Origin: Methylotenera sp.
Lineage (GTDB): Bacteria > Pseudomonadota > Gammaproteobacteria > Burkholderiales > Methylophilaceae
NCBI GenBank assembly: GCA_021732365.1
Contig: JAKFVD010000029.1
Coordinates: 1-64,000, forward strand
DNA: 64,000 nt
Direction: 5' to 3'
Shown: in pieces, positions 1 to 64,000 of the stretch
Numbering within the stretch: the stretch's first letter is position 1
Layout: each line of letters begins with the position of its first letter
Notes under the pieces: model-generated
What the model saw: only the letters and a program-made list of their open reading frames with translations
Told to the model about the DNA's origin: nothing
Database searches by the model: none
Position numbers and translations under genes: made by a program

Positions 1-1
1 A

Positions 2-67
2 CCATTGTTATTAAACGGGGCAGGTAAACTGAGTGTTGATCAATTGATTAAGCGTTTCATAAAATAA
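2..67 (+). CDS. C-terminal end of a DoxX-like membrane protein (partial)
   Basis: Only the last 21 codons of a gene that begins before the window are visible, ending in TAA. The tail contains GAGKLSVDQLI, which resembles the C-terminal G-[PA]-G-K-x-S-[LV]-D motif of DoxX-family inner-membrane proteins (oxidoreductase-associated, four membrane helices). The assignment rests on this short motif alone. It runs convergently toward phoA, with the terminator hairpin between them. Nothing can be said about its start or regulation. Confidence 0.4.
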   Translation, partial: PLLLNGAGKLSVDQLIKRFIK

Positions 68-154
68 TGGATTGCATATCATTTGATGGCACCTCTACTA
101 TTTAACATAATATACATTATACGAAGTAACATGATTATTGAGTAATGCAGAATG

Positions 155-184
155 GAGGGCTTGTAGTCAGAATTACAAGCCCTC
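155..184 (-). terminator. Terminator hairpin after phoA
   Basis: A perfect 11-base stem (GAGGGCTTGTA at 155-165 pairing with 174-184) with an 8-base loop lies 7 bases past the phoA stop codon. There is no strong T-run on the minus side and a weak T-rich stretch on the plus side, so it may serve both converging genes. Confidence 0.6.
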
Positions 185-191
185 TATTGTA

Positions 192-1733
192 TTAGAAACC
201 TAGTGCGTATTTCATTACATAGAAAATATGCGTTTGTTCTTGAACACCTGAAAACAAGTGTGCTTTGGGGCCGCCTGCAAAAATTGCTACATCTTCACCT
301 GCATGCGTGCCAGATTTTAATGGCACATTTGCTTCTTGATGAAAATTTGGGTCTTCAGTGTTAATTTCTTGCAAATTAGCAATACGACCAGATTGTGGAA
401 TCAAATCTTGGTCATCTAAATCATGTTTGTCATCATGGCTGGGATGATAGCCTACGCCGTTTGCGTAGCTTAGTGTGGTGTATGGTTTTTTGTCTTCTGC
501 TTTTGAGGTTGTTTGTTCATCCGCTTTAATGACTTTGCCTAAGATGGGATTACCGCGCGCTGGGTAGCCCGCTATTGTGAATGTGTGGCTGTGGTCTGCA
601 GTGACAATCACTAAAGTGTCCTTTAAATCCACCTTTGCAAGCGTTGCTTTAACTGCATCAGACAATTCAACGGTTTCACTAAGCGCCCTGTAAGCATTAC
701 CTGCATGATGGGCATGATCTATGCGCCCTGCTTCTATCATTAAAAAATAACCTTTTTTGTTCTTAGATAAAATATCAATTGCCATCAAAGACATTTCTTT
801 TAAAGATGGCTCACTAAGCGCGCCTTGCGTTTTATCATGCTGATATTGCATATGGGATGGCTCAAAAAGCCCTAATAAACGGCGCGTTTTTTTAACGTTT
901 ATTGCATCAAACTGCGTTTTATTCCATACATAATCCGCATTAAATTTTTGCTGATATTCGTTAATTAAGTTCCTACCATCTGTGCGCTCGCCTGTTTTAT
1001 TGGTATATTCAGGGTCTATCATGGTGTTAGGCATAAATTTCGTACGGCCGCCACCCAACGCCACTTCAAGCCCATTACCAATACCGCCAGCACCAAAATT
1101 ATCAATCAGCTGTGCTGCAATATCTTTTACTTTAGTGTCTTTGGGTAATTCAGAATCGGTTTCCCAATCTCGGTTTGATGTATGTGCATAAGTAGCTGCA
1201 GGTGTGGCATGCGTAAGCCTTGCAGTAGATACAACGCCTGTAGAAAGGCCTTTTAATTCTGCATGTTCTAAAATAGTGGTTAGTTGTGCAGCCAATAGTT
1301 TTTGAGGATTAGCCTCTTTGCGCTTTATGTCTTGAGAAACTGATAGCAAACCATCATTCGTCTTAACGCCAGTCACCATAGCTGTCATCGTCGGTGCAGA
1401 ATCGGCTGTTTGTTGGTTGGCAGAATACGTTTTAGATAGTGCCACATAGGGCAACTTTTCAAATGCCAGCTGATTGCCCTCGCCATCTACGCCGTTTTGC
1501 TGACCTTCAAAAATTCTAGCTGCTGTAATGGTAGAAATACCCATGCCATCGCCCACAAACAAAATGACATTTTTGGCTGGTTTATTATTGGGGGTAATTT
1601 TTTGGGCTGCTTTAAGTGCCGCTTGGCCTTTTTTAACCCAAGTACTGGCATCTTCAGCCAATGCATATTGTTGTGTTAATAAAACCAATGAAAGATAAGT
1701 GATTAAGTATTTCTTATGGGGTGAATATTGCAA
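192..1733 (-). CDS. phoA: Alkaline phosphatase, secreted
   Basis: Periplasmic or outer-surface phosphomonoesterase of the alkaline phosphatase superfamily. It has an N-terminal signal peptide ending in YALA, metal-site motif FVGDGMG near residue 62, catalytic serine in TADSAPT (about residue 112), the EAGRIDHAHH metal ligands, and TADHSH further on. Length is normal for bacterial PhoA-type enzymes. The longest frame starts at a TTG at 1748. A TTG at 1733 is better placed: AGGA, partly formed by the tonB stop codon TAG, lies 5 bases upstream. The gene is therefore translationally coupled to tonB and is the last gene of a tolQ-tolR-tonB-phoA unit whose promoter carries Pho-box repeats. It probably supplies phosphate released from organic esters. 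Family assignment is very secure; the exact start is not. Confidence 0.9.
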   Translation of the reverse strand: MQYSPHKKYLITYLSLVLLTQQYALAEDASTWVKKGQAALKAAQKITPNNKPAKNVILFVGDGMGISTITAARIFEGQQNGVDGEGNQLAFEKLPYVALSKTYSANQQTADSAPTMTAMVTGVKTNDGLLSVSQDIKRKEANPQKLLAAQLTTILEHAELKGLSTGVVSTARLTHATPAATYAHTSNRDWETDSELPKDTKVKDIAAQLIDNFGAGGIGNGLEVALGGGRTKFMPNTMIDPEYTNKTGERTDGRNLINEYQQKFNADYVWNKTQFDAINVKKTRRLLGLFEPSHMQYQHDKTQGALSEPSLKEMSLMAIDILSKNKKGYFLMIEAGRIDHAHHAGNAYRALSETVELSDAVKATLAKVDLKDTLVIVTADHSHTFTIAGYPARGNPILGKVIKADEQTTSKAEDKKPYTTLSYANGVGYHPSHDDKHDLDDQDLIPQSGRIANLQEINTEDPNFHQEANVPLKSGTHAGEDVAIFAGGPKAHLFSGVQEQTHIFYVMKYALGF

Positions 1734-1740
1734 GATAATC

Positions 1741-2535
1741 CTATTCAATACGGTACTGAAATGTATTTTTTACGTTAGATACTTTAACGGCTTTTCCATC
1801 CACTATGCGTGGCGTATATCTAAAAGTTTTAGTCGCTTCTAATGAGGGTTTAATAAAAAATGCATGGCAGTTGTCCAATGCTTCTGCGCCCTCAACTAAA
1901 CCAGATGTATTAACAGTGTAACGCACTGTGCAAGTGCCTTGCACACCTTTATCTAATGCGCGCGGTGGGTAATTTGGTGCTTCTTTTTGAACTGGAAAAT
2001 ACTGGCTAGTATCAAAATTGGCAACTTGCTGTTGGCTATTATTTGCTGTCTGAGGTTCTGATTTGCTTTCAGTTTTTTTTATATCAGCTTGTTTTATGTC
2101 TGTTTGTTTTGATTCCGTTGGAATTGTGTCTTTTTGCTGTAGTTCTGGTGATAGTTTAGCTTCAACCTCGGCATTAGTCTGAGGTTCTATTACTGCTTCT
2201 TTAACAATCTCTTCAACTCTCTTTTTGGCAAATTGTGCTTCATTAATTTGTTTAACAGGCGGTTCTTTGGTAGGGGGTTTGGTTAATATTGGCTCTGGCA
2301 ATTGCATACTTTCAACAACTGGCTCACTCACAGGCGGCGTAATTGTTTGAGTCATTATTCTCACTTTTATGGTGTTAACTTTGGGTTCTAACGGTTTATC
2401 TTTATCCCAGCTTACCAAAAGCAATGCCACTACAATAATATGCATGAGCACAGCCGCACTCATTGCCACAAATTGGTCTGAGTTAATATGCGCAATCGCT
2501 GGCATTTGTGTTTGCTGAGTTAACACATGACTCAT
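1741..2535 (-). CDS. tonB: Energy transducer TonB
   Basis: Links a proton-driven inner-membrane motor to TonB-dependent outer-membrane receptors. There is one membrane anchor near residues 22-43, a Pro/Glu/Lys-rich periplasmic spacer (about 70-185, including PEPILTKPPTKEPP), and a C-terminal TonB domain from YPPRALDKGVQGTC to the end (about 190-264). The domain contains two Cys (TCTV and DNCHAF) that could form a disulfide. The ATG overlaps the tolR stop by 4 bases (ATGA). The motor genes beside it are TolQ/TolR-like rather than classic ExbB/ExbD, so TolA was considered. The C-terminal domain and proline-rich spacer fit TonB. The neighbouring receptor is the likely client (inference). Confidence 0.85.
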   Translation of the reverse strand: MSHVLTQQTQMPAIAHINSDQFVAMSAAVLMHIIVVALLLVSWDKDKPLEPKVNTIKVRIMTQTITPPVSEPVVESMQLPEPILTKPPTKEPPVKQINEAQFAKKRVEEIVKEAVIEPQTNAEVEAKLSPELQQKDTIPTESKQTDIKQADIKKTESKSEPQTANNSQQQVANFDTSQYFPVQKEAPNYPPRALDKGVQGTCTVRYTVNTSGLVEGAEALDNCHAFFIKPSLEATKTFRYTPRIVDGKAVKVSNVKNTFQYRIE

Positions 2536-2978
2536 TGCGGCTCTTCCGTAATGAGGCCTAAATTGGTGATGCCACCTTTTTGCAAAGCAGCTATGCCAGC
2601 CAGTACTGTGGCGTAATCTGCCGATTTATCTGCGCGAATAAATACTTGTGTATCGCCGCGTGCTGCAATCACTAACTTTACTTTTTGCGTCATTTCATCA
2701 ATATTCACTGCTGTATCAGTTTGCTGCGTTGTATTAACTGTTTCGCCAATATTCCAATAATAAGAGCCATCGCTTTTTACCGATAAAGTTAAAATTTGCA
2801 TTTTAGTGTCAGTAGGCAGCGCCTCACTTTCCACTTTTGGCAACTCTAGCTTTACGCCTTGAACCAACAGCGGCGCAGTCACCATAAAAATCACCAGTAG
2901 CACCAGCATCACATCAATATAAGGCACTACATTCATTTCTGCTTTAGGCGCATGTTGGCTTTGAGGTTTTTGCAACAT
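2532..2978 (-). CDS. tolR: Biopolymer transport protein, TolR/ExbD family
   Basis: Small motor subunit of 148 residues. One membrane helix near residues 18-40 carries the conserved proton-path aspartate (D22, in VVPYIDVMLVLL). A periplasmic domain follows, ending with the family pattern around FIRADKSADYATVLAGI. It works with the TolQ-like pentamer encoded just upstream (16-base gap) and with TonB downstream (4-base overlap). Sequence around the helix is closer to TolR than to ExbD, but the partner is a TonB protein and no tolA, tolB or pal follows. Functionally this is probably an ExbD equivalent. Confidence 0.82.
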   Translation of the reverse strand: MLQKPQSQHAPKAEMNVVPYIDVMLVLLVIFMVTAPLLVQGVKLELPKVESEALPTDTKMQILTLSVKSDGSYYWNIGETVNTTQQTDTAVNIDEMTQKVKLVIAARGDTQVFIRADKSADYATVLAGIAALQKGGITNLGLITEEPQ

Positions 2979-2994
2979 TGTTATCTCCTAAAGC

Positions 2995-3693
2995 TTAAGC
3001 GGCGCGTTTCAATGGCTTATGCAAAGTACGATGTAGCCGCATTTGAAGCTCGTTTCCAAACAAATAATAACGTGAAGTGATTGTGGCGGCGCTTGCACTA
3101 AAGCGGTTGTAGGCAATTACCGCAGGTATAGCCGCAAATAAGCCAATGGCTGTTGCAATGAGTGCTTCTGCAATACCAGGCGCAACAGTAGACAACGTGG
3201 CTTGTTGCACTTGAGATAACCCAATAAACGCATTCATAATGCCCCAAACGGTACCAAATAAACCGATATATGGGCTTACCGAACCCACTGTGGCTAAAAA
3301 TGATAAGCCTTTTTCTAATTGCGCGCCCTCTTCACCAATGGCAACCAGCATTGCGCGCTCAGTGCCCTCTGTTACATGGCTGTTATCACTATTGGATAAT
3401 TGATTCAGTGTTTGAAACTCTTGATAGCCAGCGTTAAAAACACTTTGTAAGCCTGTTGCTGGATTATTTTTACCGGCTTCTAAATACAAATGGTGCAAAT
3501 CATCTGCTTGACGAAAACGTGAGTAAAATTGAGCCATTTCACGCTCCGTACGTGCTAAATTTTTAGCACGTAACACAATTAAGTACCAACTTAATAGCGA
3601 TGCCAATACTAAAATCAGCATGACTGCTTGTACTAGCAAGCTTGCACCTGCTATTAAACTCCAAATTGACATCTCTTCTAAACCGCTTTGCAT
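2995..3693 (-). CDS. tolQ: Motor protein, TolQ/ExbB family
   Basis: Inner-membrane proton channel of 232 residues. Three membrane helices lie near residues 10-40, 130-155 and 170-195. The long conserved block from SPYIGLFGTVWGIMNAF (139-155) through PGIAEALIATAIGLFAAIPA (172-191) is typical of TolQ. The ATG at 3693 has a good GGGAG seven bases upstream, so it was preferred to the internal ATG at codon 8. First gene of the tolQ-tolR-tonB-phoA unit, with its own Pho-box-like promoter. Because the operon ends in tonB and phoA instead of tolA-tolB-pal, it is inferred to energise TonB for phosphorus uptake. Confidence 0.85.
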   Translation of the reverse strand: MQSGLEEMSIWSLIAGASLLVQAVMLILVLASLLSWYLIVLRAKNLARTEREMAQFYSRFRQADDLHHLYLEAGKNNPATGLQSVFNAGYQEFQTLNQLSNSDNSHVTEGTERAMLVAIGEEGAQLEKGLSFLATVGSVSPYIGLFGTVWGIMNAFIGLSQVQQATLSTVAPGIAEALIATAIGLFAAIPAVIAYNRFSASAATITSRYYLFGNELQMRLHRTLHKPLKRAA

Positions 3694-3727
3694 TTTGCTA
3701 CTCCCGCTTTATTCACATTGCTTAACT

Positions 3728-3761
3728 ATTAAATGACATACCCGTGACTTTTTGATGACAA
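3728..3761 (-). promoter_or_regulatory. Pho-box-like promoter of tolQ-tolR-tonB-phoA
   Basis: Minus strand: TTGTCAT-CAAA-AAGTCAC-GGGT-ATGTCAT, three half-sites of the PhoB type (consensus CTGTCAT) with an exact 11-base period (3733-3761). Ten bases after the second half-site lies TTTAAT (3733-3728), 5 of 6 with the -10 consensus. Known Pho promoters place a Pho box about 10 bases before the -10 in place of a -35. The predicted transcript starts about 28 bases before tolQ. PhoB control is inferred from the pattern. Confidence 0.6.
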
Positions 3762-3778
3762 TTGCTTTAAAAGCTTAA

Positions 3779-5761
3779 CTACTGCAGCTTTAAAGCATCG
3801 GCAATTGCTGTCCAAGGTATATATTTGAAATTTTGATTGCCCTCAGGCATGCGTTTGCGGCCATCTTGCACGACCAGCATTCCAAGCCGCCATATGCCTG
3901 TATTGTTGCCGCTTAAATCTAATGCAGTGACTTCAAGCCCATCCGTTTCAGAGGCGCCATCAATACCTAAGTCTGCATTTAAACCAATAGTAAAAGCGCC
4001 ACGCAATTTGTAAGGTGGTAATGCTTCAAGCACCACGTAACTATCATTTCCTTGGCTAGAAACAATCACGTAACTTTGTTTTTTACCTTTGTAGTACGCA
4101 ATACCCTCAATATCAGCATGCACAACGCCACCAGCTGAAACCACTTTAGTGAGTTGTGTTGATGCATCTGCTGCTGCATTAAGTGCCCATACCGCTGCGT
4201 CTTCCTCCCCAACAAAAAGCTGCTCACTTTCATCATCTGCCACACACCCCTCTGGCTGTGTATCCAATTTAAATATGCGCACTTTATTGGCCGTAATTTG
4301 GCTATTTAAAGTGGTTAAGTGGTATTGCTCAAATGTGCCATCTTTATCGTTAACAAAAGCGTAAAACTGGTTTTTCTTATCTTTAAACAGGCAAATACCA
4401 TACATATCTTTGATGGTTGTTGGTTGCTCGCCCAATGCCTGTACTTGGCCGTTATCGCGGTTAATACTAAAAATATGCAAACTATTATTGTCGCGGTTAC
4501 TTGCTACCGCTAAATCAAATAGCGTGCCATTCACATTAAACCCTGGTCGAATATCGACATTATTTAAGCGACCTACAGGCAAATATTGCACTTCTTTACC
4601 AGTTAAGTTGTAAACCGCCAAGCCGCCTTGTTTATCTGTGCCTAACACCAAACTTTTGGTCGCGTCTTTAGGATGCACCCAAATGGCAGGGTCATCAGCC
4701 GCATCTCCCAAGCTTGGCATTAAATCTGTTTGCACGATTGGTTTTACTTGCGGTAACACCACAGGCAAAGCCTTAGACGCAGACCCTTGTTTACTAACAG
4801 TTGCCAATTGAAAGCCAGCATCATCTTTGATTAAAAGTTCTAGGCTAGTTTCGTTTTCGCGCACACTTAAAGCTTCAGGTGCGTCTAGCAAGGCTAAATC
4901 GGTCGATTTCAATATTGAAACATCCTGTTGATTTACCTGATAGTGATGTAAAGATTCAGTTTCACTATCTATCAACAGCACCTGATTATTGATTAACGCC
5001 ATACCAGAAGCATTTTTGGCAATATCGCCAAATGGTTTTAGCATCGCAATGGGTTTGCGAGTTAGCTCTGCTTCCGATTGGGCGGCGTAGGCCCATAGCC
5101 CTACATTTTCTTCGTTAACATATAAAGTATGAGTAGCGTCATCAACTTTGCAAAAACTACTTGCAGGCGGCAAACTTAAACGCCTGACTAACAAAGCCTC
5201 TTTGATTAATGTGGTTTCATGCCCAACCAACCACTGCTCGCCATGCCCCTCTTCACCCACTAAAAATGTAAACACATTGTTAGCGCTATCTTGATACAAG
5301 CAGGCATCTTCAATCTTGAAGTTTGGTTTAGGAACGCTTAATCTGGGGCTCCATTGACCCGTTTTTGCATCCAATTTAACAACTACAGCTTGTTGCAAAT
5401 CTGCGTCTACCGTTGCAACAAGCAAACCATTGGCATTTGCGCGATGATCAACAGTACTAAAATGCCCAGCGTGCTTGCTTAAAACTTCACCTGATTTATT
5501 TAACACTAAAAGGCCATTTTTTTTACTGGCAATAATGGTGTCTGCACCTTGCAAAAAAGCACCATTACTTAAAAGCTGCGCAGCCTCAGCTTTTTGCTTA
5601 AAATTGGCTGGTTTAAAGCTCATATTTTGTGCTGAGGTTATAGCTTGCTGTAAGTTTTTCTGCGGCTGATCTGTTTGGCAACCATTCACCAACAAACTGG
5701 TAAACAGCATTAGCCATACCCATCTACTTTTAATACTGACCAACTTTTTAATTTTTATCAT
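3779..5761 (-). CDS. Lipoprotein beta-propeller phytase with two propeller-like halves
   Basis: Hydrolyses phytate (inositol hexakisphosphate), calcium dependent in this family. The N-terminus is a lipoprotein signal with lipobox LVNGC, so it is anchored to a membrane and probably faces outward. The C-terminal half (about residues 330-660) carries beta-propeller phytase signatures: DAADDPAIWV, TDKQGGLAVY, NNVDIRP, GICLF, DIEGIAYY and GASETDGLEV. The N-terminal half (about 55-320) has similar blade-like repeats (KIEDACLY, LYVNEENVGLWAY) but lacks the DDPAIW and NNVDIRP motifs. It therefore looks like a degenerate second propeller. It lies 75 bases after the TonB-dependent receptor, probably in the same transcript, and just upstream of the tolQ promoter. 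Family call is firm; the N-terminal half's role is unknown. Confidence 0.88.
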   Translation of the reverse strand: MIKIKKLVSIKSRWVWLMLFTSLLVNGCQTDQPQKNLQQAITSAQNMSFKPANFKQKAEAAQLLSNGAFLQGADTIIASKKNGLLVLNKSGEVLSKHAGHFSTVDHRANANGLLVATVDADLQQAVVVKLDAKTGQWSPRLSVPKPNFKIEDACLYQDSANNVFTFLVGEEGHGEQWLVGHETTLIKEALLVRRLSLPPASSFCKVDDATHTLYVNEENVGLWAYAAQSEAELTRKPIAMLKPFGDIAKNASGMALINNQVLLIDSETESLHHYQVNQQDVSILKSTDLALLDAPEALSVRENETSLELLIKDDAGFQLATVSKQGSASKALPVVLPQVKPIVQTDLMPSLGDAADDPAIWVHPKDATKSLVLGTDKQGGLAVYNLTGKEVQYLPVGRLNNVDIRPGFNVNGTLFDLAVASNRDNNSLHIFSINRDNGQVQALGEQPTTIKDMYGICLFKDKKNQFYAFVNDKDGTFEQYHLTTLNSQITANKVRIFKLDTQPEGCVADDESEQLFVGEEDAAVWALNAAADASTQLTKVVSAGGVVHADIEGIAYYKGKKQSYVIVSSQGNDSYVVLEALPPYKLRGAFTIGLNADLGIDGASETDGLEVTALDLSGNNTGIWRLGMLVVQDGRKRMPEGNQNFKYIPWTAIADALKLQ

Positions 5762-5814
5762 TTATATTGCTCTCTGCTTGTAATAACTGCGATTTAATCA
5801 CTAAACTTAACCAT

Positions 5815-5829
5815 AAAAAGTGGTTAAGT
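5815..5829 (-). repeat. Copy 1 of a 15-base 3'-flank repeat
   Basis: AAAAAGTGGTTAAGT on the plus strand, lying in the 75-base gap just after the receptor stop codon. The identical 15-mer occurs at 18916-18930 and 54284-54298, in each case just past the stop of a minus-strand gene. Confidence 0.6.
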
Positions 5830-5836
5830 TTTGGCT

Positions 5837-8440
5837 TTAAAAGTCAGTTAAAGTTAAGCTAACGCGATAAGTAGGGCCGTATTCTTCAAATTGCGCGTTA
5901 AAGCTTTTGCTGTTTTGATAGAAATAAAACTTCTCATCCGTAATGTTTTGCGCTTCAAAAGTTACTTGTACTTTTGGCGTAATAAAATAGCTGGCGCTTA
6001 AATCTACATAAAGCTGTGCGTCAGCATAAATATCATTTTGCGTCGAATCAATTGAGCCTACTTCAGATAAATAGCTAGATTTGTAATTGCCAGATAGCCG
6101 CACGCTAAATTTAGAGTCTTGCCAGCCAACCGTTACGTTACCCACCCTTTTAGATTGGCTTGGCAAAGCAATGTCTCTTGTTAAACCCAAAGATTGAATT
6201 TCTGCATTGGAATCACTAAAAGTCGCATTTGCACCCAAAATAACGCCATTCCAAGGATACGGCAGCCAATCTAGTTTTTGTGAGTAGGCAATTTCAATAC
6301 CATAAACATCCGCTTGATCGCCATTTGCAAAGGTTAACGCTTCATCAAATGCCGCAAATGCGCCAGAACCCGCTACATCGGTGGTGTAAACAAAGTTTTT
6401 AATGTCTTTGTAAAAAGCAAATGCCGAAATCACACCAGCACGGCCAAGATAATGCTCAATGCCAATATCAAAGTTTTTAGATTCTAATGGGTCTAAATTA
6501 GGGTTACCAAACTGCGCCTCATCGCCGTCAATTGCAATGCCTGGTGCAAGTGCTTCAAAAGTAGGTCTGACCACCGAATTGGTGTAAGCCGCTCTAAATT
6601 GCGTTCTATCATTTATTTGATATTTAGCATGTAAACCGGGTAGCAGGTTGTGATAGCTATTGCTTTCTGATACATCACCAAACACGCCATCAATCACGCT
6701 GGTGCCTTTGGCTCTAAATTTAGTGCCTTCGTAGCGTAAACCTGCAATAACACGCCATTTGTCTATATCAATTGTATTCATCACATAGGCCGCGTTAATG
6801 TCTTCACTCATTTCAAAATCGTTAATGCGTGAGTCTTCTTCGCTAAATGCCGCGTTGCTATCTAGCTGGCCAATTATCCCGCTTACCGCGTTTGCACTAA
6901 TACCTTGGCCAAATCTGCCTAAGTTGTAGTCTAAGTTTCTGCTGCTGTATTGGCTTAAACTGACTGGTAATGCGCCAAAATCGTCATAAACAAAAGTGGT
7001 CTGATTATTATCTTTATCGCGACGGCTTAATTTTGCACCAAACTTCACTTGTGCGTCATAACCACTTAAATCATACAAGCGCGCAAAATCCATATTGAAC
7101 GATCTTAGCGTATCGGTCGTGATATTGGCTTCTTGCTCAATTTCACTCAATTCAAATGCGTTGGGGTCGTAATAGTCAGGGTTAATGCTCAATCGTGGTC
7201 GCCTAGTATTAGTAAAACCCGCGTTGCCAAAGTCGTTAACACCTTCAAAAATGGCAGTGCTATTGCCTAATGGGCTGTCTTCACTCGATTTGCTGTAAGA
7301 AAGCTGGCCATTAATTGTCCATAAGCCAATATTTTTTTCACCACCCAATGCGTATGATTTAATTTCTTGCGTTTCTTCACGGGCTCTTAACTCTCTAAAA
7401 CCTTCAGCATCGCCCGTTTCGCCAGTTAGTTGTGCATCTGCAAACTCAACACCTGCTGCATTGCGCTCTTCGGTATCTTTAAAGCGGCTATAAATAGTGC
7501 GTAAATAGTAATTAGATAAATCATCTGGCTTGTAATCAAAATTCAAACCAAAGCCCAAACGGTCACGCTGAATGTCATAATCGCGCATTTCGAACTCGCC
7601 CAAGCGCGGGCCGTTTTCAAAATCCCAAGCGCCGCCTGTTTCAACGTTATCAGAGCCAAACTTTCTTTCTTGGTAACTTAATGCGGCGGCAATACCAAAG
7701 TTATTAACGCCATCGCCAATGCTAAAAATATTACTCACCGCGCCAGACACTTTTGGGCTTGTTTTGTCTACCAATTCGTTGTAACCCGCCTCACCCGAAA
7801 TGGTATAAAAAAGACCTTTATGATCAAAAGCCGATAAGCTGCGTACATTAATTGTGCCGCCCAATGAATTTGCATCTAAATCTGGCGTTAAGGTTTTAAC
7901 AACAGATAATGATTGAATCAGCTCTGATGGCAATACATCCAGTGCTACAGCACGACGGCCAGTTTCTGGCGATGGGATGTTTGCACCGTTAATGTTCACG
8001 CTGTTTAAATCAGGTGCTAAACCGCGAATCGTTACAAAACGGCCTTCGCCTTGGTCGCGTTCAATCGATACGCCTGGAACACGTTGCAATGCTTCTGCTG
8101 CGTTGTCATCAGGTAATTGCCCAATCGCATCGGCATGTACAACACTTTCAATAGAGTCTGAAGCGCGCTGCTCTTTTAATGCTTTATCAATTTGCGCCGC
8201 TTGACCAATCACTTCTAAAAACTCAGTATCGCCAATAGCGCCTAAATTACTAGTACCTGAACCAGCAGTTCCTGAGTTAGCAGGTTTTGAGCTAGGCTTA
8301 CTTGAACTAGACTTAGTAGTGGCTTTATCTTCTTCAGCATCTGCAGCATAACTGAATTGAATACTAGCCATCGCTAGCGCCAGTAAACTCAATTTAAAGC
8401 CCGATTTTATTAATAACGCGCTATCTTTGTACCCATTCAT
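5837..8440 (-). CDS. TonB-dependent outer-membrane receptor (phytase-linked)
   Basis: Outer-membrane beta-barrel importer of 867 residues. Signal peptide ends around SYAADA. A low-complexity Ser/Lys linker (about 40-65) is followed by a likely TonB box (LEVIG). The plug domain (about 75-200) contains IGQLPDDNAAEALQRVPGV and the RGLAPDLNSVNINGA stretch, and the barrel ends in a terminal Phe (SLTLTDF). This plug type belongs to the TonB-Xanth-Caul group, often linked to scavenging of carbohydrates and phosphorylated compounds. Next to a phytase, TonB, and alkaline phosphatase, its cargo is plausibly phytate or inositol phosphates, although iron-phytate or another organophosphate cannot be excluded. 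A Pho-box-like promoter lies about 100 bases upstream. The ATG is preceded by a GGGGATAGG stretch. Confidence 0.88.
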   Translation of the reverse strand: MNGYKDSALLIKSGFKLSLLALAMASIQFSYAADAEEDKATTKSSSSKPSSKPANSGTAGSGTSNLGAIGDTEFLEVIGQAAQIDKALKEQRASDSIESVVHADAIGQLPDDNAAEALQRVPGVSIERDQGEGRFVTIRGLAPDLNSVNINGANIPSPETGRRAVALDVLPSELIQSLSVVKTLTPDLDANSLGGTINVRSLSAFDHKGLFYTISGEAGYNELVDKTSPKVSGAVSNIFSIGDGVNNFGIAAALSYQERKFGSDNVETGGAWDFENGPRLGEFEMRDYDIQRDRLGFGLNFDYKPDDLSNYYLRTIYSRFKDTEERNAAGVEFADAQLTGETGDAEGFRELRAREETQEIKSYALGGEKNIGLWTINGQLSYSKSSEDSPLGNSTAIFEGVNDFGNAGFTNTRRPRLSINPDYYDPNAFELSEIEQEANITTDTLRSFNMDFARLYDLSGYDAQVKFGAKLSRRDKDNNQTTFVYDDFGALPVSLSQYSSRNLDYNLGRFGQGISANAVSGIIGQLDSNAAFSEEDSRINDFEMSEDINAAYVMNTIDIDKWRVIAGLRYEGTKFRAKGTSVIDGVFGDVSESNSYHNLLPGLHAKYQINDRTQFRAAYTNSVVRPTFEALAPGIAIDGDEAQFGNPNLDPLESKNFDIGIEHYLGRAGVISAFAFYKDIKNFVYTTDVAGSGAFAAFDEALTFANGDQADVYGIEIAYSQKLDWLPYPWNGVILGANATFSDSNAEIQSLGLTRDIALPSQSKRVGNVTVGWQDSKFSVRLSGNYKSSYLSEVGSIDSTQNDIYADAQLYVDLSASYFITPKVQVTFEAQNITDEKFYFYQNSKSFNAQFEEYGPTYRVSLTLTDF

Positions 8441-8526
8441 TGCCTATCCCCTAATGATCCCTAAATTTGAACAGCTTAAAAGCCTTAACTAGTTTGTCTG
8501 CATGCATTGCCAGATGAATGAAGCGA

Positions 8527-8560
8527 ATACTAGGGATGCCAAATGTCAGATTTGTGACAA
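8527..8560 (-). promoter_or_regulatory. Pho-box-like promoter of the receptor-phytase unit
   Basis: Minus strand: TTGTCAC-AAAT-CTGACAT (8560-8543), close to the 18-base Pho box CTGTCAT-A[AT]A[AT]-CTGTCAY, including a matching spacer. Exactly ten bases downstream is TAGTAT (8532-8527), 4 of 6 with the -10 consensus. The half-site-to--10 spacing is identical to that at the tolQ promoter. The predicted start leaves a leader of roughly 80 bases before the receptor ATG. Confidence 0.65.
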
Positions 8561-8844
8561 CAATTTTAGACCGTAGTCTTTTAGTCTTAAATTGAATGGT
8601 TTATAGGTGAATTTGAGCTGATATGACTGTTAAAACAAACCAGTTAGCTGTTAATAACAATACTGACGAAAGTAGCTATATAAAACTGCAGATAAGCAAA
8701 ACTAGCAAGGCTAGCCATATTCTAAAGCTTACTAGGAGCATATTATTGAATAAGTTAACTAAGAAATATGGGCTACTTTTAATAGTATTTAACTTAAATA
8801 CGTTAAAAGTGTTGGTCTAATTTGACTTGATAACACAGCCCATC

Positions 8845-8878
8845 TTGTCATCAATTTGCAACAATTCAAAGTTAGATT
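8845..8878 (+). promoter_or_regulatory. Possible weak Pho-box promoter facing the GGDEF-like gene
   Basis: TTGTCAT-CAAT-TTGCAAC on the plus strand. The first half-site is a good match and the second matches 4 of 7. Ten bases later comes TAGATT (8873-8878). The layout repeats that of the two stronger sites in the window, which is why it is listed; on its own it would be unremarkable. Confidence 0.28.
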
Positions 8879-8975
8879 GAATTTTTGATAAAGTGTAAAA
8901 AGGTTTTTCTTAATAGTTTTCAGTCGTTTTATCACCAATAATTGCTTTATATAAACAAAGTTAAGAGTAAATATC

Positions 8976-9887
8976 GTGCAAAATAAATTAAATTCAGCGT
9001 TTACTATTAAAAGCTGCTTAGCTTTTCTTTCCATTTTTGGCTTGTATTTATATTTAGCCACAGGTGATATTAAAGCTTGGGGCATCATTAAATGGTTAGA
9101 TGTCATCGCAGAGGCTGGTACAACAATATTAGCGTTATTCTGGCTGATTTTATTGTTGCGTAGCCGCCCAGCTGGCCGCGTTACATTACTGCTTTCTTTA
9201 GGGTTATGCTGTTTTGTGTTTTCATGGTGGATGGACTTTTTAGACGAATTTATCAAAATTCCAGCAGATGTTTTTTGGGATAACTGGCTAGAGAGTTTGC
9301 CTATTCCAGCAGGTTTGGTTTTATTAACATTGGGTATTTTTCATTGGCACAAAGAAGAGCTGGCCATTAGTGCACAAATGGCAAAGCGCGAACGCGTATT
9401 TCGCGAACATCGTTTATTTGATGGATTAATTCCTTTGGGCGGAGCAGATTACTTACGCGAACAAGTAAAAATGGCACTTAAAGAGGCAAATTTTCTAAAT
9501 CAACCATTTTCACTAGTAGCTGTAGATTTGAATGATTTTAGCCACATTAATCATACTTATGGTCATCAAGAAGGCGATCAAGTGCTGCAGTCGATTACAC
9601 AACTATTGTTACTTAATTTACGTGAACAAGATTTATTGTGCCGCTTGGCAGGCGATCGATTTGTGGCAGTATTACCTAACACCAGCGTTTCACAAGCCGA
9701 AACAATCGCCAATGAATTAAAACTTGCCATTGAAAATTTAGCTTATAAAACAGCCAAGCAAGGTTTACGCATTCACTTAAAAGCGAGTGCGGCAGTAACG
9801 GCGGGCGTTCAAGAAGATGCCAATAGCTTAATTAAAAAACTCAATACGAATCTAGGCGCTGTAAAAAAACGCCCAGTACTTGTTTAA
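8976..9887 (+). CDS. Membrane protein with a degenerate GGDEF domain
   Basis: 303 residues with a GTG start (AAGAG eight bases upstream). There are about four predicted membrane helices (around residues 12-28, 40-62, 68-88, 106-123), a short coiled linker, then a GGDEF fold (about 148-300) with VAVDLNDFSHINHTYGHQEGD. The signature loop reads AGDRF (225-229) instead of GGDEF: the metal-binding glutamate is replaced by arginine. Cyclic-di-GMP synthesis is therefore doubtful, and a receptor or scaffold role is more likely. The gene faces away from the phosphorus locus across a shared 535-base region and precedes an AraC-type regulator by 84 bases. Three 15-base tandem repeats overlap its stop codon. 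Confidence 0.8.
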   Translation: MQNKLNSAFTIKSCLAFLSIFGLYLYLATGDIKAWGIIKWLDVIAEAGTTILALFWLILLLRSRPAGRVTLLLSLGLCCFVFSWWMDFLDEFIKIPADVFWDNWLESLPIPAGLVLLTLGIFHWHKEELAISAQMAKRERVFREHRLFDGLIPLGGADYLREQVKMALKEANFLNQPFSLVAVDLNDFSHINHTYGHQEGDQVLQSITQLLLLNLREQDLLCRLAGDRFVAVLPNTSVSQAETIANELKLAIENLAYKTAKQGLRIHLKASAAVTAGVQEDANSLIKKLNTNLGAVKKRPVLV

Positions 9888-9924
9888 TAAGTGCTGGTTT
9901 AATAAGCACTTGTTTAATAAGTAC
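9880..9924 (+). repeat. Three tandem 15-base repeats over the GGDEF-like gene stop codon
   Basis: Units TTGTTTAATAAGTGC, TGGTTTAATAAGCAC and TTGTTTAATAAGTAC follow each other without gaps, and a fourth decayed unit may follow to 9939. The first unit contains the stop codon. Each unit carries a TAA in the same place, so the duplications add back-up stops. The GTGC/GCAC and AGTAC/GTACT words can also pair with one another. Confidence 0.75.
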
Positions 9925-9971
9925 TTACTTAATGCATATTTATTTAAATAATTTCTGTTGAAAACCCGCTC

Positions 9972-11006
9972 ATGATCATTAAAAGCGATAGCTACGAGCG
10001 CGATACTAGCTTTATATCTGCACATCATCAGCCAGCCATCGTCATGGATTTAGCTATTTCCCGCGGTGTGGATAGCCATTTGCTATTGCGCGGTACGCAA
10101 TTATTTTTAGATGATATGCTTACTGGGCATAAAAATATTTCCCCTGCCCAATTCATCACCATGCTGAGTAATTGTAACCAGCTACTTAAGGCTGATGACA
10201 CCAGCTTTCTGTTTGGGCAACGTATTTTGCCAGGTTTTTATGGGCCAGCAAGTCAGGTGCTCAATCATTCACTTAACTTACGCCAAGCATTAATCCATTT
10301 ATGTGATTTTCATGCGTTACTAACACCCTTAATGACGCCTCGTTATTTTGAAAATGACAGCCATTTTTTTGTGTATTGGCTAGATAGTTGTGGTGCAGGG
10401 CAACACCGAACTTTATTAGCTGAAGCGTATACGACAGCAGTAGTTGCGATGACAAACTGGCTTTCACAAGAAAAACTGCCATGGCGATTTAATTTTACCC
10501 ATGCGCAGCCACGTTATATTGAACAATACTGGGTAAATTTGAATGAAGATGTTGCATTTAATCAGCAACTAAACATGATGAGCATTCCACTAGAATATCT
10601 CACTAAAGTCTGGCCAAAAAACGCACCTATCGGATTAAAGATGGCCGAACTGGGGAGCAAAATTCAATTAAATGAACTAGGCTTTAAACAGAGTTTTTTA
10701 GACTCTTTGTACGAATATTTAAGACAAAATATTCAACATAATTTGCAATTAGAAAGCGTTGCAGAGGCATTTGGCATGAGCCCTGCCTCATTAAAACGTA
10801 AATTACTCAAGCACAATACACATTTTCAGGAACAGTTAGATTTAGCACGAAAACATGTAGCGCTTTATTTATATCAAATTAAGGGCTTTAAACATAACGA
10901 GGTTGCTGATTATTTACGTTTTAACGATATTAATAACTTTAGAAGAGCGTTCAAGCGTTGGACTGGTTTTCCTCCAGGGCAATTAATGCTGACTAGCTGC
11001 TTTTAA
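9972..11006 (+). CDS. AraC-family transcriptional regulator
   Basis: 344 residues. The N-terminal part (about 20-200) matches the arabinose-binding-like domain found in OruR/AraC-type regulators (ISRGVDSHLLLRGT, FGQRILPGFYGPASQVLNH). The C-terminal part (about 240-340) has two helix-turn-helix motifs: LESVAEAFGMSPASLKRKL and, in the second, NEVADYLRFNDINNFRRAFKRW with the usual G-x-x-P (GFPPGQL). No ligand can be named. There is no obvious Shine-Dalgarno before the ATG, and the short gap to the GGDEF-like gene suggests co-transcription. It is adjacent to the phosphorus locus, but no evidence shows it regulates it. Confidence 0.85.
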   Translation: MIIKSDSYERDTSFISAHHQPAIVMDLAISRGVDSHLLLRGTQLFLDDMLTGHKNISPAQFITMLSNCNQLLKADDTSFLFGQRILPGFYGPASQVLNHSLNLRQALIHLCDFHALLTPLMTPRYFENDSHFFVYWLDSCGAGQHRTLLAEAYTTAVVAMTNWLSQEKLPWRFNFTHAQPRYIEQYWVNLNEDVAFNQQLNMMSIPLEYLTKVWPKNAPIGLKMAELGSKIQLNELGFKQSFLDSLYEYLRQNIQHNLQLESVAEAFGMSPASLKRKLLKHNTHFQEQLDLARKHVALYLYQIKGFKHNEVADYLRFNDINNFRRAFKRWTGFPPGQLMLTSCF

Positions 11007-11038
11007 ATATTTGCCTTACTTAACACCTAAAAGCAGCT
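10995..11038. terminator. Long-loop hairpin at the araC-type gene end
   Basis: AGCTGCTTTTA (10995-11005), made of the last codons of the AraC-type gene, pairs perfectly with 11028-11038 across a 22-base loop. It sits between two converging genes. There is no clear T-run, so termination is only suggested. Confidence 0.35.
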
Positions 11039-11055
11039 TAAAATTGACGACTATT

Positions 11056-11430
11056 TTAGCGATTATTAAAAAAAGCAATATTCATAACACGATCATTCAC
11101 TAGCGTAAGCTCTGTTTCTTTGTAGGTACGTTTTTTGTCATATTTGACGTTATTTTTGTAATACCACATTTCAACTTTGACGGGTTTTTTGCCTTTTTCA
11201 GCATCTACATTTTTGCCAATAATTGAGCTGGCATTGGTTGGCTTAACTGAAAGTTGTTTTTTGGCTGGCGTACCTAATTTTTCAATCACTACTTTTTTTG
11301 ATTTACCACTAAAGCTGTTTAAAAACTCATCTTCAGTATAGGTTTTACCAGCCGCATTTGCTAAGCCTGATAAGGTTAATGCCAATAAACTAGAGGCTAG
11401 CACTAGGTGCGTTTTAAAATTCTTGTGCAT
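11056..11430 (-). CDS. Small secreted BamE/SmpA-like protein
   Basis: 124 residues. A clear signal peptide ends in LANA/AGK. The mature part contains the BamE/OmlA-like pattern: an early helix with FSGKSKKVVIEKLGTP, then beta strands with VEMWYYKNN and a final strand VNDRVMNIAFFN. BamE-like domains act as small periplasmic binding modules. This one lacks a lipobox cysteine and is not beside other bam genes, so a direct role in the BAM complex is not supported. It converges with the AraC-type gene and has its own 105-base upstream region. Best described as a periplasmic protein of unknown function with this fold (inference). Confidence 0.65.
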   Translation of the reverse strand: MHKNFKTHLVLASSLLALTLSGLANAAGKTYTEDEFLNSFSGKSKKVVIEKLGTPAKKQLSVKPTNASSIIGKNVDAEKGKKPVKVEMWYYKNNVKYDKKRTYKETELTLVNDRVMNIAFFNNR

Positions 11431-11535
11431 AAATCATTGTTCCTATTATAGGTTCCTGTTTCTAAATAAATTGGCCTATGTAAATTGGCAAATAGCCTTT
11501 ACGTAACGCTTCTCTCTCAAGTCTTGTTGACGCAA

Positions 11536-12315
11536 TTAATTAAACGAAAGCTTTAATCCATCATAGCCGGCAAATACATTGGCATATTCTTGATTTGCCA
11601 GCCTTGCGTTTAAAGACTGGTATTCTAAATCATGCGTCATATGAATCATATAGCTTTGTTTGGCTTTTATACGACCAATATAATCTAGGCTTTGTTCAAT
11701 ATTGATGTGTGTTGGATGCGCAATTTCGCGCAGACAATCAATTAACAAGATGTCTAAGCCATTTAATAAAGCAAATGATGTCTCTGGAATTTCAGATACA
11801 TCGGTCAAATAAGCTAAATTACCTACACGATAGCCATAAATTTGCATTTTTCCATGCATGACTGGTATGGGCGTAATTTTAGAGCCAAATAACGTAAAGT
11901 CTTGATGAATTACTTCTGTGCGTAATACGGGTAAATCCCAAAATGTTGCCATTGGCTCACGCAAGGCGTAACCAAATTTTTGAGCAATATGCGCTACTGC
12001 GTCCTCTTTGGCATATAAAGGGATTTGGCTGCGCTGGATTTGGCAAAATGCACGTAAATCGTCTATGCCATGTAAGTGATCGGCATGTGTGTGCGTGTAG
12101 AGTACGGCATCTACGCGTTTAATATTTTCACGTAAGGCTTGACTACGTAAATCTGGCCCTGTATCGATAAGGATATTTTCACCCGTATCTAAAGTGATTA
12201 AGCTTGAACATCTTGAACGCTTATTGCGCGGATTATCCGATAGGCAAGTTGCGCAGCCACAGCCCACCACAGGCGTGCCAGCGCTTGATCCCACGCCTAA
12301 GAGCGTAATTTTCAT
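11536..12315 (-). CDS. Metallo-beta-lactamase-fold hydrolase, PhnP-like
   Basis: 259 residues from the preferred ATG at 12315. A longer frame begins 12 codons earlier inside tatD, but MKITLLGVGSSAGTP is the usual family N-terminus. It has the binuclear metal motif THTHADH, a second ligand region VMHGK and LLIDCL, and an N-terminal cysteine cluster VVGCGCATC like the structural zinc site of PhnP (cyclic ribose phosphate phosphodiesterase). No phn genes are nearby, so the substrate is unknown; cyclic phosphodiesters or other phosphate esters are likely. It starts 7 bases after the tatD stop and is the end of the tatD-side operon. Confidence 0.8.
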   Translation of the reverse strand: MKITLLGVGSSAGTPVVGCGCATCLSDNPRNKRSRCSSLITLDTGENILIDTGPDLRSQALRENIKRVDAVLYTHTHADHLHGIDDLRAFCQIQRSQIPLYAKEDAVAHIAQKFGYALREPMATFWDLPVLRTEVIHQDFTLFGSKITPIPVMHGKMQIYGYRVGNLAYLTDVSEIPETSFALLNGLDILLIDCLREIAHPTHINIEQSLDYIGRIKAKQSYMIHMTHDLEYQSLNARLANQEYANVFAGYDGLKLSFN

Positions 12316-12322
12316 GGTTGTA

Positions 12323-13108
12323 TTAACATGGCTTGGCATTAACCTTTGCATGTTTAAACAGGTTAAAAAAGTTTTGGGTAGTGGCGTTCATCACATCTTC
12401 CAAATCAATGCCCCTAAGCGCCGCAATTTCTTGTGCAACATATCTAACATAGGCAGGCTGGTTGGTTTTTCCTCTAAATGGGATAGGCGCTAAGTATGGA
12501 GAATCAGTTTCAACCAGCATTTTGTCTAAGGGAATCGCTTTGGCGACTTCTTTGAGCTGAGTTGCATTTTTAAAAGTCACAATGCCAGAAAACGAGATAT
12601 AAAACCCCATTTCAATCGCCGCATATGCAACTTCTAAACTTTCAGTAAAGCAATGCATCACCCCACCCACTCTATTCGCGCCCTCTTCTTGCATAATGCG
12701 TAAAGTGTCTTCTGCTGCACTTCTGGTATGAATAATCAATGGCTTATTCGCTAAAATTGCGGCACGAATATGGGTGCGAAAACGCTCACGCTGCCATTCT
12801 AAATCACCTGTTAATCTAAAATAATCTAATCCTGTTTCACCAATCGCGACAACTTTAGGATGCTGCGCAAGCTTTACAAGCGTTTCAACCGTTGGCTCTT
12901 CAATATCTTCATAATCAGGATGCACGCCAACTGAGGCATAAAAGTTTTCATATTGCTCAGCTAGACTCAATACTTCAGGAAACTTATCTAAAGTAACAGA
13001 AACGCACAGCGCATGGCCAACCTCTGCATCAAGCATAGATTGTCTAACTGACTGAATATTAGCGATAATTTCAGGAAAATTAAGATGACAGTGTGAATCG
13101 ACTAGCAT
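12323..13108 (-). CDS. tatD: TatD-family metal-dependent hydrolase (DNase)
   Basis: 261 residues of the TatD/YcfH amidohydrolase-like fold. Metal ligands are visible in order: DSHCHL at the start, GETGLDYF, IIHTRSA, MHCF, and ETDSPYLAP near the end. Family members act as 3'-5' exonucleases or deoxyribonucleases. The surrounding order (tmk-holB-pilZ-tatD) is the standard one and corresponds to ycfH in Escherichia coli. The 76-base gap to pilZ shows no terminator, so it is likely in the same transcript. Confidence 0.9.
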   Translation of the reverse strand: MLVDSHCHLNFPEIIANIQSVRQSMLDAEVGHALCVSVTLDKFPEVLSLAEQYENFYASVGVHPDYEDIEEPTVETLVKLAQHPKVVAIGETGLDYFRLTGDLEWQRERFRTHIRAAILANKPLIIHTRSAAEDTLRIMQEEGANRVGGVMHCFTESLEVAYAAIEMGFYISFSGIVTFKNATQLKEVAKAIPLDKMLVETDSPYLAPIPFRGKTNQPAYVRYVAQEIAALRGIDLEDVMNATTQNFFNLFKHAKVNAKPC

Positions 13109-13184
13109 AGGGTGACCAAAACATTAAATATGACGAAAGACATGTACTGCAGGAAATAATTGCTTAGAAAAGAAAAAAACACAA

Positions 13185-13565
13185 TTACATAGTATGCGTT
13201 GCGCGATTAGATTTTAAAGTGCCGCCTAGTATAGCCTCAATTTTATTGCGCACTTCCAACCCACCATCTTTTTCGCTGAACTGCACGCCAATACCTTGAG
13301 GTCGGTTGGCTGAAGCGGTTGGCGTTGTCCAAACGACTTTGCCCACTACTTTCAGCTTGACTGGATCATCGACCAAGCTAAGCAACATGAATACTTCTTC
13401 GCCGATTTTAAAATTTTTATTAGTCGGGATAAATAAGCCACCGCCTTTGATGTAAGGCATGTAAGCAGCATATAAAGCAGATTTTTCTTTAATCGCCAGC
13501 GATAGAACACCTGGCTTGTTCACAGATTGGTCAGTCGTTGGGGTGGCGTTTGCTTGCGTGCTCAA
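13185..13565 (-). CDS. pilZ: PilZ-domain protein (type IV pilus assembly/c-di-GMP)
   Basis: 126 residues. The PilZ fold occupies about residues 18-115, with LYAAYMPYIKGGGLFIPT and the G-x-GVQF strand (QGIGVQFSEKDG). The RxxxR and DxSxxG c-di-GMP motifs are not seen, as in the type IV pilus PilZ proteins that do not bind c-di-GMP well. The start is a TTG with an AAAGA six bases upstream; the first in-frame ATG lies inside the domain. It is 29 bases after holB, the usual position of pilZ in Pseudomonas-like and betaproteobacterial operons. It likely acts in pilus extension with PilB/FimX-type partners (family knowledge). Confidence 0.85.
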   Translation of the reverse strand: MSTQANATPTTDQSVNKPGVLSLAIKEKSALYAAYMPYIKGGGLFIPTNKNFKIGEEVFMLLSLVDDPVKLKVVGKVVWTTPTASANRPQGIGVQFSEKDGGLEVRNKIEAILGGTLKSNRATHTM

Positions 13566-13594
13566 TTGAAATCTTTCTGTTGATTAATTAAGTG

Positions 13595-14575
13595 TTAATT
13601 AAAGATTTTAGTATAACTGAGTAAAATATTTTCAAGTTGCATTTCATTACTTAATGGGTGATTCGCCATTTTTTTCGCATCAAGCAATTTTTGCTGAAAA
13701 CTCAATAATAAATTTAAGTTTACGCTTTTGCACAAAGCTTGCAAAGCGTTAATATGCTGTGCGTGATACTGTGATTTTTGGCTTAATTTATAAGCAGTTA
13801 AATCAAAAATCCATTTCTGTATTGTATCAATTGCACGCTCCATGCCTAGCGACAAAAACATAGGTGCACATGTAAAAGTTTGTAATTTTGCACCTAATGC
13901 CAGCTGCTTAATCAACTCATCCGTCACGTCATTATCTGCCGCTGCCTGCAAAGCAATTAAAGGCGCGCCGCCTGCATAATCTAATAGGTTTTCAGCATTG
14001 TTCACGTTTTGTTGTTTCAGCCAGTCTAAAGCGTCTTGCTTGCTGGGTAACGGCATGTCAATTGCCTGACAGCGGCTAGTAATGGTGGCTAGCAAGCGTT
14101 GCGACTGATTGGTCACCAACAAAAACAGCGTATTCGCTGGCGGCTCTTCTAACATTTTAAGCAGGGCATTGGCAGAAGCGTTATTTAAAGTTTCGGCAGG
14201 CGAAATCAAAATAACACGGTAACCATTTGCTTGGTGTTGGGATAAACTCAAATAATCAATCAGTTGCCGTATCTGACCGACTGATATTTGGCTTTTTTTA
14301 GCAGCTTTTTTCTTTGGCGCATCTTCTGCTGATTCTGCGTCTTCTGGGCTAATCAAGCGAAAGTCTGGATGATGCATTTCTTTAAACCACGAACAACTTG
14401 CACATTCTCCACAAGCGTACGTTTCAATCGGCGCTTTACATAACAAGCTACGTGCTATATCTAAGGCAAAGTCTTGTTTGCCAATGCCTGCGCATCCACG
14501 TAACAACAAAGCATGCGGCAAAGTTGCACGTTGCTGCATAATATGTTGCCATTGATTTTTTTGCCAAATATACAT
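13595..14575 (-). CDS. holB: DNA polymerase III delta' subunit
   Basis: 326 residues. Clamp-loader AAA+ subunit with a modified Walker A (GCAGIGKQ, about 27-34), a zinc-binding cluster YACGECASC, the sensor region LLKMLEEPPANTLFLLVT and the SRC motif (TITSRCQ). The delta' subunit is normally not an active ATPase but supplies the SRC arginine to its neighbour in the clamp loader. It starts 5 bases after the tmk stop and is followed by pilZ. A short charged insert (EDAPKKKAAKKSQ) sits between the zinc module and the sensor region. Confidence 0.93.
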   Translation of the reverse strand: MYIWQKNQWQHIMQQRATLPHALLLRGCAGIGKQDFALDIARSLLCKAPIETYACGECASCSWFKEMHHPDFRLISPEDAESAEDAPKKKAAKKSQISVGQIRQLIDYLSLSQHQANGYRVILISPAETLNNASANALLKMLEEPPANTLFLLVTNQSQRLLATITSRCQAIDMPLPSKQDALDWLKQQNVNNAENLLDYAGGAPLIALQAAADNDVTDELIKQLALGAKLQTFTCAPMFLSLGMERAIDTIQKWIFDLTAYKLSQKSQYHAQHINALQALCKSVNLNLLLSFQQKLLDAKKMANHPLSNEMQLENILLSYTKIFN

Positions 14576-14580
14576 ATTAA

Positions 14581-15204
14581 TTATAGTGTTGCAATTACTT
14601 CTTTAACTAAAACTTTAACTTTATCAATACTCTGATTGGCATCAATAATATGAAAAATATGGGAATTTTCAGCTGCTCTTAATAAGTAAGCCTGACGCAA
14701 TTTTTCAAAGAATTGGGCATTCTCACGCTCAAACTTGTCTGGCTCGCGGGCGCTAGCCAATCGTTGCAGGCTAATTTCTACTGGCACATCAAACAGCAAG
14801 GTCGCATCTGGACGCAAATCACCTTGTACCCATGTTTCTAGTTGCTTAATTTTATGCGGCAATACGCCTTTTGCACCGCATTGATAGGCATAAGTCGCAT
14901 CGGTAAATCGATCCGAAAGAACATAAGCACCGCGCGCCAAAGCAGGCTCAATCACATTGGCAATATGCTCACGCCTAGCTGCAAACATTAAAAGCGTTTC
15001 AGTTTCTGGGTGCATAGTTTCATGCAGCAATAAGGCTCTTAATTGCTCGCCCAGTAGCGTGCCTCCTGGCTCACGGGTTGATACCACTTCTACGCCACGT
15101 GCTTCTAGCAATTCAACAATAATAGGAATATGCGTGCTTTTACCCGCGCCATCCATGCCTTCTAAGGTAATGAATTTGCCTTTTTTCACTTGTTCACTCA
15201 CCAT
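14581..15204 (-). CDS. tmk: Thymidylate kinase
   Basis: 207 residues. Phosphorylates dTMP to dTDP. It has the P-loop GMDGAGKST (about 16-24), the DR motif region STREPGG, the conserved SDRFTDATYAYQ, and a LID-type region with Arg residues (LASAREPDKFERE) as in bacterial enzymes. It lies between mltG and holB, with 26 and 5 base gaps, as part of the long fab-to-tatD transcript. Confidence 0.95.
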   Translation of the reverse strand: MVSEQVKKGKFITLEGMDGAGKSTHIPIIVELLEARGVEVVSTREPGGTLLGEQLRALLLHETMHPETETLLMFAARREHIANVIEPALARGAYVLSDRFTDATYAYQCGAKGVLPHKIKQLETWVQGDLRPDATLLFDVPVEISLQRLASAREPDKFERENAQFFEKLRQAYLLRAAENSHIFHIIDANQSIDKVKVLVKEVIATL

Positions 15205-15230
15205 ACTTAACCAATATTTTTACCCGAATT

Positions 15231-16238
15231 TTAACGCTTAGTTTTTTGTTTAAGCTGATATTTAACAACCGCGCGATTGTGCTCGACCAACGAATTAGAA
15301 AATGCATGGCTGCCATCGCCCTTACCCACAAAATACAAGGCTTTGGTTTTTTCTGGATGTAATGCGGCTTCGATTGATGCTAATCCTGGCATGGCAATTG
15401 GCGTTGGAGGCAAGCCGCTGCGCGTGTAAGTATTGTAAATAGTATCGGTCAACAAGTCTTTACGGCGGATATTGCCATCATATTTGTCACCCATGCCATA
15501 AATCACTGTTGGGTCTGTTTGTAAACGCATACCGATGCGTAATCGGTTGAGAAAAACACCTGCAATCATCGGCCGTTCAGATGCTTTACCTGTTTCTTTC
15601 TCTACAATTGAGGCCATAATCAGCGCCTCATAGCTGTTTTTGTAGGGTAAGTTTTGCGCCCTATTATTCCAAGCTTGACTCAGCTTAGCTTGCATGGATT
15701 CGTAAGCGCGTTTGAGTAAAACTACATCTAAAGTACCGCGGTCAAAGTAAAAAGTATCAGGAAAGAACAAGCCTTCTGCATGCGCTTCACCCTTGCCAAC
15801 TAACTGCATAATTTTGGCTTCAGATAATCCTTGCGTGGTGTTTTTAATCGCATCATTTTTGGCGATTTTTTCGCGCATCTGCTTAAATGTTTTACCTTCG
15901 ATAAAAGTAATGCTGCCCTGCGTAGCTTTGCCATGATTGAGTGACAGCAGTAATTGGTATGGAGTAATATTTTTGTTTAAGGTGTAATCGCCCGCTTTTA
16001 AACTCTGTTCTTTTTGCAGTACTTTTGCCAGCAATATAAAAGGCCAAGGGCTGGTTAATACTTGTTGGTCGACCAATTGATTGGCAATACTTTTTAAGCC
16101 ACTCTTGGGCTGAATAGTGATTTCTTGTGCCTGCGGCGCTAACCTAAGTGAGGTTTTCGCATAATACATCAACCAAGCGCCCAGTAAGATGGCAACTATA
16201 ACGCTAGCCGTCACTGTTAATCGAATAAATCGCATCAT
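15231..16238 (-). CDS. mltG: Endolytic murein transglycosylase
   Basis: 335 residues of the YceG family. Cleaves nascent peptidoglycan glycan strands at the inner membrane. One N-terminal membrane helix lies near residues 5-25, then a LysM-like subdomain, then the catalytic domain with the conserved E in ASIVEKETG (about residue 210) and the family hallmark YNTYTRSGLPPTPI. The first of two ATGs overlaps the pabC stop (ATGA), indicating coupling. Confidence 0.93.
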   Translation of the reverse strand: MMRFIRLTVTASVIVAILLGAWLMYYAKTSLRLAPQAQEITIQPKSGLKSIANQLVDQQVLTSPWPFILLAKVLQKEQSLKAGDYTLNKNITPYQLLLSLNHGKATQGSITFIEGKTFKQMREKIAKNDAIKNTTQGLSEAKIMQLVGKGEAHAEGLFFPDTFYFDRGTLDVVLLKRAYESMQAKLSQAWNNRAQNLPYKNSYEALIMASIVEKETGKASERPMIAGVFLNRLRIGMRLQTDPTVIYGMGDKYDGNIRRKDLLTDTIYNTYTRSGLPPTPIAMPGLASIEAALHPEKTKALYFVGKGDGSHAFSNSLVEHNRAVVKYQLKQKTKR

Positions 16239-17053
16239 ACTTTTAATATTTTTCTAATATCTGCCGCAAGCGAAGTGGGCGACCAAACTGTTTGCAAAAT
16301 ACTTTTAGCCTGAAATGCGCCGTAAATGCTATTAGTGATAATGACCTCATCTGCAGAAAGCAGTTTAGGCAGCGTAATATGTTCAATTTTGACCGTTAAT
16401 CCAAGCAAATGCGCCATATCAATAACGCGTTGTCTAGTAACACCTGCAATACCACAGCGATCCAACTTGGGGGTAATTAAAGTATCGCTAAAGCAAATAA
16501 AAATATTTGCTGCGGTGCATTCAATCACATTGCCATGCTCATCCAACATAATACCATCAGTGATATTAGGGTCTGTCCATTCCATGCGCGCCAGTACATT
16601 TTCTAGCCGATTTAGATGCTTAACTCCTGCCAGCAAAGGCATTGCTGCTAAAGGCGTGTTACATATATGAAGATTCACGCCTTCACTAAAATAAGTTGCG
16701 GGATAAGTCTTGATGGCAGATTTAATCACAACCCGCATCGGGTTGGTAATCGCTGGTTGCGCATAACCGCGCTCGCCTTCACCTCTGGTGATGATGATTT
16801 TTGCAATCGCTGTTTCATCTGGCAAAAATAATTGCTGTAAGTCGCTCATCAACAGTTCGGCGCTTGGGCAAACAATTTTAATCATGGCACAATCAGCCAC
16901 TAATTTTTGATAATGCTGTGGCCAACATTCAGGCATTCCATCGCGCATAACCAAGGTGCGAAAAACACCATCACCGTAAGCTAATCCGCGATCTAATGGC
17001 GAAACTGTTTGCTCAAAGCTTCCGTTAACGATAAATGATTGCGTATGTGCCAT
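16235..17053 (-). CDS. pabC: Aminodeoxychorismate lyase
   Basis: 272 residues, pyridoxal phosphate fold type IV. Converts 4-amino-4-deoxychorismate to p-aminobenzoate and pyruvate for folate synthesis. Motifs: DRGLAYGDGVFRTL near the start, the catalytic lysine in GVKHLNRLENVLARME, and EVIITNSIYGA near the end. The ATG at 17053 was preferred to a TTG three codons upstream. No clear Shine-Dalgarno is visible. A complete terminator hairpin (17087-17118) stands only 34 bases before the start codon, so expression probably depends on read-through from fabF or a promoter hidden at the hairpin. Confidence 0.92.
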   Translation of the reverse strand: MAHTQSFIVNGSFEQTVSPLDRGLAYGDGVFRTLVMRDGMPECWPQHYQKLVADCAMIKIVCPSAELLMSDLQQLFLPDETAIAKIIITRGEGERGYAQPAITNPMRVVIKSAIKTYPATYFSEGVNLHICNTPLAAMPLLAGVKHLNRLENVLARMEWTDPNITDGIMLDEHGNVIECTAANIFICFSDTLITPKLDRCGIAGVTRQRVIDMAHLLGLTVKIEHITLPKLLSADEVIITNSIYGAFQAKSILQTVWSPTSLAADIRKILKV

Positions 17054-17086
17054 GATGCGCAATTAAACCATAGCTATCGCCAATAA

Positions 17087-17118
17087 AAAAGCCTGCAACG
17101 GCTGAATTGCAGGCTTTT
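17087..17118 (-). terminator. Terminator between fabF and pabC
   Basis: Stem GCCTGCAA (17091-17098) with 17107-17114, extended by four A-T pairs, loop of 8 bases. On the minus strand it is followed by TTTTTTATT, a textbook intrinsic terminator for fabF. It also has a T-run in the other direction. Confidence 0.8.
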
Positions 17119-17185
17119 ATAAATAGTTTGCGCTCAGTTTTAATAAGGCATTCGTTTAATCAATTACTTATACTTTTTTAAAAAC

Positions 17186-18421
17186 CTAGATTTTTTTAAA
17201 AACTAGGCTACCGTTCGTTCCACCAAAGCCAAAGTTGTTTTTAAGCGCGTACTCAATTGGCATATCGCGCGCAGTATTGGCACAATAATCCAAGTCGCAT
17301 TCTGGGTCTTGGTTGAAAATATTGATGGTTGGCGGTGAAATTTGATGGTGAATGGCAAGTACGGTAAATACGGATTCTAAGCCACCTGCGCCGCCCAATA
17401 AGTGCCCTGTCATGGATTTGGTTGAGTTAACAACAATCTTGCTTGCATGCGCGCCAAACGTGGCTTTAATCGCATTCGTTTCATTTGCGTCACCCAGCGG
17501 CGTAGAAGTGCCATGCGCATTCACGTATTGCACTTTGCTGGCATCAATACCCGCATTTTTTAGTGCATTATTCATAGAGCGGCGTGGGCCATCCATGTTT
17601 GGTGCTGTCATATGATACGCATCAGCACTCATGCCATAGCCTGAAAGTTCTGCATAAATACGTGCACCACGCGCTTTTGCATGCTCATACTCTTCTAACA
17701 CCATCACACCGGCGCCCTCACCAATTACAAAGCCGTCACGGTCTTTATCCCATGGTCGACTTGCGGTGGCTGGGTCGTCATTTCGTGTTGATAGCGCACG
17801 TGCTGCTGCAAAACCACCTACACCTAGCTGTGTAATCGCTGCTTCAGCACCGCCTGCAACCATCACATCTGCATCGCCATATTCAATCATACGAGCCGCG
17901 TCGCCAATCGAATGTGTGCCAGTGGTGCATGCTGTTACAATTGCCACATTGGGGCCTTTTAAGCCAAACATAATGCTTAAATTGCCCGAAATCATATTAA
18001 TAATGGTGCCAGGAATAAAGAATGGTGAGATTTTACGCATGCCACCCTCATCAAATACATCATTAGTGGCTTCGATTGAGCCTAATCCACCAATTCCTGA
18101 GCCTATTGATACACCAATTCGCTCTGCATTCTGTTCGGTTACTTCAATGCCGGAGTCTTTAAATGCTTCAATACCTGCTACTAAACCATATTGAATGAAA
18201 ACATCCATACGACGCGCTTCTTTGGCGGACAAATAGTCTTCCACATTAAAGCCTTTTACCTCACCAGCGATTTGTGAAGAAAAAGCAGAAGGATCAAATT
18301 TAGTAATGCGCGTGATACCCGATTGGCCTTTGACAAGGTTATCCCAAGCCGTTGCTGTGCCAATACCTACTGGAGAAACGACACCTAAACCCGTAATAAC
18401 TACCCGACGTTTTTCGCTCAT
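17186..18421 (-). CDS. fabF: 3-oxoacyl-ACP synthase II
   Basis: 411 residues. Condenses malonyl-ACP with acyl-ACP in fatty-acid elongation. The Cys-His-His triad is present: TACTTGTHS (about C163), [11 protein letters not shown], and [13 protein letters not shown]. Normal length with the [10 protein letters not shown]-terminus. It follows acpP by 124 bases containing the acpP terminator, so acyl carrier protein can be made in excess of the synthase, as is usual. Confidence 0.96.
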
Positions 18422-18499
18422 GATTTAGATTTCACCGTTATTTAGATTCATGGATAAATTGAAGATTAAATTGCATGAAAAATTGACTACTCAACAAAA

Positions 18500-18526
18500 T
18501 TCAGCCCTCCTGTTGAGAGGGCTGAA
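18500..18526 (-). terminator. Terminator after acpP
   Basis: Ten-base stem TTCAGCCCTC (18500-18509) with 18517-18526, 7-base loop, followed on the minus strand by TTTTGTTG. It lies 19 bases past the acpP stop. Confidence 0.75.
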
Positions 18527-18545
18527 AATTGCAGGGTATATTGAA

Positions 18546-18782
18546 TTACTTAAGGTTTGCGTTGACGTAATCAATCGCTTGTTGCACGGTTGTGATTTTT
18601 TCCGCTTCGTCATCTGGAATTTCACAGTCAAACTCTTCTTCAAGCGCCATTACTAACTCCACTGTATCCAGTGAATCAGCACCTAAATCATCTACAAATG
18701 ATGATGCATTTTTTACGTCAGCTTCGTTTGCACCTAATTGTTCACAAACGATTTTTCTTACACGTTGTTCGATGTCAGACAT
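18546..18782 (-). CDS. acpP: Acyl carrier protein
   Basis: 78 residues, highly acidic. The phosphopantetheine attachment serine is in [10 protein letters not shown] (S37). Carrier for all fatty-acid synthesis intermediates and acyl donor for PlsX, LpxA and LpxD encoded elsewhere in this window. It has its own good promoter (18843-18870) and terminator, giving a short abundant transcript within the fab cluster. Confidence 0.97.
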
Positions 18783-18842
18783 CTAAATACCCCTTTGATT
18801 AAAAATTAGCAACCTACATCTGTTAAGTTAGGCTAAGTGCGT

Positions 18843-18870
18843 ATTCTAACAAAACTCTACAATAAAACAA
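18843..18870 (-). promoter_or_regulatory. Promoter of acpP
   Basis: Minus strand: TTGTTT (18870-18865), 16 bases, TAGAAT (18848-18843) preceded by TGT, an extended -10. About 60 bases before the acpP ATG. Confidence 0.45.
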
Positions 18871-18915
18871 AAATGCTTTTTAAATTAACACTGATTACTT
18901 TTAAAATTTGCCTTA

Positions 18916-18930
18916 AAAAAGTGGTTAAGT
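18916..18930 (-). repeat. Copy 2 of the 15-base 3'-flank repeat
   Basis: AAAAAGTGGTTAAGT on the plus strand, 4 bases past the fabG stop codon. The match with copy 3 extends two further bases (AT) on its right. Confidence 0.6.
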
Positions 18931-18934
18931 ATCG

Positions 18935-19684
18935 TTAGGCCATGTACATTCCGCCATTCACATGGATGGTTTCACCAGAAATATAAGCTGCATTAGGTGA
19001 TGCTAAAAATGCCACCGTAGCCGCAATTTCTTTGACATTGCCCAAGCGCCCAAGCGGCACACGCTCTAGCATTTTGGTTTTAATCGCTTCGGGCAATTCT
19101 GCCGTCATATCGGTTTCAATAAAGCCTGGCGCTACGCAGTTAACCGTAATATTGCGGCTGCCCACTTCAGAAGCCAATGATTTGGTAAAGCCGCTCATGC
19201 CAGCTTTTGCGGCGGCATAATTGGTTTGACCAGCGTTACCCATATGGCCTACTACGCTAGAAATGCTGATAATGCGCCCTGCGCGCGCTTTCATCATTGG
19301 GCGCAACACCGCTTGGCTCATACGGAAAACCGATTTTAAGTTGGTGGAAATCACGGCATCCCAATCGTCATCGCTCATGCGCATCAATAAAGTGTCGCGT
19401 GTAATACCTGCGTTGTTAACCAAGATTGAAATATCGCCAAACTGCGCTGCTATTTGTTTTAAAACCACTTCTACTTGCGCGGCATCATTTACATCCAATG
19501 CCATGCCAGTGCCATTAATGCCCGCTTGTTTAAAGTTGGCTTGTATGCTTTCTGCGCCACTGGCACTCGTTGCCGTGCCAATCACTGTTGCACCTTGCAA
19601 ACCAAGCTCAGCAGCAATGGCAGCACCGATACCACGACTTGCGCCTGTTACCAGAGCAATTTGACCGCTTAATAGTTTTGACAT
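18935..19684 (-). CDS. fabG: 3-oxoacyl-ACP reductase
   Basis: 249 residues, short-chain dehydrogenase fold. NADPH site TGASRGIGAAIA (about 14-25), NNAGITRD, catalytic Ser-Tyr-Lys in SISSVVGHMGNAGQTNYAAAKAG, and the HVNGGMYMA C-terminus typical of FabG. Reduces 3-oxoacyl-ACP in each elongation cycle. It follows fabD by 26 bases. Confidence 0.96.
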   Translation of the reverse strand: MSKLLSGQIALVTGASRGIGAAIAAELGLQGATVIGTATSASGAESIQANFKQAGINGTGMALDVNDAAQVEVVLKQIAAQFGDISILVNNAGITRDTLLMRMSDDDWDAVISTNLKSVFRMSQAVLRPMMKARAGRIISISSVVGHMGNAGQTNYAAAKAGMSGFTKSLASEVGSRNITVNCVAPGFIETDMTAELPEAIKTKMLERVPLGRLGNVKEIAATVAFLASPNAAYISGETIHVNGGMYMA

Positions 19685-19710
19685 TAAGTAAACCTCTTAA
19701 ATAATTGATT

Positions 19711-20637
19711 TTAATTATTTTTAATAAATTCAGAAACCGCTTCTTTTGAAACCAACGCAACACAAGGCAATTCCGCCACAATGCGCTTAGTTAAACCGGT
19801 TAATACTTTTCCTGGTCCGCATTCTGCACTGTTTGTTATGCCTTGAGCGTAAATCGCCTGCACAGTTTCTACCCATCTCACTGGGCTGTAAAGCTGGCGC
19901 ACTAAAGCTTGTTTAATTTCATCTGCGTTCACATAGCTGGCTACATCCGCATTGTGTAAAACGGGTATATGTGGCGTTTGCACAGATACATTAGCTAAAT
20001 AAGTAGCTAATTTTTCAGCAGCCGGCTTCATTAATGCGCAATGCGAAGGCACGCTAACAGGTAGCGGCAAGGCGCGCTTTGCACCTTTTGCCTTAGCTAG
20101 TTCCATACCGCGCTCCACGGCAGCTTTATTGCCCGCAATCACTACTTGGCCAGGCGAGTTTAAATTGACTGCTTCACACACCTCACCTTGCGCAGCTTCT
20201 AAACATACCGCGCGTACCGCTTCATCATCCAAGCCAAGTATGGCCGCCATCGCGCCTACGCCTTCGGGCACGGCACTTTGCATCACTTCTGCGCGATATT
20301 TAACTAAGGGTAGCGCATCGGCATAGCTGATGGCACCCGTCGCAACCAAAGCGGCATACTCACCCAAGCTGTGACCTGCGAAAATACTAGGCTGCTTACC
20401 ACCTGCTTGCAGGTAAGCGCGCCAAGTAGCGATGCCAGCCGCAAGCATTAAGGGTTGTGTGTGCTGGGTTAAGTTAAGCAATTCATTTGGCTCTGTCGCC
20501 ATAGACCAAAAGTCCACACCCAAAATATCAGATGCTTCAACAAAAGTTTGTTTAATAACTGGGTTATCAGTAAAGCCGCTCATCATGCCAACCGATTGTG
20601 AGCCTTGACCAGGGAAGAAAAATGCAAATTGAGTCAT
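19711..20637 (-). CDS. fabD: Malonyl-CoA:ACP transacylase
   Basis: 308 residues. Loads malonyl onto acyl carrier protein. Motifs FFPGQGSQSVGM at the start, nucleophile serine in GHSLGEYAAL (about S92), catalytic His in SVPSHCALM, and GPGKVLTGL near the end. Placed between fabH and fabG as in most proteobacteria. Confidence 0.96.
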   Translation of the reverse strand: MTQFAFFFPGQGSQSVGMMSGFTDNPVIKQTFVEASDILGVDFWSMATEPNELLNLTQHTQPLMLAAGIATWRAYLQAGGKQPSIFAGHSLGEYAALVATGAISYADALPLVKYRAEVMQSAVPEGVGAMAAILGLDDEAVRAVCLEAAQGEVCEAVNLNSPGQVVIAGNKAAVERGMELAKAKGAKRALPLPVSVPSHCALMKPAAEKLATYLANVSVQTPHIPVLHNADVASYVNADEIKQALVRQLYSPVRWVETVQAIYAQGITNSAECGPGKVLTGLTKRIVAELPCVALVSKEAVSEFIKNN

Positions 20638-20702
20638 ATTGTTTCTTTATTTTCAATTATATTTCAAATACTTAACACTAAATTTAAGCCAAATATTTAG
20701 GC

Positions 20703-21674
20703 TTAATATTTAACCAGCGCCGAACCCCATGTAAAGCCGCCGCCAAACGCTTCCATCAAAATCACATCACCACGTTTGATGCGGCCATCTTTTACGGCAA
20801 CGTCTAATGCCAGCGGAATCGATGCAGCGGATGTATTGCCGTGTTTATCAACTGTGACAACAACTTTATCCATGCTCATATCTAATTTTTTTGCCGTTGC
20901 CTGCAATATGCGAATATTGGCCTGATGCGGCACCAGCCAATCAATATCGCTTTTTTGCATGCCGTTAGCGGCTAGGGTTTCATCCACTATTTGGTCTAGC
21001 GTATTCACTGCCATTTTAAAGACAGCATTGCCTTCCATGATAACGGTGTCTGGGCCATCGGCATTGCGTGGCACGTGTAACATTTTTTCATAATTGCCAT
21101 CCGCATGTAAATGCGTTGAAATAACGCCCACCTCATAGGATGCCTGCAAAATGATAGCGCCAGCGCCATCGCCCCACAAAATGCAATTGCCTCTATCGGT
21201 GTAATCGGTAATGCGTGAGAAGGTTTCAGCACCAATTACCAGTACACATTTAGCGCTACCTGCCTTGATAAAATTATCAGCTGTTGCCAATGCATAGACA
21301 AAACCACTGCAGACCGCTTGAATATCAAACGCAGGACAGCCAGAAATACCCAATTTGCGTTGTACCATCGTGGCAACGCTTGGAAATACTTTATCTGGCG
21401 TAGTTGTGGCAATAACAATCAAATCAATGTCATTTGCCAGAATTCCTGCGCTAGCAATGGCGTTTTTGGCGGCATTAAAAGCCAAGTCACTAGTAAATTC
21501 ATCGGCTGCGGCAATATGTCTTTCACGAATGCCAGTACGACTGAATATCCACTCATCGGTGGTATCGACCATTTTTTCTAAATCCGCATTGCTTAAGATT
21601 TTTTGCGGCAAATAGCTGCCTGTTCCAGCTATTTTTGCATTAATTTTTGTATGGGCAGAATTTAATTTGGTCAT
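20703..21674 (-). CDS. fabH: 3-oxoacyl-ACP synthase III
   Basis: 323 residues. Starts fatty-acid synthesis by condensing acetyl-CoA with malonyl-ACP. Catalytic triad Cys in [11 protein letters not shown] (about C121), His in VPHQANIRI, Asn in [14 protein letters not shown]. The ATG overlaps the plsX stop by 4 bases, so the two are translationally coupled. Confidence 0.96.
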
Positions 21675-22735
21675 GCGTTAATGCCTTCTTCTGCCAAATT
21701 ATCTGCATTGAATGCGTTATTTTGTGGCTGCAAATGTTCAATTTCTAATTGTTCGGTAATGCGGCGCAAAACACCACTGCGTGCCTCTTCAATGGCGACA
21801 TGCAATGCATAATAAAATGCTAATTGATCTGCTCCGCCATGGCTTTTTACCACAATGCCGCGCAAGCCTAAAAAGCTGGCACCATTGTAACGACGAGGGT
21901 CTAAGCGTTTTTTAAATGCTTTAAGCACAGGCAGCGCACCTAATGCCATTAATTTAGTCAGCCAGTTTCTTTTAAATTCCATCGTCAAAAACTTGCCCAT
22001 CATGTGCGCCAAACCTTCTGTGGTTTTAAGCGATACATTGCCGACAAAGCCATCGCACACCACTAAATCGGTTGTGCCTTTAAAAATATCGTCACCTTCA
22101 ATATTGCCATAAAAATTAAGATGGCTTGCGCGCAATAATTCGGCTGCTTGTTTGACCACTTCATTGCCCTTAATATCTTCAGAGCCGATATTGAGTAAGC
22201 CTACCGTGGGGCTAGCTTTATGCTCTACGCAACTGACTAACATGGCGCCCATGACTGCAAACTGCAGCAAATGCTGTGGCGTACAGTCTGCATTAGCACC
22301 CAAATCTAACATATAGGTTCTACCTTTTTCTGAAGGCAGAGATGAAGCAATCGCAGGCCTGTCAATGCCAGGCAAGGTTTTCAGCACAAAACGTGCAGTA
22401 GCCATTAGTGCGCCTGTATTACCAGCACTTACACATGCATTTGCCTCACCCGATTTAACCAAGTTAATGGCTACGCGCATAGATGAATCTTTTTTGTTTT
22501 TTAGCGCGCTTTGAGGCGACTCATCCATCAACACTACTTGCGTGGTTGGATGAATGCGCAAACGTGGGCTTACAGCTGATTTATGTGCTTTTAGCTCAGC
22601 CTGAATAACGTCTTCTAAGCCCACCAATACAATATTGAGCTGATCATCTTCCTTTAACGCTTTTAAAGCGGCGGGAACAGTAACGTGAGGGCCGTGATCG
22701 CCACCCATCGCATCAATTGCAATCGTTATATCCAT
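21671..22735 (-). CDS. plsX: Phosphate acyltransferase
   Basis: 354 residues. Converts acyl-ACP to acyl-phosphate, the donor for glycerol-3-phosphate acylation by PlsY. Family hallmarks: [12 protein letters not shown] at the start, [25 protein letters not shown] and VCDGFVGNV. The rpmF-plsX-fabH order is conserved. It is followed directly by fabH. Confidence 0.95.
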
Positions 22736-22847
22736 TTAAACCATTAAATGTAATGATGAAATGTTTGTCAATAAGTTTAGGCAATCAATCATCAGTTGAT
22801 AGGATTTGTACATAATTGCGCTAACTCAACTGCGCTTAATGTGCAAA

Positions 22848-22870
22848 CGCCGCACTTTTAAAGTACGGCG
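22848..22870 (-). terminator. GC-rich hairpin between rpmF and plsX
   Basis: CGCCG (22848-22852) pairs with CGGCG (22866-22870), one mismatch, then ACTT/AAGT. Weak following T-tract on the minus strand (TTTG). Could be a pause or processing site rather than a terminator. Confidence 0.3.
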
Positions 22871-22913
22871 CGCTAGGCATAACTGTTACAGGTATAACTA
22901 TTCGGTCAATCAA

Positions 22914-22934
22914 AATTAGTCGAAAAGACTAATT
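22914..22934 (-). terminator. Hairpin directly after rpmF
   Basis: AATTAGTC (22914-22921) pairs with GACTAATT (22927-22934) around a 5-base loop, followed on the minus strand by TTTTG. It begins 7 bases past the rpmF stop. The stem is AT-rich, so termination is probably partial. Confidence 0.5.
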
Positions 22935-22941
22935 AAAAGGC

Positions 22942-23121
22942 TTATTCGCCCTTTGTAGACAACACTTTACGACCACGGTAGTAGCCAGTTGGGCTTACAT
23001 GATGACGCAAATGTGTTTCGCCAGTTGTTGGCTCTACAGCTAAAGGTGGGTTGACTAAAAAGTCATGTGAACGGTGCATACCACGTTTAGAAGGTGACTT
23101 TTTGTTTTGTTGAACTGCCAT
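22942..23121 (-). CDS. rpmF: 50S ribosomal protein L32
   Basis: 59 residues, read from the sequence. The N-terminus is [20 protein letters not shown], the protein is highly basic, and the middle contains [20 protein letters not shown], typical of L32 without the zinc-binding cysteines. It lies between yceD and plsX, its conserved position. A consensus-like promoter (23174-23202) stands upstream and an AT-rich hairpin just after. Confidence 0.95.
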
Positions 23122-23173
23122 GATAAAACTCCAAAAAATGCTTTAAGCAAATGCGTTAAATAGCTAATTCATA

Positions 23174-23202
23174 ATTGTAGTTTAATTTGTGGTGAACTGC
23201 AA
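23174..23202 (-). promoter_or_regulatory. Promoter of rpmF
   Basis: Minus strand: TTGCAG (23202-23197), 17-base spacer, TACAAT (23179-23174), 5 of 6 with the -10 consensus, about 50 bases before the rpmF ATG. Confidence 0.45.
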
Positions 23203-23268
23203 ACACAAACACACTATATAGCGGCAAATAGCTTAATTCTCTATTTTAAATTGAACAATTAAGCTTCA

Positions 23269-23778
23269 TTACGACGCTTTATTCATCAAATCTTTTAACA
23301 CAGCAAATGGGTTTGGCTTTTCGCCGCTTTGCATCGCATGTTGCTTGCACTCGCCTTGCTGCTCAGACGAATGAGTCGGTGCGATTGGGAATGCAATCAG
23401 CAGCTCATCTTCTACCAATGCCGGCACTGACATTACTGGCGAAATTTCCAGCCAATCCAAATCGTCGTTTTCATCAAATTCCGCAGGCTCACTATCTGTA
23501 ATTAAATAGTCAAACTCTAACTTTAGTTGTACAGACATTGCATTCAAGCAGCGCTGGCAAGTGGTCGGCAAATGTGCATCCACGCTTAAGTGTAAACTGG
23601 GTAAGCTATATTTTTTATTGTATCCAGTTAAGGTGAATTGAATTTCTGACTCAGGCAATGGTTCTTGCATAAGCAGCACATCAGTCAGTCTATCCATCTC
23701 TAAAATATCTAATACGCCAGCAATAGATTGTTCTGATTGTGCGAATTCAAAGTTGTTAATTGAAAGTGTTTTCATCAT
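23269..23778 (-). CDS. yceD: YceD-family 23S rRNA accumulation protein (DUF177)
   Basis: 169 residues. The family is defined by the pair CQRCL (about 74-78) and a C-terminal acidic/charged segment ending NPFAVLKDLMNK, both present. YceD is needed for normal 23S rRNA accumulation in plants and Escherichia coli (family knowledge). It precedes rpmF by 147 bases, a conserved neighbourhood. Start codon is one of two adjacent ATGs. It is divergent from pycA across 131 bases. Confidence 0.9.
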   Translation of the reverse strand: MMKTLSINNFEFAQSEQSIAGVLDILEMDRLTDVLLMQEPLPESEIQFTLTGYNKKYSLPSLHLSVDAHLPTTCQRCLNAMSVQLKLEFDYLITDSEPAEFDENDDLDWLEISPVMSVPALVEDELLIAFPIAPTHSSEQQGECKQHAMQSGEKPNPFAVLKDLMNKAS

Positions 23779-23833
23779 ATATTTGTGAATAGTTTAAATA
23801 TAACAAGTCGTTAGAATTTTAAGCGCCAGCTTA

Positions 23834-23862
23834 TTTTGCGTACACACTCAGCATGTTATAAT
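23834..23862 (+). promoter_or_regulatory. Promoter of pycA-pycB
   Basis: Perfect TATAAT (23857-23862) with TGT directly upstream, an extended -10; the -35 region (TTTTGC, 23834-23839) is poor. About 48 bases before the pycA start. Confidence 0.5.
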
Positions 23863-23909
23863 TCCGCTGATTTTAGTATAAAGCTGTTGTAAATTCTTTA
23901 AGGGTTCAA

Positions 23910-25328
23910 GTGTTCAAAAAAATTCTTGTTGCTAATCGGGGTGAAATTGCAGTGCGTATTGTACGCGCTTGTTCCGAAATGGGTATCAAATCTGTTGCTA
24001 TCTATGCAGAGGCCGATCGTCACGCATTACACGTAAAAAAAGCGGATGAAGCCTACAACATTGGTACAGACCCAGTTGCTGGCTATTTAAATGCACATAA
24101 TATTGTCAACGTGGCCGTGGCTGCTGGTTGCGACGCGCTGCATCCAGGCTATGGTTTTTTATCAGAAAACCCCGAATTAGCCGAAATTTGCGCGCGCCGT
24201 GGCATTAAGTTTATCGGCCCAAATGCTTCAGTCATTCGTCAAATGGGTGACAAAATTCAAGCGCGCAATGCTATGACGGATGCGGGCATTCCATGTACAC
24301 CAGGCAGTGATGGTAATCTTGAAAATTTAGACGAAGCAGTTAAATTAGCCAATAAAATTGGCTATCCTGTCATGCTTAAAGCCACCAATGGCGGCGGCGG
24401 CCGAGGAATTAGGCGTTGCGATTCTGAAAAAGACTTGCTCACCAATTACGATCGCGTGATTTCTGAAGCTAGCAAAGCGTTTGGCAAGCCTGAAGTATTC
24501 TTGGAAAAGTGCGTGGTGCATCCACGTCACATTGAAGTGCAAGTGCTGGCTGATAGCCAAGGCAACGTGATTCATTTATTTGAGCGCGATTGCTCTATTC
24601 AGCGCCGCAATCAAAAGCTCATTGAAATCGCCCCTTCGCCCCAATTAAGCCAAGCGCAACGCGACTATATTGGCGGTTTGGCGGTTAAGGCGGCCAAAGC
24701 GGTTGGTTACGAAAATGCAGGCACGGTTGAGTTCTTGCTAGATTCTGACAATACGTTTTACTTTATGGAAATGAATACCCGCTTGCAGGTTGAGCACACG
24801 GTGACTGAAACGATTACTGGCGTGGATATTGTGCAAGAACAAATCCGCATCGCTTATGGCTTGCCACTACAATACAAACAAAGTGAAATTAGTTTCCGCG
24901 GATTTGCCATGGAATATCGTATCAACGCAGAAGATCCTAAAAACGACTTTTTGCCTAGTTTTGGTAAAATTACCCGTTACTATTCACCAGGTGGGCCTGG
25001 TGTGCGTATGGATGCGGCGATTTACACGGGCTATGTGATTCCGCCCTATTACGATTCAATGTGTGCCAAGTTGACAGTATGGGCGCTAGATTGGGAAAGC
25101 GTTGTAGAACGCGGCCGCCGTGCTTTGGGCGATATGGTGGTTTATGGCGTTAAAACGACCATTCCTTATTATCAAGAAATCATGAAGCATCCTGATTTTA
25201 AAAATGCAGAATTCAACACCAGCTTTGTTGAAACGCACCCAGAATTGACCAATTACGCAACCGAACTGCCACCAGAATTGATTGCAGCTGCTATATCCGC
25301 TGCCATTGCGGCACACGAAGGCATTTGA
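23910..25328 (+). CDS. pycA: Pyruvate carboxylase subunit A (biotin carboxylase)
   Basis: 472 residues. ATP-grasp biotin carboxylase: MFKKILVANRGEIAVRI start, glycine-rich loop KATNGGGGRGIR (about 158-169), EMNTRLQVEH, and the RINAED region. GTG start with AGGG five bases upstream. It resembles AccC, but the next gene is a biotinylated carboxyltransferase, not accB. Together they form the split (alpha4-beta4) pyruvate carboxylase, which makes oxaloacetate from pyruvate and CO2. That is an anaplerotic step. The stop is followed 30 bases later by pycB. Confidence 0.88.
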   Translation: MFKKILVANRGEIAVRIVRACSEMGIKSVAIYAEADRHALHVKKADEAYNIGTDPVAGYLNAHNIVNVAVAAGCDALHPGYGFLSENPELAEICARRGIKFIGPNASVIRQMGDKIQARNAMTDAGIPCTPGSDGNLENLDEAVKLANKIGYPVMLKATNGGGGRGIRRCDSEKDLLTNYDRVISEASKAFGKPEVFLEKCVVHPRHIEVQVLADSQGNVIHLFERDCSIQRRNQKLIEIAPSPQLSQAQRDYIGGLAVKAAKAVGYENAGTVEFLLDSDNTFYFMEMNTRLQVEHTVTETITGVDIVQEQIRIAYGLPLQYKQSEISFRGFAMEYRINAEDPKNDFLPSFGKITRYYSPGGPGVRMDAAIYTGYVIPPYYDSMCAKLTVWALDWESVVERGRRALGDMVVYGVKTTIPYYQEIMKHPDFKNAEFNTSFVETHPELTNYATELPPELIAAAISAAIAAHEGI

Positions 25329-25358
25329 GAAAAAAGCATTTAATAGAAACGACTGATT

Positions 25359-27212
25359 ATGAGCAAAATACACCTTACCGAACTTGTTTTACGTGATGGT
25401 CATCAATCGATGATTGCAACGCGCTTGCGCACAGAAGATATGTTGCCTATTTGCAGCAAATTGGATGCAATTGGTTTTTGGTCATTGGAAGCTTGGGGCG
25501 GCGCCACATTTGATGCCTGCGTGCGCTATTTAAAAGAAGACCCGTGGGAACGTTTAGCCAAGTTGCGTAAAGCCTTGCCTAACAGCCAAATCAATATGCT
25601 GTTGCGCGGCCAGAATTTGTTAGGTTACCGCCATTATTCTGATGACGTAGTGCATGCTTTTGTACAAAAATCGGCTGATAACGGTGTTGACGTGTTCCGT
25701 ATCTTTGATGCGATGAACGATACCCGCAATTTGCGTGAAGCAATTAATGCAGTTAAAAAAGTCAAAAAGCACGCTATTGGTACGCTGTCTTATACGACTA
25801 GCCCTGTCCATGATATTGCCTATTTTGTAGCGATGGCAAAAGAGCTAGAAAGCATGGGCTCTGACAGCATTGGCATTAAAGACATGGCGGGTTTATTAAC
25901 GCCGCAAGTAGCAGCCGATTTGGTGAAAGCGCTAACTGAAGCGGTCAGTTTGCCGATTCATGTGCATAGCCATGCGACATCAGGCTTAGCGAGCATGGTC
26001 ATGCTAAAAAGTGTTGAAAATGGTGCCTCTATTATTGATACTTGCAATTCCTCTTTTGCCGAAGGTGCCAGCCACCCAAGCACAGAAAGTATCGTCGCCG
26101 CATTAAAAGGCACTGAATACGACACAGGTTTGGATTTGGTTAAATTACAAGAAATCACTGCTTATTTCCGCGAAACACGTAAAAAATACTGGCAATTTGA
26201 AAGTGATTTTACTGGTGTAGATACGCGCGTATTGGTGAACCAAGTGCCAGGCGGCATGATTTCAAACTTATCCAACCAGCTAAAAGAGCAAGGTGCCCTT
26301 GATCGCATGGATGAAGTGCTGGCTGAAATTCCACGCGTGCGTGAAGATTTAGGTTATCCGCCACTAGTGACGCCAACATCGCAAATTGTTGGTACGCAGG
26401 CCGTATTAAACGTGATGACGGGTTCACGCTATAAATCGGTTACCAATGAAGTGAAAAATTATTTGATGGGACAATATGGCCAATCGCCAGCGCCTGTTAA
26501 TGCTAGCGTTAAGCAACAAGCCGTTGGTGATGCAAAAGTCATTACTTGCCGTCCAGCTGATTTAATTGAACCAGAAATGGCTAAGTTGCAGGCTGAATCT
26601 GACCGCATTGCAAAAAGTGAAGAAGATGTCTTAACTTATGCCATGTTCCCTGATATTGGTAAAACCTTCTTACAGGAACGCAACGCCGGCACACTCAAAG
26701 CAGATGCATTATTAACCAAGGAAGCGGCAAACACAGGTGCCGCACGTTACGCACCAAATGAATTTAAAGTAACACTGCATGGTGAAACTTTCCATATCAA
26801 ATTGACAGGCAGCGGCCACGCTGGTGAGGAGCAGCGCCCATTCTATGTGTCTGTTGATGGCATTGCGGAAGAGGTGATTGTAGAAACTCTGAGCGAGATT
26901 GAAGTATCAGGTAACGGCAGCAGCACTGGTGGCAAAAGCGTTGGTAAAAAGAAATCTGGCTCAACCGCTAATGGTCGCCCTCGCCCACACCACGCTGGCT
27001 GCGTGACAACAGCCATGCCTGGCACTATTGTGGCAGTAAAAGTAGCTATTGGTGATAAAGTAAAAGCGGGAGATGGCGTTTTGGTTATCGAAGCGATGAA
27101 AATGGAAAATGAGATTCAAGCCTCTAAAACAGGCACTGTGGTTGCAGTGCACGTGGCAAAAGGCGATACCGTCACACCTGATGAGTCTTTATTAGAAATT
27201 CAACCAGAATAA
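25359..27212 (+). CDS. pycB: Pyruvate carboxylase subunit B (carboxyltransferase + biotin carrier)
   Basis: 617 residues. The N-terminal TIM-barrel carboxyltransferase has LVLRDGHQSMIATRLRTEDM and metal ligands in HVHSHATSG; a conserved PYC/OadA domain follows. Then comes a Gly/Ser/Lys-rich linker (about 515-540) and a biotinyl domain with EAMKMEN (biotin on K581). It could equally be called oxaloacetate decarboxylase alpha. However, the membrane subunits OadB/OadG are absent and a biotin carboxylase is directly upstream, which supports pyruvate carboxylase. A strong terminator follows. Confidence 0.88.
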   Translation: MSKIHLTELVLRDGHQSMIATRLRTEDMLPICSKLDAIGFWSLEAWGGATFDACVRYLKEDPWERLAKLRKALPNSQINMLLRGQNLLGYRHYSDDVVHAFVQKSADNGVDVFRIFDAMNDTRNLREAINAVKKVKKHAIGTLSYTTSPVHDIAYFVAMAKELESMGSDSIGIKDMAGLLTPQVAADLVKALTEAVSLPIHVHSHATSGLASMVMLKSVENGASIIDTCNSSFAEGASHPSTESIVAALKGTEYDTGLDLVKLQEITAYFRETRKKYWQFESDFTGVDTRVLVNQVPGGMISNLSNQLKEQGALDRMDEVLAEIPRVREDLGYPPLVTPTSQIVGTQAVLNVMTGSRYKSVTNEVKNYLMGQYGQSPAPVNASVKQQAVGDAKVITCRPADLIEPEMAKLQAESDRIAKSEEDVLTYAMFPDIGKTFLQERNAGTLKADALLTKEAANTGAARYAPNEFKVTLHGETFHIKLTGSGHAGEEQRPFYVSVDGIAEEVIVETLSEIEVSGNGSSTGGKSVGKKKSGSTANGRPRPHHAGCVTTAMPGTIVAVKVAIGDKVKAGDGVLVIEAMKMENEIQASKTGTVVAVHVAKGDTVTPDESLLEIQPE

Positions 27213-27230
27213 AGTGTTAAGTATTGAATA

Positions 27231-27267
27231 AAAAGCCGGTAGTTTGTGCTATCGGCTTTTGTTTTTA
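27231..27267 (+). terminator. Terminator after pycB
   Basis: 12-base stem (27231-27242 with 27249-27260, one G-T pair), 6-base loop, then TTTTGTTTTT. A strong intrinsic terminator 18 bases past the stop. Confidence 0.88.
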
Positions 27268-27304
27268 ATATAGCCAATCACTTTAAAATTACTGATAATA
27301 CCGC

Positions 27305-27886
27305 ATGAAACAAACCTTAATCTTAGCTTCCTCTTCTACCTACAGGCGTGAGCTTTTACAAAAACTACAGATTCCATTTAGTAGCGTTTCGCCACATGTT
27401 GATGAAACTCAGCTCGATAATGAAAAACCACACGAAACCGCTTTGAGGCTATCTCAAGATAAAGCCAGAAAAGTGGGGGCTGAATATCAGCATGCGTTGG
27501 TGATTGGCTGCGACCAGGTAGCGACTTTAGATGGCGTGCAATTAGGCAAACCACTTAATCATCAAAATGCAACCAAACAATTACAGTCCATGCGCGGACG
27601 CGAGGTTACGTTTCACAGTGCCTTATGCCTGTTTAATGCAGCCACTGGCCATATGCAGGCCGAAGTCGTACCTTATTTAGTGCGTTTTAGAGAGCTATCA
27701 GATGCGCAGATTGAAAATTACTTGAACAAAGAACAGCCCTACCACTGCGCAGGCAGCGCAAAGTCAGAAGGCTTAGGAATTGCACTGATGGAACGTATGC
27801 TAGGCGAAGACCCAAATGCACTGATTGGGTTGCCATTAATCAAGCTCATTTCTATGCTTAATAACGAAGGTGTCAGCGTAATATAA
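27305..27886 (+). CDS. maf: Maf-family nucleoside triphosphate pyrophosphatase, YceF type
   Basis: 193 residues. House-cleaning pyrophosphatase; the YceF branch prefers 7-methyl-GTP (family knowledge). Motifs: [12 protein letters not shown] at the start, [10 protein letters not shown], and [30 protein letters not shown] near the end, which fits YceF rather than the dTTP/UTP branch. In many relatives yceF adjoins yceD-rpmF; here the pyruvate carboxylase genes lie between them. The ATG is 38 bases past the pycB terminator. Confidence 0.9.
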
Positions 27887-27928
27887 GCGGCAAGCGTTAG
27901 GCTTTTACGATTAATTGGGAGAATCTCT

Positions 27929-29395
27929 ATGTTCAAACACCGTACCATGATTTTAGCTAATAGTATTTTAGCCATCACCAGCCTGATATCGATGGGAGCC
28001 TATGCTTTGGAAAATGTAATCAATGAAACAACCAGCACTTTAAACGACCAGCAAAGTGTTGCCGTCACGATTTACAACGGTGATTTAGCATTAGTAAAAG
28101 ATACGCGCAAAGTGCAATTAAATGCTGGTATCAACGCGCTTGCATTGCGCGATGTAAGCGCGCAAATTCGGCCAGAAACCGCTTTATTGCGAAGCATTAA
28201 TGCACCAGGCAGTTTAAATTTATTAGAACAAAATTTTGATTTTGATTTACTCACTCCAGCAAAATTATTAGAAAAATATGTAGGGAAAACTGTTGGTTTA
28301 ATTAAAACCAATCCAGCCACAGGTGCAGAAACAGTTGAGCAAGCGACTGTATTATCTGCTAATAATGGTGTGGTTTTAAAAGTAGGAAATCGTATTGAAA
28401 CAGGTGTTTCTACAAACCGTATTGTGTATGACAATGTTCCAGCTAATCTGCGCGACCGCCCTACTTTAGTCACGCAAATCAATAATAAAGGTGCTACCGA
28501 CCAAACAGTCGAATTAAGTTACTTAACGGGTGGCCTAGGCTGGAAAGCTGATTATGTGGCCGAATTAAACAGTAAAGAGAATATGTTGGATTTATCTGGC
28601 TGGGTCACCTTAACCAATAGCAGTGGCGCCGCTTATAAAAATGCCAAATTGCAATTGGTAGCAGGTGATGTCAATCGCGTGCAGCAATCACCACGCGCTT
28701 TCCCTATGCAAACGCGCAAAGTTGAGATGATGGCAGATGCAGCCGCACCAATGGCTGAAGAATCTTTGCTTGAATATCACTTATATACGCTTGACCGCCC
28801 TACCACCATTGCTGAAAACCAGACCAAACAAGTCGCATTGCTTTCTGCCAGCGGCGTACCTGTTCGTAAAGAATTGGTATTGCGTGGTGCTGATTACTAC
28901 TATCAAGGCCAATATGGCGAAATTGGTAGCAAAATGAAAGTGGGCGTATTTATTGAGTTTGATAATAAAGAGGCCGCAAAATTGGGCATACCATTACCCA
29001 AAGGCGTATTGCGTGTTTATAAAAAAGATAGCGCTGGCAATGCACAGTTTGTAGGTGAAGATAATATTGACCACACCCCTAAAAATGAAACCGTGCGTTT
29101 AAAGCTGGGTGAATCGTTTGACGTCACAGTAGATAAAAAACAAACCGACTTCAAATTATTGCCTCGCCCATCAAAAGGCAATAATTTGTATGAAAGCGCA
29201 TTTGAGTTAACGCTAAAAAATGCCAAAAAAGAAAAAGTCATTGTGACCGTGCAAGAGCCGATTAGCGGCGATTGGAAAATTATCAGCGAAAACAAAATGC
29301 ATACCAAAGTAAATAGTCATTTGGCTGAGTGGAAAATAGAAATTCCGGCAGAAGACAAAGTAACGCTTATTTACAGAGCGCAAGTTAAGTACTAG
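27929..29395 (+). CDS. Secreted DUF4139 protein
   Basis: 488 residues. Signal peptide (first about 27 residues, ending AYA), then an N-terminal part beginning VAVTIYNGDLALVKDTRKV and a C-terminal DUF4139 region (about 190-488) with ELSYLTGGLGWKADYVAEL, LSGWVTLTNSSGAAYKNAKL, and IPLPKGVLRVYKKDSAG. These are the family hallmarks. The function of this periplasmic/outer-membrane family is unknown. Good GGGAG before the ATG. Only 42 bases after maf and 13 before the methyltransferase, so the three are probably co-transcribed. Confidence 0.85.
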   Translation: MFKHRTMILANSILAITSLISMGAYALENVINETTSTLNDQQSVAVTIYNGDLALVKDTRKVQLNAGINALALRDVSAQIRPETALLRSINAPGSLNLLEQNFDFDLLTPAKLLEKYVGKTVGLIKTNPATGAETVEQATVLSANNGVVLKVGNRIETGVSTNRIVYDNVPANLRDRPTLVTQINNKGATDQTVELSYLTGGLGWKADYVAELNSKENMLDLSGWVTLTNSSGAAYKNAKLQLVAGDVNRVQQSPRAFPMQTRKVEMMADAAAPMAEESLLEYHLYTLDRPTTIAENQTKQVALLSASGVPVRKELVLRGADYYYQGQYGEIGSKMKVGVFIEFDNKEAAKLGIPLPKGVLRVYKKDSAGNAQFVGEDNIDHTPKNETVRLKLGESFDVTVDKKQTDFKLLPRPSKGNNLYESAFELTLKNAKKEKVIVTVQEPISGDWKIISENKMHTKVNSHLAEWKIEIPAEDKVTLIYRAQVKY

Positions 29396-29408
29396 CCGGC
29401 AAGTAACG

Positions 29409-30122
29409 ATGGGCGCGTTTGGAACTTTATATTTAGTACCTGTCACGCTGGGCGATGATAATATCAATCAAGCATTGCCGCCTGAAGTGATTGCTTTTGC
29501 ACAAAAACTGGATACTTTTGTAGTTGAAAGTGAAAAATCTGCACGCCACTTTTTAAGCACTATCAAAACCATTAAACCTGTGCGCGAGCTCAGTTTGCAC
29601 TTGTTAAATGAACATACTGCAGATAAAGACATTTCTGCGTTGCTGGCACCTTTATTGGCTGGCAAGGATGTGGGGCTAATGTCTGATGCGGGTTGCCCAG
29701 GTGTCGCTGACCCTGGCGCAAAATTAGTTGAGTTGGCACATCAAAAAGGCATAAAAGTCGTGCCATTTGTTGGGCCCAGCTCAATTTTACTTAGCTTGAT
29801 GGCCAGCGGCTTAAATGGTCAGCAATTTGCTTTTTTAGGCTATTTGCCAGTTGATAAGTTAGCGCGCAATAACAAGTTAAAAGAAATCGAAAAGCGTTCA
29901 CTGACGCACAAAGAAACGCAATTATTTATTGAAACGCCGTATCGCAATCAGCATATGCTTGAAGCAATTTTAAGCACATGCCAACCCAATACAAGGCTGT
30001 GTATTGCTTGCGATATTAGCTTGGCTGGTGAGATGATTGTGACAAAAAAAATTGCGACTTGGAAAAAATCGCCTTTGCCCGATTTGCATAAAAGGCCGAC
30101 CGTGTTCTTATTGCTGTCTTAA
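29409..30122 (+). CDS. SAM-dependent methyltransferase, RsmI-like tetrapyrrole-methylase fold
   Basis: 237 residues. The fold of RsmI (16S rRNA C1402 2'-O-methyltransferase): LYLVPVTLGDD at the start, then the SAM-binding MSDAGCPGVADPGAKLVELA (about 93-112) and VPFVGPSSILLSLMASGLNG. The start reads VPVTLG rather than the RsmI VATPIGN, and the protein is shorter than RsmI (usually 280 or more). It belongs to the short RsmI-like paralogue group whose substrate is not established. Its stop is separated from the convergent rnhB stop by only 2 bases. Confidence 0.85.
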   Translation: MGAFGTLYLVPVTLGDDNINQALPPEVIAFAQKLDTFVVESEKSARHFLSTIKTIKPVRELSLHLLNEHTADKDISALLAPLLAGKDVGLMSDAGCPGVADPGAKLVELAHQKGIKVVPFVGPSSILLSLMASGLNGQQFAFLGYLPVDKLARNNKLKEIEKRSLTHKETQLFIETPYRNQHMLEAILSTCQPNTRLCIACDISLAGEMIVTKKIATWKKSPLPDLHKRPTVFLLLS

Positions 30123-30124
30123 TA

Positions 30125-30730
30125 TTACAGTTTAATTAAAGCTTTAACGGGCGTATAGCTTAAACGGTGATAAGGGCTAATCCCATGCAAGTTGAGCATT
30201 TCTAAGTGATGCGCTGTTGGATAACCCTTGTGTTTTGCAAAACCATATTGCGGATAGATTTTATCTAATTCGTACAACTCAGCATCGCGCGCAACCTTTG
30301 CCAAGATTGAAGCAGCTGAAATAGCTTGCACTTTACTGTCACCTTTTACAATCGCCTCGCATGGCCAGCTTATTTTTGGGCATTTATTGCCGTCTACCTG
30401 CACTAATACTTGTCCAGATTGAATTTTTTCAGCTATTTCAGGCGTTAAGTGCAACGATTCAACAGCACGTTTCATGGCCAATAAGCTTGCTTGTAGAATA
30501 TTGATTTCGTCGATTTCTTGTGCGGTACAGCTTGTGATTGACCATGCAAGGGATTTATTTTTAATTTCACCGCTTAAAAATTCACGCTTTTTTTCGGTTA
30601 ACTTTTTAGAGTCAGCTAAGCCAATAATCGGATTATTAGCATCCAAAATGACTGCTGCTGCGTAAACGCTACCAGCCAAAGGGCCGCGCCCTGCTTCATC
30701 TACACCACAAATCAGTTGCTGCTTATTCAA
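30125..30730 (-). CDS. rnhB: Ribonuclease HII
   Basis: 201 residues. Removes RNA from RNA-DNA hybrids and single ribonucleotides from DNA. Catalytic acidic residues are visible in [28 protein letters not shown] and [14 protein letters not shown]. It starts one base after lpxB ends, the conserved lpxA-lpxB-rnhB order. Confidence 0.95.
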
Positions 30731-30731
30731 G

Positions 30732-31910
30732 CTATTTAATGTAGCTTAAGATCACTGCTGCGGCTTTTTCTGCAGTATTTTGCTTTAAATTAAGGTGGAT
30801 CTTGGTAAAAATTTGCTTAATTTCAGCGCAATAATTGGTATCGCTTAATAGCCTGGTGGTAGCATCGCTTAGATTTTGCGGTGTTGCTTCATGCTGCAGC
30901 AACTCTGGCACCAGAAACTTGCCTGCTAAAATATTAGGCAGCCCAATAAAAGACTGATAACGCATGCGCTTTAATATCCACCAGCTTAAAGCGGGCATAC
31001 GATAGGTGATGACCATCGGCTTTTTAAGTAAAGCGGCTTCTAATGTCGCCGTGCCAGAAGCTACAATCACAATATCAGCCGCTTCCATCGCATCATGCGC
31101 GTGGCCAAACAGTATTTGCAGATTTAGCTCAACATTAGGGTAATCTGCATAACTATCATGAATGGCATGCTCAAAAATAGCACGTGTTTCGCGCGTAATC
31201 AGCGGGACTAAAAATTGTATCGGATGTAATTCTGCGGGCAAGCTGGGGTCGCTAATCTGTTGTTTTGTGAGTAAATGCGCAGTTTTTACAAACAAACTGG
31301 CATGTTGCTTTACTTCACTTTGTCGGCTGCCAGGCAACATGGCAACGACTAATTTACCAGGCTTAATTTTAAGCGTTTCGCGCGCCGCTTGTGTATTAGG
31401 CTCTACTGGCAATTCGTCCGCCAACGGATGGCCTACATAAGTAACAGGCACATTTGCAGCTTCATACAAAGCGGGTTCAAATGGAAACAAAGCTAATATA
31501 TGACTGACGGCACGCTTAATTTTGGCAACACGCCCACCACGCCATGCCCATATGGATGGGCTCACATAATGAATGCTTGCAATGCCAGCCTGCTTAAATT
31601 TTCGTTCAAGCCAAAGATTAAAATCAGGGGCATCTACACCAATAAAAAGTGTAGGCTTTTCTATGATTAATTGTTTGAATAAGTTTTTGCGTAATTTTAA
31701 TAAGCCATAAAGATGTTTAAGCACTTCGACATAGCCGCGGACCGATAGACTTTCGATTGAGAACAAGGACTTGGCACCTTCTGCCATCATTTTTGGACCA
31801 GCAATACCCACAAAGGTTAAGTCGCTACGTTGTGCCTTCAGCGCACGTATCAAGTGGCTGCCCAACAAATCCCCTGAGGCTTCGCCAGCCACTATTGCAA
31901 TTTTGGGCAT
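30732..31910 (-). CDS. lpxB: Lipid-A-disaccharide synthase
   Basis: 392 residues. Joins UDP-diacylglucosamine and lipid X to form the lipid A disaccharide, at the inner membrane. Family motifs: [14 protein letters not shown] at the start, [28 protein letters not shown] and [12 protein letters not shown]. It begins 11 bases after lpxA. Confidence 0.95.
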
Positions 31911-31921
31911 AATGACTCTGA

Positions 31922-32701
31922 CTAGCGGACAATGCCGCGGGTAGAAACGGTTAAAAAGTCGGATAGCATGCTAATTTCATGACAATCCTTTTGCATATTC
32001 GCTAATTCAATTTTGGCTTCATCTAAAGTCAGACCATGACGATATAAGGCTTTGTAAGCGCGTTTAATTTGCGTAATGCTATCAGGGCTAAAGCCGCGGC
32101 GTTTTAAGCCTTCTGAATTGATGCCATGCGGTTTGGCGTCGTAGCCAGCAGCGGTTACATAAGGCGGAATATCTTTAAATACAACTGAACCCACTGCGGT
32201 AATGACATGCGCGCCAATCTTGCAGAATTGGTGAATCAACGTAAAACCACCCAAAATCGCGTAATCATGAATATCAACATGGCCTGCAAGCGAGCTATTG
32301 TTGGCAAGAATAGTGTTATTACCAATCGTACAATCGTGGGCGATATGCACATAAGCCATAATCCAGTTGTCATTGCCAATCTTGGTAACGCCTTTGTCTT
32401 GAATGGTGCCACGATTAAAAGTACAAAACTCGCGAATCGTATTATTGTCACCAATTTCTAAAGTAGTTGGCTCATCACGGAATTTTTTATCTTGCGGCGC
32501 TTCGCCTAATGATGAAAATTGAAAAATCTGATTATTTTTACCGATAATCGTTGGGCCTTGCAAGACAACATGGCTGGCAATGGTTGTTCCTGCATCTACT
32601 TTGACATTTGCACCAATAATCGAATAAGCGCCTACTGTCACGCTGGAATCTAGTTCGGCTTTGGTGTCAATAATTGCGGTCGGGTGTATTTTTACAGACA
32701 T
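31922..32701 (-). CDS. lpxA: UDP-N-acetylglucosamine acyltransferase
   Basis: 259 residues. First lipid A step, 3-O-acylation of UDP-GlcNAc from acyl-ACP. Left-handed beta helix with hexapeptide repeats through about residue 180 (SSVTVGAYSIIGANV), catalytic-His region YVHIAHDC, and a helical C-terminus with GLKRRGFSPDSI. It follows fabZ by 59 bases. Confidence 0.95.
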   Translation of the reverse strand: MSVKIHPTAIIDTKAELDSSVTVGAYSIIGANVKVDAGTTIASHVVLQGPTIIGKNNQIFQFSSLGEAPQDKKFRDEPTTLEIGDNNTIREFCTFNRGTIQDKGVTKIGNDNWIMAYVHIAHDCTIGNNTILANNSSLAGHVDIHDYAILGGFTLIHQFCKIGAHVITAVGSVVFKDIPPYVTAAGYDAKPHGINSEGLKRRGFSPDSITQIKRAYKALYRHGLTLDEAKIELANMQKDCHEISMLSDFLTVSTRGIVR

Positions 32702-32760
32702 TTTTTGGCTTAAATTAGTTACTATTTACTTTAAACTACTTAACTAAGTAATTGTTTTAA

Positions 32761-33240
32761 TTATTTTTCTATTGCTTTTAAAATGCACATCATGCTAGCT
32801 TCTGCAACAACAGTCCCATCAACGGTAGCAAGTCCTGAATACTTCCAAATACCTTTTAATACACGATCTATTTTGACATTTAAAATGATTTGATCGCCAG
32901 GTGAAACAGGTTTTTTAAAGCGTGCGCTATCAATACCTGCAAAATAATATACTGAATCATCGGTAGGTTTTGTACCCATTGTTTTAAACGAAAGTATGGC
33001 CGCAGCTTGCGCCATCGCCTCAACAATTAAAACACCAGGCATTACAGGATGATAAGGAAAATGGCCTGGGAAAAATGGTTCATTGACACTGACATTTTTT
33101 AAAGCAGTAATTTCCTTGCCAACTTCCATCGAAATAACACGGTCAATCAACACAAATGGGTATCGATGCGGTAAGTGGTCTAGAATCTCATGAATATCCA
33201 TGCCATTTGCTTCGTTTTTATTTGCTGCTAACTCTGTCAT
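32761..33240 (-). CDS. fabZ: 3-hydroxyacyl-ACP dehydratase
   Basis: 159 residues, hot-dog fold. Catalytic His in [13 protein letters not shown] and Glu in [22 protein letters not shown] (helix). Dehydrates 3-hydroxyacyl-ACP and thereby competes with LpxA/LpxD for the same substrate, consistent with its place between them. The start at 33240 has GAGA upstream; an in-frame ATG 13 codons later is possible. It begins 8 bases after the lpxD stop. Confidence 0.95.
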
Positions 33241-33248
33241 ATCATTCT

Positions 33249-34328
33249 CTATGTTTTACGTTGAGAAGTTAATTTTTCAATAGCTTCTTCTAGGACTTTT
33301 ATTTTATCTGTTAATTGGCCCATTTTATCCGTTAATTGGCTTAAGTGGCGAATATTTGCAGCAGTTTTTAACCATGTCTCGTGTTCTTGAAACGGCATTA
33401 ATGCCGTATAAGTACCCGCTTTATGAATTGAACGCATAATCATGCTACCAGGTGAAATGGTGACATCATCAGTGATGGTTAAATGTCCCAAAATCATGGC
33501 AGCGCCGCCAATTTTACAATGCTGACCAATGAATGCACTGCCAGCAATACCCACACAGCCAGCAATCACGGTATGCGCACCAATACGGCAATTGTGCGCA
33601 ATCTGAATCAGATTATCCAGCTTTACACCATCTTCGATAATCGTATCGTCAATTGCACCACGATCGATAGTAGTATTGGCACCAATATCCACATGGTTAT
33701 GAATAATGACACGCCCTATTTGCGGAATTTTAACCCAGTATTTTTGATTGCCTGACGTAGCAGTTTCTGCATAACCAAAGCCATCATTGCCAATGACACA
33801 TCCAGAATATAGATGGCAGTTTTGACCAATTTGCGAGCCATGCTTAATGGTGACATTTGCCTCTAATTTAGTATTGTCGCCAATCACCGAGTTACGCTCA
33901 ATCACGCAGCCTGCACCTATTGTGATATTTTTTCCCAATGTGACATTTGCTTCGATAACAACACTTGGACCAATACTACAATCTACTAAAACTTGAACGG
34001 ACTCATCAATAACGGCAGTGCTATGTATACCAACTGCTGCAACATAATCAGGGTTAAATAGCTGTGATAATTTTGCGAAATAAGCGTAGGGATTGTCGGT
34101 AATAATTTTGGGCAGGTTTGTTAACGATGCATGCTCAGGCTTAACAATCACCGCACTGGACTCAGTTGCATGCAGTTGAGTTGTATATTTAGTATCGCTA
34201 AAAAAACTGATGGCGCCATGTTGCGCAAAAGCAAGCGATCCAACTCGATTAATTAAAGTGGCTGAACTACCTGAAACTGAGCCACCTAATTGTTGTGTAA
34301 TTTCTAATAACGATAAACTAATACTCAT
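33249..34328 (-). CDS. lpxD: UDP-3-O-acylglucosamine N-acyltransferase
   Basis: 359 residues. Third lipid A step. N-terminal uridine-binding domain (about 1-100), long left-handed beta helix of hexapeptide repeats (about 105-310) with the catalytic-His region [13 protein letters not shown], and a C-terminal coiled coil built on the near-repeat [19 protein letters not shown]. It lies 50 bases after skp. Confidence 0.95.
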
Positions 34329-34378
34329 AAAAAATTGCTAGGTGAGTAATTGAATAAAAATAAATAGCCAAACGTAAT

Positions 34379-34894
34379 TTATTTTTTGCCTAACATTTTG
34401 AGCACTTTATCCGTAATATCAATTTTTTTACTAGCATATGCAACACCGCCATAAATCACTAAATCGTATCCATCTGTTTCAGATACTGTTTGTACAGCTT
34501 TGTTAATTCGATCTTGCAAACTTGTTAACTCCTCGTTTTTACGCAAATTGATATCCTCGCGTAATTCACGCTGTTTACGCTGAAACTCAATTTTAAGGTT
34601 AGAAACGTCGCGCTCTTTGTTGCGGCGGTCAGTTTCAGACAATGTAACACCATCTTTGTCGAGAGCAGTTTCAATGTCACGAATTTGCTTTTGGGTACGT
34701 TCTAATTCTTGTGAGCGTGGGCTAAATTCACGCTCTAATTTTTTACCGCTTTCGGCAGTTTGTGGTGCTTCTTGTAAAATTTTATCGACTTGCACATAGC
34801 CAACCTTAAGTTCCGCCGCCTGCAAGCTCACACTCAACGTCGTTGTTAAAACCAACACACTCGCAGAAACTAATTTTTTAAACATTTGATTCAA
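34379..34894 (-). CDS. skp: OmpH/Skp-family periplasmic chaperone
   Basis: 171 residues from the preferred start. Holds unfolded outer-membrane proteins on their way to BamA. Signal peptide to SLQAA, then the Skp body with VGYVQVDKILQEAP and a long Lys/Glu/Arg coiled coil (about 50-135). The longest frame starts at a GTG inside the AGGAG. An ATG three codons into the chosen frame is too far from it (16 bases). A TTG at 34894 is 7 bases from AGGAG and is preferred. Conserved bamA-skp-lpxD order. Confidence 0.88.
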   Translation of the reverse strand: MNQMFKKLVSASVLVLTTTLSVSLQAAELKVGYVQVDKILQEAPQTAESGKKLEREFSPRSQELERTQKQIRDIETALDKDGVTLSETDRRNKERDVSNLKIEFQRKQRELREDINLRKNEELTSLQDRINKAVQTVSETDGYDLVIYGGVAYASKKIDITDKVLKMLGKK

Positions 34895-34991
34895 TTTCAA
34901 TCTCCTCACATCAACTACTTTATCAGTATCTCATTTTTACTCATCAATTAGTATGCCACAGCAAAAGCATACTGATTAAGTCGTTTTTAAC

Positions 34992-37289
34992 TTAAAATTG
35001 TTGCCCAAGTTGGAATTGCAACACCTGAGTTTGATCGCCCTCTTGCTCGTTAAGTGCTTTTGCAAAAACCAGTTTTAATGGTCCAAACGGTGAAAACCAG
35101 CTGACGCCAATACCAGTTGAATACCGCAGCTCACCTAAATTAATAGATTGATTTTCTGCATAGACATTACCTGTATCAACAAATGCACTTAAACGAAACT
35201 GTGATGAATTTTTAAGTAATGGCACTGGAATAAATACCTCCGCGTTGCCTACTATACGACTTGTTCCACCAACTGCAAAATCTTGGTTGGTTGAGGGATC
35301 AAAATCACGTGGGCCAATCGCACCATTGTCATAACCGCGCACAGAGTTAACGCCACCAGCATAAAAGTTTCTAAAGAAAGGGAATGCTTTTCCACCATAG
35401 CTATCAGCGTAACCTAACTCGCCGTTGAGCATAAATGTCACATCTTTAAACGCTTGTTTAAACCAAGTATGTCTATATTCTAGCCTATAAAATTGCAAGT
35501 CTAAACCAGGAACCGTCGCTTCAGCAGTCAGGCGCTGTAAAACACCTTTATTAGGAAACAAGGTGTTGTCTCGCGAGTCATGTGTCCAGCCTAAATTTAA
35601 TGCTAATGAATTGCTACTACATCCACTGGAGTTATTACAAAAATTTAGATATTGCCTAGGGCTGCCTGCTGATAAGTCAATTTTGGTGAAATCTGCGGTA
35701 AGGCCTGCTGAAAAAAAGTCTCGCTCAGTTAGTGGCAGTCCAAATCTAACACCTGCACCATATGAAGAGCTATTGTAAGTACCAATATCCAAAGTTTGTG
35801 TGTTGACATCGCGCCTATACACATCAAACCCACGACTAATACCATCGGGCGTAAAGTAAGGGTCTGTATATGATAATGAGTAAACTGTATTTACTCTACC
35901 AGTATTAATTTGGGCAGATACGCGGTTACCTGTGCCTAAAAAGTTTTGTTGGTTAACTGTAACGCCCAAAACCACACCTTCGTTACTGGATAATCCCGCA
36001 CCGAATTGCACGCTACCTGTCGATTTTTCAGTCACATTAATATTAATATCTACCTGATCAGAGCTGCCTGGTACTGCAGGTGTCTCAATAGTTACTTCAT
36101 CAAAATATTGCAACCGGTCTAAACGTTCTTTAGAGCGGTTAATCTTATCGCCTGCATACCAAGCGGATTCAAGCTGACGGCTTTCGCGACGCAACACAGA
36201 ATCACGTGTACGGGTATTACCTGTTAAATTAATGCGGCGCACATAGACACGCTTGCCTGGGTCAACAAAAAAAGTAAAAGCGGCAGTATGATTTTCTTTA
36301 TTAATCTCAGGAATTGCATTCACATTTGAAAAAGCATAACCCTCATTACTGAGTCGATCACCTATTGCTTTACTGGATTCAGTAATCAATTGGCGGTTAA
36401 AAACGTCATCTTTTGCAATTTTAATCAGTGGCTTAAGTTCAGACTCTGGCACCTGTAATTCACCAGCCAGTTTCACATCACTAATCGTATATTTATCACC
36501 CTCAGTCACATTAATCGTAATGTAAATATCTTGTTTATCTGGCGAAATAGACACTTGCGTCGAATCGACTGAGAACTCTAAATAGCCTTTATTTAAATAA
36601 AATGATTTGAGCGTTTCAAGATCGGCAGTGAGTTTTTGTTTGGAATATTGATCATTCTTGTTCCACCAACTCATCCAATTAGGCGTTGTTAACAAAAATT
36701 CTGCACGCAAATCTTCGGTTGTGTAAATGTTGTTACCAACGATATTGATATCACGAATCTTAGCCGCAATACCTTCTTCAATTTCAAATCGCACTCCAAC
36801 ACGATTGCGCTCTAAAGGGCTACTGACTGTTTTAACTGTGGCACTGTATTTACCTTGTGATAAATACTGGCGTTTAATCTCTTGCTCAGCCCGATCTAGC
36901 AATGATTTATCGTAAATCAGACCTTCCGAAATACCGATTTGCTTAAGGCCTTCTATCATTTTGTCGGAGGGAAAAGACTTATTACCGCTAAACTCAATTT
37001 TCGCAATTGCAGAGCGCTCTTGAACAGTAACAATAAGGATTTCACCCTCTGCTTCTATGCGCACATCTTTGAAAAAACCTGTGTTGTATAGCGACTTAAT
37101 TGCTTGCGTTGCTTTTTCATCGCTCATCGTATCACCGACTTGCACAGGCAAAAAGTTAAACACTGTGCCAGCTTCGGTACGTTGCAAACCCTCAACACGA
37201 ATATCTTTAATGACGAAAGGCTCAAGCGCTAATACATGCTGGCTGAAGAGTGCAAAAACAATGGCGGAGATATGGCGGATTTTAAGCAA
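34992..37289 (-). CDS. bamA: Outer-membrane protein assembly factor BamA
   Basis: 765 residues. Central barrel of the BAM complex that inserts outer-membrane proteins. Signal peptide to VLA, five POTRA domains (about 22-420), then a 16-strand barrel with the VRGY motif (NSVRGYDNGAIGPRD) in loop 6 and a C-terminal Phe. The start is a TTG, 4 bases after the rseP stop, with ACGGGT about 8 bases upstream; no in-frame ATG exists before the signal peptide ends. Confidence 0.95.
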   Translation of the reverse strand: MLKIRHISAIVFALFSQHVLALEPFVIKDIRVEGLQRTEAGTVFNFLPVQVGDTMSDEKATQAIKSLYNTGFFKDVRIEAEGEILIVTVQERSAIAKIEFSGNKSFPSDKMIEGLKQIGISEGLIYDKSLLDRAEQEIKRQYLSQGKYSATVKTVSSPLERNRVGVRFEIEEGIAAKIRDINIVGNNIYTTEDLRAEFLLTTPNWMSWWNKNDQYSKQKLTADLETLKSFYLNKGYLEFSVDSTQVSISPDKQDIYITINVTEGDKYTISDVKLAGELQVPESELKPLIKIAKDDVFNRQLITESSKAIGDRLSNEGYAFSNVNAIPEINKENHTAAFTFFVDPGKRVYVRRINLTGNTRTRDSVLRRESRQLESAWYAGDKINRSKERLDRLQYFDEVTIETPAVPGSSDQVDININVTEKSTGSVQFGAGLSSNEGVVLGVTVNQQNFLGTGNRVSAQINTGRVNTVYSLSYTDPYFTPDGISRGFDVYRRDVNTQTLDIGTYNSSSYGAGVRFGLPLTERDFFSAGLTADFTKIDLSAGSPRQYLNFCNNSSGCSSNSLALNLGWTHDSRDNTLFPNKGVLQRLTAEATVPGLDLQFYRLEYRHTWFKQAFKDVTFMLNGELGYADSYGGKAFPFFRNFYAGGVNSVRGYDNGAIGPRDFDPSTNQDFAVGGTSRIVGNAEVFIPVPLLKNSSQFRLSAFVDTGNVYAENQSINLGELRYSTGIGVSWFSPFGPLKLVFAKALNEQEGDQTQVLQFQLGQQF

Positions 37290-37293
37290 ATGG

Positions 37294-38697
37294 TTAACCC
37301 GTAATTAGTCGATTAAAGTCATTAAAAATGGCAATTGTCATTAGCAAACCTAACAATACAAACCCTATTTTTTGTCCAGCCAACATCGTTTGATCAGACA
37401 CTGGCGAACCTTTAAATATTTCAACGATATAATACATCAAATGGCCGCCATCTAATACAGGTATTGGCAAAAGGTTAAGTACGCCAATACTGATACTGAC
37501 TAGCGCAAGAAAGCTAAGGAAGGTGGTAAGCCCTAAATTTGCGCTCTCGCCAGCGAATGTTGCAATGGTTACTGGCCCGCTGATGCCTTTAATCGAGACT
37601 TCGCCAGTCAACATCCTGCCCAGCATTTTTAAGCTAAAGATTGCGGTATCCCAGGTTTTGAAAATGGCTTTTTGAAAAGCCTCAAGTGGCGAATATTGCA
37701 CTTCAATCAATAATTTATCTAATATTGATTGATCTATTTTTACGCTAGCTCCTAAGCGGCCAATTTTCTTACCATTCTCAGTCATTTGCTCTGGTATGAC
37801 GGCAATAGTGAGTATTTCTTGCGCGCGCGCTACTTTAAATTGTAGTGATTGGTTGGGGTTTGCTTTCACCTTACTGACTACACTTTCCCAATCAGTCACC
37901 TTGACATTATCAATACTCAAGATTTTGTCATTAGCTTGAAAATTGGATTTTTGCGCTGCGCTATCTGGCAATATTTCACCAAGTATAGGTGGAAGTATTG
38001 GCTTGATCATATTCAAGCCTACTTTTTTGAGGATATCAATTTCTGGGTCGCTATCAATACCATCAAAACTCAATATACGGGCATTCAAGTCATTCATATC
38101 GTTTAAGGTTTCAACTTCAACACTTTTGCTCTCAAGCGATTGTTCTAACAATATCCAGCGGGCGTCTGTCCAAGTTTTAACTGGTGTTCCAGCCACTTTT
38201 TGAATGACTTCACCGCTTTTAAAACCAGCGCTTGCCGCCAAACTATTTACTTCAACTTCACCTATTATTGGACGCATGCCAGTGACGCCTTGCATCAGCA
38301 AAATCCAATATAGCAAAATAGCCAATAATAAATTAGCGACTGGCCCAGCTAATACAATAGCAATGCGTTTCCAAACATTTTGGCGATTGAATGCACGTTT
38401 CAATTCAGCTTCAGAATAAACGGACTGTTCAGTATACTGGCCGTTATCAATTGCAGATTCACGCTCAGATTTTAACTCGCGCTCATCGAGCATTTTTACA
38501 AAACCACCTAAAGGAATGGCGGCCAATACGAATTCTGTATTATCTTTACCAAACGTTTTTTTCCATAAAGGCTTGCCAAAGCCAATTGAAAAGCGCAAAA
38601 CTTTGACATTGCACCAACGCGCCACTTGAAAATGACCATATTCATGTATCGTCACCAATATGCCGATTGTGATGATAAATGCGATTAAAGTTGTCAT
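37294..38697 (-). CDS. rseP: Site-2 intramembrane zinc protease RseP
   Basis: 467 residues. Cleaves anti-sigma factors and signal-peptide remnants within the inner membrane. HExxH in [13 protein letters not shown] (about residue 18), two PDZ domains (about 125-310), and the third metal ligand in [13 protein letters not shown] near the C-terminus. An insert of about 30 residues after the first PDZ ([14 protein letters not shown]) fits this subgroup. The ATG overlaps the dxr stop (ATGA). Confidence 0.95.
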
Positions 38698-39893
38698 GCA
38701 CTTAACACCTTTTTATGGGCGAATTTAAGTAGTTTATTTTGCGCAAACTGTCTGGCTTCTGCGTCAATATCTTGTAACTGTTCTAGAGATGAAACAGGCG
38801 CAGACTGGATTGAATTGAGACTTTTTTCAATCAAAATAGGGATGCTTAAAAAATGGATGCGATTATTTAAGAACGCTTCTACAGCCACCTCGTTGACGGC
38901 ATTCAGTATGGCTGGCGCAGTGCCACCCACATTTAGCGCATCATAAGCTAATTGCAAACAAGGAAAACGTTTAGTGTCTGGTGCTTCAAATTCTAATTTT
39001 GCGATTTCTAAGAGGTTAAGTGAGGCCACGCCTGATTCAATGCGATTTGGATAAGCCAGCGCATAAGCAATCGGTGTGCGCATATCAGGGTTACCAAGCT
39101 GCGCCAGCACACTGCCGTCAATATATTCCACCATCGAATGAATCACGCTTTGTGGATGCACAACAACGTCTATTTGCTCGGGCTTGGCATTAAATAGCCA
39201 ATGTGCCTCAATGACTTCTAAGCCTTTATTCATCAAAGTAGCGGAGTCAATGGTGATTTTGGCACCCATTACCCAGTTAGGATGTTTCAGTGCCAATGCG
39301 GGAGTAACCGCTTCTAGCTGTGTTTGTGTGTAGCACCTGAATGGGCCGCCCGATGCTGTCAACAGAATCCTGCGAATGCCGTAGTCATTTAAATGATTTA
39401 ATTGCTGCGGCGGCATAACTTGGAATATCGCGTTGTGCTCGCTATCAATCGGCAGCAAGGTAGCGCCCCCTGCTTTCACCGCTTGCATAAACAAGCTACC
39501 TGCCATCACTAAGGTTTCTTTATTGGCCAATAAAATGCGTTTGCCTGCATGTGCCGCAGCCATTGCAGGTTTTAAGCCAGCCGCGCCTACAATAGCCGCC
39601 ATGACAATATCTACTTCAGCATCGCTTGAGACTTGCTCTAAGCCTGCCATACCTGAAATAACAGTTGTGCGGCTACCCGCAGCTTTTAACTTAACACTTA
39701 AATCTAGTGAAGATTTTTCATTGAGTAGCACTGCAATTTTTGGTTTAAATTGCAAACATTGCTTTACCATCACATCGACATTTGAGTTAGCCGCAAGCGC
39801 ATAGACTTCATACAAATCTGCGTGCCGCTCAATCACATCCAGCGTTTGTAAGCCAATGGTGCCTGTACTACCTAAAATAGTGATTTTTTGCAA
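38694..39893 (-). CDS. dxr: 1-deoxy-D-xylulose-5-phosphate reductoisomerase
   Basis: 399 residues. Commits carbon to isoprenoids (MEP pathway), feeding UppS and the hpn genes of this window. NADPH site [17 protein letters not shown], metal/substrate motifs [34 protein letters not shown]. An ATG at 39926 would give 11 extra residues and overlap cdsA by 32 bases. A TTG at 39893, one base past the cdsA stop, gives the usual family N-terminus ([11 protein letters not shown]) but has no clear Shine-Dalgarno. Start uncertain. Confidence 0.93.
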
Positions 39894-39894
39894 T

Positions 39895-40722
39895 TTAAAC
39901 AATCGAATTGAAATAGGAGTAGGCATAAATCATGAGTATGGCAATTGGTAGGCTAGGAATAATGCCGTCAACGCGATCTAAAACGCCCCCATGCCCAGGC
40001 AATAGGTTGCCGCTATCTTTAAGATTAGCCTGTCGCTTCATCATTGATTCAAATAAATCACCCACCACACCCAAGCCAGTGATTACCCACAAAGCGGGAA
40101 AAACGGCTAGCTGATGAAAACCAACGCCATCATTAAAATATAAAATTGCGCCAAAAAATGTAACGGCAACTAATGCGCCAGCAACGCCTTCCCATGTTTT
40201 TCCTGGGCTAATATTAGGCGCTAATTTATGCTTACCGAAATTTTTACCAGCAAAATAGGCTGCACTGTCTGCAATCCAAATGGTCGCCAGCAAAACTAAT
40301 AGTAACCATGGATCTGCGCTTTTAGCACAAATTAAAGCCAACCAGAGCGAAGCTATTAGCAGAAAACCCAGCGTAGCCATCAATACCTTATTACTGACCA
40401 TGCGCTTTGTTTTCATCCAGACAGGTACTAAGAACAACCAAAAAACAGAAACAACGGCAAATAAAATGAGCGATTTGAAAAAGAATAAATGAAAACCAAA
40501 TTGTTGCAAAAAATAAATAGTGATTAAGCCCGCAATCGCTGAAATCAGCATGTAAAGTTTATTTTGTGCTCCACTTAAGTGAATCATACCACCCCATTCA
40601 TATAAGGCTAACAAGCAGAAAAGCAGCATTGAGTAAGCCCAGCTGATGGTGCTTAAAATAAAAAGCGCAGGAATAAAGAAAATCGCCAGTAAGCTGGCAG
40701 TAATAATGCGGGTTTTGAGCAT
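39895..40722 (-). CDS. cdsA: Phosphatidate cytidylyltransferase
   Basis: 275 residues, about eight membrane helices. Makes CDP-diacylglycerol for phospholipid synthesis. The C-terminal signature is complete: [20 protein letters not shown] and [12 protein letters not shown]. Placed between uppS (7-base gap) and dxr, the conserved order. Confidence 0.95.
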
Positions 40723-40729
40723 AAATGCG

Positions 40730-41497
40730 CTACTTACCCGCCATTAGTTGCTCACTCGTGCGGCCAAAACGGCGCTCTCTTTTTTGATAAGAGCCAATCG
40801 CATCATTGAACGCTTTTGAATCGAAATCTGGCCAAAGCGTGTCGGTGAAATAAAATTCGGTATAAGCCAACTGCCAAAGTAAAAAGTTACTCACGCGCTT
40901 TTCGCCGCCTGTGCGAATAAACAAATCTGGCTCGCTGGCATAATGCATAGATAAATAAGGCGCAATATCTTCCTCTGTAAATGCGCTTTGTTTGGATGGC
41001 AGTGTCTTGACCATCAGATTTGTAGCCTGCAAAATATCCCATCGCCCACCGTAATTGGCCGCAATAGTTAATGTTAGGCCTGTATTCTGAGCAGTTAATT
41101 GCTCAGAGGCTTCAATTTGCGCCACCAGCTCAGCGTTAAAGCGTGTGCGGTCACCAATTAAAATCAAGCGGATATTGTTGTCATGCAACTTAACTACTTC
41201 ACGTTTGAGCGCATCCATAAACAGTCCCATTAAAAATGAGACTTCATCATCTGGCCTGCGCCAATTTTCACTGCTAAAGGCAAACAAAGTTAGAAATTTT
41301 ACGTCCATCAGCGCACATTGTTTCACTAAATCTCGCACAATTTCTACGCCTCGCTTATGACCAGCAACTCTTGGCAAAAAGCGTTTTCTGGCCCAACGAC
41401 CATTACCATCCATAATCACAGCGATATGCTGCGGTATTTCAGACGATTCAGGAATGGATTGTGTAGAACTCGCGGATGGTTTAAAAAAAAACTTCAA
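40730..41497 (-). CDS. uppS: Undecaprenyl diphosphate synthase
   Basis: 255 residues, cis-prenyltransferase. Makes the C55 lipid carrier for peptidoglycan. Motifs: IAVIMDGNGRWARKR (catalytic Asp), LFAFSSENWRRP, and IRTGGEKRVSNFLLWQLAYTE. The start is a TTG with AAAGG seven bases upstream, a very good ribosome site, and no ATG precedes the conserved core. The N-terminal extension of about 25 residues (FFFKPSAS...) is longer than usual. Confidence 0.95.
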   Translation of the reverse strand: MKFFFKPSASSTQSIPESSEIPQHIAVIMDGNGRWARKRFLPRVAGHKRGVEIVRDLVKQCALMDVKFLTLFAFSSENWRRPDDEVSFLMGLFMDALKREVVKLHDNNIRLILIGDRTRFNAELVAQIEASEQLTAQNTGLTLTIAANYGGRWDILQATNLMVKTLPSKQSAFTEEDIAPYLSMHYASEPDLFIRTGGEKRVSNFLLWQLAYTEFYFTDTLWPDFDSKAFNDAIGSYQKRERRFGRTSEQLMAGK

Positions 41498-41535
41498 TGT
41501 GTAACCTTTATAATTGCAGCATTCATACTATTGAG

Positions 41536-42093
41536 CTAAACCGCCATCAAATCTGATTCTTTAGCTTGCAACAATTTATCTACTTCAACAACCGCTTTAT
41601 CCGTCATTTTCTGCACTTCATCTTGTGCACGGCGCTCATCATCTTCACCAATTTCTTTATCTTTTAATAGTTTTTTTAAAGCATCATTGGCATCACGACG
41701 CACATTGCGAATAGCCACTTTCGCGCCCTCACCTTCGGTACGCACAATCTTAGTCAAATCACGACGGCGCTCTTCTGTGAGCATTGGCATTGGCACACGA
41801 ATCAAATCGCCATTGGTTGCTGGGTTTAAACCCAAATCACAATCACGAATCGCTTTTTCAACTTTGCCAATCATGTTTTTTTCATACGGCTGTACGTTAA
41901 TGGTACGTGCATCACCCAAATTGACGTTTGCTACTTGGTTAACCGAAACCATTGATCCGTAATACTCCACCATCACGTGATCCAGCAAACCAGTGTGTGC
42001 ACGTCCTGTGCGTACTTTAGCCAAATCATTTTTAAGCGACTCTAATGATTTTTGCATTTTTAAATCTGCGTTTTTTTTAATTTCTTCTAGCAT
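41536..42093 (-). CDS. frr: Ribosome recycling factor
   Basis: 185 residues. Splits post-termination ribosomes with EF-G. Hallmarks: [26 protein letters not shown] block ([14 protein letters not shown]), and [18 protein letters not shown] four codons upstream extends the frame, but GGAG six bases before the ATG at 42093 identifies the start. Gap of 44 bases to pyrH. Confidence 0.95.
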
Positions 42094-42137
42094 GTGCTTC
42101 TCCAACTTTACTTTTTATTGATGCAAATAAAATAATT

Positions 42138-42854
42138 TTATGACACAACGACAAGCGTACCTTCGTTTTCACCCATCACGATGCGCTTCAAAGCATCTGC
42201 TTTAAAAATATTAAACACACCAATCGGCATTTTTTGATCACGACATAGCGTAAACGCAGTTGCATCCATCACTTTTAAGTCTTTCGTAATAGCCTCGTCA
42301 AATGTAACGGTTTCATATTGTGTTGCGCTAGGATCTTTTTTAGGGTCAGCGGTATAAATTCCATCTACTTTTGTCGCTTTTAATACAATATCAGCATCAA
42401 TTTCCATACCGCGCAAAGCAGCGGCTGTATCGGTAGTAAAAAATGGATTTCCCGTTCCTGCGCCAAAAATCACCACACGCCCTTTTTCTAAAGAACGTAA
42501 GGCTTTGGCACGCACATAAGGCTCTACAAACTCAATACTTAACGCGCTCTGCACGCGTGCTTCAACACCAATATGACGCATAGCATCCTGTAGCGCCAGC
42601 GCATTCATTACCGTGGCCAGCATGCCCATATAATCAGCCGTTGCTCTATCCATACCCTCTGCTGCAGGTGCTACGCCACGAAAAATGTTACCTCCGCCAA
42701 TGACCACACCTACTTCAACGCCTAAATCAACAATTTCTTTAATTTGCGCAACAATATTATTAATGGTGGTGCGATTAATGCCGTAGGCATCATCACCCAT
42801 TAATGCTTCGCCAGAAAGTTTAAGCAGTATGCGTTTATAGGCTGATTTTGCCAT
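42138..42854 (-). CDS. pyrH: UMP kinase
   Basis: 238 residues, amino-acid-kinase fold. Makes UDP from UMP. Motifs: [40 protein letters not shown], and the C-terminal [13 protein letters not shown] plus DATAFTLC. It follows tsf by 129 bases that include the tsf terminator, so it may have its own promoter as well as read-through. Confidence 0.96.
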
Positions 42855-42946
42855 GGTTTACCCTGTTTTAATATTTTGATTATTTAATCACAAACCCTGC
42901 GGTTTTACTAAGTTTTTAAGCCAATTCAGCTAAATTTTGACGAAAA

Positions 42947-42970
42947 AAAAGTGGGCATTAACCCACTTTT
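42947..42970 (-). terminator. Terminator after tsf
   Basis: AAAAGTGGG (42947-42955) pairs with 42962-42970 around CATTAA; on the minus strand it is followed by a long T-run (TTTT continuing from the stem). It begins 13 bases past the tsf stop. Confidence 0.85.
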
Positions 42971-42983
42971 TCTTTAATGCATT

Positions 42984-43859
42984 TTAAACTTTAGCTGCTG
43001 CGGCAACTTCTGCTGCATAATCAACGACAACCTTTTCAATACCTTCGCCTACTGTATACATTGTGAACGATGCGACTGACGCACCTTTAGATTTCAATAG
43101 TTGTTCAATGGTTAACTTGTCATCTTTAACAAAAATTTGGCTTAGCAAAGTGACTTCTTTTAAGAATTTTTGTACTGTGCCGTCTGCAATTTTCTCTAAC
43201 ATCGCTTCTGGTTTACCGGCTTCTTTTGCCTTTTCAATCGCTACACGGCGCTCTGCTTCAATCAAGCTTGCATCAATACCAGAAGCATCCAATGATTTTG
43301 GTTTAGCTGCAGCAATATGCATCGCTAAATCTTTCGCTAAAGCATCGTCACCGCCAACTAAGTCTACCAATACGCCAATTTTGCTGCCATGAATGTAGCT
43401 AGCCAATTTACCTTGTACAGTTGGGCGCACAAAACGACGTGGCGTGATGTTTTCACCGATTTTACCAACCAATTGCGCGCGCGTTTCTTCAACAGTTGCG
43501 CCACGCATAGGTAATTTAGCAACCGCTTCGATATCCGCAGCGTTGCTACTTGATACGATTGTTGCCAATTCGCTAACGAATTTCAAAAAGTCTTCATTTT
43601 TTGCACAGAAGTCTGTTTCAGAGTTCACTTCAATCATCGCGCCTGATTTACCATCAGCAGAGATTGCAACGCCCACTGTACCTTCAGCAGCTACGCGGCC
43701 AGCCGCTTTGCTCGCTTTATTACCAAAACGTACACGCAAAATTTCTTCTGCACGCGTCATGTCGCCTTCTGCTTCAGTTAATGCTTTTTTGCAATCCATC
43801 ATTGGCGCATCGGTGCGCTCACGTAATTCTTTTACCATGCTTGCGGTAATTTCAGCCAT
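42984..43859 (-). CDS. tsf: Elongation factor Ts
   Basis: 291 residues. Nucleotide exchange factor for EF-Tu. N-terminal UBA-like domain with [19 protein letters not shown], the [10 protein letters not shown] signature (about residue 80), and C-terminal core. It follows rpsB by 79 bases that contain a strong hairpin, so its level may be set below that of S2. Confidence 0.96.
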
Positions 43860-43902
43860 TTTTAGCTCCTAAACTTAATTTTTAAAATATACTTTAAAAT
43901 AG

Positions 43903-43927
43903 AAAAAGGGGCTATTCGCCCCTTTTT
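43903..43927 (-). terminator. Attenuator-like hairpin between rpsB and tsf
   Basis: Perfect 10-base stem AAAAAGGGGC (43903-43912) with 43918-43927, 5-base loop. On the minus strand the stem ends in TTTTT, followed by CTATTTT. It has all features of an intrinsic terminator but sits inside the rpsB-tsf operon, 12 bases past rpsB, so partial termination is likely. Confidence 0.75.
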
Positions 43928-43938
43928 ACTTAAATCGA

Positions 43939-44691
43939 TTATTCCGCAGTTGCAGCTTCAGCTGGCGCTTCTGTCGTTTCTTCTTTTGCAGATTTAACCA
44001 TCTCAGTAATCGCATTTGCACGGCCTTCTAAAACCGCATCTGCCATGCCGCGTGCATACAAACGAATTGCACGTGAAGAGTCATCATTACCTGGAATCAC
44101 GTAAGCAACGCCATCTGGTGAGTTGTTGGTATCCACAACGCCAATTACTGGAATGCCTAATTTAGCCGCTTCAGTAATCGCGCCACTTTCATGACCAACG
44201 TCGATGATGAAAATCGCGTCAGGCAAACCACCCATTTCTTTAATGCCGCCGATTGAACGCTCCAATTTTTCGATTTCGCGTTTGTAACCCAAGGCTTCTT
44301 TTTTGCCAAACTTATCTAAGCTGCCATCTAAAAGCATCGCTTCAAAGTCATGCAGACGCTTAATAGATTGTTTAACAGTTTTAAAGTTAGTTAACATCCC
44401 ACCTAACCAACGATGGTTCACATAAGCACATCCAGCACGTGCTGCTTCTTCTTTTACAATATCGCGTGCTTGGCGTTTTGTGCCAACAAACAAGATACGG
44501 CCTTTATTAGCGGCTAATGTACGTGTATATTTCATTGCCTCTTCAAATAGTGGCAATGTTTTTTCAAGGTTAACAATATGAATTTTATTGCGGTCACCAA
44601 AAATGTACTCAGCCATTTTCGGGTTCCAATAACGGGTTTGGTGGCCAAAGTGAACACCGGCCTCAAGCATTTGACGCATAGTTACTGACAT
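43939..44691 (-). CDS. rpsB: 30S ribosomal protein S2
   Basis: 250 residues. [22 protein letters not shown] at the N-terminus is typical (the frame extends 13 codons upstream, but GGAG lies 5 bases before the ATG at 44691). Other hallmarks: [22 protein letters not shown], and [12 protein letters not shown]. An Ala/Glu-rich tail follows. First gene of the rpsB-tsf-pyrH-frr run and divergent from map. Confidence 0.96.
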
Positions 44692-44734
44692 AATTACTCC
44701 ATGTAAAGGGTTAACATTACATTCATCCACAATA

Positions 44735-44765
44735 TTTGCTGACTTTTTATTTACAGCCCAGCAAA
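44735..44765 (-). promoter_or_regulatory. Hairpin in the rpsB leader
   Basis: In the rpsB 5' leader, TTTGCTG (minus strand, 44765-44759) can pair with CAGCAAA (44741-44735) across 17 bases, followed by the GGAG start region 44 bases later. S2 is known to repress its own operon through the leader in enterobacteria; whether this hairpin is that site is unknown. Confidence 0.25.
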
Positions 44766-44823
44766 CACCCTGTACGGGATGAAGTATTGATTTAAATAAA
44801 ACTAAAAATATTACTGAATTGGC

Positions 44824-44852
44824 TTAAAGCGCAATCAAGTGGCGCGTATAAT
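44824..44852 (+). promoter_or_regulatory. Promoter of map-glnD
   Basis: TTAAAG (44824-44829), 17 bases, perfect TATAAT (44847-44852). A transcript would begin near 44859, which excludes the upstream GTG at 44839 as start of map. Confidence 0.55.
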
Positions 44853-44901
44853 AGCAAAAAATCCGCTTAAGCTCAAACAAATACTTGAATATTTTCAAAT
44901 A

Positions 44902-45702
44902 ATGATGACGATTACTATTAATAATACAGATGACATTGAAAAAATGCGTATAGCTGGCAAGCTGGCGTCAGAAGTGCTTGATTATATTAGCCCTTTTGTT
45001 GTAAATGGTGTATCAACAGAAAAACTCGATCAGCTTTGTCATGATTATATTGTGAATGTGCAACAAGCCATTCCAGCACCTCTAAATTATGCGCCAGATG
45101 GTCATACACCTTACCCTAAGTCCATTTGTACATCAGTGAATCATGTTATTTGTCATGGGGTACCATCTGACAAAGTGCTGAAAAATGGTGACACCGTGAA
45201 TATTGACATTACAGTGATTAAAAATGGTTACCATGGTGATACATCGCGCATGTTTCATGTGGGTGAAGTATCCATTCAAGCTAAGCGTTTGTCTGAGCTT
45301 ACATATCAAGCCATGTGGTTAGGCATCCACAAAGTGAAGCCTGAGGCGACCCTGGGTGATATTGGTTATGCAATTCAGAGTTTTGCTGAAAAAAATGGCT
45401 GTAGTGTTGTGCGCGAATTTTGTGGGCATGGCATCGGCAAGAAATTTCATGAGGATCCACAAATATTACATTATGGCAGACCTAACACAGGCCTAAAATT
45501 ACGCGCTGGCATGATTTTTACCATAGAGCCTATGATTAATGCGGGTAAGCGCGACATTAAGCAAATGCCAGATGGCTGGACAATTGTCACAAAAGATCGC
45601 AGTTTGTCCGCACAGTGGGAGCATACTGTTCTAGTAACTGAAACAGGTTTTGAAGTGCTAACTTTATCTGCTGGTTCGCCTGCTGCGCCTAGTTTTAGTT
45701 AA
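44902..45702 (+). CDS. map: Methionine aminopeptidase, type I
   Basis: 266 residues. Removes the initiator Met. Metal ligands of the pita-bread fold are present: NIDITVIKNGYHGDTSRMF, EFCGHGIGKKFHEDP, FTIEPMIN, and AQWEHTVLVTE. The frame can be extended to a GTG at 44839, but that lies upstream of the predicted transcription start. One of two adjacent ATGs (44902, 44905) is used. It faces away from rpsB, the conserved map/rpsB arrangement, and precedes glnD by 27 bases. Confidence 0.95.
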   Translation: MMTITINNTDDIEKMRIAGKLASEVLDYISPFVVNGVSTEKLDQLCHDYIVNVQQAIPAPLNYAPDGHTPYPKSICTSVNHVICHGVPSDKVLKNGDTVNIDITVIKNGYHGDTSRMFHVGEVSIQAKRLSELTYQAMWLGIHKVKPEATLGDIGYAIQSFAEKNGCSVVREFCGHGIGKKFHEDPQILHYGRPNTGLKLRAGMIFTIEPMINAGKRDIKQMPDGWTIVTKDRSLSAQWEHTVLVTETGFEVLTLSAGSPAAPSFS

Positions 45703-45729
45703 TGATTAATACCGAATGATTTATAGTTA

Positions 45730-48318
45730 ATGATAGATTTACAAAGCCCATTAAAACAAGCCACGCAAGCTTGGCGACTTGATTTAAAAACACAGCAACA
45801 AGCATTAGAAACAGCGTTTTTCCAACATCAAAATACTGCCAAGCTTTTAAAGCAGCAATCGCTATTAATTGATCGATTACTGAAGAAAATATGGTTGCAG
45901 GCAAATATTCATGCGGATATCGCATTAATCGCAGTAGGTGGCTATGGTCGCAATCAACTGTTCCCTTATTCTGATATTGATTTACTGATTTTACTGCCAG
46001 ATGCAGACTTCAGCGCTGAAGTTAATGCCTTACAGAACCAAAAAATAGAAAGTTTAATTGGCTTGCTTTGGGATATTGGCCTCAATGTTGGCCATAGCGT
46101 AAGGACACTGCAAGAGTGCATTGATGAGTCTGTGCATGATGTTACTGTACAAACCAATTTGCTAGAAGCACGTTTGCTGTGTGGTAAAACAAATCATTTT
46201 ATTGCCTTCCTAAAAGCCGTTAATCAAACAATGGATGCGGCAAGTTTCTTTGCCGCAAAGTTTAAGGAACAAGATAATCGCCATGCTAAATTTAACGATA
46301 CCACCTACAACTTAGAGCCGAATATTAAAGAAAGTCCAGGTGGGCTGCGCGATTTGCACATGATTCTATGGCTTGCAGTGAGCCAGAATTTAGGTAAAAA
46401 CTGGGCTGATTTAGCTAAAAATAATATCATCACAAAAGCAGAGTTACGCCAAATTAAACGCCACGAGCGCAACCTGCAAAACCTGCGTATACGCTTACAT
46501 TACTTAGCTAAACGTCGTGAAGACCGCTTACTGTTTGACTTTCAAAATGAATTAGCCAGTGAAATCGGCTGTGTAACAACGTCACGCAAACGCGCCAGCG
46601 AGCAGCTCATGCAAAGTTATTACACCAGTGCGAAATTTATTAACTTAATCAATGAAATTCTGCTTAAAACTTTTGAAAAGATAGCCTACAAAACTAGGCC
46701 TAAAATCTTGCCTATTAATGCACGGTTTGAAGCGCACGATGATTTGCTGGAAATCAAAACAGCCAATGTTCTGCAGCAATATCCAAATGCTATATTGGAA
46801 AGCTTTTTATTGCTGCAGCAGCATCCTCAATTAACCGGAATGAGCGCTAATTTAATTCGCGAATTGCAACGTGTTAAAAAAATAGTGAATGTCGATTTTC
46901 GTCAAGCCGCTGATAATAAAGCCACATTTTTAGCCATTCTGTCGCAGTCAAATGGCGTCAATCACTCGCTACGCCGCATGAATCGTTATGGTATTTTAGG
47001 CGAGTACATTCCCGTTTTTGGCAAAATCGTCGGCCAAATGCAGCATGATTTATTTCATGTATACACCGTGGATGAGCATATTCTAAATGTACTGGCCAAT
47101 TTACGCCGTTATGCGAAACCTGAACTCAAACATGAATTTCCGCTTTGTACGCAATTATTTAGCGATTTTGATAAGCCCCACCTGCTCTATCTAGCCGCAC
47201 TATTCCATGACATTGCAAAAGGACGTGGCGGCGATCATTCCACGCTTGGCACGATTGACGCAAAACGCTTCTGCAAGCTACATGGCTTACCAAAAGAAGA
47301 TACAAGTTTAGTCGCTTGGCTGGTGGATGCGCACCTTAAAATGTCTAGTACTGCACAAAAATCGGATTTATCCGACCCAGAAGTGATTCAGCAATTTGCG
47401 CACTTTGTTAAAACAGAAAAGCGCTTGATTGCTCTGTATTTGCTGACGGTAGCAGATATTCGCGGCACCAGTCCTGTGGTGTGGAATGCATGGAAAGCGC
47501 GACTTCTGGAAAGCTTATTTTATGCAACGCTGCACTTATTAAAAAACACTGGGTTTACCACAGAACAAACGATTCAAACGCGCCAGATTGAAGCCTCTGA
47601 AAAGCTTACTCGATATGGGCTTAAACCAGAGTCTTATCTTGCGTTATGGCAAAACGTCGGCAAAGGCTACTTTGCGCGTTTTGAATCAGATGAAATTGCT
47701 TGGCAAAGCCGCCTTTTAACGCCACATGTTTTTTCTGAAAAACCTATTGTGCGCGCACGCTTAAGCCCAAACGGTGATGGCATCCAAGTGATGATTTATA
47801 CGCGCAATCAAGACGATTTGTTTGCACGTATTTGCAACTTCTTTGATCGCATGGCTTATAACATCGTACAAGCTAAAATTTATACCACTAATCACGGCTA
47901 TGCACTTAATAATTTTATTGTTTTAGATCAATCAGGTAAATCAGTTAGTTATAGTGGTTTATTAAAATTTATCGAGCTTGAGTTAACGCAAAAAATTACC
48001 AGCGCTCAACCATTAGAAGCACCATTACAAGGCAGAATAAGTCGCCAAGTCAAATATATGTCCATTAAGCCACAAGTTGAAATCTTCTCTGAAATACAAG
48101 GTAATTTTCACACTTTAGCAATCATAGCAGGTGATAGACCTGGCCTATTAGCACATGTTGCAAACGTTTTTTTACAACAGAACATTGAGCTGCATAATGC
48201 TAAAATTAATACCTTAGGCAGTCGCGCAGAAGACAGCTTCTTAATCTCGGCCAAGCATGGAAAAATAATCTCAGAAAGCCAAATTCAAGCGCTAAAGCAG
48301 TGTTTAGTGGCGCTATAA
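45730..48318 (+). CDS. glnD: Bifunctional uridylyltransferase/uridylyl-removing enzyme
   Basis: 862 residues. Senses glutamine and uridylylates or de-uridylylates PII proteins. Domains in order: nucleotidyltransferase with GGYGRNQLFPYSDIDLL (about 72-88), the PII-UTase helical region with KESPGGLRDLHMILW, an HD domain with LAALFHDIAKGRGGDHS (about 487-503), and two ACT domains (about 675-755 and 785-862). All catalytic motifs look intact. Its last 6 bases overlap the convergent DUF1428 gene. Confidence 0.96.
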   Translation: MIDLQSPLKQATQAWRLDLKTQQQALETAFFQHQNTAKLLKQQSLLIDRLLKKIWLQANIHADIALIAVGGYGRNQLFPYSDIDLLILLPDADFSAEVNALQNQKIESLIGLLWDIGLNVGHSVRTLQECIDESVHDVTVQTNLLEARLLCGKTNHFIAFLKAVNQTMDAASFFAAKFKEQDNRHAKFNDTTYNLEPNIKESPGGLRDLHMILWLAVSQNLGKNWADLAKNNIITKAELRQIKRHERNLQNLRIRLHYLAKRREDRLLFDFQNELASEIGCVTTSRKRASEQLMQSYYTSAKFINLINEILLKTFEKIAYKTRPKILPINARFEAHDDLLEIKTANVLQQYPNAILESFLLLQQHPQLTGMSANLIRELQRVKKIVNVDFRQAADNKATFLAILSQSNGVNHSLRRMNRYGILGEYIPVFGKIVGQMQHDLFHVYTVDEHILNVLANLRRYAKPELKHEFPLCTQLFSDFDKPHLLYLAALFHDIAKGRGGDHSTLGTIDAKRFCKLHGLPKEDTSLVAWLVDAHLKMSSTAQKSDLSDPEVIQQFAHFVKTEKRLIALYLLTVADIRGTSPVVWNAWKARLLESLFYATLHLLKNTGFTTEQTIQTRQIEASEKLTRYGLKPESYLALWQNVGKGYFARFESDEIAWQSRLLTPHVFSEKPIVRARLSPNGDGIQVMIYTRNQDDLFARICNFFDRMAYNIVQAKIYTTNHGYALNNFIVLDQSGKSVSYSGLLKFIELELTQKITSAQPLEAPLQGRISRQVKYMSIKPQVEIFSEIQGNFHTLAIIAGDRPGLLAHVANVFLQQNIELHNAKINTLGSRAEDSFLISAKHGKIISESQIQALKQCLVAL

Positions 48319-48675
48319 ATCAACCATGCTGGTAAAGCCGCCGTATACCATGCGCTGCAAATCAAAGGGCATATTATTTTCATCACATAGTCCTGCCATA
48401 CTCTCATCTGCATGCACTTTTGCGTTCACATCATCGCGATGCTGCCTTGATTGAAAAATAATAAATGAAAAAATAACCAGCTCTTCTGCAGAAGCATTGA
48501 CCGCTTTAGGGAAAGAACCTTTCGCCCATTCTGAGTCCATATCTTCAGCCAAACATTCTTTGTAAGCGAGCGCACCGTGTTTCATCCATATTTCGCCTGC
48601 CTTTGCTGCCATTTCTCTGTAAAAATCTAATTTAGACTTTGTTACAGCCAGCACATATCCATCAACATATGACAT
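48313..48675 (-). CDS. DUF1428 protein
   Basis: 120 residues. MSYVDGYVLAVTKSKLDFYREMA at the start and MPFDLQRMVYGGFTSMVDL at the end match the DUF1428 (YbaA-like) family, dimeric ferredoxin-like alpha-beta barrel proteins of unknown function. It overlaps the 3' end of glnD by 6 bases on the opposite strand and follows a cupin gene by 37 bases, so it is likely co-transcribed with it. Confidence 0.82.
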   Translation of the reverse strand: MSYVDGYVLAVTKSKLDFYREMAAKAGEIWMKHGALAYKECLAEDMDSEWAKGSFPKAVNASAEELVIFSFIIFQSRQHRDDVNAKVHADESMAGLCDENNMPFDLQRMVYGGFTSMVDL

Positions 48676-48712
48676 ATCGATTTATCCTCAAGAAATATGA
48701 ATAACCTTAAAA

Positions 48713-49012
48713 TTAACCAAATTGGTAATGTTTGCGTAGTGGCTTTTTAATATGCCAGATACAAGATAGGCCTGCAGGAAAAGTCACTAAATCCCCTGCA
48801 CCAAAACTGACTGCATCTCCGCCATTTTTAGGCGTTACAGTTACTTCACCTTCTAAAATATAAGCAACTTCTTGCGTTTGATAACTCCAAGGGAAAGTAG
48901 AGCTTTCTTTGGCCCAAATAGGCCAGCTGAACACATTGAGCGCTGCAAGTTTTTCTGTATCTGGCTTTTCGACGCCGATAACCAAGGTTTCATCATTGAG
49001 TGCTTGTTTCAT
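48713..49012 (-). CDS. Cupin-domain protein 1 (DUF861 type)
   Basis: 99 residues, single cupin of the cupin_3/DUF861 group: FSWPIWAKESSTFPWSY, VAYILEGEVTVTP, and AGDLVTFPAGLSCIWHI. It is about 40 percent similar by eye to the next cupin gene, 103 bases upstream, and is probably its paralogue. The start has GGGAG six bases upstream. That Shine-Dalgarno follows directly on the T-run of a terminator (49032-49063), leaving no room for a promoter between. Substrate unknown; the family binds small molecules or metals. Confidence 0.8.
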   Translation of the reverse strand: MKQALNDETLVIGVEKPDTEKLAALNVFSWPIWAKESSTFPWSYQTQEVAYILEGEVTVTPKNGGDAVSFGAGDLVTFPAGLSCIWHIKKPLRKHYQFG

Positions 49013-49031
49013 CCTATGCTCCCAAAAACAA

Positions 49032-49063
49032 AAAAGCCTAGCTCTGATAGAGGCTAGGCTTTT
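49032..49063 (-). terminator. Terminator between the two cupin genes
   Basis: AAAAGCCTAGC (49032-49042) pairs perfectly with 49053-49063; on the minus strand it is followed by TTTTTTGTTTTTGGG. The T-run leads straight into the Shine-Dalgarno of cupin gene 1. Confidence 0.82.
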
Positions 49064-49115
49064 ATTGTAAACCTAAATTAATTCAAATTAAATCAGGCTT
49101 TTACAAACGCAAAAA

Positions 49116-49391
49116 TTAAGAGTGTTTGTAGTGTTTTTTCAACTGTTTAACCACTTCCCATTGTGATTTCATGCCTTTTGGGAACACAACGAAATCACCT
49201 GCTTTAATAACCACTTTTTCGCCACCTTGTGGTGTTACGTGGATTTCGCCTTCTAACAAATAAGCGCTTTCTGTCATACCGAAATCTAATGGGAATTTAG
49301 ACACTTCTTTCTCCCAAATAGACCAGCTAGCAACGCCTAGCTCTTTTAGTTTCTCTTCTGACGGGTTATGGTCAATAATAATTTGGCTCAT
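49116..49391 (-). CDS. Cupin-domain protein 2 (DUF861 type)
   Basis: 91 residues. VASWSIWEKEVSKFPLDF, SAYLLEGEIHVTPQGGEKV and AGDFVVFPKGMKSQWEVVKQ give the same cupin_3 pattern as its neighbour. Predicted single jelly-roll, cytoplasmic. It lies 77 bases downstream of tRNA-Ser on the same strand. A strong terminator follows. No substrate can be assigned. Confidence 0.8.
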   Translation of the reverse strand: MSQIIIDHNPSEEKLKELGVASWSIWEKEVSKFPLDFGMTESAYLLEGEIHVTPQGGEKVVIKAGDFVVFPKGMKSQWEVVKQLKKHYKHS

Positions 49392-49468
49392 TTTAAATCC
49401 TTAAAAAGTGAATAGTGTTCTGTTTAAAAACAAATGCCGCTTCAACATTTAAAGCGGCACTTAAATTT

Positions 49469-49558
49469 TGGCGGAAGAGGTGAGATTCGAACTCACGGTG
49501 GGCTCGCACCCACGACAGTTTTCAAGACTGTAGCATTAAACCGCTCTGCCACTCTTCC
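49469..49558 (-). tRNA. tRNA-Ser (anticodon UGA)
   Basis: 90 bases including an encoded CCA. Acceptor stem GGAAGAG pairs with CTCTTCC. The anticodon stem ACAGT/ACTGT encloses loop CTTGAAA with anticodon TGA. There is a long variable arm (GTGGGTGCGAGCCCAC) and a T-loop GTTCGAATC, as expected for a class II serine tRNA that reads UCA and UCG/UCU by wobble. Confidence 0.97.
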
Positions 49559-49616
49559 AATCTTAGCTACGAATCGACGATGTGTTATTCGCGAAAGACC
49601 GCATTATAGCAAACAA

Positions 49617-50150
49617 TTAATCGTCTTGAATATCTTGATTTGGAAAAAGTACGTCAGTAAAACCAAAATCTTTTAAATTTTTAATGCGCATGGGGTACAA
49701 AATGCCGTTTAAGTGGTCGCATTCGTGCTGAACGACCCTGGCATGGAAGCCGCTTACTAGTCTGTCAATCGGATTTCCAAACTGATCAAAGCCTGTGTAA
49801 TGCAAGCGCGTATGCCTTGGCACAATGCCGCGCATGTTGGGAACAGACAAACAACCTTCCCAGCCATCTTCCATTTCATCTTGTATTGGCGCTAAAACGG
49901 GGTTAATTAAAACGGTGTAAGGTACTTGTTCTGCATCTGGATAGCGCGGATTTGAGCCAACGCCAAAAATAACCACTTGCAAGCTCACCCCAATTTGCGG
50001 CGCAGCAATACCTGCGCCATTCATATACGCCATGGTGTCTTGCATATCCTGTATTAACGCATGCAATTCTGGCGTATCAAATTGTGTTACAGGCAAGGCT
50101 TGCTGCAATAAAATTGGGTCGCCCATGCGTAAAACTGTTTTAATGGCCAT
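49617..50150 (-). CDS. def: Peptide deformylase
   Basis: 177 residues. Removes the formyl group from nascent proteins. Three motifs are present: [12 protein letters not shown] (about 46-57), EGCLSVP, and the metal-binding [11 protein letters not shown]. Motif 1 has A rather than the more usual L/V before AAPQ. It lies between the methylthioinosine phosphorylase-like gene and tRNA-Ser and is not beside fmt as in many bacteria, so it may be a second deformylase. Confidence 0.92.
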
Positions 50151-50170
50151 TTTTTAACGCATTTAATGTG

Positions 50171-50920
50171 TTAAGTTGCATCATACACGCGCACTGTTTC
50201 TTCTATTAAAATGCGCACTTTTACCATCGTAAGTTCTAATGTTGCCATTACATCTTCATACTGAATACCGTTTGTACTGTCGCCGCGCCCTGCTGCCTGA
50301 TTGGCGATTGGGCATAATGCCGCATACTGCAAACCAAGCTCACGCGCTAATGCCGCTTCTGGCATACCAGTCATACCGACCAATGTAGCACCATCACGCT
50401 CCAGACGATTAATCTCTGCTGCGGTTTCTAATCTCGGGCCTTGCACACAAGCATACACACCACCGTCATGCAAATTTTGATGGCTATTCTTTGCAGCTTG
50501 CTTGCATAACTGACGCAACGATTCAGAATAAGGTTCAGTGAAATCAATATGCTTAACAGGCAGTTCAATGCCATCATGATAAGTATTTTTGCGACCGTGT
50601 GTGTAATCTAAAATTTGGTGTGGCAATACAATGTCGCCCGCCCGCAAATCGCTGCTGATACCACCAACAGTTGCAATTGCCAATAAATGTGTGACCCCCA
50701 CAGAATGCAGCGCCCAAATATTAGCGCGATAATTCACTGCGTGCGGCGGAATGGTGTGCCCGCCGCCATGTCGTGCCAAAAAAACGACTTCTACGCCTGC
50801 AATTTCGCCAAAAATAAGCGGTTGCGATGCTTCTCCATACGGAGTACGCGCAATTTGGCGCCTTGTGATGCTTAAATTATCCAGTTGCGTTAATCCGGTA
50901 CCGCCAATAATTCCCAACAT
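50171..50920 (-). CDS. mtnP: S-methyl-5'-thioinosine / methylthioadenosine phosphorylase
   Basis: 249 residues of the PNP/MTAP family: GIIGGTGL phosphate-binding start, FLARHGGGHTIPPHAVNYRAN, and VGMTGMPEAALARELG. It salvages the purine base from a methylthio-nucleoside. The segment around ANQAAGRGD, and placement in a group known for methylthioinosine phosphorylases in Pseudomonas-like bacteria, favour 5'-methylthioinosine as substrate, but methylthioadenosine is possible. Followed by def 20 bases later. Divergent from hpnC. Confidence 0.85.
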   Translation of the reverse strand: MLGIIGGTGLTQLDNLSITRRQIARTPYGEASQPLIFGEIAGVEVVFLARHGGGHTIPPHAVNYRANIWALHSVGVTHLLAIATVGGISSDLRAGDIVLPHQILDYTHGRKNTYHDGIELPVKHIDFTEPYSESLRQLCKQAAKNSHQNLHDGGVYACVQGPRLETAAEINRLERDGATLVGMTGMPEAALARELGLQYAALCPIANQAAGRGDSTNGIQYEDVMATLELTMVKVRILIEETVRVYDAT

Positions 50921-51021
50921 ATATTACCTAACCTATAAAAGCTGCATTATTTGTGATTATTGTAGCGCATGATAGCGGCTTGCGCTGTAGGATTAAGCGG
51001 TTTTATGGCATACTTTGGCTT

Positions 51022-51166
51022 AAGGATATTTCTGTAAATTCAAATTTTTAAGTCAGACAAGGCGCGATTAAAAAATAATGACGCCGCATATGTATGATAT
51101 GTAAGGAATTAATTTTTATGAGCAACGCCGTATGACGACGAAAGTTGGATTTATAGAGGTATCCTT
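51022..51166 (+). repeat. 145-base inverted-repeat element covering the hpnC ribosome site
   Basis: Terminal arms of 22 bases (51022-51043 and 51145-51166) are inverted repeats with 18 identities. The four differences all become G-U pairs in the plus-strand transcript, giving an unbroken 22-pair helix. The interior is also a loose inverted repeat. The right arm contains AGAGG, 7 bases before the hpnC ATG at 51167, so the helix would hide the ribosome site. Two tiny frames (51079-51105 and 51118-51135) lie inside. It could be a miniature transposable element or a regulatory leader. Confidence 0.65.
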
Positions 51167-52048
51167 ATGAATGGAAACGAGAAGACCATAGACCTGATGA
51201 AAGATAGCCTTGCGGATAGCTTGGAAATTTCTCAAACGCATTATGAAAATTTTCCTGTTGCATCGCATTTTTTACCCAAGCATTTACGCCACCCAATTGC
51301 ACTTATTTACACTTTTGCGCGCCAAGCAGACGACTTTGCCGATGAAGGCCATCATAGGCCCGCAACAAGGCTAGCCAATCTGCAAGGATTTAAAGACCAG
51401 CTCGATTTAATTAAAAACAATAGCAGAACAAAGTCACCTTTTTTTACCGAATTTGGCGATATGGTGCGTGAATATAATCTGCCACTCACGCCATTTTATG
51501 ATCTGCTAGATGCGTTTAGCCAAGATGTGACTAAGACACGTTATGCCAATTTCTTTGAGCTTTTAGATTACTGTCGCCGCTCTGCCAACCCAATAGGTGC
51601 TTTGTTACTGCATCTTTTTGGAAAAGCCACGCCAGAAAATTTAATCTATTCCAATCAAGTCTGTACCGCATTGCAATTAATCAACTTTTATCAAGATATT
51701 GCCATTGACTTTGAAAACGACTTTCACCGTAGCCGTATCTATCTTTGCCAAGATGAAATGCGCGAATACGGCGTAACCGAAGCGCAAATCGCCAGCCAGC
51801 ATGTCAATAAAAATTGGGAAAGATTTATGCTGTTTAACATTGAGCGTGCGCAAACAATGTTAAACGAAGGCAAGCCGCTAGAGCATATTCTGCCAGGTAG
51901 AATTGGTTTGGAAATGCGCATGATTATTGGTGGCGGAGACCGCATTTTGTATAAGCTCAAAAATGTGCAAGGCGATATTTTTAAACATCGTCCGCATTTA
52001 AAAGCTTGGGATTGGCCGCTTATCCTGCTGAAAGCTTTGCTTACTTAA
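51167..52048 (+). CDS. hpnC: Squalene synthase HpnC (hydroxysqualene synthase)
   Basis: 293 residues, trans-prenyl head-to-head synthase fold. In the HpnCDE route it converts presqualene diphosphate to hydroxysqualene. Aspartate motif 1 is RQADDFADEG and motif 2 lies in NFYQDIAIDFENDFHRSRIYL. AGAGG seven bases before the ATG is inside the upstream inverted-repeat arm. The stop ACT TAA is followed 29 bases later by hpnD. Confidence 0.9.
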   Translation: MNGNEKTIDLMKDSLADSLEISQTHYENFPVASHFLPKHLRHPIALIYTFARQADDFADEGHHRPATRLANLQGFKDQLDLIKNNSRTKSPFFTEFGDMVREYNLPLTPFYDLLDAFSQDVTKTRYANFFELLDYCRRSANPIGALLLHLFGKATPENLIYSNQVCTALQLINFYQDIAIDFENDFHRSRIYLCQDEMREYGVTEAQIASQHVNKNWERFMLFNIERAQTMLNEGKPLEHILPGRIGLEMRMIIGGGDRILYKLKNVQGDIFKHRPHLKAWDWPLILLKALLT

Positions 52049-52077
52049 CACTATTTTTTGCTCTAATATTTAAACAC

Positions 52078-52923
52078 ATGACGCCACAGCAATATTGCCA
52101 ACAAAAAGCTGCTCAAAGTGGCTCCAGTTTTACGCTCAGCTTTATCTTTTTACCCAAAACACAGCGCCACGCCATGGTTGCTCTATATGCATTTTGCCGT
52201 GAAGTGGACGATGTAGTGGATGAATGCACCGATTTTAATGTGGCGCAAACCAAACTAAATTGGTGGAAAAGTGAAATTACTAATTTATACGCCAATACCC
52301 CACAACATCCAGTAACCAAAGCATTACAGCCATTTATTGCACCATTCAATCTTGCCCAAGAGCATTTTTTAGAGATTATTGATGGCATGGAAATGGATTT
52401 AAAATTCAATCGTTATGAAGATTTTAAGCAGTTACAATTATATTGCTACCGCGTGGCAAGCGTAGTTGGCTTATTATCCGCACAGATATTTGGCTTTAAA
52501 AATCGCCAAACGCTTAAATATGCGCACGATTTAGGCATGGCATTTCAACTGACGAACATTATTCGCGACGTAGGCGAAGATGCGCGCCGTGGCCGTATTT
52601 ACTTGCCGCTAGACGAATTAAAAAAAGCCAATGTATCTGAAGAAGATATTCTGCACAGTCGTGAAACAGAGCAGGTAAAAGCGTTGATGGAATATCAAAT
52701 TGAACGCGCAGAAACCTATTATGATAAAGCCTTGCGTGAATTGCCGCTTGAAGATGCCAAACAGCAGCGCACAGGTCTGATGATGGCGGCGATATACCGC
52801 ACTTTATTGCGCGAAATTCTACAAGATGGCGCGCAGAAAGTATTAAATGCGCGTATTTCGCTGGGCGGATTTCACAAGTTGTCTTTGGTGTACTCAGTGT
52901 TGCTAAAGCAAATATGGAGCTAA
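52078..52923 (+). CDS. hpnD: Presqualene diphosphate synthase
   Basis: 281 residues. Joins two farnesyl diphosphates. Motifs FCREVDDVVDECTD and NIIRDVGEDARRGRIYLP are both complete. The frame extends 24 codons upstream into hpnC, but MTPQQYCQQKAAQSGSSF is the usual family N-terminus, so the ATG at 52078 was chosen; no good Shine-Dalgarno is visible. Followed by hpnE after 3 bases. Confidence 0.93.
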   Translation: MTPQQYCQQKAAQSGSSFTLSFIFLPKTQRHAMVALYAFCREVDDVVDECTDFNVAQTKLNWWKSEITNLYANTPQHPVTKALQPFIAPFNLAQEHFLEIIDGMEMDLKFNRYEDFKQLQLYCYRVASVVGLLSAQIFGFKNRQTLKYAHDLGMAFQLTNIIRDVGEDARRGRIYLPLDELKKANVSEEDILHSRETEQVKALMEYQIERAETYYDKALRELPLEDAKQQRTGLMMAAIYRTLLREILQDGAQKVLNARISLGGFHKLSLVYSVLLKQIWS

Positions 52924-52926
52924 GCG

Positions 52927-54267
52927 ATGAATAAAAAAACAGTGCAAAAAAATAAAATGCACGTAGCGATTATTGGCGGCGGCATGGCTGGCTTATCGGC
53001 GGCGGCGGCGCTGGCGGAGGAAGGTATCCAAATCTCACTCTTTGAAGCTGGCCCGCACTTTGGCGGACGCGCTCGCAGTGTGGCGATTGAATTTAACAGC
53101 CAGACGTTTCAAGTGGATAATGGTCAGCATATTTTGTTGGGTGCTTATGAAGAAACACTCAAATTATTAGCAATAGTAGGCGTGGATGAAAAAACCGCCT
53201 TTTTGCGCTTACCTTTGGCGCTTAATATGCTTTCGGCGCGCAACAAACAAAACTTTAAATTAAATTGCGCCAATTTTTTGCCGCATCCATTTAACCAGTT
53301 GTTGGGCTTTTTGTTCTGCCAAGGCTTAAGCTTTAGTGAGCGTATTTCTGCCATACTCTTCATGGCTAGACTAAAAAAAATCAGCTATCGTTTATCATCC
53401 GATGAACCATTAAAAAACTTTTTGCTTAAAAATGGACAATCGCTCCTCATCATTAATGTGTTGTGGGAGCCTTTATGTCTAGCCGCTTTAAACACACCGA
53501 TTGAATTGGCTAGCAGTAAAGTATTTTTAAATGTGTTGCGTGATGCGTTTAACCATCACAAAACAGACAGCGATTTTTTGCTTCCAAAGCTGGATTTATC
53601 ACAAATTTTATCCACCCCAATTGCGCGCTATTTGCAAACAAAAAATGTGCATTTATACACTAATAAACGCATTCGAAACATTCAACCATCTCAAAATGGA
53701 TTTCAGGTTTCAACAAGGCTAGAAACGCTAGAGTTCAGTCATGTCATCATCGCCACCGCGGCTAGAAAACTAAAAGAATTAACGGCTGATTTGCCTAAAT
53801 TAGACTTCGTTACCTCTCAAACCGAGCAATATGATGACCAGCCGATTTACACGATTTATCTGCAATATCCCAACACCACAATATTAACGCAGCCCATGTT
53901 AGGCTTAGTAGGTTCAACCAGCCAATGGGTATTTGATAGAGGCCAACTATGTGGTCAGCATGGTTTAATGGCTGTGGTCATCAGCGCGCAGGGTAAGCAT
54001 CAAAAACTGTCGCAAGATATGCTGGCGCTTAAAGTGGCGCAAGAGCTGCATCATGTTTTTCCACACTTACAAAAGCCACTCTGGCACAAAGTGATTGCTG
54101 AAAAACGCGCCACTTTTTCTTGCAGCGTTAATTTGCCAAGGCCAGCTAACCTCACACCCTACCCTAACTTATTTCTGGCGGGCGATTATACTTATGCGGA
54201 TTACCCTGCGACAATTGAGGGTTCTGTTAGAAGTGGTTTGGCTTGCGCAAATTTGATTTTAAAGTAG
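52927..54267 (+). CDS. hpnE: Hydroxysqualene dehydroxylase
   Basis: 446 residues, FAD-dependent amine-oxidase/phytoene-desaturase fold. Dinucleotide motif VAIIGGGMAGLSAAAALA (about 13-30) and GPHFGGRARS. The C-terminal FAD contact is FLAGDYTYADYPATIEGSVRSG. It reduces hydroxysqualene to squalene. With hpnC and hpnD this completes squalene synthesis from farnesyl diphosphate. No squalene-hopene cyclase or carotenoid gene is in the window, so the end product is unknown. It converges on radA. Confidence 0.92.
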   Translation: MNKKTVQKNKMHVAIIGGGMAGLSAAAALAEEGIQISLFEAGPHFGGRARSVAIEFNSQTFQVDNGQHILLGAYEETLKLLAIVGVDEKTAFLRLPLALNMLSARNKQNFKLNCANFLPHPFNQLLGFLFCQGLSFSERISAILFMARLKKISYRLSSDEPLKNFLLKNGQSLLIINVLWEPLCLAALNTPIELASSKVFLNVLRDAFNHHKTDSDFLLPKLDLSQILSTPIARYLQTKNVHLYTNKRIRNIQPSQNGFQVSTRLETLEFSHVIIATAARKLKELTADLPKLDFVTSQTEQYDDQPIYTIYLQYPNTTILTQPMLGLVGSTSQWVFDRGQLCGQHGLMAVVISAQGKHQKLSQDMLALKVAQELHHVFPHLQKPLWHKVIAEKRATFSCSVNLPRPANLTPYPNLFLAGDYTYADYPATIEGSVRSGLACANLILK

Positions 54268-54283
54268 TCAAAAAATTTCGACT

Positions 54284-54298
54284 AAAAAGTGGTTAAGT
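54284..54298 (-). repeat. Copy 3 of the 15-base 3'-flank repeat
   Basis: AAAAAGTGGTTAAGT on the plus strand, 7 bases past the radA stop in the hpnE/radA convergent gap. A looser relative (AAAAATAGGTTAAGTAT) occurs at 55681-55697 between dnaB and radA. Confidence 0.6.
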
Positions 54299-54305
54299 AT
54301 TTTAA

Positions 54306-55679
54306 CTAATGATGTCGTAATTGATTTAAAGCCTGCTCTAAACGTTCTACTGCGATGACTTCCAGCCCTGCAATTTTCGCTTTCGGCGCATTGGCTTTCG
54401 GCACAATCGCTTTGGTAAAACCGAGTTTTGACGCTTCTTTTAAACGCACTTGGCCGCCCTGCACTGGGCGTACCTCACCCGCCAAACCAACTTCACCAAA
54501 TACAATCAGTTTATTATCTAATGGCTTGTTTTTTAAAGAAGAAACGATTGATAACAATACCGCTAAATCGACTGCTGGCTCTGCAATTTTTACACCACCC
54601 ACCGCATTAATAAATACATCTTGGTCAAAACACGGAATGCCTGCATGGCGATTTAACACGGCCAGCAACATGGCTAAACGATTTTGCTCAAGCCCAGTCG
54701 CCAACCGTTTTGGGCTAGGCGCATGACTTTCATCGACCAAGGCCTGAATTTCAATCAAAAGTGGCCGCGTGCCTTCCATGGTCACAGTGATACAACTACC
54801 AGCAACTTGGCTCTCATGATGCGATAAAAATAGCGCGCTTGGGTTAGAAACCTCACGCAAGCCATGTTCTGTCATGGCGAAAACGCCCAACTCATTCACT
54901 GCACCGAAACGATTTTTAAAGGCACGAATCAAACGGAATGAAGAATTTTGGTCGCCTTCAAAATACAAAACGGTGTCTACTATATGTTCCAACACACGCG
55001 GCCCAGCTAATGAGCCCTCTTTGGTCACATGACCAACCAAAATCACGGTAATGCCTAATTGCTTGGCTAAACGTGTTAATTGCGCTGAACATTCACGCAC
55101 TTGCGCGACAGAGCCAGGCGCAGATTGCAGCGCTTCAGAATACACAGTTTGAATGGAGTCAATCACCGCGATGTTCGGTTTGTGCGTTTGTAATGTCGCT
55201 AAGATCTTTTCAAGGTTAATTTCAGCCAATAATTCCACTTGGCTTGCATCTAAGCCCAACCGTTTAGCGCGCATGGCAATTTGTTGTGGCGATTCCTCAC
55301 CACTCACGTAGATCGCTTGTGCCGATTTTCCAAGATGACACAACACTTGTAGTAATAAAGTCGATTTACCAATACCAGGATCGCCGCCAATCAACACAAC
55401 ACCGCCCTCAACCAAGCCGCCACCCAGCACGCGGTCAAATTCGCTAATTCCAGTGGGCGCTCTTTCGATATCGGCAGCTTGAATGCTGCTTAACTTCTGT
55501 AATTGACTGGATGCCGCTAAACCTTCAAATTTATTGGCATAACGATTATTAGAGCTGCTGGTTTCGGCAACTGACTCAACTAAGGTATTCCAAGCCATGC
55601 AGCTTGGGCACTGGCCTTGCCATTTGGATTCTGAGGCGCCGCATTCAGTACAGGTGTAAACGGTTTTGGATTTAGCCAT
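54306..55679 (-). CDS. radA: DNA repair protein RadA
   Basis: 457 residues, RecA-like branch-migration protein. N-terminal C4 zinc finger (YTCTECGASESKWQGQCPSC), Walker A GGDPGIGKSTLL (about 97-108), the KNRFG motif (FKNRFGAVNEL), and a C-terminal Lon-protease-like domain (about 280-457) with the inactive VGGVKIAEPAVDLAVL. It follows dnaB by 23 bases; the pairing dnaB-radA suggests a replication/recombination transcript. Confidence 0.95.
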   Translation of the reverse strand: MAKSKTVYTCTECGASESKWQGQCPSCMAWNTLVESVAETSSSNNRYANKFEGLAASSQLQKLSSIQAADIERAPTGISEFDRVLGGGLVEGGVVLIGGDPGIGKSTLLLQVLCHLGKSAQAIYVSGEESPQQIAMRAKRLGLDASQVELLAEINLEKILATLQTHKPNIAVIDSIQTVYSEALQSAPGSVAQVRECSAQLTRLAKQLGITVILVGHVTKEGSLAGPRVLEHIVDTVLYFEGDQNSSFRLIRAFKNRFGAVNELGVFAMTEHGLREVSNPSALFLSHHESQVAGSCITVTMEGTRPLLIEIQALVDESHAPSPKRLATGLEQNRLAMLLAVLNRHAGIPCFDQDVFINAVGGVKIAEPAVDLAVLLSIVSSLKNKPLDNKLIVFGEVGLAGEVRPVQGGQVRLKEASKLGFTKAIVPKANAPKAKIAGLEVIAVERLEQALNQLRHH

Positions 55680-55702
55680 AAAAAATAGGTTAAGTATTCG
55701 GC

Positions 55703-57085
55703 CTAGTAATTGTCTGGCATGTAGCCAGCATTGGCAAAATTCTCAAAACGCGTATTTTCACCGATAAAGGTTAAGCGCACGCGGCCAATTGGGCCGTTAC
55801 GTTGCTTGCCGACAATAATCTCAGCAGTCCCTTTGTCTTCACTATCGGGGTTATACACTTCATCGCGGTAGATAAACAGAATCAAGTCCGCATCCTGCTC
55901 AATCGCGCCAGATTCACGCAAATCGGACATCACAGGGCGTTTATCTGGGCGCTGTTCAACACTTCGGTTCAGTTGAGAAAGCGCGACCACAGGGCAATCT
56001 AACTCTTTTGCCAAAGCTTTTAATGAACGGGATATTTCGGAAATCTCAGTAGCGCGATTCTCACCTTGCTTACCAGCTGGTGCTGACATTAATTGCAGGT
56101 AATCGATCACAATTAAACCCAACTTACCACATTGTCGATGTAATCGACGCGCCCTTGCGCGCACATCAAAGCTGCTTAAGCCAGCGCCCTCGTCAATAAA
56201 AATCGGCGCTTCGTTTAATTTGCCTAAAGCAGTGGTTAACTTTTCCCAATCTTCATCTTCCAAGCGGCCTGTACGCATGCGATGCTGATCTAAGCGCCCT
56301 ACCGAACCAATCATCCGCATCGCCAATTGCGTAGAAGCCATCTCCATTGAGAACACAGCTACTGGCAAACCTGTATCCAACGCCACATTTTCGGCAATAT
56401 TCAATGAGAACGCGGTTTTACCCATCGATGGGCGGCCTGCGACAATAATCAAATCGCCACCCTGAAAGCCTGAAGTCATCGAATCTAAATCTGAAAATCC
56501 AGTCGGGATACCTGTTACGTCACTTTGATTATCGCGTGAGAACAGCATATCAATGCGTTCTGCCACTTGCGGCAGCAATTTGTTAATTTCTTGAAAGCCT
56601 TCATTGCTGCGTTTGCCACCTTCCGCAATCTGGAAAATTTTGGCCTCAGCTTCATCTAACAGCTGTTGCGCATCGCGCCCATTCGGGCTGTAAGCGCTTT
56701 CGGCAATACCGCTGCCGACGGTGACTAATTTACGCATAATCGCCCGCTCGCGCACAATCTCGGCATAACGGCGAATATTAGCCGCTGTAGGCGTGTTTTG
56801 TGCCAATGAGGCCAAATAAGCAATGCCGCCAATCGTTGATAATTCAGCTGTACTTTCCAGCGACTCAGCCACTGTAACAATATCCGCAGGGCGATTACGC
56901 TCGATTAACTTGGCAATATGCTGAAAAATGGTTTTATGATCGAACTGATAAAAATCTTCAGCCGTTAAAATATCAGCAACTTTATCCAACGCTTCGTTTT
57001 CAAGCAGCAAACCACCAATTACAGATTGCTCTGCTTCTATCGAATGTGGAGGGAGTTTTAAAGAGTCTAGTTGTTCGTCAGCCAT
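55703..57085 (-). CDS. dnaB: Replicative DNA helicase
   Basis: 460 residues. Hexameric helicase of the replication fork. N-terminal domain with LKLPPHSIEAEQSVIGGLL, linker, RecA-like C-terminal domain with Walker A GRPSMGKTAFSLNIA (about 208-222), Walker B LIVIDYLQLM, and LSQLNRSVEQRPDKRP. The frame extends to a TTG two codons upstream, but the ATG at 57085 gives MADEQLDSLKLPPH. A perfect TATAAT lies 6 bases before that ATG, suggesting a leaderless transcript. Confidence 0.95.
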   Translation of the reverse strand: MADEQLDSLKLPPHSIEAEQSVIGGLLLENEALDKVADILTAEDFYQFDHKTIFQHIAKLIERNRPADIVTVAESLESTAELSTIGGIAYLASLAQNTPTAANIRRYAEIVRERAIMRKLVTVGSGIAESAYSPNGRDAQQLLDEAEAKIFQIAEGGKRSNEGFQEINKLLPQVAERIDMLFSRDNQSDVTGIPTGFSDLDSMTSGFQGGDLIIVAGRPSMGKTAFSLNIAENVALDTGLPVAVFSMEMASTQLAMRMIGSVGRLDQHRMRTGRLEDEDWEKLTTALGKLNEAPIFIDEGAGLSSFDVRARARRLHRQCGKLGLIVIDYLQLMSAPAGKQGENRATEISEISRSLKALAKELDCPVVALSQLNRSVEQRPDKRPVMSDLRESGAIEQDADLILFIYRDEVYNPDSEDKGTAEIIVGKQRNGPIGRVRLTFIGENTRFENFANAGYMPDNY

Positions 57086-57091
57086 ACACAA

Positions 57092-57097
57092 ATTATA
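57092..57097 (-). promoter_or_regulatory. -10 element placing a start at the dnaB ATG
   Basis: Minus strand TATAAT ends 6 bases before the A of the dnaB start codon. The -35 region (CATAAG at 17 bases) is poor. If used, the transcript would begin at the ATG itself. Confidence 0.3.
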
Positions 57098-57175
57098 CCG
57101 AATAAAAACTATTGCTTATGAATATTTGCGGCTGAAAATTCGCTTATACAGCGTGCAATAAAAATAAGGCGCAAT

Positions 57176-57203
57176 AAAAAAGGCGACCTAAGTCGCCTTT
57201 TTT
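57176..57203 (-). terminator. Terminator after rplI
   Basis: Perfect 12-base stem AAAAAAGGCGAC (57176-57187) with 57192-57203 and CTAA loop; T-runs on both strands. It closes the rpsF-priB-rpsR-rplI operon and lies between it and dnaB. Confidence 0.9.
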
Positions 57204-57223
57204 AAGCAGTGCTTTTTTAAAAC

Positions 57224-57676
57224 TTAAGCAGCTTCACCAACCACTGTTACCGTAATGTCAACGACAACATCGTGATGCAATGCTACTGTTACTGGATGAT
57301 CACCAATAGTTTTCAATGGGCCAGTAGGCATACGCACTTCTGATTTAACTACTTCAAAACCAGCGGCAACAAGGCCTTCAGCCACATCACCATTAGTAAC
57401 AGAACCGAATAAACGGCCATCAACACCGGCTTTTTGTGCCACTGTTAATACGTAACCAGCTAATTTTTCGCCGCGAGCCGTTGCTGCAGTCAAAATATCC
57501 GCTTGTTGTTTTTCAAGTTCAGCACGGCGTGCAGCGAATTCCGCTTTGTTGGCTTCAGTTGCGCGTTTTGCTTTACCTTGTGGAATCAAAAAGTTGCGGC
57601 CGAAACCATCTTTAACTTTAACGATATCTCCCAACACGCCTAGGTTTGCTACTTTTTCTAATAAAATAATTTGCAT
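57224..57676 (-). CDS. rplI: 50S ribosomal protein L9
   Basis: 150 residues. The N-terminal RNA-binding domain has [17 protein letters not shown] and [13 protein letters not shown], followed by a long helix and a C-terminal domain with [14 protein letters not shown]. Last gene of the rpsF-priB-rpsR-rplI operon and followed by a strong terminator. Confidence 0.96.
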
Positions 57677-57697
57677 AGTATTCTCCTTAAGCCCTAA

Positions 57698-57931
57698 TTA
57701 ACCTGGGTGCTTGTCTGTGTACGGCATTAAAGCCAAGAAACGTGCGCGTTTAACCGCACTGGTTAATTGACGTTGGTATTTTGCTTTTGTACCCGTCATA
57801 CGAGCTGGGATAATTTTTGCATTTTCTGAAACAAAATCTTTTAACAAATCAACATCTTTGTAATCGACTTCTTTGATGCCTTCTGCACTAAAACGGCAGT
57901 AACGGCGGCGTTTATACATTTCTCTTGCCAT
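57698..57931 (-). CDS. rpsR: 30S ribosomal protein S18
   Basis: 77 residues, basic. [21 protein letters not shown] at the start and [18 protein letters not shown] match S18. It binds S6 on the 30S platform, and the S6:S18 pair represses this operon in many bacteria. It lies between priB (32 bases) and rplI (21 bases). Confidence 0.96.
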
Positions 57932-57963
57932 GATGTAACTCCTAATATTCTTTAATTAGACTG

Positions 57964-58251
57964 CTATTCAACAGTCTCTAATTGATTAATATGCATGACC
58001 AATTGATGGCTTTTTGCACTGCGCTTGGCCAAAAAACCTTTGGCTTTGATTAAAGAACCAATTTGAATGTTTAGTTTTGCGATATCGCCTAAAGCAACCG
58101 CATGTACTTCACATTCTACTTTTCTCTTTAATCCCGCTTCAATCTGTTCAGAAGCGTGCTGCAATACAAAACTCAACAAGGGCATGCCTGCTGGCGTGTA
58201 GCGTATCGGCTCAATAGTAAGCACAACCCCGCTAATCACCAGCGTGTTCAA
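57964..58251 (-). CDS. priB: Primosomal replication protein PriB
   Basis: 95 residues, OB-fold single-stranded-DNA-binding protein used in replication restart with PriA. LVISGVVLTIEPIRYTPAGMP and SFVLQHAS follow the PriB/SSB pattern. It is found between rpsF and rpsR in beta- and gammaproteobacteria, as here. The start is a TTG two bases after the rpsF stop. No ATG is available, and the N-terminus aligns with known PriB, so coupling to rpsF translation is likely. Confidence 0.92.
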   Translation of the reverse strand: MNTLVISGVVLTIEPIRYTPAGMPLLSFVLQHASEQIEAGLKRKVECEVHAVALGDIAKLNIQIGSLIKAKGFLAKRSAKSHQLVMHINQLETVE

Positions 58252-58253
58252 AC

Positions 58254-58643
58254 TTAAGCTGCTGCAACCTCTGTTGCGGCCGCTGGTGCAGGTGCTGCAT
58301 CTTTAACCAACACTGATTTAGATTTTTCTTCTTTCATCATTGGGCTAGGTGCAGTTACCGCTGTTTTAGTGCCCATTGTTAAGTGGCGCAAAACGGCATC
58401 GTTAAACTTAAAGCCGTGCTCAAGTTCATCTAAAACGGTTTGATTGCACTCAATGTTCATTAAAACGTAATGTGCTTTGTGGATTTTTTGGATTGGGTAA
58501 GCCAATTGACGACGGCCCCAGTCTTCTAAACGGTGCATAGTGCCGCCGTTGCTGTTAACTAGCGTGCGATAACGTTCAATCATCGCTGGCACTTGCTCGC
58601 TCTGGTCCGGATGGACGATAAAAACTACTTCATAATGTCGCAT
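58254..58643 (-). CDS. rpsF: 30S ribosomal protein S6
   Basis: 129 residues. [21 protein letters not shown] and [22 protein letters not shown] are typical of S6. The tail after residue 97 is Ala/Lys-rich ([16 protein letters not shown]). First gene of the operon, with a near-consensus promoter and a leader that can fold over the Shine-Dalgarno. Confidence 0.96.
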
Positions 58644-58650
58644 GAAATCT

Positions 58651-58694
58651 CCTTGTGGTTTACAGCCACCCGATATGCTGTCGGTGTGGCAAGG
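58651..58694 (-). promoter_or_regulatory. Possible S6:S18 autoregulatory leader
   Basis: Minus strand leader: outer stem CCTTG (58694-58690) with CAAGG (58655-58651) encloses inner stem ACAGC/GCTGT; an unpaired CACACCG lies between them. The CAAGG arm overlaps the AAGGAG ribosome site. A stem flanked by an unpaired CCG is characteristic of known S6:S18 binding leaders; the match here is by eye. Confidence 0.45.
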
Positions 58695-58709
58695 GTTGAA
58701 AAGTACGCG

Positions 58710-58738
58710 ATTATAGTCAATTAAGCCTTATTAATCAA
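58710..58738 (-). promoter_or_regulatory. Promoter of rpsF-priB-rpsR-rplI
   Basis: Minus strand TTGATT (58738-58733), 17-base spacer, perfect TATAAT (58715-58710). One of the best sigma-70 matches in the window. It gives a leader of about 60 bases. Confidence 0.75.
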
Positions 58739-58890
58739 ACAAAATCGCGCTTTAATATCAGTTAACCTTTTATTAAGCTTAAGTTTGTTTAATAGATGAA
58801 TACTTTATATATTAATCCTGCTATTAATCCTGCAACATTTTGCAGTTATTAATGCCTAATTTTTTTGAAATTAATTACTTAGAGCCCACT

Positions 58891-59511
58891 ATGTTAATGA
58901 AAACCGATTTAAGTAGTCACTATCAGCCTGTTGATTCATCAGACAAAATCGCATTCGCATTCACCAAATTTATGCGATTTTTTGCAGATACTTTTTTTAG
59001 CGGTCGCTATGGTCATCGTGCGGTTGTGCTAGAAACGGTAGCTGCCGTTCCCGGTATGGTGGCTGGTGCGCTAGTGCATTTAAAATCGCTGCGTCGCATG
59101 GAATCTGACGAAGGCTGGATACGCAAATTATTGGATGAAGCCGAAAATGAACGCATGCATTTGATGACGTTTATAGAGATTGCCAAACCCAGCACTTTTG
59201 AACGTATTTTAATTGTGATTGCACAAGGTATTTTTTATAACTGCTTCTTTTTGCTGTATTTAATTTCCGCCAAAACCGCGCATCGTGTCGTTGGCTATTT
59301 TGAAGAAGAAGCGGTTTTTAGCTATACCGAATATCTCGCTGGCGTGGATAGCGGAAAATATGAAAACGTCGCCGCACCGCAATTGGCGATTGATTATTGG
59401 CACTTAAAATCAGACGCGACACTGCGCGATGTGATTGTTGTTGTGCGTGCAGATGAAGCAGGTCACCGTGATGTAAATCATGATTTTGCTAATCAATTGA
59501 GCAAAAGTTAA
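58891..59511 (+). CDS. aox: Alternative oxidase (cyanide-insensitive ubiquinol oxidase)
   Basis: 206 residues. Di-iron ubiquinol oxidase that reduces oxygen without pumping protons. All four ligand regions are present: [37 protein letters not shown] and [17 protein letters not shown]. Two hydrophobic stretches (about 105-130 region) attach it to the inner membrane. The frame begins at a TTG at 58840, but AGAG lies 6 bases before the ATG at 58891, giving [11 protein letters not shown]. No cytochrome oxidase or NO-response gene is adjacent. It is rare in bacteria compared with plants and fungi. Confidence 0.9.
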
Positions 59512-59533
59512 CCATTTTTTAGGGTTAACTTTT
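59503..59533. terminator. Shared bidirectional terminator of aox and the SemiSWEET gene
   Basis: AAAAGTTAACC (59503-59513) pairs perfectly with 59523-59533 around a 9-base loop; T-runs on both strands. The aox stop codon lies in the left arm and the SemiSWEET stop in the right arm. Confidence 0.85.
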
Positions 59534-59815
59534 TTGTGGGCCGTAGTTTTTAACCTGCAGAATTTTCAAAATCAAAATCACAATGGATGAACATAAAGTG
59601 ATTGCGTTAGAAAAAATCAAAGGCCAATCGCCAATCATCAATCCATATAACAACCACAATGCCACACCCAACGTCAAAATGCTGTACATGGGTAAAGAAA
59701 TGCCCGATAGGTCGCGCGTTTTATAAGATTTATAAGCTTGGGGCAAAAAAGCGATTGTCGTGAGTAAGGCTGCAGATGCGCCAATTAAATTGGAATATTG
59801 AGAAATTAATATCAT
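59525..59815 (-). CDS. SemiSWEET-type small sugar transporter
   Basis: 96 residues with three membrane helices (about 8-25, 40-58, 65-88), one MtN3/PQ-loop repeat. The PQ motif region is FLPQAYKSYKTRDLSGIS, characteristic of bacterial SemiSWEETs, which dimerise to move sugars such as sucrose or glucose down their gradient. Its real substrate is unknown. It sits alone between aox (convergent) and uvrB (63 bases, same strand). Confidence 0.85.
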   Translation of the reverse strand: MILISQYSNLIGASAALLTTIAFLPQAYKSYKTRDLSGISLPMYSILTLGVALWLLYGLMIGDWPLIFSNAITLCSSIVILILKILQVKNYGPQKS

Positions 59816-59878
59816 TATCTACTTTAAAAATAATTAATATCTATATGTTTTTTATATAAATTTTAGTGTTAAGTTAAT

Positions 59879-61912
59879 CTAAGCTAAATCTGGCATTTCG
59901 GCACCAAACACTTTGATTTTTAGTTTTTTTAATTGATCTCTAAAATCAGCCGCTTTTTCAAATTCCAGATTCTTGGCCGCATCATGCATGCATTTTTCCA
60001 AACGCTTCATTTCTTTGGCTAATTGTTTTTCGCTTAAGCTTTCATAATTAGCTTGGTCTTGCGCCGCTTTTCTCTCTCTCAAAGCTTCATCTTTATCATA
60101 AACGCCATCAATCATATCTTTGATACTTTTGCTAATCCCTTTCGGCACAATGCCATTCGCGGTGTTAAAAGCAATCTGTACGCCTCGCCTGCGCTCGGTT
60201 TCATCCATGGCAGCTTTCATACTGCGCGTGATTTTGTTGGCATAAAAAATCACTTTGCCGTTTAAATTACGCGCTGCGCGGCCTGATGTTTGAATCAAGC
60301 TGCGTTCTGAACGTAAAAAGCCTTCTTTATCCGCATCTAGCACTGCAACCAGCGAAACCTCTGGAATATCCAATCCTTCGCGCAACAAGTTAATGCCCAC
60401 CAACACATCAAATTCGCCCAAGCGTAAATCACGGATAATTTCCACACGCTCAACCGTATCGATATCGCTGTGTAAATAACGCACTTTTACGCCATGCTCA
60501 TTTAAATAATCGGTTAAATCTTCTGCCATGCGCTTGGTTAAGGTTGTTGCAAGAACACGCTCACCCACTACCACACGCAGCTTGATTTCGCCCAATAAAT
60601 CATCAACTTGCGTATCCGCAGGTTTCACCACAATCTGTGGATCAATCAAGCCAGTGGGTCGTGCTATCATTTCTACCACTTGTTGCTGATGATTTTTTTC
60701 GTACTCGGCAGGTGTGGCTGAAACAAACACGCATTGGCGCATAATGCGCTCAAACTCTTCAAATTTAAGCGGCCTGTTATCCATCGCCGAGGGCAAACGC
60801 CAGCCATAATCCACCAAATTGGTTTTGCGCGATCTATCGCCTAAAAACATACCGCCCACTTGCGGCACGGTCACATGGCTTTCATCGATAATCATTAGCG
60901 CATCATCTGGTAAATAATCAATTAAAGTGGGCGGCGGGTCGCCTGGGTTGCGACCTGACAAATGTCGCGAATAGTTTTCGATGCCTTTGCAAAAGCCAAT
61001 TTCGTTTAACATTTCCAAATCAAATCGCGTGCGCTGTTCAATGCGCTGCGCTTCAACCAACTTACCCTCTTTGATATAAAAAGCCACGCGGTCGACCAGC
61101 TCTTTTTTAATCTTCTCCATTGCCTTCACAGTTGTCTCACGCGGGGTGACGTAATGACTTGAAGGATAGATTGTAAACCGTTGAATTTTATTAAATATTT
61201 GTCCTGTTAATGGGTCAAATAAAGTAATGGTTTCAATCTCATCATCAAATAAACTGACGCGTACAGCAGTTTCATTATTTTCCGCTGGGAATATATCAAT
61301 CACATCGCCACGCACCCTAAAGCAGCCGCGGCTAAAATCAAAGTCGTTACGGTCATACTGCATACCGATAAGGCGGTCTATTGCTTCACGCTGGCTGAGT
61401 TTTTCACCCTGCTTCAAGTGCAGCACCATGCCGTGATAATCGCTCGGATCGCCAATACCGTAAATGGCCGAAACAGTGGCGACGATAATACTGTCTTCGC
61501 GTTCTAGTAAAGCTTTAGTGGCAGAAAGTCGCATCTGCTCAATATGCTCATTGATTGAAGAATCTTTTTCAATAAACAAATCGCGCGAAGGCACATACGC
61601 TTCTGGCTGATAATAATCGTAATAACTGACGAAATATTCCACCGAATTGTTAGGGAAAAATTCGCGAAATTCGCTATATAACTGCGCTGCCAACGTTTTA
61701 TTGGGCGCCATCACTATTGCTGGCTTACCCGTGCGCGCAATCACATTTGCCATGGTGAATGTTTTACCAGAACCAGTCACACCTAACAAAGTTTGAAACT
61801 TTAGGCCATCGTTAATGCCTTGCGTTAATTTATCAATCGCTTGCGGCTGGTCGCCGGCTGGCGGAAAAGGTTGATAGAGCTGATATTTGCTATTGGGAAA
61901 TGTAACGAACAC
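59879..61912 (-). CDS. uvrB: Excinuclease ABC subunit B
   Basis: 677 residues. Damage-verification helicase of nucleotide excision repair. Walker [10 protein letters not shown] (about 44-52), beta-hairpin [13 protein letters not shown] (about 97-109), helicase motifs [16 protein letters not shown] [16 protein letters not shown] and QTSGRAARN, and a C-terminal UvrC-binding UVR motif (about 630-665). GTG start with TAGG eight bases upstream. The 230-base upstream region shows no clear LexA box by eye. Confidence 0.97.
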
Positions 61913-62142
61913 GCAATTTTACCTAATGTTTGTATCTAAAATTTGATTTCAATTCTAGCAGTTTTGCATCTAAATGCGCTTTATTTGATTACAAGTTAAT
62001 ATGATGAATTGTTGCAATGACATAATTCATGCATGTGACGAACTTATGTCGAATAAATGAAGTCTTTAATAGCACAATAAATCGTTGATTCACATGTCAA
62101 TCGATAAAACTTAAAATTACAAATCTAGCCTAGGAGATTTTC

Positions 62143-63156
62143 ATGCGTTTTTTAGTGTTAAGTACAGCATTATTAGCTGCCATTCCATCCGCATTTGCAT
62201 TCGAAACTGCCAAGATGATGGATGCTTTTTGGGGTGTCGTCATGGTGCGCGGCTACAATACTAATGGCGGAATAGCATATGGCTCAGGTGTAGTCGTTGG
62301 TGAAAACAAAGTGTTAACCAATTGCCATGTATTGCGTGCCACTAAACAACCTTGGGTTTCACGCGGTGAAGATACATATTCAATTACTGGCGTTAAGGTG
62401 GATGCTTGGCACGATTTGTGTCTTGTTTCTACCTTTTCTATGCCTTTTAAGCCAGTCACCATGGGGAAAAGTAATGATTTAAAACGTGGTCAAGAAGTCG
62501 CTGCAATTGGTCATTCCAATGGTGTGCCTGCGCCACTCACTTCTAGTGGTAGCGTAAAGGCTTTATTCGATTCTGATAAGGGCAAAATTATTCGCAGCAC
62601 GGCGAAATTTTTAATGGGCGCCAGTGGCAGCGGTTTATTTGATATGCAAGGCCGATTGGTGGGCATTAATACCTTTAAAACATCAGGTTTGGGCGGCAGT
62701 ATTCATTATGCATTACCGATTGAATGGTTAGAAAAGTTAGAAAAAGAGCCAGAAACCACTGTGTTTCCAGTAACAGGCAAAGCTTTGTGGGAAGAAGATG
62801 AAGATAAAAAACCCTTTTACATGCAAGCAGCAGTGCCAGAATCGCGCCAAGATTGGCCAAAATTAATACAAGTTTCAGAAAAATGGACGCAAGCTGAGCC
62901 AGAAAATACCGAAGCTTGGTATGCGTTAGGTTTAGCGAATGAAAATCTAGCCAAGCCAGATTTGGCTGAACAAGCTTTTCAGCAAGCAGTTAAGCTAGAT
63001 GGTACAAACTTTGAGGCACTCATTCATATTGGCATTATTGCAAAAGGTAAAGGTGATACAGCTGAATTACATCGTATTCAGCTTGCTTTAAATGAAATTG
63101 ATAAAGATTTGGGCATAGAATATGCAGAAGCCATGGGCTGTGCTGAGGGTTGTTAG
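62143..63156 (+). CDS. Secreted trypsin-like serine protease with TPR-like tail
   Basis: 337 residues. Signal peptide ending AFA. A chymotrypsin-fold domain (about 25-215) has catalytic His in VLTNCHVL, Asp in AWHDLCLV, and Ser in MGASGSGLFD. After a linker (Glu/Lys-rich, about 218-235), TPR-like helices follow (WPKLIQVSEKWTQAEPENTEAWYALGLANENLAKPDLAEQAFQQA and the next pair). It resembles DegP-like periplasmic proteases without a PDZ domain. Excellent TAGGAG before the ATG. It stands alone, with its own terminator; target unknown. Confidence 0.85.
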   Translation: MRFLVLSTALLAAIPSAFAFETAKMMDAFWGVVMVRGYNTNGGIAYGSGVVVGENKVLTNCHVLRATKQPWVSRGEDTYSITGVKVDAWHDLCLVSTFSMPFKPVTMGKSNDLKRGQEVAAIGHSNGVPAPLTSSGSVKALFDSDKGKIIRSTAKFLMGASGSGLFDMQGRLVGINTFKTSGLGGSIHYALPIEWLEKLEKEPETTVFPVTGKALWEEDEDKKPFYMQAAVPESRQDWPKLIQVSEKWTQAEPENTEAWYALGLANENLAKPDLAEQAFQQAVKLDGTNFEALIHIGIIAKGKGDTAELHRIQLALNEIDKDLGIEYAEAMGCAEGC

Positions 63157-63275
63157 TAATTTCTAGTGGTTGTTAATATATCTGTTGTTAACTTTATGCG
63201 CTGATTTTTGAAAATTAATAACGATGATGATTGGTTAAAGCGTTTTATTTGCTAATAAAACCCACTTAATCCTAT

Positions 63276-63306
63276 AAGAGACCTCGTTTGAGGTCTCTTT
63301 TGTTTT
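63276..63306 (+). terminator. Terminator after the serine protease gene
   Basis: Perfect 10-base stem AAGAGACCTC (63276-63285) with 63290-63299, GTTT loop, then TTGTTTT. It lies about 120 bases past the stop codon, so the transcript has a long 3' region. Confidence 0.85.
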
Positions 63307-63406
63307 AAATAAGCCACTTAAGCAATGATTCCTTAATCCTGTTTTTATGCGTAAAATATTGCTTATTCAATTGATTACAGTTTATAAGTATTAAGGAAAG
63401 TGCATT

Positions 63407-64000
63407 TTGGCCCATTCGTATTCACCGCTTACACCAACCCAAGTTTTATCAAAACGCGTTCAAAGCATCAAAGAATCCCCCACCCTTGCTATTACTGCAA
63501 AAGCTGGCAAATACAAATCTGAAGGTCGCCCAATTATTGGTTTAGCGGCTGGCGAACCAGATTTTGATACTCCACAGCATATTAAAGATGCGGCAATTGC
63601 CGCCATTAATGCGGGTTACACAAAATACACACCTGTAAGTGGAATCCCCGCACTTAAAAAAGCCATCGTCAATAAATTCAAAAATGAAAATGGTTTTGAT
63701 TATGCGGTGAATGAAGTCATCGTTGGCGTGGGCGGCAAGCAAACAATTTTCAATTTATGCTTAGCGGTGCTTAATAAAGGCGATGAAGTGATTGTGCCAG
63801 CGCCATATTGGGTGAGCTACGCCGATATCGCTATGGTGGCAGAAGCCGTGCCAGTGATTATTGAGTGCGGCATTGAACAAGGCTTTAAACTTTCACCAAA
63901 ACAGCTTGAGGCGGCCATTACACCTAAAACCAAATTAGTCATGTTTAATTCGCCATCTAACCCAACAGGCGCGGTTTACAACTTAGATGAATTAAAAGCG
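63407..64000 (+). CDS. Aspartate/aromatic aminotransferase, class I (5' part only)
   Basis: First 198 residues of a roughly 400-residue pyridoxal-phosphate enzyme. The visible part has LSKRVQSIKESPTLAITAKA, IGLAAGEPDFDTPQHI, GYTKYTPVSG, VGGKQTIFNL, APYWVSY and NSPSNPTGAVY, as in the aspartate aminotransferase (AAT-I gamma) group. The catalytic lysine lies beyond the window. The start is a TTG (63407); AAGGA lies about 9 bases upstream and no ATG is available. The uvrB-aminotransferase neighbourhood is common in betaproteobacteria. Confidence 0.9.
   Translation, partial: MAHSYSPLTPTQVLSKRVQSIKESPTLAITAKAGKYKSEGRPIIGLAAGEPDFDTPQHIKDAAIAAINAGYTKYTPVSGIPALKKAIVNKFKNENGFDYAVNEVIVGVGGKQTIFNLCLAVLNKGDEVIVPAPYWVSYADIAMVAEAVPVIIECGIEQGFKLSPKQLEAAITPKTKLVMFNSPSNPTGAVYNLDELKA

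Follow-up and report, generated by a model that had tools for sequence, protein, structure and literature searches.

A phytase locus with its own motor genes

The window analysed here covers the first 64 kb of a contig of 66,980 bases, one of 35 in a 2.5-Mb genome, and it carries an operon that abuts the contig end on one side. Six minus-strand reading frames at positions 192–8440 encode a TonB-dependent receptor, a beta-propeller phytase, two motor proteins, TonB and an alkaline phosphatase (Table 1). All six frames are open and every one scores above its curated Pfam cut-off in a profile search, upholding the genes and names proposed in the initial annotation. An inverted repeat behind the phosphatase is a possible end of the operon; it lacks a T run and is absent from the terminator-like sites found. 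Base composition gives no sign of fresh transfer (G+C content 0.415 in the operon vs 0.419 in the rest). The operon is adjoined by a dif-like site in the window, and insertion at dif was considered and rejected, as a 16-kb slice of the second genome with all six genes contains no such site. Because the flanking genes, an AraC-type and a GGDEF gene among them, show no conservation even between members of the genus, no empty insertion site can be demonstrated.

Table 1 Genes, promoter sites and repeat of the phytase operon, with positions in the window
Feature	Positions	Strand	Basis or remark
Pho-box-like site, receptor promoter, two units, 11-bp period	8543..8559	-	One mismatch to TGTCAYN5TGTCAY
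TonB-dependent receptor, plug and barrel	5837..8440	-	PF07715, PF00593, TIGR01782
Predicted lipoprotein, C-terminal beta-propeller phytase domain and degenerate N-terminal copy	3779..5761	-	PF02333
Tandem triple Pho-box-like site, exbB promoter, three units, 11-bp period	3733..3760	-	Genome pattern scan
ExbB/TolQ-type motor protein	2995..3693	-	PF01618, TIGR02796 tolQ
ExbD/TolR-type motor protein	2532..2978	-	PF02472, TIGR02801 tolR
TonB	1741..2535	-	PF03544, 45 bits, C-terminal domain at residues 186-262
Alkaline phosphatase, appended, outside the conserved core	192..1733 (from TTG 1748 as first called)	-	PF00245, 443 bits
Inverted repeat, 15-nt arms, 93% complementary	151..188		After the phosphatase stop

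The receptor matches TIGR01782 at 593.2 bits (cut-off 310) and has both a plug (PF07715) and a barrel (PF00593), and the profile search reported no signalling (STN) domain. It carries a TonB-box-like motif, EFLEVIGQ, for which the consensus among relatives is EHVEVVGQ, and its N-terminus is longer than that of many relatives. The genome has twelve further receptor-barrel matches, of which two may be fragments of a single gene. No ECF sigma or anti-sigma gene and no receptor signalling domain is found among the six genes and the next three.

The phytase match is confined to the C-terminal half of its protein (PF02333, residues 338-657, 274.9 bits vs a cut-off of 21), and this half scores 217 bits against solved Bacillus phytases, with 21/28 compared positions identical to the Bacillus enzyme. 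At the 14 positions that we take to form the active and metal sites (55, 56, 76, 122, 159, 179, 180, 211, 227, 258, 260, 279, 308 and 314), 13 residues are identical, E180 being replaced by Asp; K77, beside the site, is Gln in the window protein. The N-terminal half repeats the C-terminal fold in degenerate form (hhalign, probability 98.8), and a structure model of the protein (pLDDT 85.8) has 1poo as its best structural match. Cys28 lies in a lipobox-like setting and is invariant in 18/18 aligned phytase sequences, and the next residue in the window protein is Gln, which by established sorting rules would favour the outer membrane. A strict lipobox pattern missed 36/74 phytases, perhaps from loose start positions, so that anchoring is read from the Cys28 alignment and not from the pattern; on this reading the phytase is predicted to be an outer-membrane-anchored lipoprotein.

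The ExbB-type protein reaches 263.3 bits against the tolQ model (cut-off 221) and 168.3 against exbB, under its cut-off of 206.2, a shortfall that is not decisive alone, since the genome's other, Ton-type ExbB also misses that cut-off (130.3). The ExbD-type protein scores 132.0 bits against tolR (cut-off 127.3) and falls below the NCBIfam ExbD cut-off. In a tree of 23 cassette, 8 TolQ and 7 Ton ExbB proteins, the TolQ rows being named by an adjoining ybgC gene, cassette ExbB and TolQ proteins group together with 100/100 support. This tree, which gave a long-branch warning for two TolQ rows, kept 16/34 paralog rows (those removed were 6 copies of the cassette protein and 12 rows that were fragmentary, long-branched or unassigned), and its other 22 rows come from the window and from 21 of the 74 complete cassettes described below. 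A single clade of cassette ExbB proteins is absent from the best tree; it appears in 11% of bootstrap trees, and the AU test does not reject it (p-AU 0.296).

The ExbD membrane motif PYIDV, with its Asp, is present in 74/74 cassettes (from the best 80 of at least 344 relatives), and the membrane-helix His of TonB occurs in the window protein and in 12/12 relatives displayed. The set thus has the TonB C-terminal domain, membrane His and ExbD membrane Asp of a Ton system, with motor proteins that fall outside the ExbB/ExbD subfamilies by NCBIfam score and, for the ExbB-type one, by tree. It is not a Tol-Pal system either: the third gene is TonB, and the TolA of this genome lies with another TolQR. 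We describe the motor genes as TolQ/TolR-type, probably working with TonB instead of TolA in a Ton-like system. There are four TonB_C and four MotA/ExbB matches in the genome, and because another exbB-exbD-tonB set lies on contig C10, the operon motor is an additional set.

For the alkaline phosphatase, TTG 1733 is a more likely start than TTG 1748, since AGGA stands five bases ahead of it, and an overlap with tonB is therefore not required. It is the sole PF00245 match in the genome and holds the same place in a second Methylophilaceae genome. Among the best 80 of at least 344 phytase loci, other alkaline phosphatase copies lie near the phytase in three (L077, L079 and L081) and further off in L078. 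The proposed six-gene set accordingly survives as a conserved five-gene core, to which the phosphatase is merely appended, in two Methylophilaceae.

Conservation of the five-gene cassette

A public-genome scan with a phytase alignment returned at least 344 relatives, and linkage was counted in the best 80 of them. In 74/80, receptor, exbB, exbD and tonB share the strand of the phytase and lie no more than 5 kb from it, and the order of the five genes is identical in all 74 of these full cassettes. The cassettes cover 15 named genera and 10 named families, Pseudomonas and Stutzerimonas species among their hosts, with 59/74 from Pseudomonadaceae. The five-gene operon is real, and its linkage is strong and widespread. 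The initial annotation had named missing linkage of receptor, phytase and TonB in relatives as grounds for abandoning its proposal; the linkage is there, and with it the motor, claimed to be dedicated, belongs to the operon.

Three of the six incomplete loci are cut by a contig end (L023, L065 and L087), and the other three have receptor and phytase without the motor (L053, L077 and L088). At L077 a weak ExbB/ExbD pair lies about 10 kb off on the other strand.

The phytase occurs in 4/187 genomes of the window's own family, and the six genes stand in this order in two of them, the window's and G096 (locus L108); the other two have receptor and phytase only. An even sample of the class gave 11/369 genomes with phytase, the window's included. 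At the other 10 loci of that sample, which include a fragment and a locus at the edge of a contig, the receptor adjoins the phytase in 7 and the motor in 0. On these class counts the receptor-phytase pair is a wide unit and the motor marks one phytase branch. Since motor-free pairs exist (the three relatives above and seven class-sample loci), the pair can work with another Ton system. In a quick phytase tree of 37 rows, which carries long-branch warnings, 4 changes are required to explain where the motor occurs, at least 2 by starred branches.

Pho boxes upstream of the receptor and motor genes

The two Pho-box-like repeats that the initial annotation had seen upstream of the receptor and tolQ were both located (Table 1), and phoR, phoB and pstS are present in the genome. 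The pattern TGTCAYN5TGTCAY, which we take to be the Pho box consensus, has 40 genome matches with up to one mismatch vs 25 for a reversed control pattern, so a single one-mismatch match says little by itself. Tandem triples, with up to one mismatch per pair and pairs overlapping by one 11-bp step, occur only four times in the genome, and these precede phoB, a Porin_O_P gene, a zinc-dependent phospholipase C (Zn_dep_PLPC) gene and the exbB gene of the operon. Of the five places with exact matches, four lie upstream of PPK2, phoB, pstS and Porin_O_P.

Boxes were then counted upstream of genes in the best 80 of at least 344 phytase loci, where 73 receptor and 77 exbB regions were usable; the sequences are related, so the counts are not independent, and expected numbers are from shuffles. 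A first scan took in both strands, starting 300 bp upstream of the receptor gene or 150 bp upstream of the other genes and running to 45 bp into the estimated gene. Receptor regions reached at least 10 of 12 in 65/73 (3.9 expected) and 11 in 42/73 (0.25 expected), with matches at 10 or more on the same strand in 48/73 and on the opposite strand in 47/73. For exbB, 42/77 reached at least 10 (4.5 expected) and 18/77 reached 11 (0.20 expected), the other 35/77 staying below 10; matches at 10 were same-strand in 42 and opposite in 2. The same scan found a box upstream of the phytase gene bpp in 2/77, of exbD in 0/76 and of tonB in 0/75.

Since the window receptor is longer at its N-terminus, the estimated starts of many relatives lie too far upstream. 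After the first result the receptor region was widened to 120 bp into the estimated gene, on the same strand only, and a box at 10 or more was found in 72/73 (3.0 expected) and at 11 or more in 52/73 (0.15 expected). The only exception, L088, also lacks the motor. Counted by named genus, 12/16 have a receptor box at 11 or more and 15/16 at 10 or more. In ten loci displayed, a start codon follows 22 to 92 bp after the first base of the box, in most cases with signal-peptide-like sequence soon after.

The eleven other spacings between 0 and 11 gave 0-16/73 at 10 or more and 0-2/73 at 11 or more. Among 359 permuted half-sites, the observed receptor count is reached by 2 at a score of at least 10 and by 1 at a score of at least 11, all of them register shifts of the motif; for exbB, none reaches the count at 10 or more and 3 do at 11 or more, shifts or near variants as far as displayed. 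On shuffles, spacing control and permuted half-sites we rejected chance as the source of the boxes, and Pho control of the operon is well supported by its promoter sequences. An observation against such control comes from the exoproteomics of PMC5082522, where, in the text available, neither the P. stutzeri DSM4166 phytase nor that of P. fluorescens SBW25 showed evidence of regulation by PhoBR; the phoBR mutant described there was made in a third strain, BIRD-1.

Proposed phytate uptake and comparison with known systems

We consider it likely that this five-gene operon, here with a phosphatase and predicted to be switched on by PhoB under phosphate shortage, draws phytate, or metal salts of it, into the periplasm, and that enzymes there would free the phosphate. 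Low phosphate would activate PhoR/PhoB, and PhoB would bind at both boxes, the second of which, from its position, may give the motor genes a promoter of their own. The receptor would bind phytate, whose size is near or above the porin limit, and motor-driven TonB would open it. Judged by its family and active-site residues, the phytase, presumably facing the periplasm from its predicted outer-membrane anchor, would remove phosphates; the phosphatase would finish the lower inositol phosphates, and the Pst transporter, for which pstS is present, would take up the freed phosphate. We advance more tentatively, as a possibility short of probable, that a TolQR copy was recruited, joined to TonB and placed under phosphate-starvation control, yielding a phosphorus-specific Ton system that drives phytate uptake, and that the five-gene set spread among gamma- and betaproteobacteria as a unit.

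Cutting might instead occur on the cell surface, the phytase degrading phytate outside and the receptor importing lower inositol phosphates with the same motor. This is unlikely, in our estimate. In its favour, no two genes of the set are paired more widely than receptor and phytase, much as the receptor SusC goes with its partner SusD, and the signal Cys is invariant (18/18), but lower inositol phosphates would need active import less. Surface cutting coincides with periplasmic cutting in everything but the place where phytate is cut.

It is improbable that the motor is a general second Ton system whose genes happen to adjoin a receptor-phytase pair and which powers every receptor in the cell. 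Such a role would suit the twelve other receptor-barrel matches (two perhaps one gene) and the existence of motor-free pairs; the same gene order in 74/80 loci (best 80 of at least 344), the motor's own Pho box and the other exbB-exbD-tonB set argue for a motor tied to the operon. Equally doubtful is induction by phytate itself, through another regulator, rather than by low phosphate. Phytate induction has been proposed for pseudomonads (PMC5082522, in the text available), but the Pho boxes in this genome and across relatives speak for phosphate, and the AraC-type and GGDEF genes nearby are not conserved even within the genus. Very improbable is an iron system, in which the receptor would import ferric phytate and the phytase would free the iron by destroying the chelator: phytate is reported to chelate iron and most known Ton systems serve iron, but the common boxes are Pho boxes. 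Among 73 receptor upstream regions (best 80 of at least 344 loci), Fur-box-like sites show no excess at 12 or more of 19 (7 vs 8.65 expected) and a slight one at the two highest thresholds with matches (4/73 at 13 or more, 2.2 expected; 3/73 at 14 or more, 0.3 expected), and the window's best Fur score is 11 against a shuffled mean of 11.5; with no general excess, we rejected this reading.

To our knowledge, there is no settled account of how phytate, which is large and highly charged, crosses the bacterial outer membrane. A phosphate-controlled motor dedicated to a neighbouring phytase would, if true, provide a clear genetic handle on this step for a compound reported to make up as much as half of organic phosphorus in some soils. 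The window phytase itself probably resembles two-domain beta-propeller phytases such as PhyH and PhyS in having a degenerate N-terminal and a full C-terminal propeller, and would differ from them in gene context.

Pairing of receptor and phytase and PhoB control of receptors are already in print. A receptor gene stands beside a phytase gene in Citromicrobium (PMC3400609) and in Flavobacterium (Fjoh_1367/1368, both induced by low phosphate; PMC8115612); unlike the operon, these pairs are not accompanied by mention of motor genes in the text available. The Caulobacter PhoB regulon includes a phytase and several TonB-dependent receptors, again, in contrast to the operon, with no phytase-linked motor mentioned in the portion available (PMC11208175). 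A review (PMC8963506) describes poor growth on phytate for a Caulobacter mutant in a phytase gene and places that gene under a uranium-responsive regulator as well. The words phytate and inositol are absent from the searched text of a 2024 review of TonB-dependent substrate uptake (PMC11658791), and no phytase operon with its own motor is described in the titles or abstract openings of the open-licence papers among the matches listed.

A close parallel for the motor is exbB2-exbD2-tonB4 of the P. aeruginosa PUMA3 system, transcribed under PhoB control (PMC7035377, PMC4971064). Like the operon, where such control is predicted from the boxes, it combines motor and TonB genes with PhoB. It also needs the sigma factor VreI, is tied to two-partner secretion genes rather than a phytase and is called uncharacterised in the parts of those sources available, whereas the operon has, among its six genes and the next three, neither sigma and anti-sigma genes nor a signalling domain, as PUMA3-type cell-surface signalling would require. 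The view that dedicated phosphorus TonB motors are little described hence needs qualifying: a PhoB-dependent set is in print, and what still stands is that no phytase-linked motor appears among the open-licence matches listed. With Tol-Pal the operon shares motor proteins that exceed the tolQ and tolR cut-offs, the TolQ-type one grouping with TolQ, but where Tol-Pal has TolA, TolB, Pal and YbgC, the operon has TonB, the receptor and the phytase. If the proposal holds, a Ton-type motor can be assigned to phosphorus rather than iron, and a Tol-type motor works with TonB.

Chromosomal setting of the operon

A dif-like sequence, resembling the XerCD dif site, follows the alkaline phosphatase gene at the end of the operon. 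Searching with the dif pattern and allowing three or fewer mismatches returned only two places, this site and the start of contig C10 from the same genome; the two contigs have exactly 127 bp in common, with the dif-like site at the beginning of this shared segment. The short distance between the dif-like site and the phosphatase stop codon suggests that the operon may lie at the replication terminus. On the other side of the operon lie GGDEF and AraC-type genes; when 14 other genomes of the genus were compared with this upstream pair, 13 gave no DNA match and the fourteenth contained short DNA matches only. Two other Methylophilaceae (L109 and L110) carry a receptor–phytase pair that belongs to another branch and lacks the motor genes.

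Candidate regulatory elements

Of 73 relatives (L011–L090, drawn from the best 80 of at least 344), 47 also have sites resembling the Pho box, the predicted PhoB-binding repeat, in the region upstream of the receptor but facing the other way; these perhaps serve a divergent Pho gene. The genome that the window comes from has strong Pho boxes at two further loci. Within the operon, an imperfect inverted repeat between the receptor and phytase genes possibly influences expression of the downstream genes.

Features at and beyond the operon
Feature	Source	Coordinates	Strand	Description
dif-like site	window	100-127	-	64 bp past phosphatase stop
Imperfect inverted repeat	window	5784-5850		30-nt arms, 77% complementary; between receptor gene end and phytase gene start
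GGDEF and AraC-type genes	window	8976-11006	+	upstream of operon
Strong Pho box	L095, own genome	3948-3975		upstream of zinc-dependent phospholipase C gene
Strong Pho box	L096, own genome	1524-1540		upstream of polyphosphate kinase 2 gene

Alkaline phosphatases

Three Acinetobacter cassettes (L078, L079 and L081) have two alkaline-phosphatase-family open reading frames nearby, downstream in two and upstream in one. Comparison of the operon phosphatase (window 192-1748) with solved structures placed it nearest to animal enzymes of the tissue-nonspecific type (up to 370 bits), with E. coli PhoA much more distant (up to 144 bits).
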